64,000 bases of DNA from Pseudomonas putida (GTDB lineage Bacteria; Pseudomonadota; Gammaproteobacteria; Pseudomonadales; Pseudomonadaceae), in the NCBI RefSeq assembly GCF_002025705.1, contig NZ_CP018846.1, positions 2,099,501 through 2,163,500 of the forward strand. Direction: 5' to 3'. Numbering within the stretch: the stretch's first letter is position 1; the number at the start of each line of letters is the position of its first letter. Both the position numbers and the translations under genes were made by a program. Positions 1 through 64,000 of this stretch are shown in pieces. Under the pieces are notes generated by a model, which saw only the letters and a list, made by a program, of their open reading frames with translations, ran no database searches and had not been told where the DNA came from.

Positions 1-1
1 C

Positions 2-355
2 AATGCCTATTCCCATGTTGCCGAGGTCAGCGCCGGTAGCCGCCTGCTGTTTATCGCGGGGCAGGGTGGGGAGGATGGCAATGGGCAGCTTTCACATGAA
101 TTCGCCGAACAGGCCCGCCAGGCACTGGCCAATCTGCAGACTGCGCTGGTTTCGAAAGGGGCAGGCCTGGCACAGGTGTTCAAGCTGACGTTGCTGATTG
201 TCGATCACAGCGAGGCGCGGTTGGCGCAATGGGTGGCCGAGGCGGACAGGGCCTGGGGCGGGCACATGAAGCCGACCTGCACGCTGATACCGGTAGCGCG
301 CCTGGCGCTGGATGGCATGCTGGTGGAGATCGAGGCCGTGGCCGCTGTGGCATAA
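2..355 (+). CDS. Rid-family (YjgF/YER057c/UK114) protein, 5' end missing
   Basis: The reading frame is open from base 2 to a TAA at 353-355, and the N-terminus lies outside the window. The visible 117 residues have the Rid fold signature: an early GS-x-LLFIAGQG segment, a helix with QARQALANLQTALVSKG, and the closing beta hairpin ending in VEIEAVA. Rid proteins with the conserved arginine hydrolyse reactive enamines/imines such as 2-aminoacrylate. Here the equivalent position in the PTCTLIP segment reads Cys rather than Arg, so it probably belongs to a Rid subfamily without that deaminase activity. The next feature is an IS element 30 bp downstream. The family is clear; the exact function is not. 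Confidence 0.75.
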   Translation, partial: NAYSHVAEVSAGSRLLFIAGQGGEDGNGQLSHEFAEQARQALANLQTALVSKGAGLAQVFKLTLLIVDHSEARLAQWVAEADRAWGGHMKPTCTLIPVARLALDGMLVEIEAVAAVA

Positions 356-370
356 GCCTGTGACGGCCTA

Positions 371-388
371 TTCGCGGGTAAACCCGCT
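371..388 (+). repeat. Left half of a REP sequence split by the IS110 element
   Basis: TTCGCGGGTAAACCCGCT is the palindromic head of a REP. In other REPs of this window the head is followed by CCCACAGG or CCTACAGG. Here that continuation appears only at 1632, after the IS element. Confidence 0.8.
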
Positions 389-406
389 TGTGTCTTGGCG
401 AGGGAA

Positions 407-412
407 TAGAAT
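407..412 (+). promoter_or_regulatory. -10 hexamer of a promoter completed in the circular IS form
   Basis: TAGAAT lies in the IS left end. In the integrated copy the hexamer 17 bp upstream (384-389) is CCGCTT. If the right end (1627-1631) is joined to 389, it becomes TTGCTT with the same 17-bp spacer. This matches the known IS110 pattern in which the circle junction creates the promoter for the bridge RNA and transposase. Confidence 0.7.
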
Positions 413-414
413 CT

Positions 415-580
415 GAAGTGAGAGCGGTGAATGGCAAGCTGATAGCCCGAGGTGCCTTGAGCACGTGTGGGAGCAAAAGCTGCCATTCACCGTTCCACTT
501 TGGCGAGAGCCCGAACAGTTGGATGAGGGCCGTAATCTCGAATCACAAGCGTGGGCCAAGCCAAAGCGCTCTCACTCCTT
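415..580 (+). ncRNA. Putative IS110 bridge RNA in the left end
   Basis: Two hairpins are readable. Target loop: a perfect 12-bp stem 425-436/481-492 encloses TGTGGGAGC (466-474), the exact complement of the right target GCTCCCACA (1629-1637), and AGCCCG (444-449), which matches the left target AACCCG (381-386) apart from one position that allows a G-T wobble. Donor loop: stem 498-504/560-566 continues as 509-512/553-556. It encloses ACAGTTG (515-521), identical to the right IS end (1623-1629), and CACAAGC (544-550), the complement of the left IS end GCTTGTG (386-392). This is the architecture described for IS621 bridge RNA. RNA ends are estimated. Confidence 0.8.
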
Positions 581-600
581 GAGTTTAAGAGGGTTTGGCC

Positions 601-1536
601 ATGTCTTCCTCTGTCGGCATCGATGTTTCCAGTGCCACACTTGCCGTTCACATCCGCCCTGAGGGTGTGAACTTCAGTGTTTCCAATGACTTGAAAGGAT
701 TTCAACTGCTCGTCGAAAAGCTTGGCGGGTATGCAGTTTCAATGGTTTTGCTCGAAGCTACCGGTGGTTACGAGTGCAATGTCCTCAAAGCGCTGCAGGA
801 TGCCGACTTTCCGGTTTGCCGGATCAATCCCAGTCGTGCCCGGGACTTTGCCAAGTCGATGGGTAAACGCGCCAAGACCGATCCCATTGACGCCGCTGTT
901 TTGGCTCACCTGGCTGAAGTGATGCCCCCACGGCCTTGCCAGGTGATGACACCTGAGCGAGCTTTGCTGCGCGAACTGCTTATGCAGCGGGATCGCTTCG
1001 TCCAACAGCGCGACGATGACAAGCGGCGTCTGAAGCAGGCGCGGGCTATCAGTGTTTGTTTGCGGTTGGAACAACACATTGCCTATCTGAAGGGTGAAAT
1101 TCGAGCGCTGGAACAGGAGATCGCACAGCAGGCAGCAGCTTTGCCTGATGATCGTGTCAAACAGCTCACGCAAGTCAAAGGAATTGGTCTGATTACTGCC
1201 GGAAAGCTGATGGCCTTGCTGCCAGAGCTGGGCCAGGTGGATAAGAAGGAAATTGCCGCCTTGGTCGGTGTTGCGCCATTCAATCAGGACAGCGGCAAGC
1301 AGTCGGGCAAGCGTTCAATCTGGGGTGGGCGCTCACAAGTCAGGCGGGCGCTCTATATGGCCTGTTGGGTGGTGATCCGGCATAACAAAGACTTCAGCGA
1401 GCGTTACAACGCGCTGCGAGCGCAGGGGAAATGCGCGAAGGTAGCAGTGGTGGCGTGCATGCGGGTATTGATAGTGCGGCTGAACGCGATGCTCAAGACT
1501 GGAACGCCCTGGCAGGAACAGGTAGTTCACTCATAG
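601..1536 (+). CDS. IS110-family DEDD transposase/recombinase
   Basis: A 311-residue protein if started at ATG 601, which has AAGAGGG eight bases upstream; a TTG at 595 is a less likely start. The N-terminal RuvC-like DEDD domain shows GID near residue 8, an LLEATGGYE segment, and KTDPIDAAVLAHL with the DxxD pair. A coiled region follows. The C-terminal Transposase_20 domain has the helix-hairpin-helix TQVKGIGLITA, then NQDSGKQSGKRS where the catalytic serine is expected, then GGRSQVRRALY. The frame is intact, so the element may be active. The protein would use the RNA encoded just upstream to choose its target. Confidence 0.9.
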   Translation: MSSSVGIDVSSATLAVHIRPEGVNFSVSNDLKGFQLLVEKLGGYAVSMVLLEATGGYECNVLKALQDADFPVCRINPSRARDFAKSMGKRAKTDPIDAAVLAHLAEVMPPRPCQVMTPERALLRELLMQRDRFVQQRDDDKRRLKQARAISVCLRLEQHIAYLKGEIRALEQEIAQQAAALPDDRVKQLTQVKGIGLITAGKLMALLPELGQVDKKEIAALVGVAPFNQDSGKQSGKRSIWGGRSQVRRALYMACWVVIRHNKDFSERYNALRAQGKCAKVAVVACMRVLIVRLNAMLKTGTPWQEQVVHS

Positions 1537-1670
1537 GATCCAGCCTTGCTGGCGATGCCTGACAGAGTCGGGCTCGGGGCGCTACGCGCCCCATCGCTGG
1601 CAAGGCCAGCTTCCACAAGAAGACAGTTGCTCCCACAGGTACTGTGCAGAACTCAGACCAGTGATGAACC

Positions 1671-1710
1671 TGTAGGAGCGGGTTTACCCGCGAAAGGGCC
1701 AGTGCAGGCA
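1671..1710 (-). repeat. REP sequence, partner of the split REP
   Basis: TGTAGGAGCGGGTTTACCCG followed by CGAAAGGGCC. It is oriented opposite to the REP at 371-388/1632-1641. Before the IS arrived the two formed a REP doublet (REPIN). Confidence 0.8.
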
Positions 1711-1754
1711 ATACAAAAGCCTTAGAATGGTCTTTTCCCCGAGCCATCCCCACC

Positions 1755-2249
1755 ATGCTGCCCATCGAACTGTTGCCCACCACCCCCGACCAGGCCGAAC
1801 TGATCCGCAACCTCTATCAGTTCTACGCCTATGAGTCCTCCGACTGGGAGCAGGAAGACGTCGAGGTGGACGGCCGCTTCTACATCCACGAAGAACACCT
1901 GCAGCGCTACTGGCAGTCCCCAGGCTGGAGCGCCAGCCTGGTGCTGGTGGATGGTTTCATCGCCGGCTTCGTGCTGGTCGAGCGCAGCGAACTGCCCGGC
2001 ATCGAAGCGCTGGAACTGGCCGACCTGTTCATCCTCAAGCGCTACCGGCGCCAAGGCATTGGCCGCGCCGTGGCCAACCAGTTCCTCGCCAGCCCAGGTG
2101 ACTGGCTGCTGCGCTGCTATGCCCTGGACCCGATCGCAGTGGCGTTCTGCAAGGCTGTGGTGGCCGACCTGCACCGGCCGGTGCAACAGATCTTCCCCGA
2201 CGATGGGCCGGACCTGCTGACCTACCAGGTGACTTCCGTCCTCCACTGA
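1755..2249 (+). CDS. GNAT-family N-acetyltransferase
   Basis: A 164-residue single-domain protein of normal GNAT length. The acetyl-CoA pyrophosphate-binding loop is visible as KRYRRQGIGRAVANQFL (about residues 95-111), preceded by the ELADLFIL strand typical of motif A. The N-terminus carries an acidic helix (YESSDWEQEDVEVDG). GNATs transfer acetyl groups from acetyl-CoA to amines; nothing here identifies the acceptor. It stands alone between the IS/REP region and the next gene, and the ribosome site is weak. Confidence 0.75.
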   Translation: MLPIELLPTTPDQAELIRNLYQFYAYESSDWEQEDVEVDGRFYIHEEHLQRYWQSPGWSASLVLVDGFIAGFVLVERSELPGIEALELADLFILKRYRRQGIGRAVANQFLASPGDWLLRCYALDPIAVAFCKAVVADLHRPVQQIFPDDGPDLLTYQVTSVLH

Positions 2250-2283
2250 CTGCTGGTTGATACAGCAAAATTCTGTGACCCAC

Positions 2284-2311
2284 TTCACAAAACTGACTCG
2301 CAAGGCATAAT
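2284..2311 (+). promoter_or_regulatory. Candidate sigma70 promoter for the GGDEF-EAL gene
   Basis: TTCACA at 2284-2289 and CATAAT at 2306-2311 are separated by 16 bp, about 80 bp before the start codon. The match is moderate. Confidence 0.4.
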
Positions 2312-2389
2312 GCCAGCACTGCTTTACAAGACTCGGCCAGCTCTGGCTGGGGGTTCCTTTCGTGCACGTCGCAGGTTCAGGTAAATTTC

Positions 2390-4480
2390 ATGTCGCTAGT
2401 CGCAAGCCCCGACATCATGTACCGGCTGTTGATCCAGAGCGTGGTGGACTATGCCATCTACCTGCTCACCCCCGACGGTTTTGTCGCCAACTGGAACCCC
2501 GGCGCCCAGCGGGCCAAGGGCTATCGCGCCGAGGAAATCGTCGGCCAGCATTACTCGCTGTTCTACAGCGAGACCGAGCGTGCCGCCGGCTTGCCCGAAC
2601 AGAACCTGGAACAGGCTCGCAGCACCGGCCGTTTCGAAGAGATCGGTGCCCGCCTGCGCAAGGACGGCACGGCCTTCCACGCCCATGTGGTGATCGAGGC
2701 GGTACGTGACGACCACGGCCAGCTGGTCGGCTTCGCCAAGGTCACCCGCGACATTTCCGAGCGCCGCCAGCAGGAGCTTGAGCTTTTGCAGGCCAAGGAA
2801 CTGGCCGAGCAGTACAGCCAGGAAATGGCCAACCTGTCGCAGTTCCTCGACTCGGTGATCGCCAACATCCCCGCCAGCGTCATCGTTCAGGACCTGGAAA
2901 GCCAGCGCATCCTGCTCGCCAACCAGCAGGCCGAGCGCCTGTTCGGTGGCCGTGGCAAGCCAATGATCGGCCACACGCCCGGGGAGTGTCTGGCACCTGC
3001 TGCGGCGCAATACCTGGAGACCCAGCTCAGCCGTGGCGCGCGCAGCAGCAAGGGCTTTGCCGCCGAAACCCGTGTCGATACCGCCTGTGGCCCGCGCACC
3101 TTGCGCAGCCGCGCATTGCTCAGCCAGCAGTGCGAGGGCCAGGCGGATTACGTGCTGTTCGTGGCCGAAGACGCCACCGAAGAACTGGCCGCCCATGCGC
3201 AGATCCACCACATGGCCCACCATGACGCGCTCACCGGGCTGCCCAACCGCACCTTGTTCCACGAGCGCCTCAAGCAGGCCCTGGTGCGCGACCACGAAGG
3301 TGAAAAGCTCACCGCCGCGCTGTGCCTGGACCTGGACAACTTCAAGAACATCAACGACTCCCTCGGCCACGCCTTTGGTGACAAGCTGCTGCGCGCGCTC
3401 GGCAAGCGCCTGCGCCGCGAGTTGCGCGAGCACGACACCCTGGCCCGGCTGGGCGGTGACGAATTCGCCGTGGTGCTGACTCACCTGGACAGCCGCGAAG
3501 CAGCCTGCAATACCGCCAGACGCCTGATCGAGGCAATCTGCCCGCCATTCCAGATTGAGGGCCACCAGTTCTCGGTGGGTGTGAGCATCGGTATCGCCAT
3601 CGCCCCCGACGACAACGACCAGGCCGAGCAACTGCTCGGTTACGCCGACATGGCCTTGTACGAGGCCAAGCGCAACGGCCGCAACCGCTATGAGTGCTTC
3701 CACCTCGAACTGGATGTCGCCGCCCGCCAGCGCCGCCTGGTGGAAACAGACCTGCGCACCGCCCTGCACCTGGGGCAATTGCACCTGCACTACCAGCCGG
3801 TGGTGGATCAGCTGACCAACAGCGTGACCGGCTACGAAGCGCTATTGCGCTGGGAGCACCCGACCCGGGGCATGGTCATGCCCATGGACTTCATACCCAT
3901 CGCCGAGGAAACCGGGCTGATCCACGAGCTCGGCACCCGCGCGTTGAACCTGGCGTGCCAGGAGGCGGCCAGCTGGGGTACCGAGCAGACCGTATCGGTA
4001 AACCTGTCGCCGGTGCAGTTCAAGAACGCCAACCTGGTCCACATCGTGACCCTGGCCCTGGCCGACTCTGGGCTGGCGCCGCAGCGCCTGGAGCTGGAGA
4101 TCACCGAGTCGGTGCTGCTGGGCAACAGCGAAGAGAACGTGCGCACCTTGCGCGCCCTGAAAGACCTGGGTGTGTCGATTTCGCTGGATGACTTTGGCAC
4201 TGGCTACTCGTCGCTGGGGTACCTGCGTTCGTTCCCGTTCGACCGCATCAAGATCGACAAGTCGTTCGTGCATGACATGTGCGACAGCCGCGAAGCGATG
4301 TCGATCATCCGCGCAATTACCGAGCTGTCCAACAGCCTGATGATCAAGACCACGGCAGAAGGGGTGGAGTCGGAGGAGCAGATGCGGCGGCTGCGGGCGG
4401 AAGGGTGCTCGCATTTCCAGGGCTACCTGTATGGGCGGCCAGCGCCGGCCAGTGAGCGGTTGAAGCAGGTTTGTGTGTAA
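2390..4480 (+). CDS. PAS-PAS-GGDEF-EAL cyclic-di-GMP protein
   Basis: A 696-residue protein with no membrane segments. Residues about 1-125 form a PAS domain (VVDYAIYLLTPDGFVANWNPGAQ to FAKVTRDISERR). A short coiled linker and a second PAS follow, then a GGDEF domain with an intact GGDEF motif near residue 355 (RLGGDEFAVVL), then an EAL domain with EALLRWEHP near 483 and DDFGTGYSS near 601. Both catalytic signatures look intact, so it could make and/or degrade c-di-GMP; which activity dominates cannot be told from sequence. The PAS domains suggest redox, ligand or partner sensing. It is monocistronic, followed by a REP pair. Confidence 0.9.
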   Translation: MSLVASPDIMYRLLIQSVVDYAIYLLTPDGFVANWNPGAQRAKGYRAEEIVGQHYSLFYSETERAAGLPEQNLEQARSTGRFEEIGARLRKDGTAFHAHVVIEAVRDDHGQLVGFAKVTRDISERRQQELELLQAKELAEQYSQEMANLSQFLDSVIANIPASVIVQDLESQRILLANQQAERLFGGRGKPMIGHTPGECLAPAAAQYLETQLSRGARSSKGFAAETRVDTACGPRTLRSRALLSQQCEGQADYVLFVAEDATEELAAHAQIHHMAHHDALTGLPNRTLFHERLKQALVRDHEGEKLTAALCLDLDNFKNINDSLGHAFGDKLLRALGKRLRRELREHDTLARLGGDEFAVVLTHLDSREAACNTARRLIEAICPPFQIEGHQFSVGVSIGIAIAPDDNDQAEQLLGYADMALYEAKRNGRNRYECFHLELDVAARQRRLVETDLRTALHLGQLHLHYQPVVDQLTNSVTGYEALLRWEHPTRGMVMPMDFIPIAEETGLIHELGTRALNLACQEAASWGTEQTVSVNLSPVQFKNANLVHIVTLALADSGLAPQRLELEITESVLLGNSEENVRTLRALKDLGVSISLDDFGTGYSSLGYLRSFPFDRIKIDKSFVHDMCDSREAMSIIRAITELSNSLMIKTTAEGVESEEQMRRLRAEGCSHFQGYLYGRPAPASERLKQVCV

Positions 4481-4484
4481 CGTT

Positions 4485-4605
4485 TGAGGGCCCTGGGGGC
4501 TGCTTTGCAGCCCAGCGCGACACAAGGCCGCTCCTACAGGGGAACGCTTGTAGGAGCGGCCTTGCCGGGGCGCCGGACCGGTCGGATAGGGCCGCAAAGC
4601 GGCCC
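4485..4605. repeat. REP pair (CGGCC class)
   Basis: Inverted GGCCGCTCCTACA and TGTAGGAGCGGCC units, flanked by GGGCTGCTTTGCAGCCC and GGGCCGCAAAGCGGCCC hairpins, lie between two convergent genes. Confidence 0.75.
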
Positions 4606-4613
4606 CCGGTTTA

Positions 4614-5438
4614 TCAGCTATTCCAGTCAGGCGCAAAGTCCGGGCTGACCACCCGCTGATCCTTCGGCAACCCGGCAATCAGTGCCCGGTCCGCCTCATC
4701 CAGCCGCACCTCCAGCGCTGCCAGGTTGGCCAGCTGGTTTTCCCGGCTGCTGGCCTTGGGAATCACCGCCACCCCATCCTGGTCCAGCAGCCACTTCAAC
4801 GCCACCTGGCTCGGCAGCACGCCATGCTTGCGCGCGATCTCGCGGATCACCGCCTGCTCCGCCGCACGGCCGCGGGCCAGCGGGGTGTAGGCGGTCAGCA
4901 GCAGGTCATGCTGGCGGGCGTAGTCGAGCAGCGGTTGCTGGCTGAGCAGCACGTGGTACTCGACCTGGATCGCCGACAGCGGCGCGCCCAGATCCTCGAT
5001 CACCCGGCGCAGCAGGCCGAGCGGGAAGTTTGCAACACCGATGCTGCGCGCTTTGCCCTCGTCGCGCAGGGCCACCAGGGTTTCGATACTGCGGGCCAGG
5101 TCCCAGTCCTTGCCGGGCCAGTGGATGTGGAACAGGTCGACTTGCTCGGTGCCCAGCGCACGCAGGCTGTCTTCCAGCGACTGGCGCATGGCCTTGGGCT
5201 CCAGGCGGTCCCACCAGACCTTGGTGGTCAGGTGGATCTGCTCGCGCGGCACGCTGCTGTCGCGCAGCGCCTGGCCGACGGCGGCCTCGTTGTCGTAGGC
5301 GGTGGCGGTGTCGATGTGCCGATAGCCCAGCTCCAGCGCCTGGTGCACCGCGCGGGTACACGCGTCGCCGGTCATCGGCCAGGTGCCCAGGCCGATGCAG
5401 GGCAGGTCAAGGCCGTTGCGGGTGGTGAGCCGTTGCAT
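4614..5438 (-). CDS. Aldo/keto reductase, DkgB-like
   Basis: A 274-residue AKR close to the length of E. coli DkgB. The AKR tetrad is visible: Asp43 and Tyr48 in HIDTATAYDNE, Lys73 in LTTKVWW, and a His in FHIHWPGKDW. The C-terminal IPKASSRENQLANL segment matches the NADPH 2'-phosphate site of this family. It would reduce small aldehydes or ketones such as methylglyoxal or diketogluconate; the natural substrate is unknown. The start at 5438 has AAGGAG six bases upstream. It is convergent with the c-di-GMP gene and divergent from the DMT exporter. Confidence 0.85.
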   Translation of the reverse strand: MQRLTTRNGLDLPCIGLGTWPMTGDACTRAVHQALELGYRHIDTATAYDNEAAVGQALRDSSVPREQIHLTTKVWWDRLEPKAMRQSLEDSLRALGTEQVDLFHIHWPGKDWDLARSIETLVALRDEGKARSIGVANFPLGLLRRVIEDLGAPLSAIQVEYHVLLSQQPLLDYARQHDLLLTAYTPLARGRAAEQAVIREIARKHGVLPSQVALKWLLDQDGVAVIPKASSRENQLANLAALEVRLDEADRALIAGLPKDQRVVSPDFAPDWNS

Positions 5439-5663
5439 GAAAACTCCTTGTTCGAGGTCGAGGGTCCGTTATCGATGGTGCGCGCTTTGCCAGGCACGGG
5501 CCATGCGGGTGAAGTGGAAAGTGGTCGATAAGCGAACGGAATGGCAAACGTCCCACGTAAAGCGTGGAAATGAACTTCCTCAAGTTGTCGTATCTCTTCT
5601 AGAATCCGTGCTGTCGCACCTTCCCCTGGCGCAGCATGCAGCCGCGCCGCCGTCGAGAACGCC

Positions 5664-6542
5664 ATGAGTTCCAGCACCCCGCTGTCCGGAGTCAACCAAC
5701 CCCTGCGCGGCATCGCCCTGGTGGTGGTGGCGACGCTGCTGTTCGCCAGCCACGATGCCTTGTCCAAGTTCCTCGGTGGGCTGTACCCGATCGTCATGGT
5801 GGTGTGGGCTCGCTATGTGGTGCACACGTTGCTGATGGCCGGCATTTTCCTGCCCAAGGCCGGCCTGAATGTACTGCGTACGCGGCGCCCGGTGTTGCAG
5901 ACCTTGCGCGCGCTGAGCCTGCTGAGCACCAGCCTGCTGTTCACCACCGGCCTGCAATACCTGCCGCTGGCCGAAGCGACCTCGGTCAACTTCCTTGCGC
6001 CAGTGCTGGTGACCGCGTTGTCGGCGCCCTTGCTCAAGGAGCGGGTGACAGCAGGGCAGTGGGTGGCGGTGGTGCTGGGCTTTATCGGTGTGCTGGTGGT
6101 GGTGCACCCCGGTGGCGCGATGTTCACGCCGGCCATCCTGTACCCGTTCGGTTCGGCGCTGGGCTTCTGCTTTTACCAGCTGCTCACGCGCATCCTGGCG
6201 GCTTACGACAGCCCGACTACCAGCAACTTCTACGCCGGGTTGTGCAACACCTTGGTGATGAGTGCGCTGGTGCCGTTCTTCTGGGAAGTGCCGCGCTGGG
6301 ACCATGGGTTGCTGATGCTGGCCCTGGGTGGTTTCGGCATGAGTGCGCATCTGCTGCTGACCCAGGCCTTCCGCCATGCCGCACCTGCGTTGCTGGCACC
6401 GTTCAGTTACTGCCAGATCGTGTTTGCCGGGTTGCTGGGGTTGCTGATCTATCGCCAGGTGCCCGACAGCGCGAGCCTGCTGGGGATTGCGATCATCTGC
6501 CTGAGTGGTCTTGGGGCTGCCTGGATGCAGCGCAAGAAGTGA
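5664..6542 (+). CDS. DMT-superfamily EamA transporter
   Basis: A 292-residue, very hydrophobic protein with the two EamA repeats typical of ten-helix drug/metabolite exporters. The first repeat begins GIALVVVATLLFASHDALSKFL. The second begins near residue 155 (GGAMFTPAILYPFGSALGFCFYQLLTRIL) and ends LGIAIICLSGLGAAWM. Exporters of this kind move amino acids, amines or other metabolites across the inner membrane. It is monocistronic and followed by REP-like repeats. Substrate unknown. Confidence 0.85.
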   Translation: MSSSTPLSGVNQPLRGIALVVVATLLFASHDALSKFLGGLYPIVMVVWARYVVHTLLMAGIFLPKAGLNVLRTRRPVLQTLRALSLLSTSLLFTTGLQYLPLAEATSVNFLAPVLVTALSAPLLKERVTAGQWVAVVLGFIGVLVVVHPGGAMFTPAILYPFGSALGFCFYQLLTRILAAYDSPTTSNFYAGLCNTLVMSALVPFFWEVPRWDHGLLMLALGGFGMSAHLLLTQAFRHAAPALLAPFSYCQIVFAGLLGLLIYRQVPDSASLLGIAIICLSGLGAAWMQRKK

Positions 6543-6567
6543 AAGGTATCTGCTGGGTTTGAAATTG

Positions 6568-6692
6568 CTGGGGGCGCTTTGCGCCCCTATCCGACCGGTC
6601 CGGCGCCCCGGCAAGGCCGCTCCTACAGAGAAACGCGGCCTCCCTGTAGGAGCGGCCTTGGGTCGCGATAGGGCCGCAAGGCGGCCCCATGG
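6568..6692. repeat. REP-like inverted repeat cluster
   Basis: GGGGCGCTTTGCGCCCC hairpin, then inverted CGGCAAGGCCGCTCCTACA and TGTAGGAGCGGCCTTG units, then GGGCCGCAAGGCGGCCC. It lies between convergent genes. Confidence 0.75.
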
Positions 6693-6697
6693 CCCTG

Positions 6698-8149
6698 TCA
6701 GGCCAACTGGTAGGTGGTCTTCACCCGGGTAAAGAACTGCCGCGCATGGGTCCCTTGCTCCCGCGACCCCAGGCTCGATGCACCATTGCCACCAAACGGC
6801 ACGTGGTAATCCACCCCCGCCGTCGGCAGGTTGACCATCACCATGCCGGCCGAACTGTTGCGCTTGAAGTGTTCGGCATGGCGCAGCGAGGTGGTGACGA
6901 TCCCGGCCGACAAACCAAACGCAGTGTCCTCGGCGGCGGCAAAGGCTTCGTCGTAGTCACGCACCTTCAGCACGCTCAGTACCGGCCCGAAGATCTCTTC
7001 GCGGTAGATGCGCATGTCCGCTGTCACCTCGGTAAACAGCGCCGGGGTGAACAGATACGCCCCCGCCGCGTTTTCCACCTGCTCGCCACCACACACCAGT
7101 TTCGCCCCTTGTTCACGGCCGCTGGCCACGTACGCCAGGTTCTGTTCCAGCTGCCGGCCATCGACCACCGGGCCGATGTCGGTGCTGGCCTGCAACGCAT
7201 CGCCCACCTTCAGCGCACGGGTACGCTCGGCCAGGCGTGCGACGAAGGCATCGTGGATGCCCTCGGTGACGATCACCCGCGAACTCGCCGTACAGCGTTG
7301 CCCGGTGCTGAAGAACGAACCGTTCAGCGCCACTTCCACCGCCTGCTCCAGGTCGGCATCGTCGAGCACGATCAGCGGGTTCTTGCCGCCCATTTCCAGC
7401 TGCACTTTCTTCATGCCCTCGGCCGCCAGCCGGGCGATCTGCCGGCCGGTGTTTTCCGAGCCGGTGAAGCTGATGCCATCGACCAGCGGCGAGCGGATGA
7501 TCGTGTCGCCAACACTGCGCCCCGGCCCGATCAGCATGTTGAACACACCTGCCGGCAGGCCGGCGCGGGAGATGATCTCGGCCAGTGCCCAGGCCGAGGA
7601 GGGCACCAGCTCGGCGGGCTTGAACACCACGCAATTGCCGAAGCACAGCGCCGGGGCAATCTTCCAGGCCGGGATGGCGATCGGGAAGTTCCACGGGGCA
7701 ATGATGCCGACCACGCCCAATGGCTGGCTGAACACGTCGATGCCCACGTCCTGGCGCACCGACTGGTACTTCTCGCCCTCGGCGCGCAGTGCCTCCTGGG
7801 CGTAGAACTTGAACGAGCGCCCGGCGCGGTCCACTTCACCGAGCGCCTCGCGGACGATCTTGCCTTCCTCGCGGGCCAGCAGGGTGGCCAGCTCCTGGCG
7901 GCGGGCGAGGATCTCGCTACCGATGAAGTCCAGCGCGTCAGCGCGTTGCTGCGGGTTGCTGCGCGCCCAGCCGGGTGCGGCACGGCGGGCGGCGGTCAGG
8001 GCCTGTTCGGTCAGCGCCTGATCGGCGCGCACGAAGCGCTCGATCACTTCGTCAGGGTTGGACGGGTTGCGGTTTTCCAGCCTGTCGCTGCCGCTGTCCA
8101 GCGCGACGAAGGCGCCATCGACGTAACTGCTCTTGGTAACCAGGGTCAT
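6698..8149 (-). CDS. NAD(P)-dependent aldehyde dehydrogenase
   Basis: A 483-residue ALDH of standard length. Catalytic residues are Asn154 (APWNFP), Glu252 (LEMGGKNP) and Cys286 (STGQRCTASSR); EEIFGPVL is also intact. It oxidises an aldehyde to the acid with NAD(P)+. Sequence flavour is that of the succinate/ketoglutarate-semialdehyde group, but substrate assignment is not possible here. Its ATG overlaps the stop of the 2-hydroxyacid dehydrogenase upstream (ATGA), and the FAD oxidase precedes that, so the three form one operon. A likely order is amine oxidation to aldehyde, then aldehyde to acid. Confidence 0.88.
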   Translation of the reverse strand: MTLVTKSSYVDGAFVALDSGSDRLENRNPSNPDEVIERFVRADQALTEQALTAARRAAPGWARSNPQQRADALDFIGSEILARRQELATLLAREEGKIVREALGEVDRAGRSFKFYAQEALRAEGEKYQSVRQDVGIDVFSQPLGVVGIIAPWNFPIAIPAWKIAPALCFGNCVVFKPAELVPSSAWALAEIISRAGLPAGVFNMLIGPGRSVGDTIIRSPLVDGISFTGSENTGRQIARLAAEGMKKVQLEMGGKNPLIVLDDADLEQAVEVALNGSFFSTGQRCTASSRVIVTEGIHDAFVARLAERTRALKVGDALQASTDIGPVVDGRQLEQNLAYVASGREQGAKLVCGGEQVENAAGAYLFTPALFTEVTADMRIYREEIFGPVLSVLKVRDYDEAFAAAEDTAFGLSAGIVTTSLRHAEHFKRNSSAGMVMVNLPTAGVDYHVPFGGNGASSLGSREQGTHARQFFTRVKTTYQLA

Positions 8150-9114
8150 GCGCTACGGATCCTTTTGCTGGCGTTATGGCGGGCGACGAAGTCGCTGATG
8201 TTGTCCACGGCGCTGTCCATCAGCTGCTGCATGGCGTCTTCGCTGCTCCAGGCGATGTGCGGGTTGAGCAGGAAGTCGTCACGGCCGATCAGCTGGAACA
8301 GTGGGTTGCTTGGGTGCAGCGGTTCGACCTCCACCACATCCAGGGCCACGCCGCCCAGGCGGCCGTTTTGCAGCGCAGCGATCAATGCCGCCTCATTGAC
8401 CACACCACCACGGCCGGTATTGACCACCACGGCATCCGGCTTCATCAGTGCCAGGCGGTCAGCATCGATCAGGTTGTAGGTTTCGGGCGTCAGCGGGCAG
8501 TTGATCGACAGCACGTCGCAGCTGCGCAGCAGTTCGGCCAAAGGCCGGCAGTCGGCACCACGGCGCTTGCCCGCACGGTCCTCGAACAGCACCTGCATGC
8601 CCAAGGCGCGCGCCAGCTCGGCCAGGCGCACGGCAATCGGGCCGCTGCCGATGATCGCCAGTTGCTTGCCACGCACATCGCGGATGCGGTGGTCGAAGTA
8701 GATGTTCTTGTACTCGGCCTCACCGGCATGTACCTGGCGCATCAGCCGGGTGAAGGCGGCCGGGCGGCGGAACAGTTCGAGGATCATCGCCAGGCTGTGC
8801 TCGGCCACGGTGTTGGCGGCGTAGCCCGGCACGCTGGCCACTTCGATGCCGTGGGCGTTGCAGTAGTCGACATCGACGATGTCGCGGCCGGTCAGGGCCA
8901 GCGAGATCATTTTCAGCTTGGGCAGCTGGCGCAGGTGCTCCTCACGCAGCGGCACGCTGCAGGTGAAGGCGATGGTGGCATCCTTCAGGTGCTCCAGCAT
9001 CTGCTCAGGGTGGGTGTAGGCAAACTGCTGCCAAGTGTGCTCGCAGTCCGGGCGCTTGAGCCGGGTGGAGGGCGCCAGTCCCTCGTCGTCGAGCAGGACG
9101 ATATGTTCGCTCAT
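8146..9114 (-). CDS. D-2-hydroxyacid dehydrogenase family protein
   Basis: A 322-residue protein from ATG 9114, chosen because AGGAA lies nine bases upstream. The frame stays open further 5', but that overlaps the oxidase gene. The NAD-binding loop is GSGPIA near residues 156-161, with Ala where the family usually has the last Gly. The catalytic trio is visible: Arg235 in NTGRGGVVNE, Glu262 or Glu264 in VVEVEP, and His286 in LNPHIAWSS. Members reduce 2-ketoacids or oxidise D-2-hydroxyacids. It is the middle gene of the oxidase-dehydrogenase-ALDH operon. Substrate unknown. Confidence 0.85.
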   Translation of the reverse strand: MSEHIVLLDDEGLAPSTRLKRPDCEHTWQQFAYTHPEQMLEHLKDATIAFTCSVPLREEHLRQLPKLKMISLALTGRDIVDVDYCNAHGIEVASVPGYAANTVAEHSLAMILELFRRPAAFTRLMRQVHAGEAEYKNIYFDHRIRDVRGKQLAIIGSGPIAVRLAELARALGMQVLFEDRAGKRRGADCRPLAELLRSCDVLSINCPLTPETYNLIDADRLALMKPDAVVVNTGRGGVVNEAALIAALQNGRLGGVALDVVEVEPLHPSNPLFQLIGRDDFLLNPHIAWSSEDAMQQLMDSAVDNISDFVARHNASKRIRSA

Positions 9115-9124
9115 GCTGTCTTCC

Positions 9125-10516
9125 TTATTTTTTCTGCGCCGGCACATAGCCGGCCGGGGCCATGCTGACCAGTTGGCGGGTGACGAAACCGGCGTCCTGG
9201 TCGTGGTCTTCCAGCGATTCCTTGCGTACCAGGGCATCACGCACCATGTGCGCGCCGAAGAAGCGGAATGGCTCTGGCGGCAGCAGCTTCATCTTCTGAT
9301 TGACCAGGCCGCAGTTGGCCCACTCGTCATTGGCATGGGTAGCCAGCGACTTGATGATGCGGCTGGCGAACACGGTGGTGGCCACGCCATTGCCCGAGAA
9401 ACCGATGCCGTAGCTCACCGTCTGGTGCTGGTCGAGGTAGCCGAAGTTGGGCAGGCCTTTCATGGCCCGGTCGATCGGGCCGGTCCAGCTGCTCACCACT
9501 GGCACATCTTCCAGCTGCGGGTACAGGCGGCGCAGTTCGGCGGCGACCTTGTCGGCGGCCGGCGAGGGTTTTTCATACAGGTTGCCGATGCGCCCGGCAT
9601 AGGCGAACTGGCCCAGCGGCTTGCCGAATACCACACGGCCATCCGGGGTGTTGCGCCAGTAGTTGAGCACGGTGCGCGAGTCGGTCATGCATTCGCCACG
9701 GCTGAAGCCGATGGCGTCGAGCTTGGCCTTGACCGGTGCGGTGGCCACCATGTCGCTGGACATGATCGCGATCATCCGGCGCAGCTCGGGGAACTGCGCA
9801 CCCCAGGCGTTGAGCGCCAGCACCACATGGTTGGCCTTCACATGGCCTTTGGCAGTGTGCACCACCGGGTGCTTGCCGCGGACCAGGTGGGTGAATGGCG
9901 ATTTCTCGAAGATCTTCACCCCCAGCTTCAACGCCACCCGGCGCAGGCCACGGGCGAGCATGGCCGGCTGCACGGTGGCGGCGTTAGGGTCGAAGATGCC
10001 GCCCAGCACCAGCGGCGAGCCGACGCGGCCGCGGATGCTTTCGCGGTCCATTTCCTGGAACGGGTTGACGTCGAGTTTCTGCAGGCCGTCGGTGAGCACC
10101 CGCCAGGAATTCATCTGCCGCTGGTTGGTCGCGGTCCACAGCCAGCCGTCCTTGCGGTACTGGGCATCGATGCCGTGTTCCTGGCAGAAGCTGCCGATCT
10201 CGTCGATCGCCGATTCTGCCGCCTCGCAGATGCGCCGCGCCTCGACGTCGCCGCAGATGGTGCGCACCGACAGGTACTTGCCCCACCAGTTGGTGGCGAT
10301 GCCGCCGTTGCGCCCGCTGGCGCCAGAGCCGCAGCGGTCGCGTTCGACGATGACGATGGACATCTGTGGGTGTGCCTGCTTCAGGCGGATGGCCGACCAC
10401 AGGCCAAGGAAGCCGCCGCCGACGATACACACGTCGGCTTGAATCGAATCCTGCAGGGCAGGGGCCAGGTCGCTGTCCAGGTCGAGTGCCTGGGCATACC
10501 AGAATCCGCGGTACAT
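9125..10516 (-). CDS. FAD-dependent amine/amino-acid oxidase (DAO superfamily, PuuB/OrdL-like)
   Basis: A 463-residue flavoprotein. The FAD-binding Rossmann motif VCIVGGGFLGLWSAIRL is near residues 29-45, and the second signature ERDRCGSGASGRNGG follows. The C-terminal GFSGNGVATTVFASRII closes the DAO fold. Relatives such as PuuB oxidatively deaminate gamma-glutamylputrescine; others act on sarcosine-type secondary amines. It is first in a three-gene operon with a 2-hydroxyacid dehydrogenase and an ALDH, and divergent from a GlxA-type regulator that probably controls it. The product is likely an aldehyde for the downstream ALDH. Amine substrate not determined. Confidence 0.85.
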   Translation of the reverse strand: MYRGFWYAQALDLDSDLAPALQDSIQADVCIVGGGFLGLWSAIRLKQAHPQMSIVIVERDRCGSGASGRNGGIATNWWGKYLSVRTICGDVEARRICEAAESAIDEIGSFCQEHGIDAQYRKDGWLWTATNQRQMNSWRVLTDGLQKLDVNPFQEMDRESIRGRVGSPLVLGGIFDPNAATVQPAMLARGLRRVALKLGVKIFEKSPFTHLVRGKHPVVHTAKGHVKANHVVLALNAWGAQFPELRRMIAIMSSDMVATAPVKAKLDAIGFSRGECMTDSRTVLNYWRNTPDGRVVFGKPLGQFAYAGRIGNLYEKPSPAADKVAAELRRLYPQLEDVPVVSSWTGPIDRAMKGLPNFGYLDQHQTVSYGIGFSGNGVATTVFASRIIKSLATHANDEWANCGLVNQKMKLLPPEPFRFFGAHMVRDALVRKESLEDHDQDAGFVTRQLVSMAPAGYVPAQKK

Positions 10517-10587
10517 GAGGGGTGCCTCTGAGCATGTTGTTGTGGCTACATGATGCTCAGCACGGCGTGTGGCCCGATATTACAGTC

Positions 10588-10622
10588 ATGACAATTGATA
10601 GAACGGCGGCGCGTTTTGTCAT
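10588..10622. promoter_or_regulatory. Inverted repeat ATGACAA/TTGTCAT in the divergent intergenic region
   Basis: ATGACAA (10588-10594) and TTGTCAT (10616-10622) are separated by 21 bp, with a related TTTGTCGT at about 10633. It is a possible operator between the oxidase and the regulator. Confidence 0.4.
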
Positions 10623-10641
10623 GGACTTACTATTTGTCGTG

Positions 10642-10658
10642 CGGCATATGATATGCCG
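10642..10658. promoter_or_regulatory. Perfect palindrome CGGCATAT-G-ATATGCCG
   Basis: Eight-base arms with one central base, in the divergent region between the FAD oxidase and the AraC-type regulator, 56 bp before the regulator start. It is a good candidate operator for that regulator or another repressor. Confidence 0.5.
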
Positions 10659-10713
10659 GACGCCGGGTGCACCCTACAATGGCGTTATTCAGCAGGTCAT
10701 GAGGCCGACGTTC

Positions 10714-11775
10714 ATGGTTGCGCAACTACAAGAACAACAATCACAAACCCCCGAGCCCACCGCGCAGATCAAGCCAGAGCTGCGTGTCGGTTTCGTGCTG
10801 ATGAACCAGTTCACCCTGGTGCCGGTGGCCGGCCTGGTCGACTCGTTGCGCTTTGCCGCCGACAAGTCGTTCCGCAGCCAGCAGGTTTACTGCCAGTGGG
10901 ACTGGATGACCCTCGACGACCAACCGATCACCGCCAGCTGCGGCATGCCGATTTCGCCGACCAAGTCGCTGAACCTGTTCGCCCAGTACGATTACGTGGT
11001 GCTGGCGGGCGGCCTGCTTGGCGAAACGCGCAATCCGCCGGGCTGGCTGCTCGACGCCTTGCGCGACGTGCATGCCGCCAACATCCCGATCATCGCCCTG
11101 TGTTCCGGCTCGTTCGTGCTCGGCAAGGCCGGCCTGCTCGATGGCCGCCGTTGCGCGGTGCATTTCACCTTGCGCGACGAGTTCCGCGAGCGCTTCCCGC
11201 TGTCGACCATGGTCATCGACAAGAGCTACGTCGATGACCGCGGCATCATCACCTGCCCGGGTGGCACCGCCATCGACCTTGCCGCCAACCTGATCCGCCG
11301 CCACTGTGGCGCGGTGCGGGCGCAGAAGGGCCTGGAGTATCTGCTGGTGGATGAGCGGGCGGAGGAGGCGAGCGACAAGGCTGCCAGCGACAGCGTGTAC
11401 CAGAACGACCGGGTGCAGCGGGCGATTGCCTTCATGCGCGCCAACCTGGATGCGTCGATGACGCTCAAGGCCGTGGCCGAGGCGGTGGGCACCCACCCGC
11501 GGCAGTTGCACCGCGAGTTCGTCGCCAACACCCAGGAGCCGCCCGCCAACTACTGGCGCAAGTTGCGCCTGGACCATGCACGGCGCCTGCTGGTGAACAC
11601 CAGCCAGAACATCACCACCATCGCCCTGACCTGCGGGTTTTCCGATGCGTCGCATTTCATTCTGTGGTTCCGCAAGCAGTATGGTGAAACACCTTACAGC
11701 TTCCGCAAGCGCCGGCATGAAGTGGAGCGCTTCGACTGGCATGGCGACAAAGTAGGCCTGGACCCGGATCTGTAA
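10714..11775 (+). CDS. GlxA-family AraC-type transcription activator
   Basis: 353 residues from ATG 10714, which has GAGG nine bases upstream; longer starts run into the divergent promoter region. The N-terminal half is a DJ-1/PfpI-like domain (VGFVLMNQFTLVPVAGLVD, with ALCSGSFVLGKAGLLDGR at the nucleophile-elbow position). The C-terminal half has the two AraC helix-turn-helix motifs (MTLKAVAEAVGTHPRQLHREF and TTIALTCGFSDASHFILWFRKQYGETPYSFRKRR). The layout is that of GbdR, CdhR and ArgR, activators of amine and amino-acid catabolism. It probably activates the divergent oxidase operon and perhaps the other operons of this island. The inducer is unknown. Confidence 0.88.
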   Translation: MVAQLQEQQSQTPEPTAQIKPELRVGFVLMNQFTLVPVAGLVDSLRFAADKSFRSQQVYCQWDWMTLDDQPITASCGMPISPTKSLNLFAQYDYVVLAGGLLGETRNPPGWLLDALRDVHAANIPIIALCSGSFVLGKAGLLDGRRCAVHFTLRDEFRERFPLSTMVIDKSYVDDRGIITCPGGTAIDLAANLIRRHCGAVRAQKGLEYLLVDERAEEASDKAASDSVYQNDRVQRAIAFMRANLDASMTLKAVAEAVGTHPRQLHREFVANTQEPPANYWRKLRLDHARRLLVNTSQNITTIALTCGFSDASHFILWFRKQYGETPYSFRKRRHEVERFDWHGDKVGLDPDL

Positions 11776-11783
11776 CCTGCTCG

Positions 11784-11900
11784 TGTAGGAGCGGCCTCGT
11801 GTCGCGAAAGGGCCGCAGAGCGGCCCCAGCAATCTTTGCATTTAAGCTGAAAGCCTGGGGCTGCTGTGCAGCCCTTTCGCGACACGAGGCCGCTCCTACA
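11784..11900. repeat. 117-bp inverted repeat of REP type
   Basis: Arms of about 46 bp begin TGTAGGAGCGGCCTCGTGTC and end with the complement, around a short central loop. It lies between convergent genes and would form a long hairpin in transcripts from either side. Confidence 0.75.
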
Positions 11901-11922
11901 GGTGATTTGCCAGTCAGTTCAG

Positions 11923-12261
11923 CTAAAGCTGCCCGAACGCCTGAATCTCGATCCGGTATTCAGGCGTCGCCAACGCGGCCCCCACACAAGCCCGCACCGG
12001 CGGCTGGCTCCCGACCCAGGCGTCATACACCTCGTTCATCGCCGCAAACTCGCCCATGTCGGCCAGCCAGATCTGCATGCGCGTGAGGTTCTGCTTGCCA
12101 GCCCCGATCTGTGCCAGCCACTGCTCCAGCTGGGCCAGCACGCAGCGGGTCTGCGCGGCGATATCACCGGCTTGCAGGGCTACCAGCCCCGAGGTCTCGA
12201 TGCGCCCATCCACCAGCACCATCTGGCTGGCCCGTGGGCCTGGGTTGATCCGTTCGATCAT
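11923..12261 (-). CDS. RidA-family enamine/imine deaminase
   Basis: 112 residues from ATG 12261 with GGAG eight bases upstream. The gene is short and complete for Rid proteins. It keeps the conserved Arg in PPVRACVGAAL and ends RIEIQAF, so it is likely an active imine/enamine deaminase, unlike the Rid gene at the window start. It follows the cupin gene by 11 bp in the MFS-cupin-RidA operon. A plausible role is clearing reactive imines released by the flavin oxidases of this island. Confidence 0.85.
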   Translation of the reverse strand: MIERINPGPRASQMVLVDGRIETSGLVALQAGDIAAQTRCVLAQLEQWLAQIGAGKQNLTRMQIWLADMGEFAAMNEVYDAWVGSQPPVRACVGAALATPEYRIEIQAFGQL

Positions 12262-12272
12262 CTGCCAGCTCC

Positions 12273-12623
12273 TCAGAACAGCACGTAGGTTTTGCGCAGG
12301 GTTTCGTGGATGTGCCACACCCCTTCGCAGTTTTCCGGGAACAGCACCGCGTCGCCGGCACGCAGCTCGACCGGTTCGCCGCCGTCGGGGGTGAAGGTGC
12401 AGCTGCCGCTGACGATATGGCTGAACTCGCGGTTCTTGAGGAAGCGGCGGAACACGCCCGGGCTGCTTTCCCACACACCGATGCTGGCGCCGACCGCCTC
12501 ATCGGTCTGGTCCTGGGCTGATGCTGCGTGGGCGATCGGTTCGCCGATCGGCAGGCGGGCAGGGGTCGCTTCGCCCAGCAGCGAGGCAGGGGCATTGCGG
12601 ACAACGGTAAGGACTTGGCTCAT
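12273..12623 (-). CDS. Cupin-domain protein (cupin_3/DUF861 type)
   Basis: A 116-residue single cupin. The strand pattern GVFRRFLKNREFSHIVSGSCTFTPDGGEPVELRAGDAVLFPENCEGVWHIHE matches the small cupin_3 family related to the (S)-ureidoglycine aminohydrolase domain. The metal ligands are only partly conserved (His in FSHIVSG and HIHE). GAAGGA precedes the start. It sits between the MFS transporter and RidA, so it likely belongs to the same amine pathway. Whether it is catalytic or a ligand binder is unknown. Confidence 0.75.
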   Translation of the reverse strand: MSQVLTVVRNAPASLLGEATPARLPIGEPIAHAASAQDQTDEAVGASIGVWESSPGVFRRFLKNREFSHIVSGSCTFTPDGGEPVELRAGDAVLFPENCEGVWHIHETLRKTYVLF

Positions 12624-12634
12624 TACGGGTTCCT

Positions 12635-14014
12635 TCAGGCTTTACGAGCGACAGTTTTGTAAGTTGGCGAAGCAGTGGCGGCTTGCCCACCCAGGGCTGC
12701 GGCCTGCTGCAGGTCGAGCTTGCTGGTCTCGGGGGCCAGCCACCAGGAGATCAGCGCGCCGAACAGCGAGATCAGGGCCGCAGCGAACATGGTGTTGGCC
12801 ACGCCATAACTGGCCAGGGAGATCGGTACCAGGTAGGTGCCCACGGCGGCGCCGATGCGCGACAGCGAGGTAGCCAGGCCCACGGCGGAAGCGCGGATCT
12901 CGGTAGGGAACAGCTCATTGGGGTACACGTATTCCAGCACCTGGGCACCGCCGATCAGCACCGCGTAGGCGCCGAACAGCACCAGCACGGTGGTTGGCGA
13001 AGCGTCAGGGAACACGCCCAGCAACACCAGCGACAGGCCTGACCAGAGGAAACTGTGGATCAGCATCTTGCGCCGGCCCAGGCGGTTGATCAGCAGGGTC
13101 GCCACCAGGCAGCCGAGGGTGAACAGGAAGGTGATGGCGATCGAGCCGTAGGCGGCCCAGTCGCCGGTCAGCTTCAGCGCCTGCAGCACCTTCGGGGCGA
13201 AGGCATAGATGGCGAACAGCGGCACGATGGCGCAGGTCCAGAACAGCGTGACGAAGGCCATGCGCTTGCCGTAGCCAGAGTGGAACAGCGACCACAGCGA
13301 CACCGGTTTGCCGCTGCTTTGCTCGGGCAGGTCGGCAACCGAGTAGCTCGGGCCATAGACCTTCTTGATCACCGCGTCGGCTTCGGCGGTGCGGCCCTTG
13401 CTCAGCAACCAGCGCGGCGACTCCGGGGTGCCGCTGCGGGCAATCAGGAACAGCACGCCCGGCACCAGGGCGCTGGCCAGGACCCAGCGCCAGCCGTCGT
13501 CACCGCCCACGCGCAGCAGCAGCTCGCCCACCACGTAGGCCACGGCGGCGCCGGCGAACCACATCAGCACCATGGCGGCAAGCAACGGCCCGCGCTGTTT
13601 GCGTGGCAGGAACTCGGCCAGCAGCGACGTGGCGATCGGGTAGTCGGCACCGACCGCGATGCCGATCAGCAAGCGCCAGGCAAACAGCGCCCAGGCCGAT
13701 TCGACCCAGAACTGTGCCACCGAGAAACCGACGATGGCGATCAGGTCCACCAGGTACAGCACCTTGCGTCCGTACTTGTCGGTGAACCAGCCACCGATAA
13801 AGCCGCCAAGGAATACGCCGATCAACGCCGATGCAGCGATCAGGCCTTCCCAGAAAGCCGACAGCTGCAAGGCGTTGGTGATCTGCAGCATGGCCACGCC
13901 GATGATGCTCAACACATAGCCATCGAGGAACGGGCCGCCAGCGGAGTAGACGGTCAGTTTGCGGTGGAAGGCGTTCAGCGGAGCATCTTCGACAGAGCGT
14001 TTGGATGTGGTCAT
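12635..14014 (-). CDS. MFS transporter (metabolite:H+ symporter type)
   Basis: A 459-residue, 12-helix MFS protein. Family loops are visible: GGFIGGWFTDKYGRKVLYLVDL between helices 2 and 3, and RLLIGIAVGADYPIATSLLAEFLPRKQRG after helix 4. NRLGRRKMLIHSF is the repeat in the second half. It resembles the sugar/aromatic-acid/benzoate porter groups and likely imports the substrate of the island. It is first gene of the operon with cupin and RidA. AAGAGG precedes the start. Confidence 0.85.
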   Translation of the reverse strand: MTTSKRSVEDAPLNAFHRKLTVYSAGGPFLDGYVLSIIGVAMLQITNALQLSAFWEGLIAASALIGVFLGGFIGGWFTDKYGRKVLYLVDLIAIVGFSVAQFWVESAWALFAWRLLIGIAVGADYPIATSLLAEFLPRKQRGPLLAAMVLMWFAGAAVAYVVGELLLRVGGDDGWRWVLASALVPGVLFLIARSGTPESPRWLLSKGRTAEADAVIKKVYGPSYSVADLPEQSSGKPVSLWSLFHSGYGKRMAFVTLFWTCAIVPLFAIYAFAPKVLQALKLTGDWAAYGSIAITFLFTLGCLVATLLINRLGRRKMLIHSFLWSGLSLVLLGVFPDASPTTVLVLFGAYAVLIGGAQVLEYVYPNELFPTEIRASAVGLATSLSRIGAAVGTYLVPISLASYGVANTMFAAALISLFGALISWWLAPETSKLDLQQAAALGGQAATASPTYKTVARKA

Positions 14015-14056
14015 TCAACTTGCCTCTTGTTGTTATTCACGCATCAGCGTCGCGGC
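14015..14056. other. Leader of the MFS operon; remaining intergenic DNA to 14363
   Basis: The 349-bp gap between the divergent MFS and FAD oxidase genes holds the MFS leader, the shared box (14057-14100) and a REP doublet (14228-14311). Between 14101 and 14227 I see nothing assignable. Confidence 0.5.
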
Positions 14057-14100
14057 ACTATGGCACTGGCCTCGCGGGGCTCCATATAACGGCTGGGACG
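14057..14100 (-). promoter_or_regulatory. Shared promoter/activator box, copy 1 (MFS-cupin-RidA operon)
   Basis: Read on the minus strand: CGTCCC, 5 bp, TTATATG, 20 bp, CATAGTG. The same three blocks with identical spacing occur upstream of the FAD oxidase gene that starts at 18065. ATAGT fits a -10 element, but no -35 is present 17 bp upstream, so activation by a regulator binding CGTCCC/TTATATG is likely. Confidence 0.6.
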
Positions 14101-14227
14101 AGTCATGGGATGCGCTGGCAAGGCCTGCTCGGGGCTTATGCAAGTTGTCCTGGATGTTCTAGAGGGAAGGGTGAGGGCTTTTCTATCGTGGGCTGGCGGA
14201 CAAACTTTGCATTTGCCCTGCTGGCCT

Positions 14228-14311
14228 CTTCGCGGGCAAGCCCGCTCCCACAGTCACTGCACACTGCTTGAAGTCTGTGCAATCCCTGTGGGAGCGGGCT
14301 TGCCCGCGAAG
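14228..14311. repeat. REP doublet (REPIN), GGGCAAGCCC class
   Basis: CTTCGCGGGCAAGCCCGCTC and its complement face each other around a short spacer, 52 bp before the next start codon. Confidence 0.85.
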
Positions 14312-14363
14312 AAGGCGACGCAGACCTTCCAGAACAAGCACAAGAATCCGGAAACTGAAGATC

Positions 14364-15842
14364 ATGACCCGTCCCCCCTTGGAATCGTTCGACGGCGACC
14401 ACTACGACGTGGTGGTCATTGGCGCCGGTGCGGTTGGCTGCGCCGCCGCCCGGCAGCTCGCCGCACGCAACTTCCGCACCTTGCTGGTCGACCGTGGCGA
14501 CATCGGTGCCGGCACGTCGTCGCGCTCCAGCCGCATGCTCTATTCGGGCCTGGGCTACCTGGCCGCGCGCTATCCGCTGTGGCAGATCCCGTTTCGCCCG
14601 CTCGACATGTGGCAACGCCTGCGCTACACCCGCCAGGTGATGCGCTGCCGCGCCGAGCTAGTGAAGGACATGCCCGGGCACCTGACCAGGCACCGTTTCC
14701 ATTACCCGTTCCGCAAGGGTGACCGCTACCCGCCGTGGCTGGTAGACATGGGCTTCCGCCTGGTCGAGGCGCTCGGTGGCTGGAAGGTACCGCTGGCCTA
14801 CCGCCGCCAGTCGGCGCAGCAGGCGGCCGAAGACAGTGCCATGGCCGCCGGCCTGGGTGGGCCGCTGCGTGGTGTGGGGGTGTTCGAGGAATACATGTAC
14901 GCCTGGCCCGAGCGCATCTGCGTCGACACCGCGCTGGATGCACAGTGGCGCGGCGCGACGGTGCGCACCTACACCCGCGTCAGCCAGCTGCAGCGCAGCG
15001 AAGGCCAGTGGCGGCTGACCCTGGACGAACAGGCACCCGAAGCCCTAGGCCAGGCGCACGTGACAGCCAAGGTGGTGATCAACGCCGCAGGGCCCTGGGT
15101 TGATCGTGTGGCGGGCGCAGCCGATAACGGCCCGCGAGTGCTGGGCATCAAGGGTGTCAACGTCATGGTACGGCTGCCCGAGGCCTATCGCGGCCAAGGC
15201 CTGGAGGCGTTCTCCAGCAAGGGTGAGCCGTACTACGTGTTCCCCTGGCGCGAATTCCACTTCATCGGCCCGACCGAGTCGCACTTCACCGACGACCCGG
15301 ACACCGTGCGCGTCGAGGACGGCGAGGTCGACTACATCCTCGCCGAGGCCAACCAGCTGTTCCCCGCCCTGCAGCTGACCCGTGCCGATGTGCAGCACTG
15401 CTGGTGCGGCGTGCGCCCGACCTCGACCCTGGATGGCCGCAGCACCTACCTGCCGGTGCGCCTGAGCGAGGCGGCCGGCAAGCCGAACCTGCTGACCCTG
15501 ACGGGCTCGACCATCATGCTCCATCGCCATGCGGCGCGGGTGATCGCCCGTGGCGTCGAGGCGCGGCTGGGCAAGCGGGGCAAGGCGCCCAAGGGCATGA
15601 TCGAACGCGAGCGCATCGATGGCGACGACATTGCCCGCATCGTTGGCCGCGAGCATGTAGTCAGGCTGGTGGACCTGGTGCGTCGGCGTTTGCCGTGGGG
15701 GCTCGACCCGGACCTGGGGCGTGAGCGGGTGGAGCAGCTGTCACACCGTGCGGCAGTGGCGATGGGCTGGTCGGAAGCGCGGCGGCAGGAAGAATTGAAA
15801 CACTTTGAAGAGGACACTGCCCGGGTGTATCGCCAGCTCTAG
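14364..15842 (+). CDS. FAD-dependent oxidoreductase, glycerol-3-phosphate dehydrogenase-like
   Basis: 492 residues from ATG 14364; upstream in-frame codons lie in the REP and are rejected. The FAD motif VVVIGAGAVGCAAARQLAARNF is near residues 17-38, followed by the FAD-ribose strand LLVDRGDIGAGTSSRSSRML. The GlpD-type C-terminal domain follows, ending with a helical cap (HRAAVAMGWSEARRQEELKHFEED). GlpD relatives oxidise glycerol-3-phosphate or related alpha-hydroxy/amine substrates and pass electrons to quinone. Being divergent from the MFS carrier suggests a shared substrate pathway. Exact reaction unknown. Confidence 0.8.
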   Translation: MTRPPLESFDGDHYDVVVIGAGAVGCAAARQLAARNFRTLLVDRGDIGAGTSSRSSRMLYSGLGYLAARYPLWQIPFRPLDMWQRLRYTRQVMRCRAELVKDMPGHLTRHRFHYPFRKGDRYPPWLVDMGFRLVEALGGWKVPLAYRRQSAQQAAEDSAMAAGLGGPLRGVGVFEEYMYAWPERICVDTALDAQWRGATVRTYTRVSQLQRSEGQWRLTLDEQAPEALGQAHVTAKVVINAAGPWVDRVAGAADNGPRVLGIKGVNVMVRLPEAYRGQGLEAFSSKGEPYYVFPWREFHFIGPTESHFTDDPDTVRVEDGEVDYILAEANQLFPALQLTRADVQHCWCGVRPTSTLDGRSTYLPVRLSEAAGKPNLLTLTGSTIMLHRHAARVIARGVEARLGKRGKAPKGMIERERIDGDDIARIVGREHVVRLVDLVRRRLPWGLDPDLGRERVEQLSHRAAVAMGWSEARRQEELKHFEEDTARVYRQL

Positions 15843-15865
15843 ATATGCATGAAGGCTGCAGGCCT

Positions 15866-15933
15866 CATCGCGGATAAATCCGCTCCTACAGGGATCGCAT
15901 AGCCCTTGTAGGAGCGGATTTATCCGCGATAGG
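15866..15933. repeat. REP doublet, GCGGATAAATCCGC class
   Basis: Facing ATCGCGGATAAATCCGCTCC and its complement, between convergent genes. Confidence 0.85.
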
Positions 15934-15950
15934 GCCAGAACGGGTAAACG

Positions 15951-16733
15951 CTATCGCCCAGCCAACCCCGAACGGGTCAGCAAGGCATCCAGCACCACCT
16001 CGCAAGCCGCCCCCCAGCTGGCACTTGCCGGCTGATGCATCAGCACCGCCAAGCCATCGGCAGTAAAGGTCCCGGGCGTGGCAATGGCCTGCCCCAGGGC
16101 CTTCAAGGTGTACTCCGGCTGGTGCTGCGCGCTGGTCACGCAGTCCTGCATGTTGCCCAGCACCAAAGCACGCGCCTCAGCCGCCGGCAGGCCCTTGTCG
16201 GTCAGCCACTGCTGCAGGTCATGCAACAGGAAGTAGAACCAGCCATTCATGCACGCTGCCACCGTGGCCAGCTCGAATGCCGGCTCATCCTGCACCACCA
16301 CCAAGTTGCCCAAAGGCCCCAGGGACTGCTCGGTCAGCGCGTCCGCCGGGCAAACCACCACGGTGGACTGGTTGTACTGCGCCGCATACGACAGCATCAC
16401 CCGCACGCAATGCGCGCCAGGGAAGGCCGTGGCCAGCAGCGCCAGGCTGACCCCGGCGGCCAGCGATACCAGGCGCTGGCCGGGGCGCAGGCGCACCTCG
16501 CTGGCCAGCTGCCCCAGTGAGTCCGGGCGCACGCCGAGGATCACCAGGTCAGCCTGGTCGACCACCGCCTGGTTGCTCGGCAGTACCTCACAACCGTGCT
16601 CGGCCGCCAGCACCTCGGCGCGCTGCGCGTTACGTGGCGACAAGTAGAGCTTGCCCCCGAACCCGCTGCGGCGCAGGCCGACCACCACTTTTTCGGTCAG
16701 CTCGCCGACCCCGAGAATACCCAGGCTATGCAT
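15951..16733 (-). CDS. ProC-like NAD(P)-binding imine reductase
   Basis: A 260-residue protein with an N-terminal Rossmann fold (LGILGVGELTEKVVVGLRRSG) and the central ADLVILGVRPDSL strand typical of pyrroline-5-carboxylate reductases. The C-terminal helical dimerisation domain is present, although its signature is diverged. GGAGG precedes the ATG, and the stop of the upstream FAD oxidase overlaps that ribosome site, so the two are translated together. It may reduce an imine formed by the oxidase, or act on a related substrate; it is not obviously the housekeeping ProC. Confidence 0.75.
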   Translation of the reverse strand: MHSLGILGVGELTEKVVVGLRRSGFGGKLYLSPRNAQRAEVLAAEHGCEVLPSNQAVVDQADLVILGVRPDSLGQLASEVRLRPGQRLVSLAAGVSLALLATAFPGAHCVRVMLSYAAQYNQSTVVVCPADALTEQSLGPLGNLVVVQDEPAFELATVAACMNGWFYFLLHDLQQWLTDKGLPAAEARALVLGNMQDCVTSAQHQPEYTLKALGQAIATPGTFTADGLAVLMHQPASASWGAACEVVLDALLTRSGLAGR

Positions 16734-16745
16734 GTTGCCTCCTTA

Positions 16746-18065
16746 TCAGCTTTCCAGGCCGGCGCGGCGCTGGCCCCAGTGCAGGTTCAGGTTGACCCCG
16801 ACACTCAGCAGCGGTTCCGGCGGGTTGCGGTTGGGCCCGTCGGAGCCAAGCAGGAAGTCGATCAGCTCGTCGCGCTCGCCGCTCAGCCAGTCGGCCAGCA
16901 AGGTACCGGTGGCAGTACCGCGGGTGATGCCCAGGCCGTTGCAGCACAGTGCCGCGTGCACGTTCGGCGCCAGGGTGCCGAAGTGCGACAGGTGGTTGCG
17001 CGACAGGCACATCGAGCCACCCCAGGTGAACTCGAACGGCAGCCCCGAGAGCATCGGGAAGCGCCGTTCGAACGACTCGCGGTGCTGGCGGCCGGCACGG
17101 TCCAGGTAGCGCTGTTGGGCACGGCCATTGGCATTGAAGCTGAAGCTGTTGCGCACCAGCAGGCGCTGGTCCGGGGTGCGCCGCAGGGTGCTGCCGAACG
17201 GGTCGGCAGGGATGATGCCCCAGGTGGCCTTGCCACCCAGGCGAGCCTGCTCGTCTTCGGTCAGCGCACGGGTCATGCTGGCGTAGGTGAAGATCGGCAG
17301 CAGGCGGCCCGGCAGGAAGCCGAAGTACGAGGCGAAGGCGTTGTTGGTCAGCAGCAGCTGGTCGGCGACGATCTCGCCGTGGGCGTGCTTGAGGGTGATG
17401 CGCCGGCCTTGTTCCAGGCGGGTGATGGTGGTGCCTTCGTACAGCGTGACGTTACCTGGCAGGCTTTCGGCCAGACCCTTGGCCAGCGCGGCCGGCTGCA
17501 GCAGCTGGGTGCCGGGGGTGTACAGCGCCTTGCGATAGAAACCGGTGCCGAAATGTTCGGGCAGGTCGCGGGCGTCGATCATTTCATAGGCTTGGCCGAG
17601 CTTGTCGAGGCCGCTGCGATAAGCCTCCAGCACCGCCAGCCCCTTGTCTTCGACCGCGGCCTGGTACTTGCCGTCCGGGCGGATCTGGCAGTCGATGCCG
17701 TGCTGGTTGATCAGCCCGCGCAGGATCGACTGGGCGCGCAGGTTGAGCTTGAGGTTCATCCGTGCGGTGGCCAGATCGCCGATGTAGTCAGGGGCGCCGA
17801 TGTCGTGGGGCAGGTCGATGGCAAAGCCGGAGTTGCGCCCCGAGGCGCCGAAGCCGACTTCCTGCGCCTCGACCAGGATGATTTCGTCGTCAGGGTGGTG
17901 AAGCGCCAGTTGCCGCGCCGCGGCAAGGCCGGTGAAGCCCGCGCCGAGCACCACCCAGCGCGCCTCGCTCCGCCCCCGGTGCGCGGCGCGTGGCTGGCGC
18001 TTTGGGCTGAGGTGGAACCAGCCGCAACCGTTGTCGTCCGCGGGGGTAGAGGTGTTTCTGTACAT
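16746..18065 (-). CDS. FAD-dependent amine oxidase (DAO superfamily)
   Basis: 439 residues from ATG 18065; the open frame continues 5' but into the promoter. The FAD motif WVVLGAGFTGLAAARQLALH starts near residue 35, with the second signature EAQEVGFGASGRNSGF. The C-terminus carries CCNGLGITRGTATGTLLADWL. It resembles gamma-glutamylputrescine and related amine oxidases. It is first of a two-gene operon with the ProC-like reductase. Its promoter has the same spaced box as the MFS operon, indicating co-regulation. Substrate not known. Confidence 0.83.
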   Translation of the reverse strand: MYRNTSTPADDNGCGWFHLSPKRQPRAAHRGRSEARWVVLGAGFTGLAAARQLALHHPDDEIILVEAQEVGFGASGRNSGFAIDLPHDIGAPDYIGDLATARMNLKLNLRAQSILRGLINQHGIDCQIRPDGKYQAAVEDKGLAVLEAYRSGLDKLGQAYEMIDARDLPEHFGTGFYRKALYTPGTQLLQPAALAKGLAESLPGNVTLYEGTTITRLEQGRRITLKHAHGEIVADQLLLTNNAFASYFGFLPGRLLPIFTYASMTRALTEDEQARLGGKATWGIIPADPFGSTLRRTPDQRLLVRNSFSFNANGRAQQRYLDRAGRQHRESFERRFPMLSGLPFEFTWGGSMCLSRNHLSHFGTLAPNVHAALCCNGLGITRGTATGTLLADWLSGERDELIDFLLGSDGPNRNPPEPLLSVGVNLNLHWGQRRAGLES

Positions 18066-18092
18066 GGGGGTTTTATCCGTGTTGTTTTCTCC

Positions 18093-18136
18093 ACTATCGC
18101 ACCGGGGGTGGCGAGGGGCATATAACGCGAGGGACG
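18093..18136 (-). promoter_or_regulatory. Shared promoter/activator box, copy 2 (FAD oxidase-ProC-like operon)
   Basis: On the minus strand: CGTCCC, 5 bp, TTATATG, 20 bp, GATAGTG, 28 bp before the start codon. Spacing is identical to the copy at 14057-14100. Confidence 0.6.
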
Positions 18137-18221
18137 GGAGTTGGGATGTTTTGGCTGATGCCCTCACCGCCGGCAAGCCAGCTCCCGCACGGACTGCACA
18201 GTCGTCGGAACCTGTGGCGGG

Positions 18222-18761
18222 TTACGCACTGCCCATGCGCCCAGCCGCTGGGCGGCGATAGAGCGGCCGCGGGGTACTGGGGTCGAGCTCGGTCAGCTGG
18301 CTGCCAGCCGCCACGAACCCGGCACGTTCGGCCAGGCGCTGGCTGGCGTGGTTGTCGATGTCGGTGGTAAGCCACACCGGGGCATCCACGGCGTCCAGCA
18401 GGCAGGTCAGCGCTTCGCGCATCAGGCCCTTGCCACTGCTGGCCCGGTTCGCCCAATAGCCCACTTCATACTCGTCATTGCCGGGGCGCAGGCCGATGCA
18501 GCCAATCACTTCGCCGCTGTCTGCGGCCAGCACGAAATAGCGCTTTTCCTTGGCCGGGTCGAGGAACTCCTCGGCGCTCAGTTGCAGGCTGTCGCGCACT
18601 TCACTCAAGGTCCAGTCAGGCTTGGCCCAGGCCAGGAAGGGTTGGTGCAGGGGGTAGCTGTCGATCAGGGCCTGTTGCAGCTGCAGGGCGAAGGCGGGGG
18701 CGGGGCGGACCAGCAAGGTGCGTGGAGTGGACAGCGTACGGGGCAGCGTGGGGTAGGGCAT
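18222..18761 (-). CDS. GNAT-family N-acetyltransferase (RimJ/RimL type)
   Basis: 179 residues from ATG 18761, preceded by AGGAAGG. The protein has the RimJ/RimL layout: N-terminal LLVRPAPAFALQLQQALIDSYPLHQPFLAW, then GCIGLRPGNDEYEVGYWANRASSGKGLMREAL, where the acetyl-CoA loop is a variant of the R/Q-x-x-G-x-G/A motif, and NHASQRLAERAGF at the end. Such enzymes acetylate N-terminal or side-chain amines of proteins or small molecules. It is divergent from the GST gene. Confidence 0.8.
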   Translation of the reverse strand: MPYPTLPRTLSTPRTLLVRPAPAFALQLQQALIDSYPLHQPFLAWAKPDWTLSEVRDSLQLSAEEFLDPAKEKRYFVLAADSGEVIGCIGLRPGNDEYEVGYWANRASSGKGLMREALTCLLDAVDAPVWLTTDIDNHASQRLAERAGFVAAGSQLTELDPSTPRPLYRRPAAGRMGSA

Positions 18762-18869
18762 GGTGGCCTTCCTGGCGGGTTGATCGGCGCATGTAAGCAT
18801 ACTTTTGTGTAGTCTGTGTTGACCCCGCGTGGGCCAGCCGATCATTCAATGGAAACTGAAGGTCACCCT

Positions 18870-19493
18870 ATGTCCGACTACAAGCTGCATTGCTTCGCCG
18901 AATCCGGCAACGCCTACAAGGCTGCGCTGATGCTTGAACTCACCGGCCAGGACTGGCAACCGGTGTTCGTCGATTTCTTCAATGGCCAGACCCGCGAGCC
19001 GCAATGGCGCGACGAGGTCAACGAGCAAGGCGAGGTGCCTGTGCTTGAGCATGTAGGGCAGCGGCTGACCCAGTCGGCGCTGATTCTCGAGTACCTGGCC
19101 GAGCGCACCGGCCAGTTTGGCCCGCGCGACGACAACGAGAAACGCGAGATCTGGCGCTGGATGCTGTTCGACAACCACAAGTTCACCAGCTACTACGCTG
19201 TGCTGCGTTTCCTGCTGTGCCTGAAGAATACTGGCGAGACCGATGTGACGGGCTTCCTGCGTGAGCGCGCCACGGCGGCGTACCGGATTGTCGATGCGCA
19301 CCTGGCAAAGACGCCGTTCATGGTGGGCGGGCGGCTGACCATTGCCGACCTGTCGCTGGCGGGGTATGTGTTCATGCCGGAGGATACCGGGATCGTGTTG
19401 ACCGAGTTCAGCCATATCGAGGCGTGGAAGCAGCGGATCCAGGCAGTGCCGGGGTGGAAGCACCCCTATGACTTGATGCCTCGCACGGCATAA
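18870..19493 (+). CDS. Glutathione S-transferase family protein
   Basis: 207 residues from ATG 18870 with AAGG upstream. The N-terminal thioredoxin-like half (YKLHCFAESGNAYKAALMLELTG) has the GST substrate-binding PVLEHVGQRLTQSALILEYLAE segment, where the family Ser in SxAI contacts glutathione. The helical C-terminal half includes the N-capping GRLTIADLSLAGYV motif. It likely conjugates or reduces electrophiles with glutathione. Nothing nearby identifies a specific substrate. Confidence 0.85.
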   Translation: MSDYKLHCFAESGNAYKAALMLELTGQDWQPVFVDFFNGQTREPQWRDEVNEQGEVPVLEHVGQRLTQSALILEYLAERTGQFGPRDDNEKREIWRWMLFDNHKFTSYYAVLRFLLCLKNTGETDVTGFLRERATAAYRIVDAHLAKTPFMVGGRLTIADLSLAGYVFMPEDTGIVLTEFSHIEAWKQRIQAVPGWKHPYDLMPRTA

Positions 19494-19504
19494 GCCTGTA
19501 CCGG

Positions 19505-19570
19505 CCTCTTCGCGGGTAAACCCGCTCCTACAAGGTCCGTGTAGGAGCGGATTTATCCGCGATAGGCCGC
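19505..19570. repeat. Mixed REP doublet
   Basis: Left unit is GCGGGTAAACCCGC and right unit GCGGATTTATCCGC, so the two arms belong to different sequence classes. Confidence 0.8.
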
Positions 19571-19581
19571 CACAGGAAAAA

Positions 19582-21669
19582 TCAGTAACGAACCTCAACC
19601 CCTACATAAGCCCCGATCCCATCCCCCGGCCAGAACGACGCAGTATCCAGCCCGCGCGCGTTGTACACCGGCGTCACAGCCGTCACGTACGCCTTGTTCG
19701 CCAGGTTCTTCAGGTCCAGCGACACCTTCCAGTTGCCCTTCGGCGCTTCATACCCCAGGTTCGCCCCCCAGATCGTGTACGACGGCGCATACAGGCTGTT
19801 GGCATAGTCCACCGCCGTGCGCGATGCCGATTGCACATTCACCCCGGTGTACCAGCCGCTGTGGTCCTGGTACTGCAACTCGCCCTGGTAGATATGCTTG
19901 GGCACGCCCGGCAGCTGGTTGTCGCCGAAGGTGTCGTCATGCCGGTAGTAGAAATCGTTGTAGGTGTACGACTGGCGCCAGCGCACCAGGTCGCCCTGGT
20001 GGTTGTCCCACAGGCGCGTGTTGAGCCCGGCCTCGACACCCTGGTGGATGGTCGGCGAGGCGTTGAACGCGCCGGTAACGGCTGCCGCGGTAGAGGTGGC
20101 GGGGATGATCTGCACGTTCAGCAGCTCGTCGTGGATCCACGAACGGTACAGCGCCAGGCTGCCGTCGAAGATACCGTGCGAACCCTTGATGCCGACCTCG
20201 AAGGTGTTGGCCTTCTGTTCCACCAGCGGGCGGATGTACGGCAGGGTCGGGCCGGAACCTGAGTACTCCCATGAGGCGGGTGGGTCGATGCTGCGGCTGA
20301 AGTTGGTGAACACCTGCAGCTCAGGGCTGAACTCGTAGCGCAGGCCGATACGCGGGGCGACGCTCCAGTTGTCGTAGTCGACGTGCTGCGGGAAGGTGGT
20401 GGTGTTGGGGTTCACCGCGTAGTCGATGTTGACTTTGCGCCGCACGTTGATGAATGACACGCCACTGGTGAGCCACAGGTTGTCGACCAGGTTGATGTCG
20501 TTGCCCAGGGCGATTACCCGGTCGAACGAGTCCTTGTAGTTGACCTGCTTGAGCGACACCTTGTCGCCGTTGGCCGAATCCACCCCGCCGCGCAGGTGCT
20601 GGGTCGAAGTGAAGGCGATGTTGCTGCGGCTCTCGTGGCCGAACAGGTAGTCGACGCGGTCGTAGCCCAGCAGCAGGCCGAGGTCGTGCCAGTCCCAGTA
20701 GCTGGGGTTGCTCGGGCTGCGCGGGCTGTTGGTGTGGCGGTAGTCGTGGTACGACAGGCCGAAGGTCAGGCGTGCATCGTCGTCGAAGGTGTAGGTGGTC
20801 TTGCTGCCGACCCAGATGCTGCCCGGGCGGCGCGCACCGGCGCCGCTGCTTTCGGCGGTGGCGCTGGCCCGGCGCGGGTGGTGCAGGGCGTTGTCGAGGG
20901 TGGTGGCGCTGGGGTCGTTGTGGGTTTCGTCGCGGTAGCGCAGCAGCAGGCGGGTTTCCAGCTTCGGGCTGAAGCGGTAGCCAGCGTTGGCGACGATGCC
21001 AGAGCTTTTCGACAGGCTGTAGTCGCGGTAACCGTCGTTGCGGTAGTTGTCGGCCTGCAGGTAGTAGTCCAGGTCGCCTTCGACGCCGCCGTAGCTGATG
21101 CTCTGCTTCTGGTAGTGGTAGCTGCCGGCCTCGGCGCGCACGCGCAGGCCGGGGGCGCTGTAGCCGCTGTGGTTGACGAAGTTGACCGCGCCACCGAGGG
21201 TCAGCGCGCCGTACTGGAAGGCGTTGGCGCCGCGCAGGATCTCGGTGTAGTTGACGCCGCTGGCGTTGAGGAATTCATACGGGGTGCCGCCGGGGCCGGT
21301 CAGCGGCAGGCCGTCGAAGAGGAACTTGATGCCTTCGCGAAAGTAGCCGGGCGAGGTGTTGGCACCAGAGCCACGGATCGAGATCTTCGCCGCGTCGTTA
21401 CCGCCGGTGGACTGCACGAACACGCCGGGCTGGTAGGCCAGGGTGTCCTGCAGGGTGGCGGTACGGCCTTTGGCGACCTCTTCGCTGTCGACCACGCTGG
21501 TGCCGCCAGGCACTTCGGCGAGGGCGCTGGCGGCCTGTTGCACTTCAGTCTGCTTGGCGGCCTGCACGGTCACCGTGCCCAGGGTCGGGTCAGCGGCCAG
21601 TACCGTGGCCGGGGCCAGCAGGGCCGTGGCCACGGCCAGGCGCAGTGGATGGAGTTGAATCGCACGCAT
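19582..21669 (-). CDS. TonB-dependent outer-membrane receptor
   Basis: A 695-residue protein. A signal peptide (residues about 1-25, ending AAD) is followed by a plug domain (GGTSVVDSEEVAKGRTATLQDTLAYQPGVFVQ, ISIRGSG) and a 22-strand barrel ending in the aromatic residue Tyr. AAGGAA precedes the start. Such receptors import scarce substrates, often siderophores. Here a sigma54 promoter 75 bp upstream and the adjacent organosulfur ABC operon argue instead for uptake of a sulfur compound under sulfur limitation. No FecI/FecR pair is adjacent and no N-terminal signalling domain is seen. Confidence 0.88.
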   Translation of the reverse strand: MRAIQLHPLRLAVATALLAPATVLAADPTLGTVTVQAAKQTEVQQAASALAEVPGGTSVVDSEEVAKGRTATLQDTLAYQPGVFVQSTGGNDAAKISIRGSGANTSPGYFREGIKFLFDGLPLTGPGGTPYEFLNASGVNYTEILRGANAFQYGALTLGGAVNFVNHSGYSAPGLRVRAEAGSYHYQKQSISYGGVEGDLDYYLQADNYRNDGYRDYSLSKSSGIVANAGYRFSPKLETRLLLRYRDETHNDPSATTLDNALHHPRRASATAESSGAGARRPGSIWVGSKTTYTFDDDARLTFGLSYHDYRHTNSPRSPSNPSYWDWHDLGLLLGYDRVDYLFGHESRSNIAFTSTQHLRGGVDSANGDKVSLKQVNYKDSFDRVIALGNDINLVDNLWLTSGVSFINVRRKVNIDYAVNPNTTTFPQHVDYDNWSVAPRIGLRYEFSPELQVFTNFSRSIDPPASWEYSGSGPTLPYIRPLVEQKANTFEVGIKGSHGIFDGSLALYRSWIHDELLNVQIIPATSTAAAVTGAFNASPTIHQGVEAGLNTRLWDNHQGDLVRWRQSYTYNDFYYRHDDTFGDNQLPGVPKHIYQGELQYQDHSGWYTGVNVQSASRTAVDYANSLYAPSYTIWGANLGYEAPKGNWKVSLDLKNLANKAYVTAVTPVYNARGLDTASFWPGDGIGAYVGVEVRY

Positions 21670-21743
21670 CGTTGTATTCCTTGAAAGTCATCGTAGGTCC
21701 TCGGCGTTCTATGGGAATAGTCAGGCCTGTCAAAACAGGTGAG

Positions 21744-21759
21744 AGCAGTTTCTGTGCCA
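21744..21759 (-). promoter_or_regulatory. Sigma54 promoter for the TonB receptor
   Basis: Minus strand reads TGGCACAGAAACTGCT, with GG and GC separated by exactly ten bases as in the -24/-12 consensus TGGCACGN4TTGCW. Confidence 0.75.
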
Positions 21760-21832
21760 GCTGGCAAAAGGCCTGAAAGTTGGGCGTTTGTCGGGTTGTT
21801 AAGTGTGTGGTGGTGAACGAAACAGTAAGTTT

Positions 21833-21848
21833 TGTTGTGCCTGTGTTG
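21833..21848 (-). promoter_or_regulatory. Candidate enhancer for the TonB-receptor promoter
   Basis: Minus strand has CAACA, 6 bp, CAACA, 74 bp upstream of the -24 element. It is nearly identical, in sequence and position, to the element before the msuE-like operon. Confidence 0.55.
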
Positions 21849-21898
21849 TGTTTCGAACAGCGCCGGTTATATACAAATATCCAAATTAATCGGAGAGC

Positions 21899-21973
21899 CG
21901 TGTGGGAGCGGGTTTACCCGCGAATGCGGCAGTAAGCCCACCGCCGTATTCGCGGGTAAACCCGCTCCCACAG
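21899..21973. repeat. REP doublet, outward-facing
   Basis: TGTGGGAGCGGGTTTACCCG and its complement surround a GC-rich spacer in the divergent region between the TonB receptor and ABC operon 1. Confidence 0.85.
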
Positions 21974-21990
21974 AGCTTGAGCCGCCTGGC

Positions 21991-22006
21991 TGTTGGTATT
22001 CCAACA
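21991..22006 (+). promoter_or_regulatory. Candidate enhancer for ABC operon 1
   Basis: TGTTG, 6 bp, CAACA, 73 bp upstream of the -24 element. With one further base on each side it is a perfect 7-bp-arm palindrome (CTGTTGG/CCAACAG). Confidence 0.6.
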
Positions 22007-22078
22007 GCGAGCGGGCAGTTTGTTTGCCTGGCAAATTTGGTTATTTACCAATCCCCAGTAAATACGCACGTAAAAGGC

Positions 22079-22094
22079 TGGCACGACAACTGCA
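22079..22094 (+). promoter_or_regulatory. Sigma54 promoter for ABC operon 1
   Basis: TGGCACGACAACTGCA matches the consensus at all key positions except C for T before TGC. A start about 12 bp downstream leaves a leader of roughly 28 nt to the GTG codon. Confidence 0.85.
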
Positions 22095-22132
22095 ACAACA
22101 CTTTATGTAGCCGTCTATATAAAGGGCCTGCT

Positions 22133-23866
22133 GTGCAGCCAAATGTCCGATTATTCAAGTTATGCCTGTTGGCCAGTGCGCTGTTAGTTGCCGCCTGTTC
22201 ACCCGCCACGCCACCACCCACCCAGGGCACCCTGAAAGGCGAAGCGGTCAGTGAAGTGAATGGCGTGATGCGCTACCCGGCCAGCGACTTCGTCGAGCAG
22301 CAGGCTGGCCAGCGCGGCGGCACCTTGCGCGTGTCGGCTGCGACCGACGCCGGCAGCTTCGATATCCACGCGTTGTCCAACGGCAACATGCAGTGGATGG
22401 GGCGCATTCTCTTCGACTGCCTGGTCTACCAGGCCGAGGATGGCACCCTGACGCCGTGGCTGGCCAAAAGCTGGGAGATCAGCGCCGACGGCCTGACCTA
22501 CACCTTCCACCTGCGTGACGACGTCACCTTCAGCGACGGCGAACGCTTCGACGCCGAAGCGGTGCGGGTCAACCTCGAACACATGCGCGACCCGAAGACC
22601 AAGTCGCCGCTGGCCGCTGCCTACATCGCGCCCTACCTGCGCGGCAGGGTGGTCGATGCTTTCACCTTCGAGGCCACCTTGAGCGCGCCCTATGCGCCGT
22701 TTCTCGATGTGCTCTCGCAAGCCTGGCTGGGGATGATCTCGCCGCGGCAGATCAGCGAGGCGCCCGCGACCATCGCCAGCCAGCCGATCGGCACCGGGCC
22801 GTTCGTGTTGACCGGATGGGTGCGTGACCAGCGCGCCAGTTTCACCCGCCGCCCGGGCTACAACTGGGCGCCTGCGGCGATCAACCACCAAGGTGAAGCC
22901 TACCTCGACGGCATCGAGCTGAGCTACGTGCCCGAAGCGATGATCCGCTATACCTCGCTGGAAGCCGGCGACAACGACATGGCCCTGGACGCCCCGGCAC
23001 AGAACGCAACGGCGATCCGCGCCAACCCGCAGCTGACCTTGCGCAACCGCATCCGCAAAGGTAACCCGGCGCGCAGCATCACCTTCAATGTCGAGCGCGT
23101 GCCGTTCGATGACGTGCGGGTGCGCCAGGCGGTGGCCAAGGCCATCGACCGCGACGGCCTGGCGTGGATCTCCGGTTTCGGCGAGTACCTGGCCAAGGGT
23201 GACTTTCTTGCGGTGAACACCCCCGGCTACGACCCGGTGGCGCGCGATGCGCTGGCCTTCGACCCGGCAGCAGCGGCGCGGCTGCTCGATGCCGCCGGCT
23301 GGAGCGGGCGTGATGCCGAGGGCTATCGCACGCGCAACGGCCAGCGCCTCGGGGCGACCTTGCTGACCTACGACAACCCGGCGTTCCCGGCCAATGTCTC
23401 GGTGGCCGCCCAGGCGGACCTGCGCAAGGTCGGCTTCGACCTGCGCATCGAGCTGCTGCCGATCAGCAAGGTCATGGAGCTGCGCTACCTCGGCAACTTC
23501 GACGCCCTCGGCGGCGGCTACTGGCACACCAACACCGCCGACGGCCTGTACATCCTCTACCACAGCCAGTCGATCCCTAGCGCCAGGATGATCGGCCAGA
23601 ACGTTGGCCACTTCCGTGATGCCAGCCTTGACCAATTGCTCGGCGAAGCCCGCCGCAGCACCGACCCGGCGCAACGCCGCACGCTGTATCGCCAGGCCCA
23701 GCAACGCCTGGGCGAGACCGTGCCGGCGGTGCCCTCGGTGGAAAGCCAGATGCTGCTGGCCTACCGCAATGTGCTTGGCGGCGTGCTGTTCGACGGCTCG
23801 CACAACGTTCCGCTGTTCACCAGCGTGTGGCTGGACGCTCGAGCACAGCAAAAGGAGCAACCATGA
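22133..23866 (+). CDS. Peptide/opine-type ABC substrate-binding lipoprotein (operon 1)
   Basis: I start it at GTG 22133: AAAGGG lies just upstream and it begins MQPNVRLFKLCLLASALLVAACS, an ideal lipoprotein signal with the lipidated Cys at 22. The longer open frame would read through the sigma54 promoter and REP. The 577-residue SBP_bac_5 fold shows TLTPWLAKSWEISADGLTYTFHLRDDVTFSDG and FDAEAVRVNLEHM. It delivers substrate to the permeases at 23863 and 28588 and the ATPase at 29433. Under sigma54/SfnR-type control the substrate is likely an organosulfur compound. Confidence 0.88.
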   Translation: MQPNVRLFKLCLLASALLVAACSPATPPPTQGTLKGEAVSEVNGVMRYPASDFVEQQAGQRGGTLRVSAATDAGSFDIHALSNGNMQWMGRILFDCLVYQAEDGTLTPWLAKSWEISADGLTYTFHLRDDVTFSDGERFDAEAVRVNLEHMRDPKTKSPLAAAYIAPYLRGRVVDAFTFEATLSAPYAPFLDVLSQAWLGMISPRQISEAPATIASQPIGTGPFVLTGWVRDQRASFTRRPGYNWAPAAINHQGEAYLDGIELSYVPEAMIRYTSLEAGDNDMALDAPAQNATAIRANPQLTLRNRIRKGNPARSITFNVERVPFDDVRVRQAVAKAIDRDGLAWISGFGEYLAKGDFLAVNTPGYDPVARDALAFDPAAAARLLDAAGWSGRDAEGYRTRNGQRLGATLLTYDNPAFPANVSVAAQADLRKVGFDLRIELLPISKVMELRYLGNFDALGGGYWHTNTADGLYILYHSQSIPSARMIGQNVGHFRDASLDQLLGEARRSTDPAQRRTLYRQAQQRLGETVPAVPSVESQMLLAYRNVLGGVLFDGSHNVPLFTSVWLDARAQQKEQP

Positions 23867-24795
23867 ACCTGCTACTGACCTTGCTGCGTCGCCTGCGCGA
23901 CGGCGTGATCGTGTTGTGGGCGGCGGCCAGCCTGACCTTCCTCGGCATGCAGCACAGCGGTGGCGACACCGCCCTGGCCATTCTCGGTGGCCCGGACGCC
24001 ATGCCAAGCGCAGCAATGCTGGCCCAGGTGCGTGCCGAATATGGCCTCGATCAGCCGCTTTGGGTGCAGTACGGCCATTACCTGCTGCGCCTGGCCCAGG
24101 GTGAGCTGGGCGAGTCGTACCGGTTGCGCATTCCGGTCGGCCAGGCGATTGCCGAGCAGGCCGGCGCGACCCTGGCCCTGGCCAGCAGCGCGGCCGTGCT
24201 GGCCGTGCTGCTGGCGCTGGCCTCGGCGCTGCTCACCGCCAACCGTGGGCGACGCCTGCGGGCGCTGGTGTCGGGCATCGAACTGGTGCTGTCCTCGGCG
24301 CCCAACTTCGTGATCGGCACGGTGCTGCTGCTGGCTTTCGCCTTCTACTTCCATGTTTTGCCGCCGTCCGGTTCCAGCGGCTGGCGCTCGCTGCTGCTGC
24401 CCAGCCTGGCCCTGGCGCTGCCGATCGCGGCGGTGCTGGCCCAGGTGCTGCGCCAGTCGCTGGAGCAGGTGCTGGAGCAACCTTTCATTACCCAGGCCCG
24501 CGCCCGCGGCATGGGCGATACCGCGGTGCGCCTGCGCCATGCCTTGCGCCACGCCCTGGTGCCACTGGTGACCCTGGCCGGCTACGTGTTCGCCAGCCTG
24601 CTCGGCGGGGCCGTGGTGCTCGAACTGCTGTTTGGCCGGCAAGGCATCGGCCGCCTGATGCTCGACGCCACCGCCACCAAGGATGTGCCGCTGGTGCTCG
24701 GTGTGACCCTGCTGGCAGCGGCCATCTACGTGCTGGTCAACCTGCTGGTGGACCTGGCGACCCACGCCATCGACCCGCGCACCGCGCGCCCCTGA
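23863..24795 (+). CDS. ABC permease, DppB-like (operon 1)
   Basis: 310 residues; ATG overlaps the stop of the binding-protein gene (ATGA) with AAGGAG upstream. Six hydrophobic helices. The N-terminal signature for DppB-type permeases is present as GGPDAMPSAAMLAQVRAEYGLDQPLWVQY, and the EAA loop is ARARGMGDTAVRLRHALRHALVPL. It pairs with the DppC-like permease at 28588, unusually separated from it by three enzyme genes. Together they form the inner-membrane channel of importer 1. Confidence 0.9.
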   Translation: MNLLLTLLRRLRDGVIVLWAAASLTFLGMQHSGGDTALAILGGPDAMPSAAMLAQVRAEYGLDQPLWVQYGHYLLRLAQGELGESYRLRIPVGQAIAEQAGATLALASSAAVLAVLLALASALLTANRGRRLRALVSGIELVLSSAPNFVIGTVLLLAFAFYFHVLPPSGSSGWRSLLLPSLALALPIAAVLAQVLRQSLEQVLEQPFITQARARGMGDTAVRLRHALRHALVPLVTLAGYVFASLLGGAVVLELLFGRQGIGRLMLDATATKDVPLVLGVTLLAAAIYVLVNLLVDLATHAIDPRTARP

Positions 24796-24816
24796 ATTCA
24801 CGAGAAAGGAACCGTC

Positions 24817-26061
24817 ATGAGTCAAACCCCGATTACCGATGCCGAACTGGATGAGCGCTTTGCGCCGTTGTACGCGCGCATCGCCGAAGGCGCGGTGGCC
24901 CGCGAGCAGCAGCGCACCCTGGCCCATGAACCGGTGGCCTGGCTGCGCGAAGCCGGCCTTGGCGCCCTGCGCGTGCCGCGCAGCCACGGCGGCCTTGGCG
25001 CGACCTTGGCGCAACTGCTGCGCCAACTGGTACGCCTGGGGCAGGCCGACTCCAACCTGCCGCAGATCTTCCGCGCCCACTTCGGTTTTGTCGAAGGGCG
25101 CCTGTCGTCCAAAGACGCTGCGTCCCAGGATTACTGGTTCGCCCGCGTGGTCGCCGGTGAGCTGTGGGGCGCGGCCATGGCCGAGCGCACCGACAGCACC
25201 GGCAATACCGTGCAGCTCAGTGAAGGCGAGGGCGGTTACCGCCTGGACGGTGAGAAGTACTACTGCACTGGCACTCTCTACGCCGACTGGGTCGCGGCGG
25301 TGGCCAACCACGGCGACGACTTCATCAGCCTGGCGGTGCCGACCCGGGCGGCGGGCGTGGAGCGGGTCGATGACTGGGACGGCTTCGGCCAGCGCCTGAC
25401 CGGCAGCGGTACCACGCGCTTCACCCAGGTGAAGGTGCAACCGCAGCATCTGCTGCGGCGTTTCGCCAAGGGCGAGTTGCGCGCCGAGTCCTACCTGACT
25501 GCGTTCTACCAGGCGGTGCATTTGGCAACGCTGGCGGGCATCAGCCGTGCGGTGCTGGCCGACGCCGTGGCCTTCGTCCAGGGCCGCACCCGCGCCTTTG
25601 GTGTGCCGGGGCAGTCGCAACCGGCCGCCGACCCGCTGGTGCAGGCAGTGATCGGCCGGCTGTCGAGCCTGGCGTTCGCCGCCGAGGCCCAGGTGACTGC
25701 CGTGGGCCAGAGCCTGCAGACGGTGTTCGAAGCGGGGCAGCAAGGCGAGGTGCCTGAGCAGCTTTACACCGACGCCGAAATCCACGCGTTCCAGGCTCAG
25801 CAGATCGTTCTGCCGCAGGTGCTGCAAGCGTGCTCCTTGCTGTTCGAGGTCGGCGGCGCCTCGGCCACCAGCAATGCCCGGCGCCTCGATCGCCACTGGC
25901 GCAACGCGCGCACCCTGGCCTCGCATAACCCGGCGATCTACCGCGAGCAGGCGCTGGGCGACTATTACCTCAACGGCATCAGCCCGGCTCAGGCCTGGCG
26001 TGCCCGCCATGCTGCTGCCAGCCAAGGGCAAGGCAGCGGCGACGAAGCCAGCGCGGTCTGA
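24817..26061 (+). CDS. Acyl-CoA dehydrogenase-fold flavoprotein, SfnB/DszC-like (operon 1)
   Basis: 414 residues with acyl-CoA dehydrogenase N, M and C domains: LGALRVPRSHGGLGATLAQLL, WGAAMAERTDSTGN, and C-terminal LLFEVGGASATSNARRLDRHWRNARTLASHNP. The last motif is typical of the reduced-flavin monooxygenases SfnB, SfnC and DszC, which hydroxylate or oxygenate organosulfur compounds, rather than true acyl-CoA dehydrogenases, which have a catalytic Glu. It needs FMNH2 or FADH2 from a reductase such as the MsuE-like protein at 43306. AAGGA precedes the start. Confidence 0.82.
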   Translation: MSQTPITDAELDERFAPLYARIAEGAVAREQQRTLAHEPVAWLREAGLGALRVPRSHGGLGATLAQLLRQLVRLGQADSNLPQIFRAHFGFVEGRLSSKDAASQDYWFARVVAGELWGAAMAERTDSTGNTVQLSEGEGGYRLDGEKYYCTGTLYADWVAAVANHGDDFISLAVPTRAAGVERVDDWDGFGQRLTGSGTTRFTQVKVQPQHLLRRFAKGELRAESYLTAFYQAVHLATLAGISRAVLADAVAFVQGRTRAFGVPGQSQPAADPLVQAVIGRLSSLAFAAEAQVTAVGQSLQTVFEAGQQGEVPEQLYTDAEIHAFQAQQIVLPQVLQACSLLFEVGGASATSNARRLDRHWRNARTLASHNPAIYREQALGDYYLNGISPAQAWRARHAAASQGQGSGDEASAV

Positions 26062-26074
26062 ACAGGAGAACCCC

Positions 26075-27427
26075 ATGACCACCAAACAGATGAGCCTGGG
26101 CATGAACATCCTGGGCTTCGGTTCGCACTCCGGCGCCTGGCGCCAGGGCGAGGCGGCGCTCGATGCCTATATCGACGTCAACTACTACCGCGACATCGCG
26201 CGCATTTCCGAGCGCGGTTGCCTGGACGCGATCTTCCTCGCCGATGGCCCGGCGCTGCCGCCGGATGTGTCCGCCCAACCCGGCGGGCGCCTGGAGCCAA
26301 CCGTGCTGCTCACCGCCGTAGCCGCCGCCACCGAGCGCATCGGCGTGATCGCCACCTGTTCCAGCACCTACAACGAACCGTTCAACCTGGCCCGGCGCAT
26401 CGCCTCGCTGGACCATATCAGCGGCGGCCGTGCAGCCTGGAACGTGGTCACCAATGCCGGTGACGCGGCGGCGCAGAACTTCGGCCTGGCAGGCGCGCCG
26501 CTGCATGTCGACCGCTATGGGCGTGCCGAGGAGTTCGTCGATGTGACCCTGAAACTGTGGGACAGCTGGGAAGATGACGCAGTCATCGGTGACCGCGCCG
26601 CGGGCCGCTTCGCCGACCCGCGCAAGGTTCACACCCTGGACTTCCAGGGCAAGCACTTTCAGGTAAAGGGCCCGCTGAACCTGCCGCGCTCGCCCCAAGG
26701 GCGGCCGGTGCTGGTGCAAGCCGGTTCCTCCGAAGGCGGCAAGGCACTGGGTTCACGCTATGCCGACGCAATCTTCACCACCCAGACCACCTTGGCCGAC
26801 GGCCAGGCGTTTTACCAGGAGATGAAAGCGCGCGCCAAGGCCTGGGGGCGCAACCCGCAGCACCTGAAGATCATGCCGGGCCTGTCGACCGTGATCGGCA
26901 GTACCGAGGCCGAGGCCCATGCACGTTTTGACCAGCTCAATGCCTGGCATGGCGAGCATGGCCTGCTGCAGCAGGTGGCGGGGCGCATCGGCATCGATGC
27001 CCGCGAGCTGGACCCGGACGCGCCGTTGCCCTGGGAACGGATTGGCGCGGTGGCGGACTTCGAGCGGGGGTCCCATGGTTTTCTCGAAGCCCAGTTGAAC
27101 CTGGCACGCAGCGAGAACCTGACCATCCGCCAGCTGTCGCGGCGGATTCTGGTGGGGCATCGGTTGGCCGTCGGCACACCGGAGCAGGTCGCCGACACCC
27201 TGGCCGAGTGGTTCCTGGCGGGGGCGGGGGATGGCTTCAACATCATGCCCGACATGTTCCCGTCCGGTGCACGGGTGTTCGTCGAGGAGGTGGTGCCGTT
27301 GCTGCAGAAGCGCGGGCTGTTCCGCACCGAATACACCGGCACCACCCTGCGCGAGCACCTGGGCTTGCCCAAGGCCGAAAACCAGTTTGCAACCCAAGGA
27401 GTCGCACCATGCGCTACCGCCCACTAG
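26075..27427 (+). CDS. LLM-class FMN-dependent monooxygenase (NtaA/SnaA/DmoA family)
   Basis: 450 residues from ATG 26075, AGGAG upstream. The family motifs LDHISGGRAAWNVVTN, FGLAGAPLHVDRYGRAEEFVDVTLKLWDSW and PVLVQAGSSEGG are intact; this group includes DmoA (dimethyl sulfide), DszA (DBT sulfone) and NtaA. These are class C two-component oxygenases that use FMNH2 from a partner reductase to cleave C-S or C-N bonds. Next to a DszC-like gene, this gives a DszA+DszC-type pair. The gene overlaps the next one by 19 bp. Substrate unknown. Confidence 0.87.
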   Translation: MTTKQMSLGMNILGFGSHSGAWRQGEAALDAYIDVNYYRDIARISERGCLDAIFLADGPALPPDVSAQPGGRLEPTVLLTAVAAATERIGVIATCSSTYNEPFNLARRIASLDHISGGRAAWNVVTNAGDAAAQNFGLAGAPLHVDRYGRAEEFVDVTLKLWDSWEDDAVIGDRAAGRFADPRKVHTLDFQGKHFQVKGPLNLPRSPQGRPVLVQAGSSEGGKALGSRYADAIFTTQTTLADGQAFYQEMKARAKAWGRNPQHLKIMPGLSTVIGSTEAEAHARFDQLNAWHGEHGLLQQVAGRIGIDARELDPDAPLPWERIGAVADFERGSHGFLEAQLNLARSENLTIRQLSRRILVGHRLAVGTPEQVADTLAEWFLAGAGDGFNIMPDMFPSGARVFVEEVVPLLQKRGLFRTEYTGTTLREHLGLPKAENQFATQGVAPCATAH

Positions 27428-28464
27428 GCCACACCGACCTTAAGGTCAGCCTGCTCAGCCTCGGCACCATGACCTGGGGCCACCAGAACAGCGAACAGGA
27501 CGCCCACCAGCAACTGGACGCTGCCATCGCTGCCGGCATCAACTTCATCGACACCGCCGAGATGTACCCCACACCCACCCGCGCCGAAACCTGGACCACC
27601 ACCGAGCGCTTCATCGGCAGCTGGATCAAAGCCCGCAGCAACCGCGACAAGCTCATCCTCGCCAGCAAGATCGCCGGCCCGGCCCGTGACCCGGGTGGCC
27701 AGGCGCACATCCGCGATGGCCTGTCGCACCACGACCGCAAGAACATTGTCGCCGCCCTGGAAGGCAGCCTGCGCCGGCTGAACACCGACTACCTGGACCT
27801 CTACCAGCTGCATTGGCCCGACCGCAGCAGCAACTTCTTCGGCATCCGCGAATACCCCTACGTCGATGACCACCCGCAAACCGCCGCCATTGCAGAAACC
27901 CTCGCGGTGCTCGACGAGCAGGTCAAGGCCGGCAAGGTGCGCCATATCGGCGTGTCCAACGAAACCCCATGGGGGGTGGCGCAGTTTCTGCGGCACAGCG
28001 AAGACCAGGGCCTGGCGCGTATTGCCAGCATCCAGAACCCGTACAGCCTGCTCAACCGCCTGTACGAGAACGGGCTGTCAGAGTTCAGCCACCGCGACGG
28101 CGTCAGCCTGCTGGCCTATTCGCCGCTGGCATTCGGGGCGTTGACCGGCAAGTACCTGAACGGGGCCAGGCCGGAGGGTTCGCGGTTGTCGTCGGTGTAT
28201 CGCACGTTCAACCGCTATGGCAGTGACGAGGCCAACAGTGCCATTGGCAGCTATGTGCAGATTGCCCGGGAGCATGGGCTGACGCCGGCGCAGTTGGCCT
28301 TGGCCTTCGTGATCCGCCAGCCGTTCGTGGCCAGTGCGATCACCGGGCAGACCACCTTGCTGCAGTTGCAGGAGAACCTCGGTGCTTTGGAGGTGCAGCT
28401 CAGCGATGAAGTGCTGGCTGAGATCCAGGCCGTGCACCGCCGTATTCCCAACCCGGCGCCGTAG
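27409..28464 (+). CDS. Aldo/keto reductase, Tas-like
   Basis: 351 residues; start at 27409 preceded by CAAGGAG inside the 3' end of the monooxygenase gene. AKR catalytic residues Asp48 and Tyr53 (FIDTAEMYPTP), Lys87 (LASKIAG) and His in QLHWPDRS are present, and the NADPH site near the C-terminus is intact. It resembles E. coli Tas. In this operon it probably reduces an aldehyde or ketone released when the monooxygenases cleave the sulfur compound. Confidence 0.85.
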   Translation: MRYRPLGHTDLKVSLLSLGTMTWGHQNSEQDAHQQLDAAIAAGINFIDTAEMYPTPTRAETWTTTERFIGSWIKARSNRDKLILASKIAGPARDPGGQAHIRDGLSHHDRKNIVAALEGSLRRLNTDYLDLYQLHWPDRSSNFFGIREYPYVDDHPQTAAIAETLAVLDEQVKAGKVRHIGVSNETPWGVAQFLRHSEDQGLARIASIQNPYSLLNRLYENGLSEFSHRDGVSLLAYSPLAFGALTGKYLNGARPEGSRLSSVYRTFNRYGSDEANSAIGSYVQIAREHGLTPAQLALAFVIRQPFVASAITGQTTLLQLQENLGALEVQLSDEVLAEIQAVHRRIPNPAP

Positions 28465-28489
28465 CCCGCATGGCAAGGGCTTCGCCCTT

Positions 28490-28558
28490 GTTCGCGGCTA
28501 AAGCCGCTCCTACAGGTTTTGTGCAGCCCCTGTAGGAGCGGCTTTAGCCGCGAAGAGG
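28490..28558. repeat. REP doublet inside operon 1
   Basis: Near-perfect inverted pair of TTCGCGGCTAAAGCCGCTCC units between the reductase and the second permease. It could cause partial termination or mRNA protection. Confidence 0.85.
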
Positions 28559-28587
28559 CCAGCACAGGCGATAAAGAAAGGACAGAC

Positions 28588-29436
28588 ATGAACGCGATTG
28601 CATTGACACCGACCACAGTGACCAGGCGGTGGCAGGTTCGCCCCGGCTTGATGCTGGCCTGGTCCATCCTGGCCCTGCTCCTGCTGGCAGTAGCCTTCCC
28701 TGGTTGGCTCTCCCCAACCGACCCCTTGGCCGCCGATGCGCGCCTGGCCTACCTCCCGCCCAATACCAACTTCTGGCTCGGCACCGACGAAAACGGCCGC
28801 GACGTCCTCAGCCGGCTGATCCACGGCGCCCGTCCATCGCTCTACATCGGCCTTGCCGCCACCCTGGTCGGCCTCGGCCTGGGCACTTCGCTCGGCCTGG
28901 TCGCAGGCCTGGCCCCGGCCTGGCTGGACAACCTGCTGATGCGTGGCGTCGATGTCCTGCTGGCCTTCCCCGACCTGCTGCTGGCGCTGGTCATCATTAC
29001 CCTGTTCGGCCAGGGCACCAGCAACCTGATCCTCGCCGTCGGCATCGCCTCGGTCCCACGCTACGCCCGCCTGGTCCGCGCCCAGGCCCTGACCATCCGC
29101 CACGCCGGCTTCGTCGAAGCTGCCGTGACGCTGGGCCGCAAACGCTCGGCTGTGGTGCTGGCCCACGTGCTGCCCAACGCCGTGCAACCCGTGCTGATCC
29201 TGGCCTGCATCGGCTTGGGCGGGGCCATTACCGCCGCCGCCGCGCTGAGCTTCCTCGGCTTCGGCGCACCTCCGCCGGCGCCCGAATGGGGCGCGATGAT
29301 GGCGGTGGCGCGCAACTTCATGGCCAATGCACCCTGGCTGATGGCCTGGCCGGCATTGGCGATCACCCTGACCGTCATTTCCATCACCGTCATCGGCCGC
29401 GACTGGCTGCGCCGTAGCGAGGGCAGAACCCCATGA
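28588..29436 (+). CDS. ABC permease, DppC-like (operon 1)
   Basis: 282 residues from ATG 28588 (AAAGGA upstream). DppC-type hallmarks: the N-terminal helix and LGTDENGRDVLSRLIHGARPSLYIGLAATLVGLGLG, then the EAA loop EAAVTLGRKRSAVVLAHVLPNAVQPVLI, then SFLGFGAPPPAPEWGAMM. It completes importer 1 with the DppB-like permease at 23863. Its stop overlaps the ATPase start by four bases. Confidence 0.9.
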   Translation: MNAIALTPTTVTRRWQVRPGLMLAWSILALLLLAVAFPGWLSPTDPLAADARLAYLPPNTNFWLGTDENGRDVLSRLIHGARPSLYIGLAATLVGLGLGTSLGLVAGLAPAWLDNLLMRGVDVLLAFPDLLLALVIITLFGQGTSNLILAVGIASVPRYARLVRAQALTIRHAGFVEAAVTLGRKRSAVVLAHVLPNAVQPVLILACIGLGGAITAAAALSFLGFGAPPPAPEWGAMMAVARNFMANAPWLMAWPALAITLTVISITVIGRDWLRRSEGRTP

Positions 29437-31082
29437 GCATCTTCGAAAAGCACCCGGCACCCCTGGTGGACATCCGCGGCCTGCGCGTGAGCTTCAACGG
29501 TGTGCCGGTGGTGCACGGCGTCGACCTGCAACTGCATGCCGGGCAATGCCTGGCGCTGGTGGGCGAATCGGGCTCGGGCAAGAGCGTCACGGCGCGTACC
29601 CTGGTCGGCCTCACCGGGCGCGGCGCTCAAGTGCAGGCACAGCGCCTGGCCTTTGCCGAGCAGGACTTGCGTCAACTCGGCGAAAACGACTGGCAGCGTT
29701 TGCGAGGTGGGCGTATCGGCTTCGTCATGCAAGATGCCCTGGGCTCGCTCGATCCGCTGCGGCGCGTGGGTGCCGAGATCGAAGAGCCGCTGCTGTTGCA
29801 CACCGACCTGGGTGCCGAGCAGCGTCGCTTGCGGGTGCTCGAACTGCTGCGCGAGGTTGGCGTGCCGGAGCCCGAAGTCCGTGCCCGGCAATACCCGTGG
29901 CAGTTGTCCGGGGGCCTGCGCCAGCGCGCGCTGATTGCCTCGGCCATCGCCTGCCAGCCGCGCCTGCTGATCGCCGACGAGCCCACCACCGCGCTTGATG
30001 CCACGGTACAGGCGCAGATCCTTGACCTGCTGGAGCAATTGCGCGCGCGCGACAACAGCCTACTGATGGTCAGCCACGACCTGGGGGTGGTTGCACGCCT
30101 GGCTGACTGGGTGGCGGTGATGCGCCATGGTGTGGTGGTGGAGCAGGGCAGTGTCGAGCAGATCCTGCAGGACCCGCAGGACCCTTATACCCAACGCCTG
30201 CTGAGCGCAGCGCGGGCGGTGCATTTTCAGCGTCCGCTGGTGCCGGCGCTGGCGCTGGTGGAGGACACCGTGGACGAGCAACCCTTGGTGCTGGAAGCAC
30301 GCGGCCTGAGCAAGGCTTTCGTCGGGCCGGACGGCAAGCCGCGTGAGGTGCTGAGCGATGTGTCCCTGCAACTGCGCGCCGGGCAGACCCTTGGTGTGGT
30401 CGGCGAATCCGGCTCTGGCAAGAGCACGCTGGGCCGCATCCTGCTGGGCCTGGAGCGACCGGAGCAGGGCAGTGTGCAGTTGGCCGGGCAGGACTGGCTG
30501 GCACTTACCACCGCACAGCAGCGCCAGGCCCGGAAGGGGATTCAGGTGGTGTTCCAGGACCCGTTGGCCTCGTTCGACCCGCGTTATACCGTGTTGCGTG
30601 TGCTGGCCGAAGCGCTGGCCCAGGCCGGTGTACCGCGTGGCTTGCAGCGTACCGAGGCGGCTGCGTTGCTGGAGCGGGTGCAGTTACCGGTGGGGCTGCT
30701 GGACCGTCGCCCGCTGGAGTTGTCTGGCGGGCAACGCCAGCGCATCGCGATTGCCCGGGCGCTGGCCATGAAACCCAAGGTCTTGGTGCTGGATGAGCCG
30801 GTTTCGGCGCTGGACGTGTCGGTGCAGGCGCGGATCCTGGCATTGCTGGCGGAGCTCAAGGCGGAGTTGAACCTGGCTTGCCTTTTCATTTCCCATGACC
30901 TTGGCGTGGTTGAGCAAGTAAGCGATCAGGTGCTGGTGATGCAAGCGGGCCGTGTGGTGGAGCAAGGGCCGGTGGCGCAGGTGCTCGGGCAGCCACGTCA
31001 TCCCTACACCCGAGCCTTGCTCGATGCGGTGCCGCATCTGCCGGCGGCGCGACCTAGGTGGTTTGAGCGGATTGCAGTGTAA
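29433..31082 (+). CDS. ABC ATPase, fused DppD-DppF type (operon 1)
   Basis: 549 residues with two complete ATPase domains. Each has a Walker A GESGSGKS, a signature ([12 protein letters not shown] in the first, [12 protein letters not shown] in the second) and a Walker B ([32 protein letters not shown]). The domain order equals DppD plus DppF fused, as in YejF/GsiA-type ATPases. It energises importer 1. It is the last gene of operon 1, followed by a single REP. Confidence 0.92.
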
Positions 31083-31097
31083 ACCTGTGCCGGCGTT

Positions 31098-31125
31098 TTC
31101 CCGGGCTTGCCCGCGAAAGCGCCAA
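31098..31125 (-). repeat. Single REP after operon 1
   Basis: CGGGCTTGCCCGCGAAAGCG, unpaired. Confidence 0.7.
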
Positions 31126-31229
31126 TGCAGGCAGTAAAAAATCAGATTTAACCGCTTTCTTGTAGTCCATTTCCCAAAGATACTCTTCCCCCGCATTTTC
31201 CGTTGCGGTTGCTCTGGTAGGGCTCTAGT

Positions 31230-31428
31230 CTCGGCCTGTCGCTGCTCATCAGCGACACGGCTTTGACAGGTCGTAACGGTATTATGCATGTGGCTCGCCT
31301 GATATGGCGGCTGTACGTGGGGCACGCTTGCGTGCGCCGGAACTTGCATAGTCCGCCGGTCTGTCAACCCATGTACAGCTGCCACCCGAGTGTTTGACAG
31401 CATTCAGGGGGAAGCGCCCTCAAAAGGA
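31230..31428 (+). ncRNA. Structured leader RNA of the DUF6124 gene
   Basis: About 200 nt with interlocking helices. These are: hairpin TGTCGCTG/CAGCGACA (31237-31244/31250-31257); TTGACAG (31263-31269) able to pair with CTGTCAA (31361-31367); TATGCA/TGCATA (31283-31288/31345-31350); hairpin GCACGC-TT-GCGTGC (31322-31335); and a 14-of-16 pairing of 31306-31321 with 31368-31383 that makes a pseudoknot. A second TTGACAG (31394-31400), 20 nt before the ribosome site, competes for CTGTCAA. I recall similar leaders before DUF6124/DUF3077 genes in pseudomonads but cannot verify this. Ends are estimated. Confidence 0.6.
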
Positions 31429-31435
31429 CCATGCG

Positions 31436-31678
31436 ATGTTGAAGATTGTCCCCGATCCACCCCACGATATTCATTCCCTAGAAGACACCCTCATCCAGGC
31501 CACGGACTACGCCCTGTGCGCGGCGACTGTGGTGCATCAGGCATTGCTGCTGCAGCCCAAGTCGCCGGCGTCGATTCTGATGATGGCCTCGATGCATGAG
31601 ATGGAGGCGCTGCGGGCTTTGCTCGAATCCGCGTTAATCCAGGTACAGATGCCCAGTGGGCCTCGGACGTTGCACTGA
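31436..31678 (+). CDS. DUF6124 family small protein
   Basis: 80 residues from ATG 31436; AAAAGGA lies 8 bp upstream. The sequence starts MLKIVPDPPHDIHSLEDTLIQATDYALC and is mostly two helices, LCAATVVHQALLLQP and MASMHEMEALRALLESALIQVQM, with no membrane segment. It matches my recollection of the Pseudomonas family DUF6124, whose function is not known. The long structured leader upstream and the DUF3077 remnant downstream are typical companions. It may be involved in regulation, but nothing in the sequence proves it. Confidence 0.7.
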   Translation: MLKIVPDPPHDIHSLEDTLIQATDYALCAATVVHQALLLQPKSPASILMMASMHEMEALRALLESALIQVQMPSGPRTLH

Positions 31679-31707
31679 GGCTTGAGTGATGTGCTGGCCG
31701 GGCTGGC

Positions 31708-31778
31708 CAATCGCGGATAAATCCGCTCCTACAGGTTGTGTGGTTCTTGTAGGAGCGGATTTATCCGCGATGAGGCCC
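31708..31778. repeat. REP doublet, GCGGATAAATCCGC class
   Basis: Facing pair between the DUF6124 gene and the DUF3077 remnant. Confidence 0.85.
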
Positions 31779-31814
31779 GCCCAGGCATTCGAGAATTCTC
31801 AGGGAGATTGACCA

Positions 31815-31922
31815 ATGACCACAGACGACACCCAATGCACCGTCGGCAAGACAACGTTCTTCCAAGGTGAAAATCAGGCCCACCCGCTGTTTCGCATCGA
31901 ACCCGGCATTCCTTGCCTGTGA
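31815..31922 (+). pseudogene. DUF3077 family gene, truncated by a palindromic repeat
   Basis: GGAG lies 10 bp before ATG 31815. The 35-codon frame reads TVGKTTFFQG and HPLFRIEPGIPC, which I recognise as the N-terminal half of a DUF3077 protein (normally about 80-100 residues). It then meets TGA inside CCTGTGAGATCGAGC, the outer end of the long palindromic repeat at 31917. I cannot find the missing C-terminal half elsewhere in the window, so this looks like disruption with loss. Confidence 0.65.
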
Positions 31923-32018
31923 GATCGAGCGCCGCCCGCGCGGCGCATCGCGGATGAATCCGCTCCTTGTATGTTGCAGCGTGCCGAACCTGTCAGGTCC
32001 TGGTTGTCAGCCTTTGGT
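31917..32018 (+). repeat. Half copy of the long palindromic (REPIN-like) element
   Basis: The left arm of the family (GAGATCGAGCGCCGCCCGCG, REP core GCGGATGAATCCGC, then GTTGCAGCGTGCCGAACCTG) continues to GGTTGTCAGCC and stops 3 bp before the RAYT stop codon. The right arm is absent. It truncates the DUF3077 gene. Confidence 0.75.
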
Positions 32019-32020
32019 GA

Positions 32021-32476
32021 TCAGATCCAGATTGCATCCCAATGTGGATAGTCCCCGATTCTGCTTACCAGGCCTGCTCTGATGGGGTTGGCAACAATGT
32101 ATCTTGCGGCCTTTACCACATCATCTTCCCTGCGTAAGGCCCGGTCGTGATATCCGTCTTGCCAGACCGGGGCCGCAATGGTTCCTGCCTTACGCAATTC
32201 GTGGCTCGACCTTGCTTTGAAACGGCGCATCAGTGTGCTCAGGGTTATCTCTTTGAGTTCGATCAGCCAATGTATATGGTCAGGCATTACCACCCATGCC
32301 AGTGAGTGACAGCTGTTCTCCTGATCAGCAAGACGCAGGTGCCTGATTACGGTTCGAGCGCGTAGCAAATCCAGGAACAGGGGGTGGCGGTTCTGCGTGA
32401 CGGTTGTGAGCAGGTAGAGCCTGCCGGGCTCTGAACATCTGCCTCGGCGTAGCAGGCAACCTTTTTGTGGGGGCAT
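32021..32476 (-). CDS. REP-associated tyrosine transposase (RAYT, Y1 HUH family)
   Basis: A 151-residue Y1_Tnp protein. The HUH motif is VVMPDHIHWLIEL (HIH at 67-69). The nucleophile is probably Tyr109 in GYHDRALR; Tyr126 in AARYIVANPIRAGL is the alternative. RAYTs are domesticated relatives of IS200/IS605 transposases that bind and cleave REP hairpins and are thought to spread REPINs. It has a half palindromic repeat touching its stop and a full copy 105 bp upstream of its start, consistent with that role. Confidence 0.88.
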   Translation of the reverse strand: MPPQKGCLLRRGRCSEPGRLYLLTTVTQNRHPLFLDLLRARTVIRHLRLADQENSCHSLAWVVMPDHIHWLIELKEITLSTLMRRFKARSSHELRKAGTIAAPVWQDGYHDRALRREDDVVKAARYIVANPIRAGLVSRIGDYPHWDAIWI

Positions 32477-32580
32477 GTTGGTTATCCATGAACGTGTGTC
32501 TTCCCTTTCAGCCTAGTTTGGTGGGAGTAGGTTCAGGTGCAGTATGGTTTGCAGATGTGTCTGTGATGTTCGACGCAAGA

Positions 32581-32823
32581 GGGGTTGCGCCTATCAGATC
32601 GAGCGCCGCCCGCGCGGCGCATCGCGGATGAATCCGCTCCTACATTTGTTGCAACGTGCCGAACCTGTTACGCCATGGGCGCCAGCCCTGGTGCATGACT
32701 TGAGCCGTACAAACCGGCTGACAACCATGGCCTCACTGGCATGGCCACGTTGCAACAAATGTAGGAGCGGATTCATCCGCGATGCGCCGCGAGGGCGGCG
32801 CTCGATCTCATAGGCGCAACCTC
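32581..32823. repeat. Long palindromic REPIN-like element, copy B
   Basis: 243 bp. Arms start GGTTGCGCCTAT and AGATCGAGCGCCGCCCGCG, pass a REP core GCGGATGAATCCGCTCCTAC, then TTGTTGCAACGTG. The complement returns to ATAGGCGCAACC. The interior also folds (GCCATGG/CCATGGC). The sequence between 32477 and 32580 shows nothing else I can assign. Confidence 0.8.
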
Positions 32824-32838
32824 GCTATCGACGAACAC

Positions 32839-32854
32839 TGTTGCCCCCCAAACA
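32839..32854 (+). promoter_or_regulatory. Candidate enhancer for ABC operon 2
   Basis: TGTTG, 6 bp of C, AAACA, 73 bp upstream of the -24 element. Same spacing as in operon 1, with one mismatch to CAACA. Confidence 0.5.
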
Positions 32855-32926
32855 CCCCCCAGACATTTTGCCCCCGCCCCAGCACCAAATCGCCCCCAAA
32901 CCCCAGCAAAATCAACCCCTTGAACC

Positions 32927-32942
32927 CGGCACAACTCCTGCA
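32927..32942 (+). promoter_or_regulatory. Sigma54 promoter for ABC operon 2
   Basis: CGGCACAACTCCTGCA: GG and GC are ten bases apart, with GGCAC and TGCA conserved. A start near 32953 gives a 27-nt leader to the TTG codon at 32980. Confidence 0.75.
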
Positions 32943-32979
32943 ACAGGCCTTTCACAGCCCAGTCCCCGCAGGAGCGCCC

Positions 32980-34614
32980 TTGAACACACCCATCCTCCCT
33001 CTGATACCGCTCTGCACCGCACTGGCCTTGCTCGGCTGCGAAAAAGCCGGGCAGCACAGCGCGCAAAGCACAACGCCACAGCAGGGCGGCACCCTGGTCT
33101 ACGCTACCGACCGCGAGCCCACCTGCCTGGACCCCCACGTGGCAGGCGACATGCCCCAGGTGTTCGTGGCCCAGCAGTATCTCGACTCGCTGGTTTCGAT
33201 GGACAGCCAAGGCCAGATCGGCCCCTGGCTTGCCAGCCGCTGGGACGTCTCCCCAGACGGCCTGCGTTACACCTTCCACCTGCGCCGCGACGTGCACTTC
33301 ACCGACGGCACCCCATTCAATGCCGAAGCGGTCAAGGCCAACCTCGACCACATGGCCAACCCCAAGACCCAGTCCAGCACCGCAGGGGGTTATATCCGCC
33401 AGTACCGCGGCACCAAGGTGCTTGATCCCTACACCGCCGAGGTCACCTTGGCGACGCCATACGCCGCGTTCCTCGAAGTCCTCGCCCAGGGCTTTCTCGG
33501 CATCCAGTCACCCACCGCGCTGCAGCGCAGCCGCGACGAAAACTGCGAAAGCCCGGTGGGCAGCGGGCCGTTCAAGGTGGTGCGCTGGGACCGGCAGAAC
33601 CAGGTGGAACTGGTGCGCAACCCGGACTACAACTGGGCGCCGCCGACTGCGCAGCATCAAGGCCCGGCCTACCTCGAACGCATCGTCTGGAAGTTCATCC
33701 AGGAACCCTCGGTGCGCTTTGCCTCGCTGCAGGCCGGTGAGGTCGACGTGATCGAAGCGCTGCCGCCAGAGTCCCACGAGGCGGCACGGCGCAACCCCGA
33801 CGTCGACCTGATCATCGCCCAGCGCCCGGGCAACCCCACCAACGGTACCTTCAACCTGCGCCGGGCGCCGTTCGACGACATCCGCGTGCGTGAGGCCTTC
33901 GTGCGTAGCGCCGATGTCGAGGGTGCGCTCAAAAGTGTCTACTTCGGCGAGTTCCCCCGCGCCGGTGGCCCGCTGAGCATGGCCACGCCGTTCTACAGTG
34001 GCGACTTCGAACACAACCAGGACTACGACCCGGCCCGCGCCGCCAGGCTGCTCGACGAAGCCGGCTGGACTGGCCGCGACAGCGAGGGCTACCGCACAAA
34101 GAACGGCCAGCGGTTGCGCGCCGTCGTGCTGATCGGTGCGCGCACGCCACCGTCGGAACTGACCCTGTGGGAGCAGGTGCAGGCCACCACCCGCCAGGCC
34201 GGCCTGGAGCTGGTGCTCGACCAGATGAGCGACGCCCAGGTCACCGCTCGCCAGGCCGCCTGGGACTACGACATCCGCATCGGCTACTGGAATACCAACA
34301 CCCCCGACGTGCTGCGCATCATCTTCACCAGCGCATTCGTGCAACCGGCCGGGGTCGGCGGCTACCACCAGAACTCCTCCGGCTACGCCGACCCCGGCTA
34401 CGACGCGTTACTCGACAGCGCCCTGGCCACCCAGGACGCCGACCAGCGCCGCCAGCACTACTTCAAGGCGCAGCAACAGGCCGCCGCGCGCTACCTGCAA
34501 CTCACCACCTACCCGCAAAGCACGCGCCTGGGCATCTACAAAACCGCCCACGGTGTGCGTCTGGAGCCTTCGCTGGCGGTGACCTACCTCTATGACGCAT
34601 GGGTGAACAAATGA
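32980..34614 (+). CDS. Peptide-type ABC substrate-binding lipoprotein (operon 2)
   Basis: I start it at TTG 32980: GCAGGAG is 5 bp upstream and the product begins MNTPILPLIPLCTALALLGCEKAG, a clean lipoprotein signal with Cys20. The upstream open frame covers the promoter and is rejected. The 544-residue SBP_bac_5 fold shows YATDREPTCLDPH, LASRWDVSPDGLRYTFHLRRDVHFTDG and FNAEAVKANLDHM. It is a clear paralogue of the operon 1 binding protein (matching stretches such as GYNWAP/DYNWAP), suggesting a related but different sulfur-source ligand. Confidence 0.88.
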   Translation: MNTPILPLIPLCTALALLGCEKAGQHSAQSTTPQQGGTLVYATDREPTCLDPHVAGDMPQVFVAQQYLDSLVSMDSQGQIGPWLASRWDVSPDGLRYTFHLRRDVHFTDGTPFNAEAVKANLDHMANPKTQSSTAGGYIRQYRGTKVLDPYTAEVTLATPYAAFLEVLAQGFLGIQSPTALQRSRDENCESPVGSGPFKVVRWDRQNQVELVRNPDYNWAPPTAQHQGPAYLERIVWKFIQEPSVRFASLQAGEVDVIEALPPESHEAARRNPDVDLIIAQRPGNPTNGTFNLRRAPFDDIRVREAFVRSADVEGALKSVYFGEFPRAGGPLSMATPFYSGDFEHNQDYDPARAARLLDEAGWTGRDSEGYRTKNGQRLRAVVLIGARTPPSELTLWEQVQATTRQAGLELVLDQMSDAQVTARQAAWDYDIRIGYWNTNTPDVLRIIFTSAFVQPAGVGGYHQNSSGYADPGYDALLDSALATQDADQRRQHYFKAQQQAAARYLQLTTYPQSTRLGIYKTAHGVRLEPSLAVTYLYDAWVNK

Positions 34615-35597
34615 GTACGACGACACTGGCGATAACCGACCCGCGTCGCGAACGCCTGGCTGCCCTGGGCCGGCGCGCTGCCATCCGGCTGGGCGGCGGC
34701 GTGCTGGTGCTGTGGGCGGTGGCGACCCTGACGTTCTTTGCCCTGCGCCTGATGCCAGGTGACCCGGTGCTGGCGATTCTCGGTGGCCCCAGCGCCAACC
34801 CGACGCCGGAAGCGATCGAGGCCGCCCGCGTCGAGTTCGGCCTCGACCAGCCATTGGCGGTGCAATACGTGTTCTACATCGGGCGCCTGCTGCACGGTGA
34901 CCTGGGTGTGTCCTACTCGCAGCACCTGCCGGTCACCCGCGTGCTGGTCGAACAGGGTGGGGCAACGCTGGAGCTGACCATCGCCGCGTTGGCACTGGCC
35001 TGGCTGCTGGTCCTGCTGCTGACGGTGGTCACGGCCGGGCGTGGCCGGGTGGTGGGCGGCATCGCGTCGCTGGCCGAAACCCTCAGCGCGGCCTTGCCGC
35101 ACTTCTGGCTCGGCGTGGTGCTGCTGGCCGTGTTCGCCTTCGGCCTGCGCTGGTTCCCGCCTGCCGGTAGCGACAGCTTTGCCAGCCTGGTGCTGCCGGC
35201 GTTCTCGCTGGCGATTCCGTTGGCCGGCTTCATTGCCCAGGTCACTCGCGAATCCCTTGAGCTGACTCTCGAACAACCCTTTGTGCTCACGGCTCGCACA
35301 CGGGGGCTCAGCGACCTGGCCGTGCGTTTTCGCCATGCCCTGCGCCACGCCTTGCTGCCTGGCGTTTCGCTGTCGGGCTGGGCCATCGGCGCGTTGATAA
35401 GCGGTGCGGTGGTGTGCGAGGTGATCTTCTCGCGCAAGGGCATCGGCCGCCAGCTGTACCAGGCGGTGCAGGCCCAGGACATGCCACTGGTGATCGGCAT
35501 CAGCCTGGTGGTGGCGGCCGGTTATGTACTGGCGAACATTCTGGTCGACCTGCTGTACCAGTGGATCGACCCACGGCAACAGGAGGCTGCAGCATGA
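34611..35597 (+). CDS. ABC permease, DppB-like (operon 2)
   Basis: 328 residues; ATG overlaps the preceding stop (ATGA). It has a DppB-type N-terminus (VLWAVATLTFFALRLMPGDPVLAILGGPSANPTPEAIEAAR), six helices, and the EAA loop ARTRGLSDLAVRFRHALRHALLPGVSLSG. It is translationally coupled on both sides and forms the channel of importer 2 with the next gene. Confidence 0.92.
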   Translation: MSTTTLAITDPRRERLAALGRRAAIRLGGGVLVLWAVATLTFFALRLMPGDPVLAILGGPSANPTPEAIEAARVEFGLDQPLAVQYVFYIGRLLHGDLGVSYSQHLPVTRVLVEQGGATLELTIAALALAWLLVLLLTVVTAGRGRVVGGIASLAETLSAALPHFWLGVVLLAVFAFGLRWFPPAGSDSFASLVLPAFSLAIPLAGFIAQVTRESLELTLEQPFVLTARTRGLSDLAVRFRHALRHALLPGVSLSGWAIGALISGAVVCEVIFSRKGIGRQLYQAVQAQDMPLVIGISLVVAAGYVLANILVDLLYQWIDPRQQEAAA

Positions 35598-36457
35598 CTG
35601 ACCTGACCCTTGAACGAACCCTCGCACCATTGCATCGCCAACGCCAATGGACGCTGCCGCCACTGGGCGCCAGCCTGGCGATCCTGTTTCTGTCGGCTTT
35701 GATTCTGGCCGCGCTGGCGCCCGGGCTGTTCACACGCATCGACCCGCTGGCCATCGTCCCCCGTGATGCGTTCCAGCCGCCCAGCTGGGCGCACTGGCTG
35801 GGTACCGACCAGTCGGGCCGGGACATCTTTGCGCGGATCATCCACGGCGCGCGGCAGAGCCTGCTGATCGGCGTGGCGGCCACCGCCATTGCCATGGCCA
35901 TTGCCATCACCCTCGGTTTGCTCAGCGGCCTTGGCGGCGCGCGGGTGGACCGCGCGCTGGGCTGGTTGCTGGAGGTGCTGTTCGCCTTCCCCAGCCTGGT
36001 GCTGGCGCTGTTGTTCGTGGCGGTGTTCGGCAGTGGCGTCGGCCCGTTGATCGTCGCCACCGGGTTGGGTGGTGCGCCGGGTTATGCGCGCATGGTGCGC
36101 GGCCAGGTGCTGGCAGTGCGCAACGCCGGTTACATCGAGGCGGCGCGGGCATTGGGGCACCCGACCTCGCGCATCGTACTGCGCCAGTTGCTGCCAAACG
36201 CGATGCGGCCATTGGTGGTGACACTGACCATGGGCGTGGGCCAAGCCATCGTATGGGCTTCGGCGCTGAGCTTCCTCGGCTTGGGCGCCAGGCCCCCTGC
36301 GCCGGAGTGGGGGACCATGTTGTCCATGGGCCGCGGCTTCATCGCCAATGCCTGGTGGCTGACCTTCTTCCCCGGCCTGTTCATCGTCCTTACTACCTTG
36401 GCCACGACAGTGACTGGCCGCTACATCCAACAACGCCTGGAGGGCCGCCTGCCATGA
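35594..36457 (+). CDS. ABC permease, DppC-like (operon 2)
   Basis: 287 residues from ATG 35594 (GGAGG upstream), overlapping the previous stop by four bases. Signature segments are LGTDQSGRDIFARIIHGARQSLLIGVAAT, the EAA loop EAARALGHPTSRIVLRQLLPNAMRPLVV, and SFLGLGARPPAPEWGTML. Partner of the DppB-like permease. Its stop overlaps the ATPase start. Confidence 0.92.
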   Translation: MTDLTLERTLAPLHRQRQWTLPPLGASLAILFLSALILAALAPGLFTRIDPLAIVPRDAFQPPSWAHWLGTDQSGRDIFARIIHGARQSLLIGVAATAIAMAIAITLGLLSGLGGARVDRALGWLLEVLFAFPSLVLALLFVAVFGSGVGPLIVATGLGGAPGYARMVRGQVLAVRNAGYIEAARALGHPTSRIVLRQLLPNAMRPLVVTLTMGVGQAIVWASALSFLGLGARPPAPEWGTMLSMGRGFIANAWWLTFFPGLFIVLTTLATTVTGRYIQQRLEGRLP

Positions 36458-38166
36458 ACGACAAGACCTTGATCGTCGAAGGCCTGAGCGTGGCCTTTGC
36501 GGGCCATAGTGTGGTGCGCGACCTGTCCTTTACCTTGCCGGCTGGGCGCTGTGTGGCGTTGGTCGGCGAGTCCGGTTCGGGCAAGAGTGTCAGTGCCCGC
36601 AGCCTGGTTGGCCTGGCCGGCGCCAAGGCGCAAGTGAGCGCCCGCCAGCTGAGTTTTGCCGGGCATGACCTGCTCGACCTAGGCGAACGCCAGTGGCGCG
36701 AAGTACGCGGCAAGGACATCGGCTTCGTGCTGCAGGATGCGCTGGTGTCGCTCGACCCGTTGCGGCCGGTAGGCAAGGAAGTGCTCGAAGTGCTGCAGAC
36801 TCACCGCTACGGCGACCGCCAGTCACGTGCTGCGCGGGTGCATGAGCTGCTTGAGCGGGTAGGTGTGCCCGACGTCGAGCTGCGCGCTCGCCAGCGGCCC
36901 GGGCAATTGTCCGGTGGCTTGCGTCAGCGCGCATTGATCGCCAGTGCCCTGGCCCTGGACCCTGCACTGGTGATCGCCGACGAGCCGACCACTGCCCTGG
37001 ACGCCACGGTGCAGGCGCAGATCCTCGAGGTGTTCCAGCAGATCAAGGCCCGCGGCGCCTCGCTGCTGATCATCAGCCACGACCTGGCGGTGGTTGCGCA
37101 ACTGGCCGACGACGTGGTGGTGCTGCGCCACGGCGAAGTGGTGGAGCAGGGGCCGATGCAGCAGGTGCTGCGCCAGCCGCGCCACCCCTACACCCGGGCC
37201 CTGCTGGCCGCGGTGCCCGCCGAGCACCCGCGCGGCAGCCGGCTGTCACCAGAGCGGGCAGGTGTGCGCCGTGAGCCGCGTGCACACGCTCACAGTGATG
37301 TACTGCTGGAAGGGCGTGGCCTGGGCAAGCGCTATCTCGGCCCGGACGGGCTGGGTCGCCAGGTGCTGCAAGGTGTCGACTTCACCCTGCGCGCCGGGCG
37401 CACCTTGGGCATCGTTGGCGAATCCGGCTCGGGCAAGACCACGGTGGCGCGCATTGCCCTCGGCCTGTTGCAGCCTGACCAGGGTGAAGTGCTGTACCGC
37501 GGCCAGCCTTGGAACCGCCCGGCCAATGCCGTAAGCGAAGCAGTGCGCCGGCCATTGCGCCGCGAGATCAGCGTGATCTACCAGGACCCGCTGGGCTCGT
37601 TCGACCCGCGCTGGAGCGTGGCGCAAATTCTTGATGATGCCTTGCAGGTGGCCGGTATCGAAGCGGCGGCCCGGCCGGCGCGGATTGCCGTGCTGCTGGG
37701 CCAGGTGCGCTTGCCGGTGGAGCTGGCCCAGCGCCGGCCATTGCAACTGTCTGGCGGCCAGCGTCAGCGAGTGGCGATCGCCCGGGCGATTGCCAGCGAG
37801 CCGAAGGTGATCATCTGCGATGAACCGGTTTCGGCCCTGGACGTGTCGGTACAGGCCCAGGTGCTCGATCTGCTGACTGATCTGCAGGACGAGCTGGGCC
37901 TGGCCTACCTGTTCATTTCCCACGACCTGGGGGTGATCCGCCATGTCAGCGACGATGTGCTGGTGATGCGCCACGGCCAGGTGGTGGAGCAGGCGCCGGT
38001 CGAGCAATTGTTCGAGCGCCCGGCCCACGCATACACCCAACGGCTGCTTGGCGCGGTACCACGCCTGCCCGGCAGCGGCGCCGCCCTGGTGGTGCCACCG
38101 CTGGACCTGGAACACGAAGCCTTCGACCTGTTCGACGAAACCCGCCTCTGGAAAATCGCGATCTGA
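36454..38166 (+). CDS. ABC ATPase, fused DppD-DppF type (operon 2)
   Basis: 570 residues, two ATPase domains. Walker A is GESGSGKS in the first and GESGSGKT in the second; signatures are [12 protein letters not shown] and [12 protein letters not shown]; Walker B motifs are [16 protein letters not shown] and [16 protein letters not shown]. Last gene of the four-gene importer 2, followed by a REP doublet. Confidence 0.92.
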   Translation: MNDKTLIVEGLSVAFAGHSVVRDLSFTLPAGRCVALVGESGSGKSVSARSLVGLAGAKAQVSARQLSFAGHDLLDLGERQWREVRGKDIGFVLQDALVSLDPLRPVGKEVLEVLQTHRYGDRQSRAARVHELLERVGVPDVELRARQRPGQLSGGLRQRALIASALALDPALVIADEPTTALDATVQAQILEVFQQIKARGASLLIISHDLAVVAQLADDVVVLRHGEVVEQGPMQQVLRQPRHPYTRALLAAVPAEHPRGSRLSPERAGVRREPRAHAHSDVLLEGRGLGKRYLGPDGLGRQVLQGVDFTLRAGRTLGIVGESGSGKTTVARIALGLLQPDQGEVLYRGQPWNRPANAVSEAVRRPLRREISVIYQDPLGSFDPRWSVAQILDDALQVAGIEAAARPARIAVLLGQVRLPVELAQRRPLQLSGGQRQRVAIARAIASEPKVIICDEPVSALDVSVQAQVLDLLTDLQDELGLAYLFISHDLGVIRHVSDDVLVMRHGQVVEQAPVEQLFERPAHAYTQRLLGAVPRLPGSGAALVVPPLDLEHEAFDLFDETRLWKIAI

Positions 38167-38200
38167 CCAGTATCACCAATTTCAGATGAATAGCAGGGAC

Positions 38201-38288
38201 TTGTGGGAGCGGGCTTGCCCGCGAACACCGGCGAAGCCGGTGCCATTCACCGCGTCGAATGCTTCGCGGGCAAGCCCGCTCCCACAGG
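38201..38288. repeat. REP doublet, GGGCAAGCCC class
   Basis: TGTGGGAGCGGGCTTGCCCG and its complement, with an inner ACCGGC-GAA-GCCGGT hairpin, between the ATPase and the next flavoprotein gene. Confidence 0.85.
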
Positions 38289-38328
38289 ATCTGCGTTGCT
38301 GACTCAAGTGTTGTTAAAGGACTGAACC

Positions 38329-39540
38329 ATGACCACATTCCAACGTTTTCCAACCCAGGCTCCCGCCACCGACATCGCGCAGCTGAAGGCCCGCATCGTC
38401 GCCTTGTTGCCAGCCATCGGCGCAGGCGCCGCCCAACGCGAACGCGAACGCCAGCTGCCCCACGAAGCCATCGCCCAACTGGCGGCCGCCGGGCTTTACA
38501 CTGTGCGTATACCGACCCGGTACGGCGGCCCTGGCGGCAGTGTCAGCGATGTGATCGAACTGCTGCTGCAGGTCGCCGCAGTCGACTCCAACGTCGCCCA
38601 GGCCCTGCGCCCGGGCTTCGCCTTCGTCGAAGGCCTGCTGGCCGCGCAGGGCGAAGGCGCCGAGAAGGAGCGCGAGCGCTGGTTCGCGCGTTACCTGCAA
38701 GGCGCGGTGATCGGCAATGCCGGCTGGGAACTGGGCGGCGCCAACGGCTCCATCGCGGCACGCCTGGTACGCGAAGGCGAGCACTACCGCGCCAACGGCA
38801 GCAAGTTCTACAGCACCGGTGCATTGTTCGCCGATTACGTCAGCGCCGTGGCGCTGGACGAGAACGAGCAGCCGGTGTCGTTCATCCTGCCGCGTGACCG
38901 CGAGGGCCTGGAGCTGGTCGATGACTTCGACGCCATGGGCCAGCGCCTCACCGCCAGCGGCACCACGCACCTGCACAACGTGCGGGTCGAGGCCAGCGAG
39001 ATCCGCACGCGTACCGTCGAGGAGGGCAAGCGCACTGTCGTCACACCGTTCCTGCAGCTGTTCCTCGGTACCGTGCTGGCCGGCATCGCCCGCAACGCGC
39101 TGGAAGACGCCACGCGCTTTGCCCGCGAGCATGCCCGTCCGATCAAGCACAGCACGGCCAGCCGTTCGGTGGATGACCCCTACGTGGAACTGTCGGTAGG
39201 CGATATCGCCGCCCGTGCCTATGGCGCCGAGGCCCTGGTGCTCAAGGCTGCGGCAAGCATCGACAAGGCCTGGGCCGCGCAGCTGGATGAAGCTGCCGTC
39301 GAACAGGCCGCCATCGAAGTCGCGCAGGCCCAGTACCTGGTGGCCGAGCTGGCACTCAAGGCGGGCGAAACCTTGTTCGATGTCGGCGGTGCCTCCACCA
39401 CTGGCCGCCAGCACAACCTTGACCGGCACTGGCGCAACGCCCGCACCGTGGCCAACCACAACCCGCGCCAGTGGAAGGCGGCGGTAGTCGGTGCCTGGCA
39501 GCTCAAGGGCACCCGCCCGCCAGTCTCGGGGCTGTTTTGA
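38329..39540 (+). CDS. Acyl-CoA dehydrogenase-fold flavoprotein, SfnB-like (second copy)
   Basis: 403 residues; AAAGGA precedes the ATG. It has the same layout as the protein at 24817: LYTVRIPTRYGGPGGSVSDVIELL, WELGGANGSIAARLVREG, and the terminal LFDVGGASTTGRQHNLDRHWRNARTVANHNPRQWK. The family (SfnB, SfnC, DszC) uses reduced flavin to oxidise organosulfur compounds. No sigma54 promoter is visible directly upstream, so it may be read from operon 2 through the REP or from a weak local promoter. Confidence 0.82.
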   Translation: MTTFQRFPTQAPATDIAQLKARIVALLPAIGAGAAQRERERQLPHEAIAQLAAAGLYTVRIPTRYGGPGGSVSDVIELLLQVAAVDSNVAQALRPGFAFVEGLLAAQGEGAEKERERWFARYLQGAVIGNAGWELGGANGSIAARLVREGEHYRANGSKFYSTGALFADYVSAVALDENEQPVSFILPRDREGLELVDDFDAMGQRLTASGTTHLHNVRVEASEIRTRTVEEGKRTVVTPFLQLFLGTVLAGIARNALEDATRFAREHARPIKHSTASRSVDDPYVELSVGDIAARAYGAEALVLKAAASIDKAWAAQLDEAAVEQAAIEVAQAQYLVAELALKAGETLFDVGGASTTGRQHNLDRHWRNARTVANHNPRQWKAAVVGAWQLKGTRPPVSGLF

Positions 39541-40919
39541 CCGCCCAGCCGGCGTTGCTGGCCGGCCATCTGCAAAGCCCCAAGGTGCCGGTGATCATCG
39601 GCGCCGCGCTGTTCATGGAACTGCTCGACAGCACGGCGGTGATGACCGCCTTGCCGCAGATGGCCGCCGACTTCGGCGAACCGGGGCTGCGCATGAACCT
39701 GGTGGTATCGCTGTACATGCTTGCCCTGGCGCTGTGTGTGCCGGTCAGCGGCTGGGCCGCCGAGCGCTTTCGCCCGCGCCAGGTGATGTTGCTGGCGATG
39801 GGCCTGTTCACCTCTGCCTCGCTGGCCTGCGCCCTGGCCGAAACGCTCTGGCAGCTGTGCCTGGGGCGCATGCTGCAGGGCGCGGCGGGGGCGTTGATGA
39901 CGCCGGTGGGGCAGGTGATCATCCTGCGCTGGTCGAGCCGTGAACAGTTGCTGCAAGCCATGTCGTGGCTGGCCTTGCCGGCCTTGGTCGGGCCCCTGAT
40001 CGGGCCACTGCTTGGCGGCTTGCTGGTGACGGTGCTGTCGTGGCACTGGATCTTCCTGATCAACCTGCCGATCTGCCTGGTCGGCTGTTGGCTGATACTG
40101 CGCCATGTGCCGGACTACCCGGCACGGCCGGTGCCGCCGCTGGATGTACGCGGGCTGTTGCTCAGTGGAGGCGCCCTGGCCATGCTGGTGTTCGGCCTGG
40201 AGTCGTTGGGGCTGGGGCAATTGCCACGGGCCTGGGCCCTGGCGCTGGTTGCCGCTGGCCTGGCCTGCGCCCTGGGCTACCTGCTGCATGCGCGGCGCCA
40301 CCCCAGCCCACTGGTCGATCTGTCGCTGTTGCGCTTGCGCAGTTTTGGCGTGGCCCAAGCCGGCGGCGGGCTGTTTCGCCTTGGCTCGGCGGCGCAGCCG
40401 TTTCTGATCGTGCTGTTGTTGCAGAACTGCCTGGGCATGAGCCCGCTGGCGGCCGGTTGGCTGGTGGTCAGCGGTGGCGTGGGGGCGCTGCTGATGAAGC
40501 TGTTGGCGGTACCGTTGGTGCGGCGCTATGGCTACCGCCGGGTGCTCAGTTGCAATGCCGTGGCCAGCGCTGCAGGGATCGCCCTGTGTGCCAGCTTTGA
40601 TCGCGATACCGCGGTCTGGCTGATGGCTGTGGTGCTGTTCGCGGCAGGGCTGGTGCGTTCACTTCAGTTCTCGACCTTGGGTGCTGCCAGCTATCAGGAC
40701 GTACCCGGTGAGCGCTCGGCGGCGGCCAGTTCGCTGTCGGCGATGTCGGTGCAGTTGACCATGGCCATGTCGGTGAGCCTGGCCGGGGTGCTGTTGGGTG
40801 TACTGGCCGGCGTTGATGGGCGCAGTGAAACTTCAGTGACGGATATCGCCACGGTGATGCTGCTGTGCGCAGCAATGTGCGGATCGTCGGCGCTGGTGTT
40901 CCGACGACTGGCGGGCTGA
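39537..40919 (+). CDS. MFS transporter, DHA2 (14-helix) type
   Basis: 460 residues if started at TTG 39537, which overlaps the previous stop as TTGA; no better ATG lies nearby, so the start is uncertain. Very hydrophobic, with DHA2 motifs: LLDSTAVMTALPQMAADFG in helix 1, GWAAERFRPRQVML in loop 2-3, and GRMLQGAAGALMTPVGQVIIL in helix 4-5. It could export a desulfurised product or import a substrate. Coupled to the SfnB-like gene. Confidence 0.8.
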   Translation: MTAQPALLAGHLQSPKVPVIIGAALFMELLDSTAVMTALPQMAADFGEPGLRMNLVVSLYMLALALCVPVSGWAAERFRPRQVMLLAMGLFTSASLACALAETLWQLCLGRMLQGAAGALMTPVGQVIILRWSSREQLLQAMSWLALPALVGPLIGPLLGGLLVTVLSWHWIFLINLPICLVGCWLILRHVPDYPARPVPPLDVRGLLLSGGALAMLVFGLESLGLGQLPRAWALALVAAGLACALGYLLHARRHPSPLVDLSLLRLRSFGVAQAGGGLFRLGSAAQPFLIVLLLQNCLGMSPLAAGWLVVSGGVGALLMKLLAVPLVRRYGYRRVLSCNAVASAAGIALCASFDRDTAVWLMAVVLFAAGLVRSLQFSTLGAASYQDVPGERSAAASSLSAMSVQLTMAMSVSLAGVLLGVLAGVDGRSETSVTDIATVMLLCAAMCGSSALVFRRLAG

Positions 40920-40922
40920 CGG

Positions 40923-40978
40923 TTCGCGGATAAATCCGCTCCTACAGGATTGGTGTAGGAGCGGATTTATCCGCGAGA
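40923..40978. repeat. REP doublet, GCGGATAAATCCGC class
   Basis: Compact facing pair between convergent genes, possibly a bidirectional stop or mRNA end. Confidence 0.85.
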
Positions 40979-41001
40979 GGACGGCATAGACATCCACCTT
41001 T

Positions 41002-42102
<1,101 letters not shown>

Positions 42103-42111
42103 GAGCGATCC

Positions 42112-43296
42112 TTAGGAATAGAAGGATGGGGCGGGGCGCTTGCCGCCGAGGGCCCACTCGCCGAGCTCGTGGATACGGTAATCCACTGGGTCGTGCAGGG
42201 TTTGCGTCCTCAGGTTGCGCCAGTGTCGGTCGAAGCGCAGTGAAGCGTGGGTGGCGCGGGCGCCTGTGACCTCGAACAGGCGGTTGCAGATGTCCAGGCC
42301 GTGGCGCGTGGCCGCGACCTTGGCGGTGCCGATGGCCAGGGCCAGGTCGCCACGTTCCTCGGCGCTCAGCGCCTGTTCCTTGGCCCAGGCGCTGTCGAGC
42401 TGGCGGGCGGCGCGGGCGATCAGCAGGCGTACGCTCTCAAGGCCGACCCAGAACTCGCCGTAATGGCGCAGCACGTAAGGGTCTTCGGCGCTGCTGGCAG
42501 CAGTTGAGCGGAACCACGGCCGGCTTTCCTTGAGGCTGTACTGGCGCGCTTCGTCGAAGGCACCTTCGGCAATGCCAAGGAACAGGTTGGCGAAGTGCAA
42601 CTGGGCGATCAGCGGGCGCAGGGCGGCGAACGGTGTGCTCAACGGGCCGGGGTCGAGCAGCAGTTCGCCGTGCTCGACGCGCACCCGTTCGAAAGTGGCG
42701 CTGCCACTGTCGGTCTGGCGCTGGCCGATGTTGTTCCAGTCGTTGTGCAAGGTGATGCCAGTGCGCCCGCTGGGGATGGCGGCGATCAGCAGCTTGCCGC
42801 CAGCACGCTCGTCCACCGCCGAGGCGATCAGCATCTCCGAGTCGCTGGCGCCGGAGCAGAAGCTCTTCTTGCCAGAGAACTCGCACCAGCCGTCGAAATG
42901 CTTGACCACGGTGCGGGTGTCCAGCGGGTTGAGTGCATTGCCCCAGAACCAGTGCTTGCGCGCGGTCTGCTCGAACCAAGGTTGCCACTGGTCCGGGCGC
43001 GAGAACAGGCGCACGGTGGCCAGCATCAGGTGGTGGAAGCCGAACACATGGGCGAGCGAACTGTCGACCCGGGCGAACTCGCGTACCACCTCGAAGGTGT
43101 CATGCCAGTTCGCACCCTGGCCGCCGAACGCCTGTGGAATCACCAGCGACAGCAAACCGCTGCTGCGCAGGGCATCGCGTTCGGCCTTGGGCGTGCCACC
43201 GCGCTCGTCGCGCTCCACCGCGGTCTGGGCGAACTGCATGGCCAGTTCGCGCGCTACTGCCAGTGCCGGGCGGGCCGCATGCAATGGTGCATTCAT
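42112..43296 (-). CDS. Acyl-CoA dehydrogenase-fold flavoprotein, SfnB/SfnC/DszC-like (third copy)
   Basis: 394 residues; GGAG precedes the ATG. Conserved stretches are LLSLVIPQAFGGQGANWHDTFEVVREFARVDSS, WFWGNALNPLDTRTVV, and the C-terminal RLFEVTGARATHASLRFDRHWRNLRTQTLHDPVDYRIHELG. It groups with flavin-dependent sulfur oxygenases. It lies between the FMN reductase and the activator in one operon, so its reduced flavin probably comes from the MsuE-like neighbour. Confidence 0.83.
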   Translation of the reverse strand: MNAPLHAARPALAVARELAMQFAQTAVERDERGGTPKAERDALRSSGLLSLVIPQAFGGQGANWHDTFEVVREFARVDSSLAHVFGFHHLMLATVRLFSRPDQWQPWFEQTARKHWFWGNALNPLDTRTVVKHFDGWCEFSGKKSFCSGASDSEMLIASAVDERAGGKLLIAAIPSGRTGITLHNDWNNIGQRQTDSGSATFERVRVEHGELLLDPGPLSTPFAALRPLIAQLHFANLFLGIAEGAFDEARQYSLKESRPWFRSTAASSAEDPYVLRHYGEFWVGLESVRLLIARAARQLDSAWAKEQALSAEERGDLALAIGTAKVAATRHGLDICNRLFEVTGARATHASLRFDRHWRNLRTQTLHDPVDYRIHELGEWALGGKRPAPSFYS

Positions 43297-43305
43297 GGCG
43301 GCTCC

Positions 43306-43866
43306 TCAGGCGCTTTGACGGAGTGCGTGATGGGCGCCGAACAGCGGCACGGCGCGTTCGGCGGCCAGGCGGATGCGCGCATCAAGGGCATCGCTGGAAA
43401 CACGGTAGTCGGCAAGCTCGGCCTGGCTGGCGTAGACGCCGATCGGCAGGGTCAGGGCCTGCAGGAAGCTGAACAGCGGGCGCAGTTGGTGATCGAGCAC
43501 CAGTGCGTGGCGTTCGCTGCCGCCGGTCGCGGCGAGCAGCACTGGGGTATCGACCAGTGCGTCCTGGCCGATCAGGTCGAACAGGTGCTTGAAGTGGCCG
43601 GGGAAGCTGCCGCGGTAGACCGGCGCGGCCACCACCAGCAAGTCGGCCTTTTCCACCAGGCGCAGCTGCTGCTCCACGGCATCGGGCAGTTCGCTGCGCC
43701 ACAGCGCGGCGCCCAGTGGCCGGGCGATGTCACCCAGTTCGATCAGGTGTGGCTTGATATGCAGGTGCTGGCCCAGTTCGGCGAGGATGGCCTCGGTCAG
43801 GGTCAGCGTGCGCGATGGGCGGGCAGTGCCACCCGAAAGGGCGACGACGTTCAGTGGGGTGCTCAT
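43306..43866 (-). CDS. msuE: NAD(P)H-dependent FMN reductase, MsuE-like
   Basis: 186 residues with the flavodoxin-like NADPH-FMN reductase fold: VVALSGGTARPSRTLTL at the phosphate loop and ADLLVVAAPVYRGSFPGHFKHLFDLI, which matches MsuE/SsuE. MsuE supplies FMNH2 to two-component monooxygenases in methanesulfonate and sulfone use. It is the first gene of the operon behind a sigma54 promoter and probably serves all the flavin oxygenases of this region. The name is by family resemblance. Confidence 0.85.
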   Translation of the reverse strand: MSTPLNVVALSGGTARPSRTLTLTEAILAELGQHLHIKPHLIELGDIARPLGAALWRSELPDAVEQQLRLVEKADLLVVAAPVYRGSFPGHFKHLFDLIGQDALVDTPVLLAATGGSERHALVLDHQLRPLFSFLQALTLPIGVYASQAELADYRVSSDALDARIRLAAERAVPLFGAHHALRQSA

Positions 43867-43907
43867 GGGCAGGTCTCCGGTTCTTGTTGAGCGGGGGACT
43901 TTGCTTG

Positions 43908-43923
43908 AGCAATCGTCGTGCCG
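43908..43923 (-). promoter_or_regulatory. Sigma54 promoter of the msuE-like operon
   Basis: Minus strand CGGCACGACGATTGCT matches TGGCACGN4TTGCW in all but the first base; 42 bp before the start codon. Confidence 0.88.
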
Positions 43924-43996
43924 ATTTATTAATTCGTTTTAGATCAACAGGTTGCGTATTTCAGAGAGCTACCGGTGTTGCCTTGTGGGCGTTGTT

Positions 43997-44012
43997 TGTT
44001 GATCAGGTGTTG
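43997..44012 (-). promoter_or_regulatory. Candidate enhancer of the msuE-like operon
   Basis: Minus strand CAACA, 6 bp, CAACA, 74 bp upstream of -24. It matches the TonB-receptor element in sequence and position. Confidence 0.55.
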
Positions 44013-44059
44013 CGCTGCAGACAGTTGGCCTGATGTTGGCGGCTGTACAGTTGGGAGAG

Positions 44060-44125
44060 TTATAGCGGAATTGTTTTTTAATAAAAAAGAATAAGAATTT
44101 ATATTCTTATGCGATTTTTGTTTTT
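44060..44125. other. AT-rich island with hairpin
   Basis: About 66 bp of strongly AT-rich DNA containing ATAAGAAT-TTAT-ATTCTTAT (44091-44110) flanked by T or A runs on either side. It could be a weak bidirectional terminator or a silencer (MvaT-type) binding site. Confidence 0.4.
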
Positions 44126-44170
44126 TCAGGTTTACCGCGGGAGTGTGTCGGGGCACACAGGTGCCTGCCT

Positions 44171-44423
44171 TTAGATGTTCTGCGCTTATGAGAGAGAGCG
44201 CCGCCCGCGCGGCGCATCGCGGATAAATCCGCTCCTACATTTGTTGCAACGTGCCGAACCTGCAACGCCATGGTCGCCTGCCTTGGCGCATGTCTTGAGC
44301 CTTGCAAACAAGGCTGACAACCATGGCCTGACAGACATGGCCACGTTGCAACAAATGTAGGAGCGGATTTATCCGCGATGCGCCGCGCGGGCGGTGCTCG
44401 ATCTCACAGGCACAGAAGATCTC
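44171..44423. repeat. Long palindromic REPIN-like element, copy C
   Basis: About 253 bp with the same arms (GAGCGCCGCCCGCGCGGCGC, REP core GCGGATAAATCCGC, TTGTTGCAACGTG). The outer ends TTAGATGTTCTGCGC and its imperfect complement extend the palindrome. Confidence 0.85.
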
Positions 44424-44430
44424 AAGGCAT

Positions 44431-44457
44431 AAAAAAAGCCCGCTGACCGAGCGGGCT
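44431..44457 (-). terminator. Rho-independent terminator on the minus strand
   Basis: AGCCCGCT (44437-44444) and AGCGGGCT (44450-44457) form an 8-bp stem; on the minus strand it is followed by seven T. The plus strand lacks a T run. No minus-strand gene lies between it and the ProW gene 1.8 kb away, so it may end an unannotated small transcript. Confidence 0.75.
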
Positions 44458-44643
44458 GAAAGGAACAACGCTTGCGTGATTCAGTGAACGCAGTGTGCCG
44501 AGCGGCCCGGGTTGGCGATTTGGCCAGCGTGACATTCTCTTGAGGCTGCCTGACAAAACGCCATGCGGGGCTGGCAGGCGGGTAGGCGGGCGTTTGAAGA
44601 TCGGCCGGCACACCTTTTTGCACTGCCATCCAGGAGTCATGTC

Positions 44644-46131
44644 ATGAGCGATATCCAGCTGTTACCTGCCGTGGTCGAGTTCCTCGACAGGCCCCATGGC
44701 CACTTCATCGAGGGCCAGTACCTGGCGGGCGAGGCGGGGCCGTCGATCGATATCCATGACCCGTCCAGCGGCACGGTCATCGGCCGGGTGGCCGAGGCCA
44801 GCGATGCCGAGGTCGAACGAGCGGTGCGCAGTGCGCGGCAAGCCTTCAAGGGGGCCTGGGCCGAAACTTCGCCCTATCAGAAAGGTGTGGTGCTGAACCG
44901 CCTGGCCGATCTGATCGAGGCCAATGCCGAAGAGCTGGCGCAGCTGGAAACCCTGTGCTCGGGCAAGTCGATCAACCTCACCCGGGGCCTTGAAATCGCC
45001 CAGAGCGTGGTGTTCCTGCGCTACTTCGCCGGTTGGGCGAGCAAGATCACCGGGCAGACCATGACGCCGTCGATCCCGTCGTTCGCCGGCGAGCGCTACA
45101 CCGCGTTTACCCTGCGCGAGCCTGTAGGGGTGGTGGCCGGGATCGTGCCGTGGAATTTCTCGGTGATGATCGGCATCTGGAAAATCGCCTCGGCGCTGGT
45201 CACCGGTTGCACCATCGTCATCAAGCCCAGCGAGTTCACCCCGCTGACGCTGCTGCGCATCGCTGAACTGGCCATCGAAGCAGGTGTGCCGGCAGGCGCG
45301 CTCAACGTGCTGAACGGCCGTGGCCAGGCCGGGCAGCGGCTGATCGAGCACCCGGACGTGGCCAAGGTGGCCTTCACAGGTTCCGTGCCGACCGGCATTG
45401 CCGTGGGCAAGGCGGCCATGGCGGCCAACCTGACCCGCGCCACCCTGGAACTGGGCGGCAAGAATGCCGCGGCGCTGTTGGCCGATGTCGACGTCGACGG
45501 CGCGGTGGCCGGGATCGTGCAAACGGCCTACGTGCACCAGGGGCAGGTGTGCGCATCGCCCGAGCGCCTTTACGTGCACCACAGCAAGGTCGAAGAGTTC
45601 ACCCGCAAGCTGGGCGCGGCGCTGGGGCAGATGAAGATTGGCTCGGCGCTCGACCCTGAAGCGCAGTTCGGGCCGTTGGCCAATGCTGCGCACCTGCAGA
45701 AGATTCTCGGCTTCTTCGAGCGCGCGCGGGCCAACAACACGGTGATCTGTGGTGCCAGGGCGGTTGACCGGCCGGGGTACTTCGTCGAGCCGACGGTGGT
45801 GCTGGCCAATGGTGCCAACGACCCGTTGCTGCATGAGGAAACCTTCGGGCCGATCGTCTGTGTGTTGCCGTTCGACAATGAGCAAGAATTGGTCGAGCTG
45901 ATGAACGACAGCCCGTATGGCCTGACTGCCAGCCTGTGGACCAACGACCTGTCCAAGGCACTGCGGCTGATTCCGCAGATCGAGGCTGGCACGGTGTGGG
46001 TCAACATGCATACCTTCCTCGACCCGGCGGTGCCGTTTGGCGGGACCAAGGCCTCCGGGGTGGGGCGTGAGTTCGGCAGTGCGTTCATCGAGGATTACAC
46101 CGAGTTGAAGTCGGTGATGATCAGGTACTGA
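44644..46131 (+). CDS. NAD-dependent aldehyde dehydrogenase (phenylacetaldehyde/betaine-aldehyde type)
   Basis: 495 residues from ATG 44644 with CCAGGAG upstream. Catalytic Asn171 (IVPWNFSV), Glu269 (LELGGKNA) and Cys303 (HQGQVCASPERL) are intact, and EETFGPIV is present. The length and the GQVCASPERL motif resemble phenylacetaldehyde dehydrogenases and related enzymes. It stands alone; the convergent ProX/ProW genes for betaine-like compounds make a quaternary-amine aldehyde a second possibility. Confidence 0.85.
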   Translation: MSDIQLLPAVVEFLDRPHGHFIEGQYLAGEAGPSIDIHDPSSGTVIGRVAEASDAEVERAVRSARQAFKGAWAETSPYQKGVVLNRLADLIEANAEELAQLETLCSGKSINLTRGLEIAQSVVFLRYFAGWASKITGQTMTPSIPSFAGERYTAFTLREPVGVVAGIVPWNFSVMIGIWKIASALVTGCTIVIKPSEFTPLTLLRIAELAIEAGVPAGALNVLNGRGQAGQRLIEHPDVAKVAFTGSVPTGIAVGKAAMAANLTRATLELGGKNAAALLADVDVDGAVAGIVQTAYVHQGQVCASPERLYVHHSKVEEFTRKLGAALGQMKIGSALDPEAQFGPLANAAHLQKILGFFERARANNTVICGARAVDRPGYFVEPTVVLANGANDPLLHEETFGPIVCVLPFDNEQELVELMNDSPYGLTASLWTNDLSKALRLIPQIEAGTVWVNMHTFLDPAVPFGGTKASGVGREFGSAFIEDYTELKSVMIRY

Positions 46132-46146
46132 ACTGACGCGCACACC

Positions 46147-46289
46147 TGTAGGAGCGGCCTTGCCGGGGCGCCGGACCGGTCGGAACGGGCCGCGAAGCGG
46201 CCCCGACGATTTTGCGACATGCATAGATCCTGGGGCCGCTTCGCAGCCCGTTCCGACCGGTCCGGCGCCCCGGCAAGGCCGCTCCTACA
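46147..46289. repeat. 143-bp REP-type inverted repeat
   Basis: Arms of about 58 bp start TGTAGGAGCGGCCTTGCCGG and run through GGGCGCCGGACCGGTCGGAA before returning as the complement. It lies between convergent genes and could end both transcripts. Confidence 0.8.
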
Positions 46290-46300
46290 ACAGATCGCGT

Positions 46301-47149
46301 TTAGCGGGTGCTGCGCCCATAGGCCTGGCTGATGCGGTCGATCACCATCGCCAGTGCGACGATGGCCAACCCCGCTTCCACCCCTTGGCCGACATTGAGC
46401 GTCTGGATCCCCGCCAGTACATCCTCACCCAACCCACGGGCACCGATCATCGAGGCCACCACCACCATCGACAAAGCCATCATCACCGACTGGTTGAGCC
46501 CGGCCATGATGCTTGGCAACGCCAGCGGCAGGGCGATGCGCCGCAGCCGCTGCCAACGGCCGGCACCCAGGCCGTGGGCGGCCTGCAGCAACGAGGGATC
46601 GATCTGGCTCAGGCCCAGCTCGGTCAGCCGTACCAGCGGCGGCAGGGCATAGATCACGGTGGCGAACACTGCCGGTACCTTGCCCAGCCCAAACAGCATC
46701 AGCACCGGGATCAGGTAGACGAAGGCCGGCAGCGTCTGCATCACGTCCAGCACCGGCATCAGCAGGCGCCGGGCCAGTGGGCGAGTGGCCAGGAGAATGC
46801 CCAGCGGCACACCGATCAGCACACACAGGCCGGTACTGACCAGCACCAGGGCCAGGGTCTGCAGGAGTTTGTCCCACAGCCCGAGCATGCCGATGAACGC
46901 CAGCAGCGCGACCAGCACCACGCTGCGCAGCAGGCTGCGGCTGGCGTGCCAGGCGAGCAGGCCGACCAGCAGCAACAGCAGCCACCAGGGCATCAGGCGC
47001 AGCAGGTTCTCCAAGCCTACCAGCAGTTGCAGGAGTTGATCGGAGACGCTGCGCAGGTGGTCGCCATAGCGCAGTACGAGCCAGTCGACCAGGCGGTTGA
47101 TCGCGTCGGCGAATGACACTTGCAAGGCGGCGGGGAAGCCAGCACTCAC
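46301..47149 (-). CDS. ABC permease, ProW/OpuAB-like (glycine betaine/choline family)
   Basis: 282 residues, several hydrophobic helices. The BPD_transp_1 core shows VPLGILLATRPLARRLLMPVLDVMQTLPAFVYLIPVLMLFGLGKVPAVFATVIYALPP and the EAA-type loop LLQAAHGLGAGRWQRLRRIALPLALPSIMAGLNQSVMMALSMVVVASMIGARGLG, which is very close to ProW. The start overlaps the binding-protein stop by four bases. No ATPase gene is adjacent, so it must borrow one encoded elsewhere. Confidence 0.88.
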   Translation of the reverse strand: MSAGFPAALQVSFADAINRLVDWLVLRYGDHLRSVSDQLLQLLVGLENLLRLMPWWLLLLLVGLLAWHASRSLLRSVVLVALLAFIGMLGLWDKLLQTLALVLVSTGLCVLIGVPLGILLATRPLARRLLMPVLDVMQTLPAFVYLIPVLMLFGLGKVPAVFATVIYALPPLVRLTELGLSQIDPSLLQAAHGLGAGRWQRLRRIALPLALPSIMAGLNQSVMMALSMVVVASMIGARGLGEDVLAGIQTLNVGQGVEAGLAIVALAMVIDRISQAYGRSTR

Positions 47150-48162
47150 AGGCTGGCCTCGACCTTGCTGGCCACGTCAGCCGGTAGCCAGGCCTTCCAT
47201 ACATCCGGGTTGGCGCGCAGGAAGGCCTTGGCGGCATCGGCAGGCTGCTGGCGTTTTTCGTTCATCTCGGCCAGGGCCTTGTTCAGCCGGTCGATGGGCA
47301 AATCGACTTTTTCGAACACCGCTACCAGCTCCGGGTAGCCATCGCGAAAGGCTTTGGACACACCGACCGACAGCTTTGCCGGCAACGACTGGCTGCCTTT
47401 CGGATTGGGGTTTTTTGCGTCGGTCAGGGTGGCCCAGGCCGCGGCATCGAACGCTGGCTCCTGCAGCCGCACCAGGTCGTAGCGGCCAATCAGCGGGGTA
47501 GGGCTCCAGTAATAGAACAGCACCGGCTGGCCGCGGCGGATGGCCGAACCGATTTCAGCGTCCAGCGCGGCGCCCGAGCCACTGCGGAAGTTGTTGTACA
47601 GGCCGTCGAGCCCATAGGCCTTGAGCTTCTGGCTGTTGACGGTTTCGGAGGTCCAGCCGCTGGGGCTGTTGAGGAAGCGGCCCTTGTCGGGCATCTCGGG
47701 GTCGCGGAACACCTGCGGGTAGCGCTTGAGGTCTTCAACGCTGCGCAGTTCCGGTGCCAGCGGCTTCAGCCCGCGAGCCGGGTCGCCCTTGATCACATAG
47801 GCCGGTACCCACCAGCCTTCTTCGGCATTCTTCACCGTGTCGCCCAGGGCGAACACCTGGCCGGCCTGCTCGGCCTTGACCCAGGCGGGGCTGCGCCCGG
47901 CCCATTCTTCGGCGATCACCTGCAGGTCGTTGCGCGCCAGCGCCACTTCCATGCTCACGGTGCTGCCGGGCAGCGTGTCGGTGGGGTAGCCGTAACCGTG
48001 CTCGACGATCAGGCGCAGGATCTCGGTGGTCAGCGCGCCGCTTTCCCAATTGATGGCGCCGAAGTGGATGGGCGCGCGGGCTTCTGCCGAGGCGGCGCTG
48101 TCGGTGCTGGCCAAGCCTATTGCAAGCAACAGGCCGGCCAGCAGCGTTGTAACTTTTCTCAT
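47146..48162 (-). CDS. Glycine betaine/choline-type ABC substrate-binding protein (OpuAC family)
   Basis: 338 residues from ATG 48162 (GAGG upstream), with a signal peptide cleaved near residue 26 (ASA-EA). The OpuAC fold is visible: IHFGAINWESGALTTEILRLIVEHGYGYPTDTLPGSTVSMEVALARNDLQVIAEEWAG. Tryptophans and tyrosines such as GWWVPAY and FYYWSPTPL could form the cation-pi box for quaternary amines. It is first gene of a two-gene operon with the ProW-like permease. Confidence 0.88.
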   Translation of the reverse strand: MRKVTTLLAGLLLAIGLASTDSAASAEARAPIHFGAINWESGALTTEILRLIVEHGYGYPTDTLPGSTVSMEVALARNDLQVIAEEWAGRSPAWVKAEQAGQVFALGDTVKNAEEGWWVPAYVIKGDPARGLKPLAPELRSVEDLKRYPQVFRDPEMPDKGRFLNSPSGWTSETVNSQKLKAYGLDGLYNNFRSGSGAALDAEIGSAIRRGQPVLFYYWSPTPLIGRYDLVRLQEPAFDAAAWATLTDAKNPNPKGSQSLPAKLSVGVSKAFRDGYPELVAVFEKVDLPIDRLNKALAEMNEKRQQPADAAKAFLRANPDVWKAWLPADVASKVEASL

Positions 48163-48330
48163 CAGGACCTCGAAGGTTGTCGCTCCTTGTGCCGGGCAAG
48201 TGTAGTCCACCGGTCAAGGCGCCTTGGCGCCAACTGCGGAACAGCTTCTGTCTGTCAATGAATGGTAGTGGCTGCAAGGTTTTGCCCCTCGCCCGCATTC
48301 GCAGGGCTGTAGCGACGACAGGAGTACGAG

Positions 48331-49029
48331 ATGAGCTTGAATCTGGATTTCGTGTATTACCGGAATTTCACCTTCGATGGGCACTTTCCTGCCATCGCTG
48401 CACGACAAGACCTGGTGGGATGTCACCCGGGCGTTGAGCCAGCGTGGCGCTGTGGTACTGAATGCCGCGTGCAACGGCACGAGTGCGGCCGATGACCGCG
48501 CTGGCACGACCGCAGGCTATGGGGTGGACCTGGACCAGTGGCGTTACTTCGACGACCACGGCGACGCGATTCTGGTGGGCGCCTGCCATTCCTGGGATGG
48601 CAAACCCCATCAGTACTCCAATTACAACTACCGCTACCGGATGCTCAATGCCTGGGGCGACAGTGTCGCGACGCTGGGTTATGGCGTTCAGCAAAAAAGG
48701 ACGGACACGACCGCGACTACACCGACAACTATAGCGGCACCTCCAGCGCCACGCCGCTGGTGACTGGCGCACTGGCGTTGATCCAGTCCTACGCCATTGA
48801 ACAGCACCACCTGTACCTGAACGCCAACCAGATGCACCTGCTGGTGATGCAGTCTGGCTACAAGGATGCCACGTTGCCTGCTAGCGACAAGTTGCCGATG
48901 GGCGCCCGGCCGAACGTGCTGGGCGCCTTGGTATTGCTCGATCAGATCCTGCAGGCCGGCAGGTTTCACCTGCCGGATGATGGTTTCTGCGGCGACGACT
49001 GCGCGCCGCAGGGTCAGACCCGGAACTGA
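48331..49029 (+). pseudogene. S8 (subtilisin-like) serine peptidase remnant
   Basis: AGGAG precedes an ATG at 48331, but only about 13 codons follow before the reading frame shifts. The central part (SQRGAVVLNAACNGTS, ILVGACHS, YSNYNYRYRMLNAWG) is in a second frame, and after an A-run at about 48690 the frame shifts back. The last part has NYSGTSSATPLVTGALALIQSYA, the catalytic-serine motif of subtilases. The Asp and His portions, about 200 residues, are missing. It is a deleted, twice-frameshifted relic. Confidence 0.7.
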
Positions 49030-51158
49030 TCCATCAATGCCTGCTGCTGGTTGGCCAGGCTGTTCAGCGACTGGCTGACCCGCGCGGATTCGTTGGCTTG
49101 CCCCGACAGCGACTCGGTGACATCGCGGATGGTCGCCACGTTGCTGTTGATCTCTTCGGCCACCGCGCTCTGCTCTTCGGCGGCCGAGGCGATCTGCAGG
49201 TTCATGTCGGTGATCACGCTCACCGCCTGGCCGATGCGCTGCAGCGCGGTCACGGCCTGGCCGACTTGCTCGACACCGCCCTGGGCCTGGCGGTGGCTGT
49301 GGTCCATGCTGCCGACCACATCGCGGGTGCCGGCTTGCAGGGCTTCGATCACCTGGCGGGTTTCTTCCACCGATTCCTGGGTGCGCTGGGCCAGGTTGCG
49401 CACTTCGTCGGCAACCACGGCAAAGCCACGCCCGGCCTCACCGGCACGGGCCGCCTCGATGGCGGCGTTGAGCGCCAGCAGGTTGGTCTGTTCGGCGATC
49501 GAACGGATCACCTCCAGCACCGAGCCGATCTTCTCGCTGTTCTGCGCCAGGCCTTCGACTTCGGTCATGGCCGCGCTCATGTTGGCGGCCAGGGCATCGA
49601 TGCTGGTGGTGGTGCGGTCGATCACCGCCAGGCCTTCGCGGGTGGCCTGGTCGGCCTCGCGCGCAGCTTGCGCGGCTTGGGCGGCGCTGCGGGCGACGTC
49701 CTGGGCGGTGGCGCTCATTTCGTGGGAGGCAGTGGCCACCTGGTCGACCTGGCGGTACTGCTGTTCCATGCCGGCACTGGTTTCAGTGGCGATGGCCGAG
49801 GACTGGTCGGCGGTGCCGCGGGCGGCCTGCACTGAGCGTTTGACCTCGGCGATGGTCGGTTGCAGCTTGTCGAGGAAGCGGTTGAACCAGCCGGCCAGCT
49901 CGCCGAGTTCATCGCGCTTGTCGTAGGTCAGACGGCGGGTCAGGTCGCCTTCGCCGCTGGCGATGTCCTTGAGCATCGCCGCCACGCCGAGGATCGGCCT
50001 GGTCACGCCCCGGGCCATCAGCCACACCAGCAGCAGGCCGGCGATCGCGGCAGCCAGGCCCAGGCCTAGCTCCAGCAGGGTGCCGCTGGTGTTCAGGGTG
50101 TCCAGCTCTTGCTTGAGCGCTTCGGCGGGGCCGGTCAGGGCATTTTCCGGCACATCCAGCAGCACGCCCCAGGGCTGGGCGCCGGGGATCGGCTCGAAGG
50201 CGGCCAGCACTTTCAGGCGTGCCTGGTCGTGGAGGATGCTGAGCTTGCCATTGGCCAGTTTGCGCACCAGTTCGGCGCCTTGGCGCGGGTCGACCTGGTC
50301 AAAGCGCTGGGCCAGCTTGCTGGCGTCGGCGCTGTAGCCGGCCAACAGGCCGACTGGGCTTAGGATGCCGACCGTGGTGCGGCCCTCGTAGAGGCTGCGG
50401 CTGGCGTCCTGGCTAAGGGCCTGCAGGCTGTTGAGGTTGATGTCGATGGACAGGGTGGCAATGATCTTGCCGTTGACCGCCAGTGGGAAGACGATGCTGG
50501 TCATCAGCACGCGCTGGCCGTCGATGTCATAGAAGTACGGCTCCACCACGCAGACTTTGCCGGTGCTGCGCGGGCAGCTCCACCAGGTGTTTGCCGGCTG
50601 GCCGCTGGGGCCGATCTCGGTGTTGGCCATGTCGTGTTCGGGCAGGGCCATGGCGGTCAGCTGGCCCGCGCGCGGCTGCGACCAGTACAGGGCGAAGCGC
50701 CCGGTCTCGTTGCTGCCCAGCTCGGGTTTACCGGCGAACAGGCTGTCCTTGTTGTCCAGCGCATTGGGCTCGAACACCAGCGACAGGCCGAGCAGGTCAG
50801 GGTTGGCCTGCAGCGCGGCGCGCACCTGGCGGGTCAGGTCTTCGCGCAGGTCGAAGGCGTCGAGGAAGCGTTTTTCCGCCTGTTCACGCAGGAACAGCAC
50901 CTGGCGCGAGAAACCTGCGCCGTACTGGTAGGCGTCCATGAACTGGCGGCGGATGTTCAGGGCCTGCACTTCGCCTTGCGACTCGATACGCGCCTGCGCG
51001 GCTTCGGTGAGCATCTGCATGCTGCTGGCCTTGACCAGGTCCGAGCTGTGGTCCATGCGGTACAGCGAGAGGCCGACCAGCAGGGTGACGATGCCGGCGA
51101 GGCAGAGACCGGCGAGCAGGGTGATTTTCCATTGGATGGAAAGTTGTCGCAAAGGCAT
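49014..51158 (-). CDS. Methyl-accepting chemotaxis protein with dCache-type sensor
   Basis: 714 residues. A first membrane helix (about 11-31, [21 protein letters not shown]) is followed by a large periplasmic region of about 340 residues with Cache features ([53 protein letters not shown]), a second helix ([19 protein letters not shown]), a HAMP domain, and the cytoplasmic signalling domain with the hallmark [36 protein letters not shown]. Ligand unknown; dCache receptors often bind amino acids, amines or organic acids. Confidence 0.9.
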
Positions 51159-51217
51159 GGGGGCGAATCCCTTTTTCTGGCAGTAAGGGTTTTGGTGTTG
51201 GGGCTGGGAGGTGTTTG

Positions 51218-51475
51218 CCTTGAGGTATTCGGCGCCTGTGAGATCGAGCGCCGCCCGCGCGGCGCATCGCGGATAAATCCGCTCCTACATCTGTTGCAAC
51301 GTGCCGAACCTGTTTCGCCATGGTTGCCAGCCTTGGCGCATGTCTTGAATCGTGCAAACCGGCTGACAACCATGGCCTTCAGGCATGGCCACGTTGCAAC
51401 AAATGTAGGAGCGGATTTATCCGCGATGCGCCGCGCGGGCGGTGCTCGGTCTAACAGGCGCTGAAAACCTCAAGG
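51218..51475. repeat. Long palindromic REPIN-like element, copy D
   Basis: 258 bp bounded by CCTTGAGG at both ends in inverted orientation; arms pass GGCGCCTGTGAGATCGAGCG, the REP core and TTGCAACGTGCC. It is the best-preserved copy and defines the outer limits of the family. Confidence 0.88.
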
Positions 51476-51590
51476 TAGGAACCTTTCAGCATCCCCCTTT
51501 ATCGGCTCTGGCCATTTTTTCTTTATTCAAACATTCAATTTAAAATGCCAGCGAAATACGCCGCAATATGGCGCTTTTGACATATCACGC

Positions 51591-51617
51591 CCACTCCTTC
51601 AGAGTGCGCGCTTTTTT
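51591..51617 (+). promoter_or_regulatory. Leader hairpin before the antiporter gene
   Basis: CACTC-CTTCA-GAGTG followed by CGCGC and six T, ahead of the ribosome site. It resembles a weak terminator and might attenuate expression. Confidence 0.35.
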
Positions 51618-51645
51618 GTCTGCCACTAATGAGGAACCCCCAACC

Positions 51646-52965
51646 ATGAATGCAGTGATCGCCGCGGTCGGCATCATGCTGATACTCAGCCTGTCCCGCG
51701 TGCACGTGGTCATCGCCTTGATCATCGGCGCACTGGTCGGTGGCCTGGTCGGCGGCCTTGGGGTCGAAGGTACGCTCAAGGCCTTCAACGGCGGCCTTGG
51801 TGGCGGCGCCACGGTGGCACTGTCCTACGCCTTGCTCGGCGCCTTCGCCGTGGCCATTGCCAAGTCGGGCCTGGCCCATGCCCTGGCCGACCGCGCCCTG
51901 AGCATGATCGACCGCCAGGGCCATGCCAATGGCGGCAAGGTCAAATGGCTGCTGATCGGCCTGATGCTGGTGGTGGCAGTGTCGTCGCAGAACATCCTGC
52001 CCATCCACATTGCCTTCATCCCGCTGCTGGTGCCGCCGCTGTTGTACGTGCTGACGCGCCTGCGCATCGACCGTAGGCTGATCGCCTGCGTGATCACCTT
52101 CGGCCTGATCACGCCGTACATGTTCCTGCCGGTGGGCTTTGGCAACATTTTCCTCAACGAGATCCTGTTGGCCAATGTCGCCCGGGCCGGGGTCGATGTC
52201 AGCGGGGTCAATGTCACCCATGCCATGGCCATCCCGGCGGCCGGCATGTTCGCCGGCCTGCTGCTGGCGGTGTTCATCAGCTACCGCAAGAAGCGTGACT
52301 ACGACCTGGCGCGCATCGAGCAGGTCGAGCAGGTCAGTGTGCAGTACAACCCGCTGACCCTGTTGGTGGCGGGGCTGGCGATCGCCGCGGCGTTCGTCGT
52401 GCAACTGTGGCTGGACTCGATGATCATCGGCGCCATGGTCGGCTTCCTGATCTTCTCGCTGTCGGGGATCGTGCGCTGGAAGGAAACCGACGACCTGTTC
52501 ACCGAAGGCATGAAGATGATGGCCATGATCGGCTTCATCATGATCGCCGCTTCCGGTTTTGCCGATGTGATGAAGGCCACTGGCGAGGTCAACAGCCTGG
52601 TCGCGACTTCAGCGCAGTGGATCGACCACAGCAAGGGCATTGGCGCGTTGCTGATGCTGCTGGTGGGGTTGCTGGTGACCATGGGCATCGGTTCGTCGTT
52701 TTCGACCGTACCCATCCTGGCGGCGATCTTCGTGCCGCTGTGCGTGCAACTGGGCTTCGACCCGCTGGCCACGGTGTGCATCGTCGGTACCGCAGGTGCC
52801 CTGGGCGATGCTGGCTCGCCGGCTTCGGACTCGACCCTCGGCCCGACTTCGGGGCTGAACGTGGATGGCCAGCATCACCACATCTGGGACACCGTGGTCC
52901 CCACCTTCATCCACTACAATCTGCCGCTGCTGGCGTTCGGCTGGCTGGCGGCGATGACGCTGTAA
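51646..52965 (+). CDS. Na+/H+ antiporter-family (NhaC/YuiF-like) transporter
   Basis: 439 residues from ATG 51646 with GAGGAA upstream; about 11-12 hydrophobic segments. The family motifs [47 protein letters not shown] and [41 protein letters not shown] are those of the Na+/H+ antiporter family that includes B. subtilis YuiF. Some members move amino acids such as histidine rather than Na+. Monocistronic; convergent with FecR. Confidence 0.85.
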
Positions 52966-52969
52966 GGCG

Positions 52970-53977
52970 TCAGCCCTTGTCGGGCGGTGGCGAAATGCTG
53001 TTGAGGACGGTGCTGCCGTCCTTGCTGCGGGTCAGGTAGACCGGCAGCACTTTGGGCAGGTTGTCCACCAGCCGCCCGACCTCGCGGGTGTTGTAGATGC
53101 CGCTGATGCGGATACGCCCGGTGCTGGGGTCGGCCAGCAGCAACGGGGCATCGAGGTAGCGGTTGATCACCGGCAGGGCCTGCTCCAGGCTCAGGTTGTC
53201 GAGCACCAGCTTGCCGCTGCGCCAGGCCAGGCTGTTGTCGTAGTCGTCGTTCTCGGCGAGTTGCGGCTCGAAGTCACCGGTGTGGTAGCTGGCCTGCATG
53301 CCAGGGCCAAGGCGGTAGCCGCCAGCGCTGCCATCGCTGCTGACCAGTACCGAACCCTGCACCAGCGTGACCTTGACCTGGTCCTGGTACTTCCAGACAT
53401 TGAACTGGGTACCGGTGACGCGGGTCTGGCCGCGCCCGGCGCGGACGATGAACGGGTGGCTGCTGTCGTGCTGCACCTTGAAGAAGGCTTCGCCACGCTT
53501 GAGCGTGACCTGACGCTGGTCCTTGTAGTTGAGGTAGGTCAGTTCGGTGTGGAGGTTGAGCTCGACCGTGCTGCCGTCGCTCAACTGCACGGTCTGCGTG
53601 TCGTTACCTGCTTCGAAGTGCTGGTAACGGTTGGGCAGCCAGCCTTGCTCCCAACCCACCCAGCCGGCCAGCGGCAATACCAGCAGGGCCAGCGCCGCAG
53701 CCGAAGCCAGTGGCCGCCAGTTGCGTGCCCTTGGTACGTGCCGCGCTGGCGGGTTGAAGTCGATGACCGTGGCCGTGCGGGGCAGCTGGTCGGCGGTTTG
53801 CCAGATTTCCAGCATCGCCTGGTATTCCTCGGCGTGACGCGGGTCGGCCGCCAGCCAGCGGGCGAACGCTTCACGTTCGACCAGCGAGCAATCGTCGGCG
53901 TGCAAGCGCATGCACCAGTGCGCGGCGGCGTCGGTGATGGCATCGTCTGGGCTGGGATTGAGGCGGTCTTGGTTCAT
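52970..53977 (-). CDS. FecR-family anti-sigma/sigma-regulator, orphan
   Basis: 335 residues: an N-terminal cytoplasmic DUF4880 domain (AAHWCMRLHADDCSLVEREAFARWLAADPRHAEEYQAMLEIW), one membrane helix (ALALLVLPLAGWVGW), and a periplasmic FecR domain (DGSTVELNLHTELTYLNY, RGEAFFKV, RVTGTQFNVWKYQDQVKVTLVQGSVLV) ending in a DUF4974-like tail. FecR relays a TonB receptor signal to an ECF sigma factor. No FecI-like gene precedes it and no receptor follows, so its partners are elsewhere or lost. CGGAG precedes the start. Confidence 0.87.
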   Translation of the reverse strand: MNQDRLNPSPDDAITDAAAHWCMRLHADDCSLVEREAFARWLAADPRHAEEYQAMLEIWQTADQLPRTATVIDFNPPARHVPRARNWRPLASAAALALLVLPLAGWVGWEQGWLPNRYQHFEAGNDTQTVQLSDGSTVELNLHTELTYLNYKDQRQVTLKRGEAFFKVQHDSSHPFIVRAGRGQTRVTGTQFNVWKYQDQVKVTLVQGSVLVSSDGSAGGYRLGPGMQASYHTGDFEPQLAENDDYDNSLAWRSGKLVLDNLSLEQALPVINRYLDAPLLLADPSTGRIRISGIYNTREVGRLVDNLPKVLPVYLTRSKDGSTVLNSISPPPDKG

Positions 53978-54036
53978 CGTGGCTCCGGGTTTTGCGCATT
54001 CTACCCCTGCAAAGGGGCTCCCGAGAACCGAGGTAA

Positions 54037-54058
54037 TGGCGAATGACTATCAGTTATG
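54037..54058 (-). promoter_or_regulatory. Candidate Fur box upstream of FecR
   Basis: Minus strand CATAACTGATAGTCATTCGC shares 11 of 14 bases with the core TGATAATCATTATC half of the Fur consensus. FecI genes usually carry a Fur box here, so it may be a remnant of a lost fecI promoter. Confidence 0.35.
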
Positions 54059-54138
54059 TGTGTTTTTCGTCGGTTTCGCAAGGGATTTCCAGCGTTTGAG
54101 AACGCTTCGCGGCAAGCGCGAAGCGCTCCCTTGCCGGG

Positions 54139-55908
54139 TCAGAACTGCTCGGCCGTCATCGCGTACAGGCTGGCGCTGCCGGCGCGGATGCTGGCATCCA
54201 GGGCCAGGCTGCGCGGCAGCAGGCGCTGGAAGAAGAACGCCGCGCTGGCCAGCTTGGCACCGTGGAAGGCCGGGTCTTCAGCGTGCCGGGCCTGGGCCAC
54301 GGCAGCCATGCGCGCCCACATGTAGGCATAGGCGGTCAGGCCGAACAGGTGCAGGTACTCCACTGCCACGGCATTGACCAGGTTGGCGTCCTCACGCGCC
54401 CGTGCCCGCAGCCATTCGCTGGTGGCTTCCAGGCGCGCCAGGCTGGCTTGCAAGGCTTCGCGGTGCAGCGCTGCACCGGCACTGAAGGACCGGACCTCAG
54501 CGGCAAAGCACGCCAGGGCCAGGCCGCCATCGGCCAGCACCTTGCGCCCCAGCAGGTCGAGGGCCTGGATACCGTTGGTGCCTTCGTAGATCTGTGCGAT
54601 GCGCACGTCGCGCACACGTTGTTCCTGGCCCCACTCGCGGATGTAACCATGGCCGCCATACACCTGCTGGCCTAGCACGCAGCTTTCCAGGCCATTGTCG
54701 GTGAAGAACGCCTTGGCTACCGGGGTCAGCAGGGCCACCAGGCGCTGGGCATGCTCGCGTTCACCGCCATCTTCGGCGTAGCGCGCCAGGTCCAGCTGCT
54801 GGCCGACATAGGCGGCGAAGGCACGGCCGCCTTCGGTGAAGGCGCGCATGGTCAGCAGCATGCGCCGCACATCGCCATGCTCGATGATCGGGTCGGCGAC
54901 CCGTTCTGGCAGCTGCGGGCCACTGGCGGCGCGGCTCTGCAGGCGCTCGTTGGCGTAGCGTGCAGCGCTCTGGTACGACGCTTCGGCGCAGCCGATGCCC
55001 TGGATGCCGATGGACAGGCGCTCGTAGTTCATCATGGTGAACATCGCCGCCAGGCCTTTGTTCGGCTCACCGACCAGGTAACCCATGGCGCCGTCGAAGT
55101 TCATCACGCAGGTGGCCGAAGCCTTGATGCCCATCTTGTGCTCGATCGAGCCACAGTAGGCGGCGTTGCGCGGGCCAAGGCTGCCGTCGGCCTCGACCCG
55201 GTATTTGGGCACCAGGAACAGCGAGATGCCCTTGGCCCCGGCGGGAGCGTCCGGCAGCTTGGCCAGCACCAGGTGGACGATGTTCTCGGTCAGGTCCTGT
55301 TCGCCGCCGGTGATGAAGATCTTGCTGCCGCTGATCTGGTAGCTGCCGTCGGCCTGGGGTTCGGCGCGGGTGCGGATCAGCCCCAGGTCGGTGCCGGCGT
55401 GCGGCTCGGTCAGGCACATGGTGCCGGCCCAGCGGCCTTCGTACAGCGGCGGCAGGTAGGTCGCCTTCAGTGCTGCGCTGGCATGGGCATCGATGGCCAG
55501 GCAACTGCCGGCGCTAAGCGCCGAATACAGGCTGAAGCTGCAGTCGGCGGCGTAGAGCATTTCTTCGAACAGCACGCCGAGCATTTTCGGCATGCCCATG
55601 CCGCCATACTCGGGGTTGCCGCCCAGGCCGACCCAGCCGCCTTCACGGTAGGTCTGCCAGGCGTCGCGAAAACCGTCCGGGGTGGTGACCTGGCCTGCGT
55701 CGAAGCGCACGCCTTGCTCGTCGCCGTTACGGCTGAGCGGGGCGATCAGCTGGCCGGTGACCTTGGCGGCTTCCTCGAGAATGGCATCGGCGGTTTCGCC
55801 GTCGACGCGCTCGGCCAGGGCAGGCAAGCGCGCCCACAGGGCCGGGCCCTGGAACACGTGATGGAGGATGAAGCGCATGTCGCGCAGTGGAGCGGTGTAG
55901 TCGGTCAT
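54139..55908 (-). CDS. Acyl-CoA dehydrogenase, long (DmdC-like) type
   Basis: 589 residues, longer than classical short-chain acyl-CoA dehydrogenases and similar to DmdC (3-methylmercaptopropionyl-CoA dehydrogenase) and related enzymes with a C-terminal extension. Seen: LTEPHAGTDLGLIRTRAEPQADGSYQISGSKIFITGGEQD (FAD/acyl-CoA site), KMGIKASATCVMNFDGA, GYIREWGQEQRVRDVRIAQIYEGTNGIQ with the Glu in the catalytic position. It introduces a 2,3-double bond into an acyl-CoA. It lies directly after the acyl-CoA ligase in the same operon, which should provide its substrate. Confidence 0.87.
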   Translation of the reverse strand: MTDYTAPLRDMRFILHHVFQGPALWARLPALAERVDGETADAILEEAAKVTGQLIAPLSRNGDEQGVRFDAGQVTTPDGFRDAWQTYREGGWVGLGGNPEYGGMGMPKMLGVLFEEMLYAADCSFSLYSALSAGSCLAIDAHASAALKATYLPPLYEGRWAGTMCLTEPHAGTDLGLIRTRAEPQADGSYQISGSKIFITGGEQDLTENIVHLVLAKLPDAPAGAKGISLFLVPKYRVEADGSLGPRNAAYCGSIEHKMGIKASATCVMNFDGAMGYLVGEPNKGLAAMFTMMNYERLSIGIQGIGCAEASYQSAARYANERLQSRAASGPQLPERVADPIIEHGDVRRMLLTMRAFTEGGRAFAAYVGQQLDLARYAEDGGEREHAQRLVALLTPVAKAFFTDNGLESCVLGQQVYGGHGYIREWGQEQRVRDVRIAQIYEGTNGIQALDLLGRKVLADGGLALACFAAEVRSFSAGAALHREALQASLARLEATSEWLRARAREDANLVNAVAVEYLHLFGLTAYAYMWARMAAVAQARHAEDPAFHGAKLASAAFFFQRLLPRSLALDASIRAGSASLYAMTAEQF

Positions 55909-55926
55909 GTCAGGCTCGATAACGGT

Positions 55927-57549
55927 TCACAGGGCCTTGGCGCGGTCGCGCAGGACGTATTTCTGGATCTTGCCGGTGGAGGTCTTGGGCAGCTCGCCGA
56001 AGACCACGGTCTTTGGCACCTTGAACCCGGCAAGGTGCTCGCGGCACCAGCTGATGATGTCGCTCTCGCGGGTGTGCTCGTGGCCGGGCTTGAGGGCGAC
56101 GAAGGCGCAGGGCGTCTCGCCCCACTTTTCGTCGGCACGGGCGACCACGGCGGCTTCAAGCACGGCGTTGTGCTTGTACAGGGTGTCTTCGACTTCGATG
56201 GTCGAGATGTTCTCGCCACCGGAAATGATGATGTCCTTGAGCCGGTCCTTGATCTCGACATAGCCGTCGGCGTGCCACACCGCCAGGTCGCCGGTATGGA
56301 ACCAGCCGCCCCGGAAGGCCTCGGCGGTGGCCTCAGGGTTTTTCAGGTAGCCCTTCATCACCGTGTTGCCACGCATGAAGATTTCGCCCAGGGTGTTGCC
56401 GTCTTGCGGTACAGGTTGCAGGGTTTGCGGGTCAGCGACCATCAGGCCGTCGAGGGTGGGGTAGCGCACGCCCTGGCGCGACTTGATCCGCGCCCGCTCT
56501 TCCAGCGGCAGGTCGTCCCATTCTTCATGCCAGGCGCAGACGGTGACCGGCCCGTAGACTTCGGTCAGGCCATAGGTGTGGGTGACCCGAATGCCCATCT
56601 GCTCGACCGCGCCGATGACCTTGGCCGGTGGTGCGGCACCGGCAACCATGGCCTGCACCGGGTGCTCGATGGCGGCCTTGGCGGCGTCCGGCATGTTGAC
56701 CAGGGCGTTGAGCACGATCGGCGCACCGCACAGGTGGCTGACCCGGTGTTCGCGGATCAGGGTGAGGATCTTCTGTGGGTCGACCCGGCGCACGAACACA
56801 TGGGTGCCGGCCAGTGCGGTGATGGTCCAGGGGTAGCACCAGCCGTTGCAGTGGAACATCGGCAAGGTCCACAGGTACACCGGGCGGTGGCCCATGGCCC
56901 AGGTCATCTGGTTGCCGATGGCGTTCAGGTAGGCGCCGCGGTGGTGGTAGACCACGCCCTTGGGGTTGCCAGTGGTGCCCGAGGTGTAATTCAGCGAAAT
57001 CGCCTGCCATTCGTCTTCGGGCCATTCCCAGGCGAAATCAGGGTCGCCTTCGGCCAGCAGCGCTTCGTAGTCGAGGTCGCTGACCGCACAGCCTTCGCCG
57101 TACTCGGGGTCATCCACATCGACCACCAGAGGTGGGTGTTCGAGCAAGGCCAGGGCGGCGGCGATCACTGCGTGGAACTCGCGGTCGGTGATCAGCACCT
57201 TGGCCTCGCCGTGCTGCAGCATGAAGGCGATGGCCTCGGCGTCCAGGCGCACGTTGAGGGTATTGAGCACGGCGCCGATCATCGGTACGCCAAAGTGCGC
57301 TTCGAGCATGGCCGGAATGTTCGGCAGCATCACCGCCACCGTGTCGCCGCGGCCCACACCGCGACCGGCCAGGGCGCTGGCCAGGCGCCGGCAGCGCTGG
57401 TAGGTCTCGCGCCAGTCGCGGCGAATGGCACCGTGGATCACGGCTGGGTAGTTGCCGTACACGGCGGCGGTGCGTTCGATGAAGCTCAGCGGGGTGAGGG
57501 CGACGTGGTTGACGGCAGCGGGCATCAGGCCCTGGGCGAAGATCGACAT
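55927..57549 (-). CDS. AMP-forming acyl-CoA synthetase (AlkK/DmdB-like)
   Basis: 540 residues from ATG 57549 with AGGA upstream; the longer open frame crosses the divergent promoter. ANL-family motifs: P-loop NYTSGTTGNPKGVVYHHRG, THTYGLTEVYGP (A5), GWFHTGDLAVWHADGYVEIKDRLKDIIISGGENIS, and the catalytic Lys near the end (PKTSTGKIQK). Relatives are AlkK (medium-chain fatty acids) and DmdB (methylmercaptopropionate). First gene of a ligase-dehydrogenase operon divergent from a two-component system. Confidence 0.88.
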   Translation of the reverse strand: MSIFAQGLMPAAVNHVALTPLSFIERTAAVYGNYPAVIHGAIRRDWRETYQRCRRLASALAGRGVGRGDTVAVMLPNIPAMLEAHFGVPMIGAVLNTLNVRLDAEAIAFMLQHGEAKVLITDREFHAVIAAALALLEHPPLVVDVDDPEYGEGCAVSDLDYEALLAEGDPDFAWEWPEDEWQAISLNYTSGTTGNPKGVVYHHRGAYLNAIGNQMTWAMGHRPVYLWTLPMFHCNGWCYPWTITALAGTHVFVRRVDPQKILTLIREHRVSHLCGAPIVLNALVNMPDAAKAAIEHPVQAMVAGAAPPAKVIGAVEQMGIRVTHTYGLTEVYGPVTVCAWHEEWDDLPLEERARIKSRQGVRYPTLDGLMVADPQTLQPVPQDGNTLGEIFMRGNTVMKGYLKNPEATAEAFRGGWFHTGDLAVWHADGYVEIKDRLKDIIISGGENISTIEVEDTLYKHNAVLEAAVVARADEKWGETPCAFVALKPGHEHTRESDIISWCREHLAGFKVPKTVVFGELPKTSTGKIQKYVLRDRAKAL

Positions 57550-57709
57550 ACGGTAATCCTGTAGGGGAGGCAGACGCAGCCTGTGCGTGTGGCCCCCCGG
57601 TGGCTGATTGTTAGCTCTGATCAGGGTGCGGGCAGCGCGCCGATGGCCGCTTGCCCCTGTCGCAGTTTTACGCGAACCGCTATCGTAGATGGAATATCGA
57701 CTATAGCAA

Positions 57710-57727
57710 TATAGTAAAACTACTATA
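57710..57727. promoter_or_regulatory. Palindromic operator TATAGTA-AAAC-TACTATA
   Basis: Perfect 7-bp arms around 4 bp, in the 194-bp divergent region between the acyl-CoA ligase and the kinase, 17 bp before the kinase start. It is a good candidate binding site for the FixJ-type regulator or another repressor. Confidence 0.55.
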
Positions 57728-57743
57728 AGAACGAGCACCGACC

Positions 57744-59150
57744 GTGAATCAGACCCTTTCACCCTTGCTCGCCAAGGACCCACAACCCAGCGTGCTGCTG
57801 GCTGCCGATGCCAGTGCCCTGGCAAGCAACCCCGCCTTGCAGGCACTGATCGGCGCCGGCGCCGCGCTGGCTGACTGGCTGCCGGGCAATTGTGCGGCGC
57901 TGGTGCGCGCCTGCCTGCGCCAGCACCGGGCAATCGCCGATGTGGAAAGACAGGTCGGCGAACGCATCCTGCTGTGGACGTTCATCCCCGATGATCAGGG
58001 CCAGCGGGTGCTCGCACGTTGCCGCGATGCCAGCGAGGAGCGCCACGGCATCCGCGAAGCCAGCCGTGCGCGGCGCCTGTACCGGCTGATCATCGAGAAC
58101 ACCACCGACCTCATATCCCGGCACAGCCCGGACGGCCGCTTCCTTGACGCCTCGCCGGCCGCCTACCGCCTGCTGGGCCGGTGGCCGGAGCAGCTGCGCG
58201 GCATGCCGGTGCGGGCCTTGCTGCACCCGCGCGAACGGCGCCAGGCGCTGCGCCAGGCCGCTGCGGCGCTGGACCAGGATGGTTACCACACCATGACTTG
58301 CCGCGTTCGGCATGCCAGCGGTGCTTATCGCTGGTTCGAGATCGCCAGCCGGGCGATCCGCGAGACTTACACCGGCGCCGTAGTGGAAGTGGTCAGCGTG
58401 TCACGCGACATTACCCTGCGCATCGAGGCCCAGGAGAACCTGGCCCACAGTGCCCGGCTCGCCACCCTGGGCGAACTGGCGTCGGGGATTGCCCACGAGA
58501 TGAATCAGCCGCTGGCGGCGGTGGTCAACTATGCCAATGCCAGTCAGCGATACCTGCAAGGCCTGGAGCGTGACCCGCAGGCGCGTGAACGGGTTGGCCA
58601 GGGCCTGCAACGCATTACCGAACAGGCGACCCACGCCGCCGAGGTGATTCGCCGTCTGCGTGCCTTCCTGCGCAAGGGGCCGCGGCGCCTGCAGGCGGTG
58701 GAGGTGGCCGAAGTGGCGGCCGAAGCCATGCGCCTGTGCGCCTGGGAAGCGGCGCGTGATCAGGTCGCTGTCGAACTGCGCATCAGCGGGCAACTGCCTG
58801 CGGTGTTCGCCGACCGGGTATTGCTCGAGCAAGTGCTGCTCAACCTGCTGCGCAATGCCATCGAGGCCAACCGCGAGCAGCATGGCGCACAGCCTTCCCG
58901 TATCCTGCTCGGCGCCGTGCGCGAGGGCGACGGGGTGCTGATCGAGGTCGCCGACCAGGGGCCGGGCGTGGCCGCCGAGCGCCTGGATCAGATCTTCACC
59001 CCGTTCGGCACCACCAAAGCCGATGGGCTTGGCCTGGGCCTGAGCATGAGCCGCAGCCTGATTGAAGGCTTTGGTGGCAGCCTGTGGGCGCGTGCAGGTG
59101 AGGCGGGTGGGTTGGTGTTGTGCTGCCGGCTGGCAGTGAACCGGGGATAA
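57744..59150 (+). CDS. Cytoplasmic PAS-domain sensor histidine kinase (FixL/DctB class)
   Basis: 468 residues from GTG 57744; no membrane helix. An N-terminal region of about 110 residues is followed by a PAS domain (about 112-225: RLYRLIIENTTDLISRHSPDGRFLDASPAAYRLLG to VVEVVSVSRDIT). The dimerisation domain has phospho-acceptor His251 in LASGIAHEMNQPLAAVVNYA. ATP-binding boxes follow: LLNLLRNAIEANRE (N), EVADQGPGV (G1), FTPFGTTKADGLGLGLSMSRSLIEGFGG (F/G2). It should phosphorylate the regulator encoded 12 bp downstream. The stimulus may be a cytosolic metabolite or redox state. Confidence 0.9.
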   Translation: MNQTLSPLLAKDPQPSVLLAADASALASNPALQALIGAGAALADWLPGNCAALVRACLRQHRAIADVERQVGERILLWTFIPDDQGQRVLARCRDASEERHGIREASRARRLYRLIIENTTDLISRHSPDGRFLDASPAAYRLLGRWPEQLRGMPVRALLHPRERRQALRQAAAALDQDGYHTMTCRVRHASGAYRWFEIASRAIRETYTGAVVEVVSVSRDITLRIEAQENLAHSARLATLGELASGIAHEMNQPLAAVVNYANASQRYLQGLERDPQARERVGQGLQRITEQATHAAEVIRRLRAFLRKGPRRLQAVEVAEVAAEAMRLCAWEAARDQVAVELRISGQLPAVFADRVLLEQVLLNLLRNAIEANREQHGAQPSRILLGAVREGDGVLIEVADQGPGVAAERLDQIFTPFGTTKADGLGLGLSMSRSLIEGFGGSLWARAGEAGGLVLCCRLAVNRG

Positions 59151-59162
59151 GGAGAGGGCAGG

Positions 59163-59792
59163 GTGCAAGCGAAGGTTTATGTGGTCGATGACGATCAGGG
59201 CATGCGTGATTCGACGGTGTGGTTGCTGGAATCGGTGGGCCTGCAGGGCGTGCCGTTCGCCAGCGGCCAGGCGTTTCTCGATGCCTGTGTGGACGATGGG
59301 CCGGCCTGTGTGCTGCTGGATGTGCGCATGCCCGGGCTGGGCGGCATGGCGGTGCAGCAGGCCTTGCGCGAACGTGGCTTGCAGATCCCGGTGATCTTCG
59401 TCAGCGGCCATGCCGATGTGCCTATCGTGGTGCGGGCGTTCAAGGCCGGGGCGAGCGACTTTATCGAAAAACCCTACAGCGACCAGCTGCTGCTCGACAG
59501 CGTGCAGGCGGCGCTGGAGCGGGCAGGGCAAGCGCGCCAGGACGACCTGGTGCTTGCTGCGGTGCAGGCGCGGCTGGATGCGCTGACGCCCCGTGAGCGC
59601 GATGTGTTCGTGCCGCTGGCCCAGGGCTTGAACAACCGCGAGATTGCCGAGCGCCTCGGCATCAGTGTGAAGACCGTGGACCTGTACCGGGGGCGGGTAA
59701 TGAAGCGCCTGCAGGCGCGAAGCCTGGCCGAGCTGGTTGGCATGGCGATCGCCTGTGGCGCGGTGCAAGCGCTGGGTTTGCGCGCCCTCTGA
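59163..59792 (+). CDS. FixJ/NarL-type response regulator
   Basis: 209 residues from GTG 59163 with AAGGAGAGGG upstream. The receiver domain has acidic residues VVDDDQ near 8-12, phospho-acceptor Asp53 in VLLDVRMPG, and Lys in FIEKPYSD. The C-terminal LuxR-type HTH is ALTPRERDVFVPLAQGLNNREIAERLGISVKTVDLYRGRVMKRL. It forms a pair with the preceding kinase and likely controls the divergent ligase-dehydrogenase operon. Confidence 0.92.
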   Translation: MQAKVYVVDDDQGMRDSTVWLLESVGLQGVPFASGQAFLDACVDDGPACVLLDVRMPGLGGMAVQQALRERGLQIPVIFVSGHADVPIVVRAFKAGASDFIEKPYSDQLLLDSVQAALERAGQARQDDLVLAAVQARLDALTPRERDVFVPLAQGLNNREIAERLGISVKTVDLYRGRVMKRLQARSLAELVGMAIACGAVQALGLRAL

Positions 59793-59848
59793 AACGTCGC
59801 CGGCAACGGCCGTTTCATGAATATTTGCATAGCCCCCTAATCAAAGCT

Positions 59849-59876
59849 TTGACATTCACTGCCTAGGCAGTAATAT
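59849..59876 (+). promoter_or_regulatory. Promoter with MarR operator in its spacer
   Basis: TTGACA (59849-59854), 16 bp, TAATAT (59871-59876). The spacer holds the perfect 14-bp palindrome ACTGCCTAGGCAGT (59858-59871), so the repressor would directly block RNA polymerase. Confidence 0.75.
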
Positions 59877-59904
59877 TTTTAAACAATTGCCCGAGCAGAC
59901 CCCG

Positions 59905-60378
59905 ATGTCCCATTTCACCCCGGAAAATTTCCAGACTTGCGCCATCGGCATGCTGCTGGGGCGTGCGGCGATCCTCAAGGACCGCATTCTCGACTGGCAC
60001 CTCGAATCAGAGGGCGTCACCGCCGCACAGTTCAAGGTGCTGATCATCGTCACCCAGTACCAGGTGGATACCCCGGCCGAACTGTGCCGCTACCTGGGCC
60101 TGGACAGCGGTTCGATGACCCGCATGCTCGACCGCCTCGAGCAGAAGGGCCTGATCTTGCGCAACCGCTGCGCCGATGACCGCCGCCAGGTGCGCCTGGC
60201 GCTGAGTGACGATGGCCAGCGCCTGGCCGACCGCCTGCCAGAGATCGGCGCGGCGGCAATGAACGAACTGGTCGGCGTGTTGCAGCCAGATGAGCTGAAG
60301 ACCCTCGAAGGCCTGCTGGCCAAGGTCCTGCTTGGTGCCGGCGACCCTCTGACGATCCGCCGCTTCGGCGATCGTTGA
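59905..60378 (+). CDS. MarR-family repressor of the efflux operon
   Basis: 157 residues from ATG 59905; a TTG at 59887 would add six residues. Winged-helix MarR features: VTAAQFKVLIIVTQYQVDTPAELCRYLGLDSGSMTRMLDRLEQKGLILRNRCADDRRQVRLALSDDGQRL. It lies 30 bp before the EmrA/EmrB-like pair and presumably represses it through the palindrome in the promoter, being released by a drug or phenolic ligand. Confidence 0.9.
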   Translation: MSHFTPENFQTCAIGMLLGRAAILKDRILDWHLESEGVTAAQFKVLIIVTQYQVDTPAELCRYLGLDSGSMTRMLDRLEQKGLILRNRCADDRRQVRLALSDDGQRLADRLPEIGAAAMNELVGVLQPDELKTLEGLLAKVLLGAGDPLTIRRFGDR

Positions 60379-60408
60379 TCCCTGTTACGCATATTCCAAG
60401 GTATTGTC

Positions 60409-61602
60409 ATGGCCACTCCCACAGACACCTCAACTCCCTCCGCCGACGCCCCAGCGCCGGGCAAGCGCAAGGCCTGGCTGCTCGGCCTGTTGTTGCTGGT
60501 GCTGCTCGTCGGCGCGGGCACCTGGGCCTGGTACAGCCTGGTCGGGCGCTGGCACGAAAGCACCGACGACGCCTACGTCAATGGCAACGTGGTGGAAATC
60601 ACCCCGCTGGTGACCGGTACCGTCACCAGTATCGGCGCCGATGACGGCGACCTGGTGCATGCCGGCCAGGTGCTGTTGCAGTTCGACCCGTCCGACAGCG
60701 AAGTGGCCCTGCAGTCTGCCGAAGCCAAGCTGGCGCGCACCGTGCGCCAGGTACGCGGGCTGTACAGCAACGTCGATTCGCTCAAGGCCCAGCTGGAAAC
60801 CCGCCAGGCCGAACTGCAGAAGGCTCAGCAGAACTACAACCGGCGCAAGGTGCTGGCTGACAGCGGTGCGATTGCCGCGGAAGAAATCTCCCATGCCCGT
60901 GACGACCTGACCGTGGCCCAGGCCGCCGTCAACAGCGCACGCCAGCAGCTCAACACCAGCACCGCGCTGGTCGACGACACTGTGGTGTCCTCGCACCCTG
61001 AGGTGATGGCGGCCGCGGCCGACCTGCGCCAGGCCTACCTCGATCACGCCCGTACCACCTTGGTGGCGCCAGTGACCGGCTACGTCGCCAAGCGCACCGT
61101 GCAGCTCGGCCAGCGCCTGCAGCCCGGCACTGCGACCATGGCGGTGATCCCGCTGAATGAAGTGTGGATCGACGCCAACTTCAAGGAAACCCAGTTGCGC
61201 GAGATGCGCATCGGCCAGCCGGTGGAAATCAGCGCCGACCTGTACGGCAGCGAGGTCAAGTACAGCGGCACGGTTGACAGCCTCGGCGCCGGTACCGGCA
61301 GCGCCTTCGCCCTGCTGCCTGCGCAGAACGCCACCGGCAACTGGATCAAGATCGTCCAGCGTGTGCCGGTGCGCATTCACCTGAGCCCTGACCAGCTCAA
61401 GGACCACCCGCTGCGCATCGGCCTGTCCACCGTGGTCGAAGTCGACCTGCACGACCAGAGCGGCCCGACCCTGGCCCAGCAGCCACCGCAGCAGGCCAGC
61501 TACACCACCCAGGTGTATGACCGCCAGCTGGGCGAGGCGGACCAGCTGATCGCCCGGCTGATCCACGAAAACAGCGCCACTGGCAAGACGGCGCAGCGAT
61601 GA
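60409..61602 (+). CDS. EmrA-like membrane fusion protein (HlyD family)
   Basis: 397 residues: one N-terminal membrane helix (AWLLGLLLLVLLVGAGTWAWYSLV), the split lipoyl domain (STDDAYVNGNVVEITPLVTGTVTSIGADDGDLVHAGQVLLQFD and the returning APVTGYVAKRTVQLGQRLQPGTATMAVIPL), and between them a long alpha-helical hairpin (about 95-190). It bridges the inner-membrane transporter to an outer-membrane channel such as TolC, which is not encoded here. Coupled to EmrB by an ATGA overlap. Confidence 0.92.
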   Translation: MATPTDTSTPSADAPAPGKRKAWLLGLLLLVLLVGAGTWAWYSLVGRWHESTDDAYVNGNVVEITPLVTGTVTSIGADDGDLVHAGQVLLQFDPSDSEVALQSAEAKLARTVRQVRGLYSNVDSLKAQLETRQAELQKAQQNYNRRKVLADSGAIAAEEISHARDDLTVAQAAVNSARQQLNTSTALVDDTVVSSHPEVMAAAADLRQAYLDHARTTLVAPVTGYVAKRTVQLGQRLQPGTATMAVIPLNEVWIDANFKETQLREMRIGQPVEISADLYGSEVKYSGTVDSLGAGTGSAFALLPAQNATGNWIKIVQRVPVRIHLSPDQLKDHPLRIGLSTVVEVDLHDQSGPTLAQQPPQQASYTTQVYDRQLGEADQLIARLIHENSATGKTAQR

Positions 61603-63134
61603 GCAACAACGCCCCGGCCCAGTTCACCCCGCCGAGCCTGTTGCTGACCACCATCGGCCTGTCGCTGGCGACCTTCATGCAGGTGCTCGACACCACCATC
61701 GCCAACGTGGCGCTGCCGACCATTTCCGGCAACCTGGGGGTGAGCTACGAGCAGGGTACCTGGGTGATCACCTCGTTCGCGGTGAGCAACGCCATCGCCT
61801 TGCCGCTGACCGGCTGGCTGAGCCGGCGCTTTGGCGAGGTAAAGCTGTTCATCTGGGCCACGCTGCTGTTCGTGCTGGCGTCGTTCCTGTGCGGTGTCGC
61901 CCAGTCGATGCCAGAGCTGGTCGGCTTTCGTGTGCTGCAGGGTGTGGTGGCCGGGCCGCTGTACCCGATGACCCAGACCTTGCTGATTGCCGTCTACCCG
62001 CCGGCCAAACGGGGCATGGCCCTGGCCTTGCTGGCGATGGTCACGGTGGTGGCACCGATTGCCGGGCCGATATTGGGCGGTTGGATCACCGACAGTTACA
62101 GCTGGCCGTGGATCTTCTTCATCAACGTACCGATCGGCCTGTTCGCCGCCGCCGTGGTGCGCCAGCAGATGCGCACGCGGCCGGTAGTCACCAGCCGCCA
62201 GCCGATGGACTACATCGGCCTGCTGACGCTGATCGTCGGTGTGGGCGCACTGCAGGTGGTGCTGGACAAGGGTAATGACCTGGACTGGTTCGAATCGTCG
62301 TTCATCATCATCGGCAGCCTGATTTCGGTGGTGTTCCTGGCGATCTTCATCATCTGGGAGCTCACCGACCGCCACCCGGTAGTGAACCTGCGGCTGTTTG
62401 CACACCGTAACTTCCGCATCGGCACCATTGTGCTGGTCGGTGGCTATGCGGGGTTCTTCGGCATCAATCTGATCCTGCCGCAGTGGCTGCAGACGCAGAT
62501 GGGCTACACCGCCACCTGGGCGGGCCTGGCGGTGGCGCCGATCGGTTTGCTGCCGGTGATCATGTCGCCGTTCGTGGGCAAGTACGCGCACCGCTTCGAC
62601 CTGCGGGTGCTGGCGGGGCTGGCGTTTCTGGCGATTGGTACCAGCTGCTTCATGCGCGCGGGCTTCACCAGCGAGGTGGACTTCCAGCACATCGCCCTGG
62701 TGCAGTTGTTCATGGGCATCGGCGTGGCGCTGTTCTTCATGCCGACCTTGAGCATCCTGCTGTCGGACCTGCCGCCGCACCAGATTGCCGATGGCTCGGG
62801 GCTTGCGACCTTCCTGCGTACGCTGGGGGGGAGCTTTGCGGCTTCGTTGACTACGTGGATCTGGATTCGCCGGGCGGACCAGCATCATGCCTACCTGAGC
62901 GAGCACATCAGCCAGTTCGACCCGGCCACGCGGCATACGCTGGAACAGCTGGGTGGGGCGAGTTCGCAGAACTATGCGAAGCTGGAACAGATCGTGAATG
63001 CACAGGCTTACATGATGTCGACGGTGGATTACTTCATGTTGATGACCTGGGTGTTTGCCGGATTGATTCTGCTGGTGTGGCTGGCCAAGCCGCCGTTTAC
63101 GGCGAAGGCAGGGCCGGCTTCGGCGGGGCATTGA
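61599..63134 (+). CDS. EmrB-like MFS multidrug efflux transporter (DHA2)
   Basis: 511 residues, 14 predicted helices. DHA2 motifs: LATFMQVLDTTIANVALPTISGNLGVS, GWLSRRFGEVKLFIWATLLF, FRVLQGVVAGPLYPMTQTLLIAVYPPAKRG. Proton-driven export of hydrophobic drugs or uncouplers together with the EmrA-like partner. Last gene of the marR-emrA-emrB operon; a long palindromic repeat follows. Confidence 0.92.
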   Translation: MSNNAPAQFTPPSLLLTTIGLSLATFMQVLDTTIANVALPTISGNLGVSYEQGTWVITSFAVSNAIALPLTGWLSRRFGEVKLFIWATLLFVLASFLCGVAQSMPELVGFRVLQGVVAGPLYPMTQTLLIAVYPPAKRGMALALLAMVTVVAPIAGPILGGWITDSYSWPWIFFINVPIGLFAAAVVRQQMRTRPVVTSRQPMDYIGLLTLIVGVGALQVVLDKGNDLDWFESSFIIIGSLISVVFLAIFIIWELTDRHPVVNLRLFAHRNFRIGTIVLVGGYAGFFGINLILPQWLQTQMGYTATWAGLAVAPIGLLPVIMSPFVGKYAHRFDLRVLAGLAFLAIGTSCFMRAGFTSEVDFQHIALVQLFMGIGVALFFMPTLSILLSDLPPHQIADGSGLATFLRTLGGSFAASLTTWIWIRRADQHHAYLSEHISQFDPATRHTLEQLGGASSQNYAKLEQIVNAQAYMMSTVDYFMLMTWVFAGLILLVWLAKPPFTAKAGPASAGH

Positions 63135-63153
63135 GGGCGTTCGGCTTAAGCTC

Positions 63154-63393
63154 TTCAGCGCCATTGAGATCGAGCGCCGCCCGCGCGGCGCATCGCGGAT
63201 AAATCCGCTCCTACATTCGTTGCAACGTGCCGAACCTGCAACGCCATGGTTGCCGGCCCTGGCGCATGTCTTGAGCCGTGTAAACAAAGCTGACAACCAT
63301 GGCTTGTCAGGCATGGCCACGTTGCAACAAATGTAGGAGCGGATTTATCCGCGATGCGCCGCGCGGGCGGCGCTCGGTCTCACAGGCGCTGAA
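63154..63393. repeat. Long palindromic REPIN-like element, copy E
   Basis: About 240 bp with outer TTCAGCGCC ends, GAGATCGAGCGCCGCCCGCG, REP core and TTCGTTGCAACGTGCC; the right arm is the complement. It lies between the efflux operon and the SDR gene. Nothing else is evident in the 342-bp gap. Confidence 0.85.
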
Positions 63394-63476
63394 AATGCTG
63401 TGGCGTACACCCCCTTGCCCTCACACGATCTTATCCCCTATCGTCACCGCTCCTTTCCCAAACCATCGGCAGTCCC

Positions 63477-64000
63477 ATGGAGAAAGTCATCGTCATCACC
63501 GGTGCCAGCCGTGGCATCGGCGCCGCCACCGCCTTGCAGGCCGCCCGCGAGGGCTACCGCATCTGCATCAACTACCACGCCGACGACCAGGCTGCCGAAA
63601 GCATCCTCGCCCAAGTGCGGGCCCTGGGCGCCGAAGCCATCAGCGTGCGTGCCGACGCCAGCGTTGAAGACGAGGTGATCCAGCTGTTTCACCGCGTCGA
63701 TCAGGAACTCGGCCCGGTGACTGCGCTGGTCAACAACGCCGGTACCATTGGCCAGCAAAGCCGCGTCGAGGACATGTCCGAGTTCCGCCTGCTCAAGGTG
63801 ATGAAGACCAATGTCGTCGGCCCCATGCTCTGCGCCAAGCATGCCTTGCTGCGCATGGCCCTCCGCCATGGCGGGCAAGGTGGCGCGATCGTCAATGTGT
63901 CCTCGCTTGCCGCACGCCTCGGCTCACCCAACGAGTACGTCGACTACGCCGCCTCCAAAGGGGCGCTGGACACGTTCACCATCGGCCTGGCCAAGGAAGT
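63477..64000 (+). CDS. SDR-family oxidoreductase, 3' end outside the window
   Basis: 174 residues are visible before the window ends. Classical SDR features: cofactor loop TGASRGIG (8-15), NNAG (86-89), Ser143 (NVSS), and catalytic Tyr157/Lys161 in YVDYAASKGALD. The RCINYHAD-type segment after beta-2 suggests NADP(H) preference. It catalyses reduction or oxidation of an alcohol/ketone; the substrate is not deducible. Monocistronic as far as seen. Confidence 0.88.
   Translation, partial: MEKVIVITGASRGIGAATALQAAREGYRICINYHADDQAAESILAQVRALGAEAISVRADASVEDEVIQLFHRVDQELGPVTALVNNAGTIGQQSRVEDMSEFRLLKVMKTNVVGPMLCAKHALLRMALRHGGQGGAIVNVSSLAARLGSPNEYVDYAASKGALDTFTIGLAKE

Follow-up and report, generated by a model that had tools for sequence, protein, structure and literature searches.

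Our analysis of the leader RNA at positions 31,230 to 31,428 of a 64,000-nt stretch of the Pseudomonas putida genome (contig NZ_CP018846.1; the whole stretch is referred to as the window) indicates that this locus is very probably a chromosomal C4 antisense RNA module of the type known from immI of phage P1, in which a small RNA cut from the leader would pair with target sites in its own flanks and block translation of the small open reading frame (ORF) that follows. Two Rfam families match the leader above their gathering cut-offs, namely the C4 antisense RNA (RF01695; 71.1 bits against a cut-off of 45, over model positions 1-87 of 87) and, upstream of it, c4-a1b1, entitled 'a1, b1 targets of C4 antisense RNA' (RF03163; 51.8 bits against a cut-off of 46.7). 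These were the only matches at gathering level in the whole 64-kb window, and a riboswitch family was not among them. The first-pass annotation, which had seen the sequence letters only, knew of no named RNA class for the leader; both families contradict this, and an unnamed RNA class or a riboswitch is rejected on the basis of the same matches. Membership in the C4 family, the anatomy of the module, the covariation between C4 and its flanks and a partial insulation between paralogous modules are direct observations, whose details are given below.

Anatomy of the leader

The module consists of two target sites upstream (a1, b1) and two downstream (a2, b2) of a compact RNA that carries their complements, a' in a linker and b' in a loop (Table 1). 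The core of this RNA (31306-31386) has a predicted folding energy of -47.0 kcal/mol, compared to a mean of -30.4 kcal/mol for shuffled sequences (z -5.4; none of 200 shuffles was as good), and the linker a' is unpaired inside C4 in this fold. The positions of the three complementary 7-mers, the helix with 14 of 16 positions paired, which we find to contain 14 Watson-Crick pairs with the remaining two being G-U, and the three local hairpins had all been read correctly in the first-pass annotation. However, a second pairing had been missed, that of loop b' with b1 and b2, and it is the pairing of b' with b2 that reaches the site of translation initiation, as b2 overlaps both the Shine-Dalgarno sequence (AAGGA, 31424-31428) and position 31436, the A of the start codon. 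In the window module a' pairs over seven of seven positions with both a1 and a2, b' forms an 8-nt run with b1, and the sole mismatch between b' and b2 places A 31350 opposite C 31430. Dinucleotide shuffling of 31230-31428 produced some 7-mer with two copies of its complement in 1230 of 20000 trials; the 7-mer triple by itself is weak evidence, and the argument depends on homology and covariation.

The predicted 5' end of the mature RNA has GG at 31306-31307, in agreement with the GG start of P1 C4. While a stricter consensus promoter scan of 31100-31800 found no promoter, 67 of the 73 modules described below had the pattern TTGnnn-N16..18-TAnnnT at a distance of 40-200 nt upstream of C4, compared to a fraction of 0.070 of mononucleotide shuffles. 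The candidate promoter of the window, if real, would place the transcription start upstream of a1, which argues against a start downstream of 31361.

Table 1. Features of the C4 module and of the genes behind it, in window coordinates.
Feature	Position	Strand	Basis
Candidate promoter TTGCGG-N17-TAGTCT	31203-31231	+	Read from sequence letters
c4-a1b1 target element (RF03163), including leader hairpin 31238-31256	31225-31277	+	Rfam, fold
a1 site TTGACAG, complement of a'	31263-31269	+	Letters equal to P1 a1
b1 site ATTATGCA	31281-31288	+	8 pairs (one G-U) with loop b'
C4 antisense RNA (RF01695)	31300-31389	+	Rfam, fold z -5.4
Mature C4 RNA, predicted	31306-31386	+	Likeness to annotated P1 ends
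Closing stem, 5' arm (partner 31368-31383)	31306-31321	+	Fold
C4 hairpin 1	31322-31335	+	Fold
C4 hairpin 2; b' is loop 31341-31355	31336-31360	+	Rfam, fold
a', single-stranded linker CTGTCAA	31361-31367	+	Fold; same letters in P1
Closing stem, 3' arm	31368-31383	+	Fold
a2 site TTGACAG	31394-31400	+	Same letters in P1
b2 site GGACCATGCGA	31426-31436	+	10 of 11 positions pair with b'; duplex -14.9 kcal/mol
Small ORF, 80 aa (MLKIVPDPP...)	31436-31678	+	Position of P1 icd
DUF3077 gene remnant, 35 aa	31815-31922	+	Partial Pfam match under cut-off

Covariation of C4 with its fold and its targets

The C4 fold was examined in an alignment of 36 C4 sequences, 14 from the window genome (the window included) and 22 from the 30 loci of a second genome, G100. 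Standard pairs occupied 96.8% of the 934 cells, and 17 of the 26 pairs had changed on both sides, values that none of 500 shuffles reached in either respect. When the pairing partners were slid by one to three columns, standard pairs fell to 34.5-45.6%, a comparison in which the unshifted pairing is favoured because the structure was taken from the fold of the window itself.

The match between C4 and its targets was compared in 73 modules, comprising 14 from the window genome, 30 of the 35 from G100 and 29 best matches from other genomes. A Watson-Crick run of at least 7 joined a' to a2 in 69 of the 73 modules, to a1 in 72 and to both in 68. Likewise, exact complements of the 7-mer at a fixed position of C4 were present in both flanks in 66 of the 73 modules, and these involved 23 different 7-mers, compared to 0 of 4851 for other 7-mers of the same C4s. 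Among the b' loops there were 14 distinct ones in the 14 modules of the window genome, 29 in the 30 of G100 and 19 in the 29 from other genomes.

When the targets were swapped between modules, none of 10000 permutations was as good as the own targets for a'-a2, a'-a1 or b'-b2 in any of the three sets, although these permutation statistics leave shared ancestry in. For b'-b1 the corresponding numbers were 1, 0 and 0 of 10000, with a smaller gap between own and swapped targets (mean runs of 7.5 versus 6.3, 7.8 versus 6.5 and 7.4 versus 5.9). For the downstream targets, an energy-based version of the own-versus-swapped comparison gave 0 of 10000 in each of the two genomes; for the upstream targets it gave 1 and 0 of 10000. 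A similar trend was found in viral contigs with a P1-type a', where the b'-b2 run averaged 9.6 with own and 6.3 with swapped targets (55 distinct loops; 0 of 10000). In one pair of modules (L023 and L024) b1, b' and b2 had changed together within otherwise alike leaders. Compensatory changes in homologues, which had been named earlier as the check on the proposed helices, are thus present in the permutations of own targets, in the a' matches of the 73 modules and in the 17 two-sided pairs of the fold.

Copies of the module across genomes

The window genome contains 16 C4 matches, of which 15 exceed the cut-off. Two of the matches (L018 and L019) lie in the contig ends 1-19192 and 6117833-6137024, which are 99.1-99.9% identical to each other over about 19 kb and most simply suggest an unclosed circular assembly; with the ends duplicated one C4 is counted twice, leaving 14 distinct matches over the cut-off and one weak match. 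In G100 there are 35 matches, 34 of them over the cut-off. Across a sample of the genus, a C4 match was found in 138 of 149 genomes and exceeded the cut-off in 137 of 149, with a median of 13 per genome and 33 genomes at the maximum of 27 scored candidates. In the sample from the rest of the class, C4 occurred in 17 of 273 genomes with at most 6 each, up to 15 candidates having been scored per genome, and 14 control genomes gave no C4 match. Within the samples examined, the expansion of C4 is therefore marked in Pseudomonas. Two families of intergenic repeats described in P. fluorescens, R178 and R200, were considered as possible counterparts of the modules on the basis of literature excerpts.

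In another genome (G007, locus L111) a homologous ABC-transporter gene is followed by 26 bp and then by another gene, with no module between them, but the genes behind differ from those of the window, which makes this site of little weight. The tmRNA gene, a locus where mobile elements often insert, is no more than 200 bp away from one paralogous module of the window genome (L025; L002 1558-1723 and 1910-2301, minus strand). On a 19-kb P. putida plasmid (L118, NZ_CP043577.1, 1168-1978) the whole module has a relative, which matches 87% of the query at 71.5% and is accompanied by a DUF3077 gene.

Insulation between paralogous modules

We compared own and foreign C4-target pairs at fixed thresholds. 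When runs of 6 or more with a2 and of 7 or more with b2 were required, own pairs passed in 13 of 14 cases in the window genome, compared to 8 of 182 foreign pairs, and in 25 of 30 cases in G100, compared to 11 of 870. When the b2 run was raised to at least 8, the numbers fell to 11 of 14 own versus 3 of 182 foreign pairs in the window genome and to 19 of 30 versus 5 of 870 in G100. The insulation is thus strong but incomplete, with failures among the own pairs as well.

The window module is the one own pair of its genome that fails at the b2 threshold of 7. Because of the mismatch 31350/31430 its longest b'-b2 run is only 6, the shortest among the 14 modules. The same b' loop is shared by eight Pseudomonas contigs. 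In six of them the leader is intact and readable, and all six show CTATGC in place of the CCATGC of the window; of the remaining two, one is cut at the locus edge and the other is a damaged copy. To judge from these letters, the gene in the window may be less tightly repressed than those of its orthologues.

Proposed mode of action and comparison with known systems

By analogy with P1, from which we infer transcription, cutting, action in trans and repression at the window locus, a single transcript would run, probably from about 25 nt upstream of a1, through a1-b1, C4, a2-b2 and the small ORF. C4, with a length of about 81 nt, would be cut from this transcript, a step that in P1 is carried out at the 5' end by RNase P, and its exposed linker a' and loop b' would pair with a2 and b2 of the mRNA, closing the Shine-Dalgarno sequence and the start of the 80-aa ORF and blocking its translation. 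The upstream a1 and b1 would provide a second, competing site for C4. According to excerpts from the literature, P1 C4 is a processed, trans-acting antisense RNA (PMC5320573, PMC8198154, PMC8546580).

The P1 record AF234172 is annotated in the order promoters P2c4 and P1c4, a1, b1, c4 (77 nt), a2, b2, icd and ant, and the P1 sequence has TTGACAG before C4, CTGTCAA within it and TTGACAG after it, letter-identical to a1, a' and a2 of the window. The window module resembles the c4-icd-ant operon of immI in the order of its parts, the C4 fold, the letters of a1, a' and a2, the position of b2 over the ribosome site and the small ORF that comes next. In contrast to P1 immI, it is chromosomal and lies between ABC-transporter genes, its small ORF is not Icd, no ant follows (a DUF3077 remnant stands there instead), its b' code differs and many copies occur in one genome. 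The proteins encoded behind C4 in viral contigs also include AntA and, in P1-like modules, icd, which was recognized by its letters and leader as Pfam gives nothing for it.

Neither the C4 class itself nor the occurrence of C4-like RNAs in many copies in Acinetobacter is new to the literature. Both motifs of the window module, the c4 antisense RNA and c4-a1b1, were described by Weinberg et al. (2010, PMC2864571), who list them for Proteobacteria and gamma-Proteobacteria, along with phages; the main-text excerpts are silent on copy number in Pseudomonas, on insulation and on the genes controlled. Similar to our modules, the C4-like small RNAs of Acinetobacter baumannii are numerous within a genome and vary in their recognition letters: 21 members of Group 1 with varied target-recognition letters are expressed and apparently cut from longer transcripts, as excerpts of that study state (PMC5320573). 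However, the same excerpts leave the targets of these RNAs open, whereas the C4s of Pseudomonas have a target in their own flanks and a small gene behind. Among the open-access main-text excerpts covered by our literature searches, none described sets of C4s in Pseudomonas that are self-targeted and largely insulated.

Small proteins encoded behind C4

The 80-aa protein of the window had no Pfam match at E of 0.01 or less, and no match in NCBIfam or PHROGs when scanned with one extra residue. It was modelled as a two-helix hairpin (pLDDT 81.9), for which a Foldseek search against the PDB gave no match at E of 0.001 or less, the best E being 1.0. The gene had been called DUF6124 in the first-pass annotation, a name that applies to positional relatives only. 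Among 13 proteins in the same position in the window genome Pfam recognized 2 DUF3077 and 1 DUF6124, and among 13 in G100 it recognized 7 DUF6124, 2 Bro-N and 1 DUF3077; a literature search under the name DUF6124 found nothing. PADLOC returned no match for any of the 13 scanned proteins of the window genome, the 80-aa protein included. Most of the proteins in this position in the window genome start with xK.VPDPP and many of those in G100 with xK.TPNPP, including a Bro-N protein (L103). Thus a short VPDPP/TPNPP N-terminal peptide is common to otherwise unlike proteins behind C4, one of them a Bro-N, antirepressor-like protein. The closest paralogue of the window protein (L022) is 95% identical, but its leader is different and the DNA match starts at the start codon, as if leaders had been exchanged as cassettes.

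Alternative readings and significance

The linker a' can pair with either a1 or a2, and all parts of the module lie on one strand within 200 nt, as would be expected if the linker flipped between the two sites within one nascent transcript in response to a ligand, a protein or the speed of transcription, with no RNA being released. We consider such a cis switch highly improbable, since the conserved unit is C4 itself, with a family model of its own, the P1 member is processed and acts in trans according to excerpts of the literature cited above, the linker is unpaired inside the predicted C4 fold as an antisense RNA needs, and no family match proposes a ligand-binding core. The earlier riboswitch-like interpretation holds for the structured and regulatory nature of the leader, for the mutual exclusion between pairing of a' with a1 and with a2, and for control near the ribosome site; its implication of a ligand-sensing cis riboswitch is not compatible with the Rfam assignment to C4 and with the processed, trans-acting P1 relative. 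The chromosomal C4s could also serve as guard RNAs in superinfection immunity, silencing incoming phages or plasmids with matching a2 and b2, in which case the adjacent gene would matter less. A P1-type a' lies beside a2 in at least 120 viral stretches, some of which have VPDPP, DUF6124, DUF3077, Bro-N or AntA proteins downstream, and a guard role was proposed as one option for Acinetobacter in the excerpts of that study (PMC5320573). However, the b' of the window forms a run of at least 9 with 0 of 55 distinct viral targets, and a search of 50,697 phage records with the locus gave a single match, which covers 20% of the query. The loops of L020 and L025 match 14 and 19 of the 55 viral targets, respectively, mostly through T-rich letters with G-U pairs, and these matches are presumably noise. 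As each C4 fits its own flank, control of the own gene is the simpler reading, and a guard function appears unlikely.

The antisense assignment would also be compatible with, and be extended by, a type I toxin-antitoxin-like arrangement, with a harmful small ORF and C4 acting as the RNA antitoxin against it. The ORF stands in place of icd, the inhibitor of cell division of P1; a genome holds many largely insulated pairs, copies that a harmful ORF with an RNA antitoxin would favour; and one relative resides on the 19-kb plasmid together with a DUF3077 gene. Nevertheless, this extension seems doubtful, considering that the modelled helical hairpin has no significant structural relative and that the window protein gave no match in PHROGs and the scanned proteins none in PADLOC. 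More broadly, we tentatively raise the possibility that Pseudomonas chromosomes carry a dozen to more than 30 largely insulated modules derived from one phage immunity cassette, each silencing mainly its own small gene (VPDPP/DUF6124, DUF3077 or Bro-N), with b' diversifying against cross-silencing as in competing exclusion or addiction elements; such modules would amount to a naturally occurring collection of orthogonal RNA regulators, selfish or defensive in their role. With the C4 antisense reading a false 'unknown riboswitch' is removed, and a regulator of phage lysogeny appears multiplied across the genus with up to dozens of codes per genome. Since the likely target of each C4 is named by its own flank sequence, target assignments are directly testable. 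If the modules work as proposed, they would be ready-made orthogonal translation regulators and would point to silenced families of small proteins. The window module is an addition to a known kind of RNA that is multiplied in the genus, and the self-targeted, insulated C4 sets and their small proteins are what seems worth following.

Sequences distal to the small ORF

The ORF at 31815 matches positions 1-25 of the 77 positions of DUF3077 with 15.3 bits, under the cut-off of 21. It ends at 35 aa near 31917, at the beginning of a sequence that recurs many times in the genome and that we take to be REP-like (region 31815-31999), whereas five paralogous modules encode 87-88 aa in this place. The remnant is probably no working part of the module in the window but a leftover of the second gene that some paralogous modules possess. 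Between the small ORF and the remnant lies a second repeat (31700-31787), an inverted one that matches its own reverse strand. Beside the repeats an ORF on the minus strand (32021-32476) encodes an IS200-like Y1 transposase (Pfam E 4.2e-11), and genes of this type are known partners of REP sequences.
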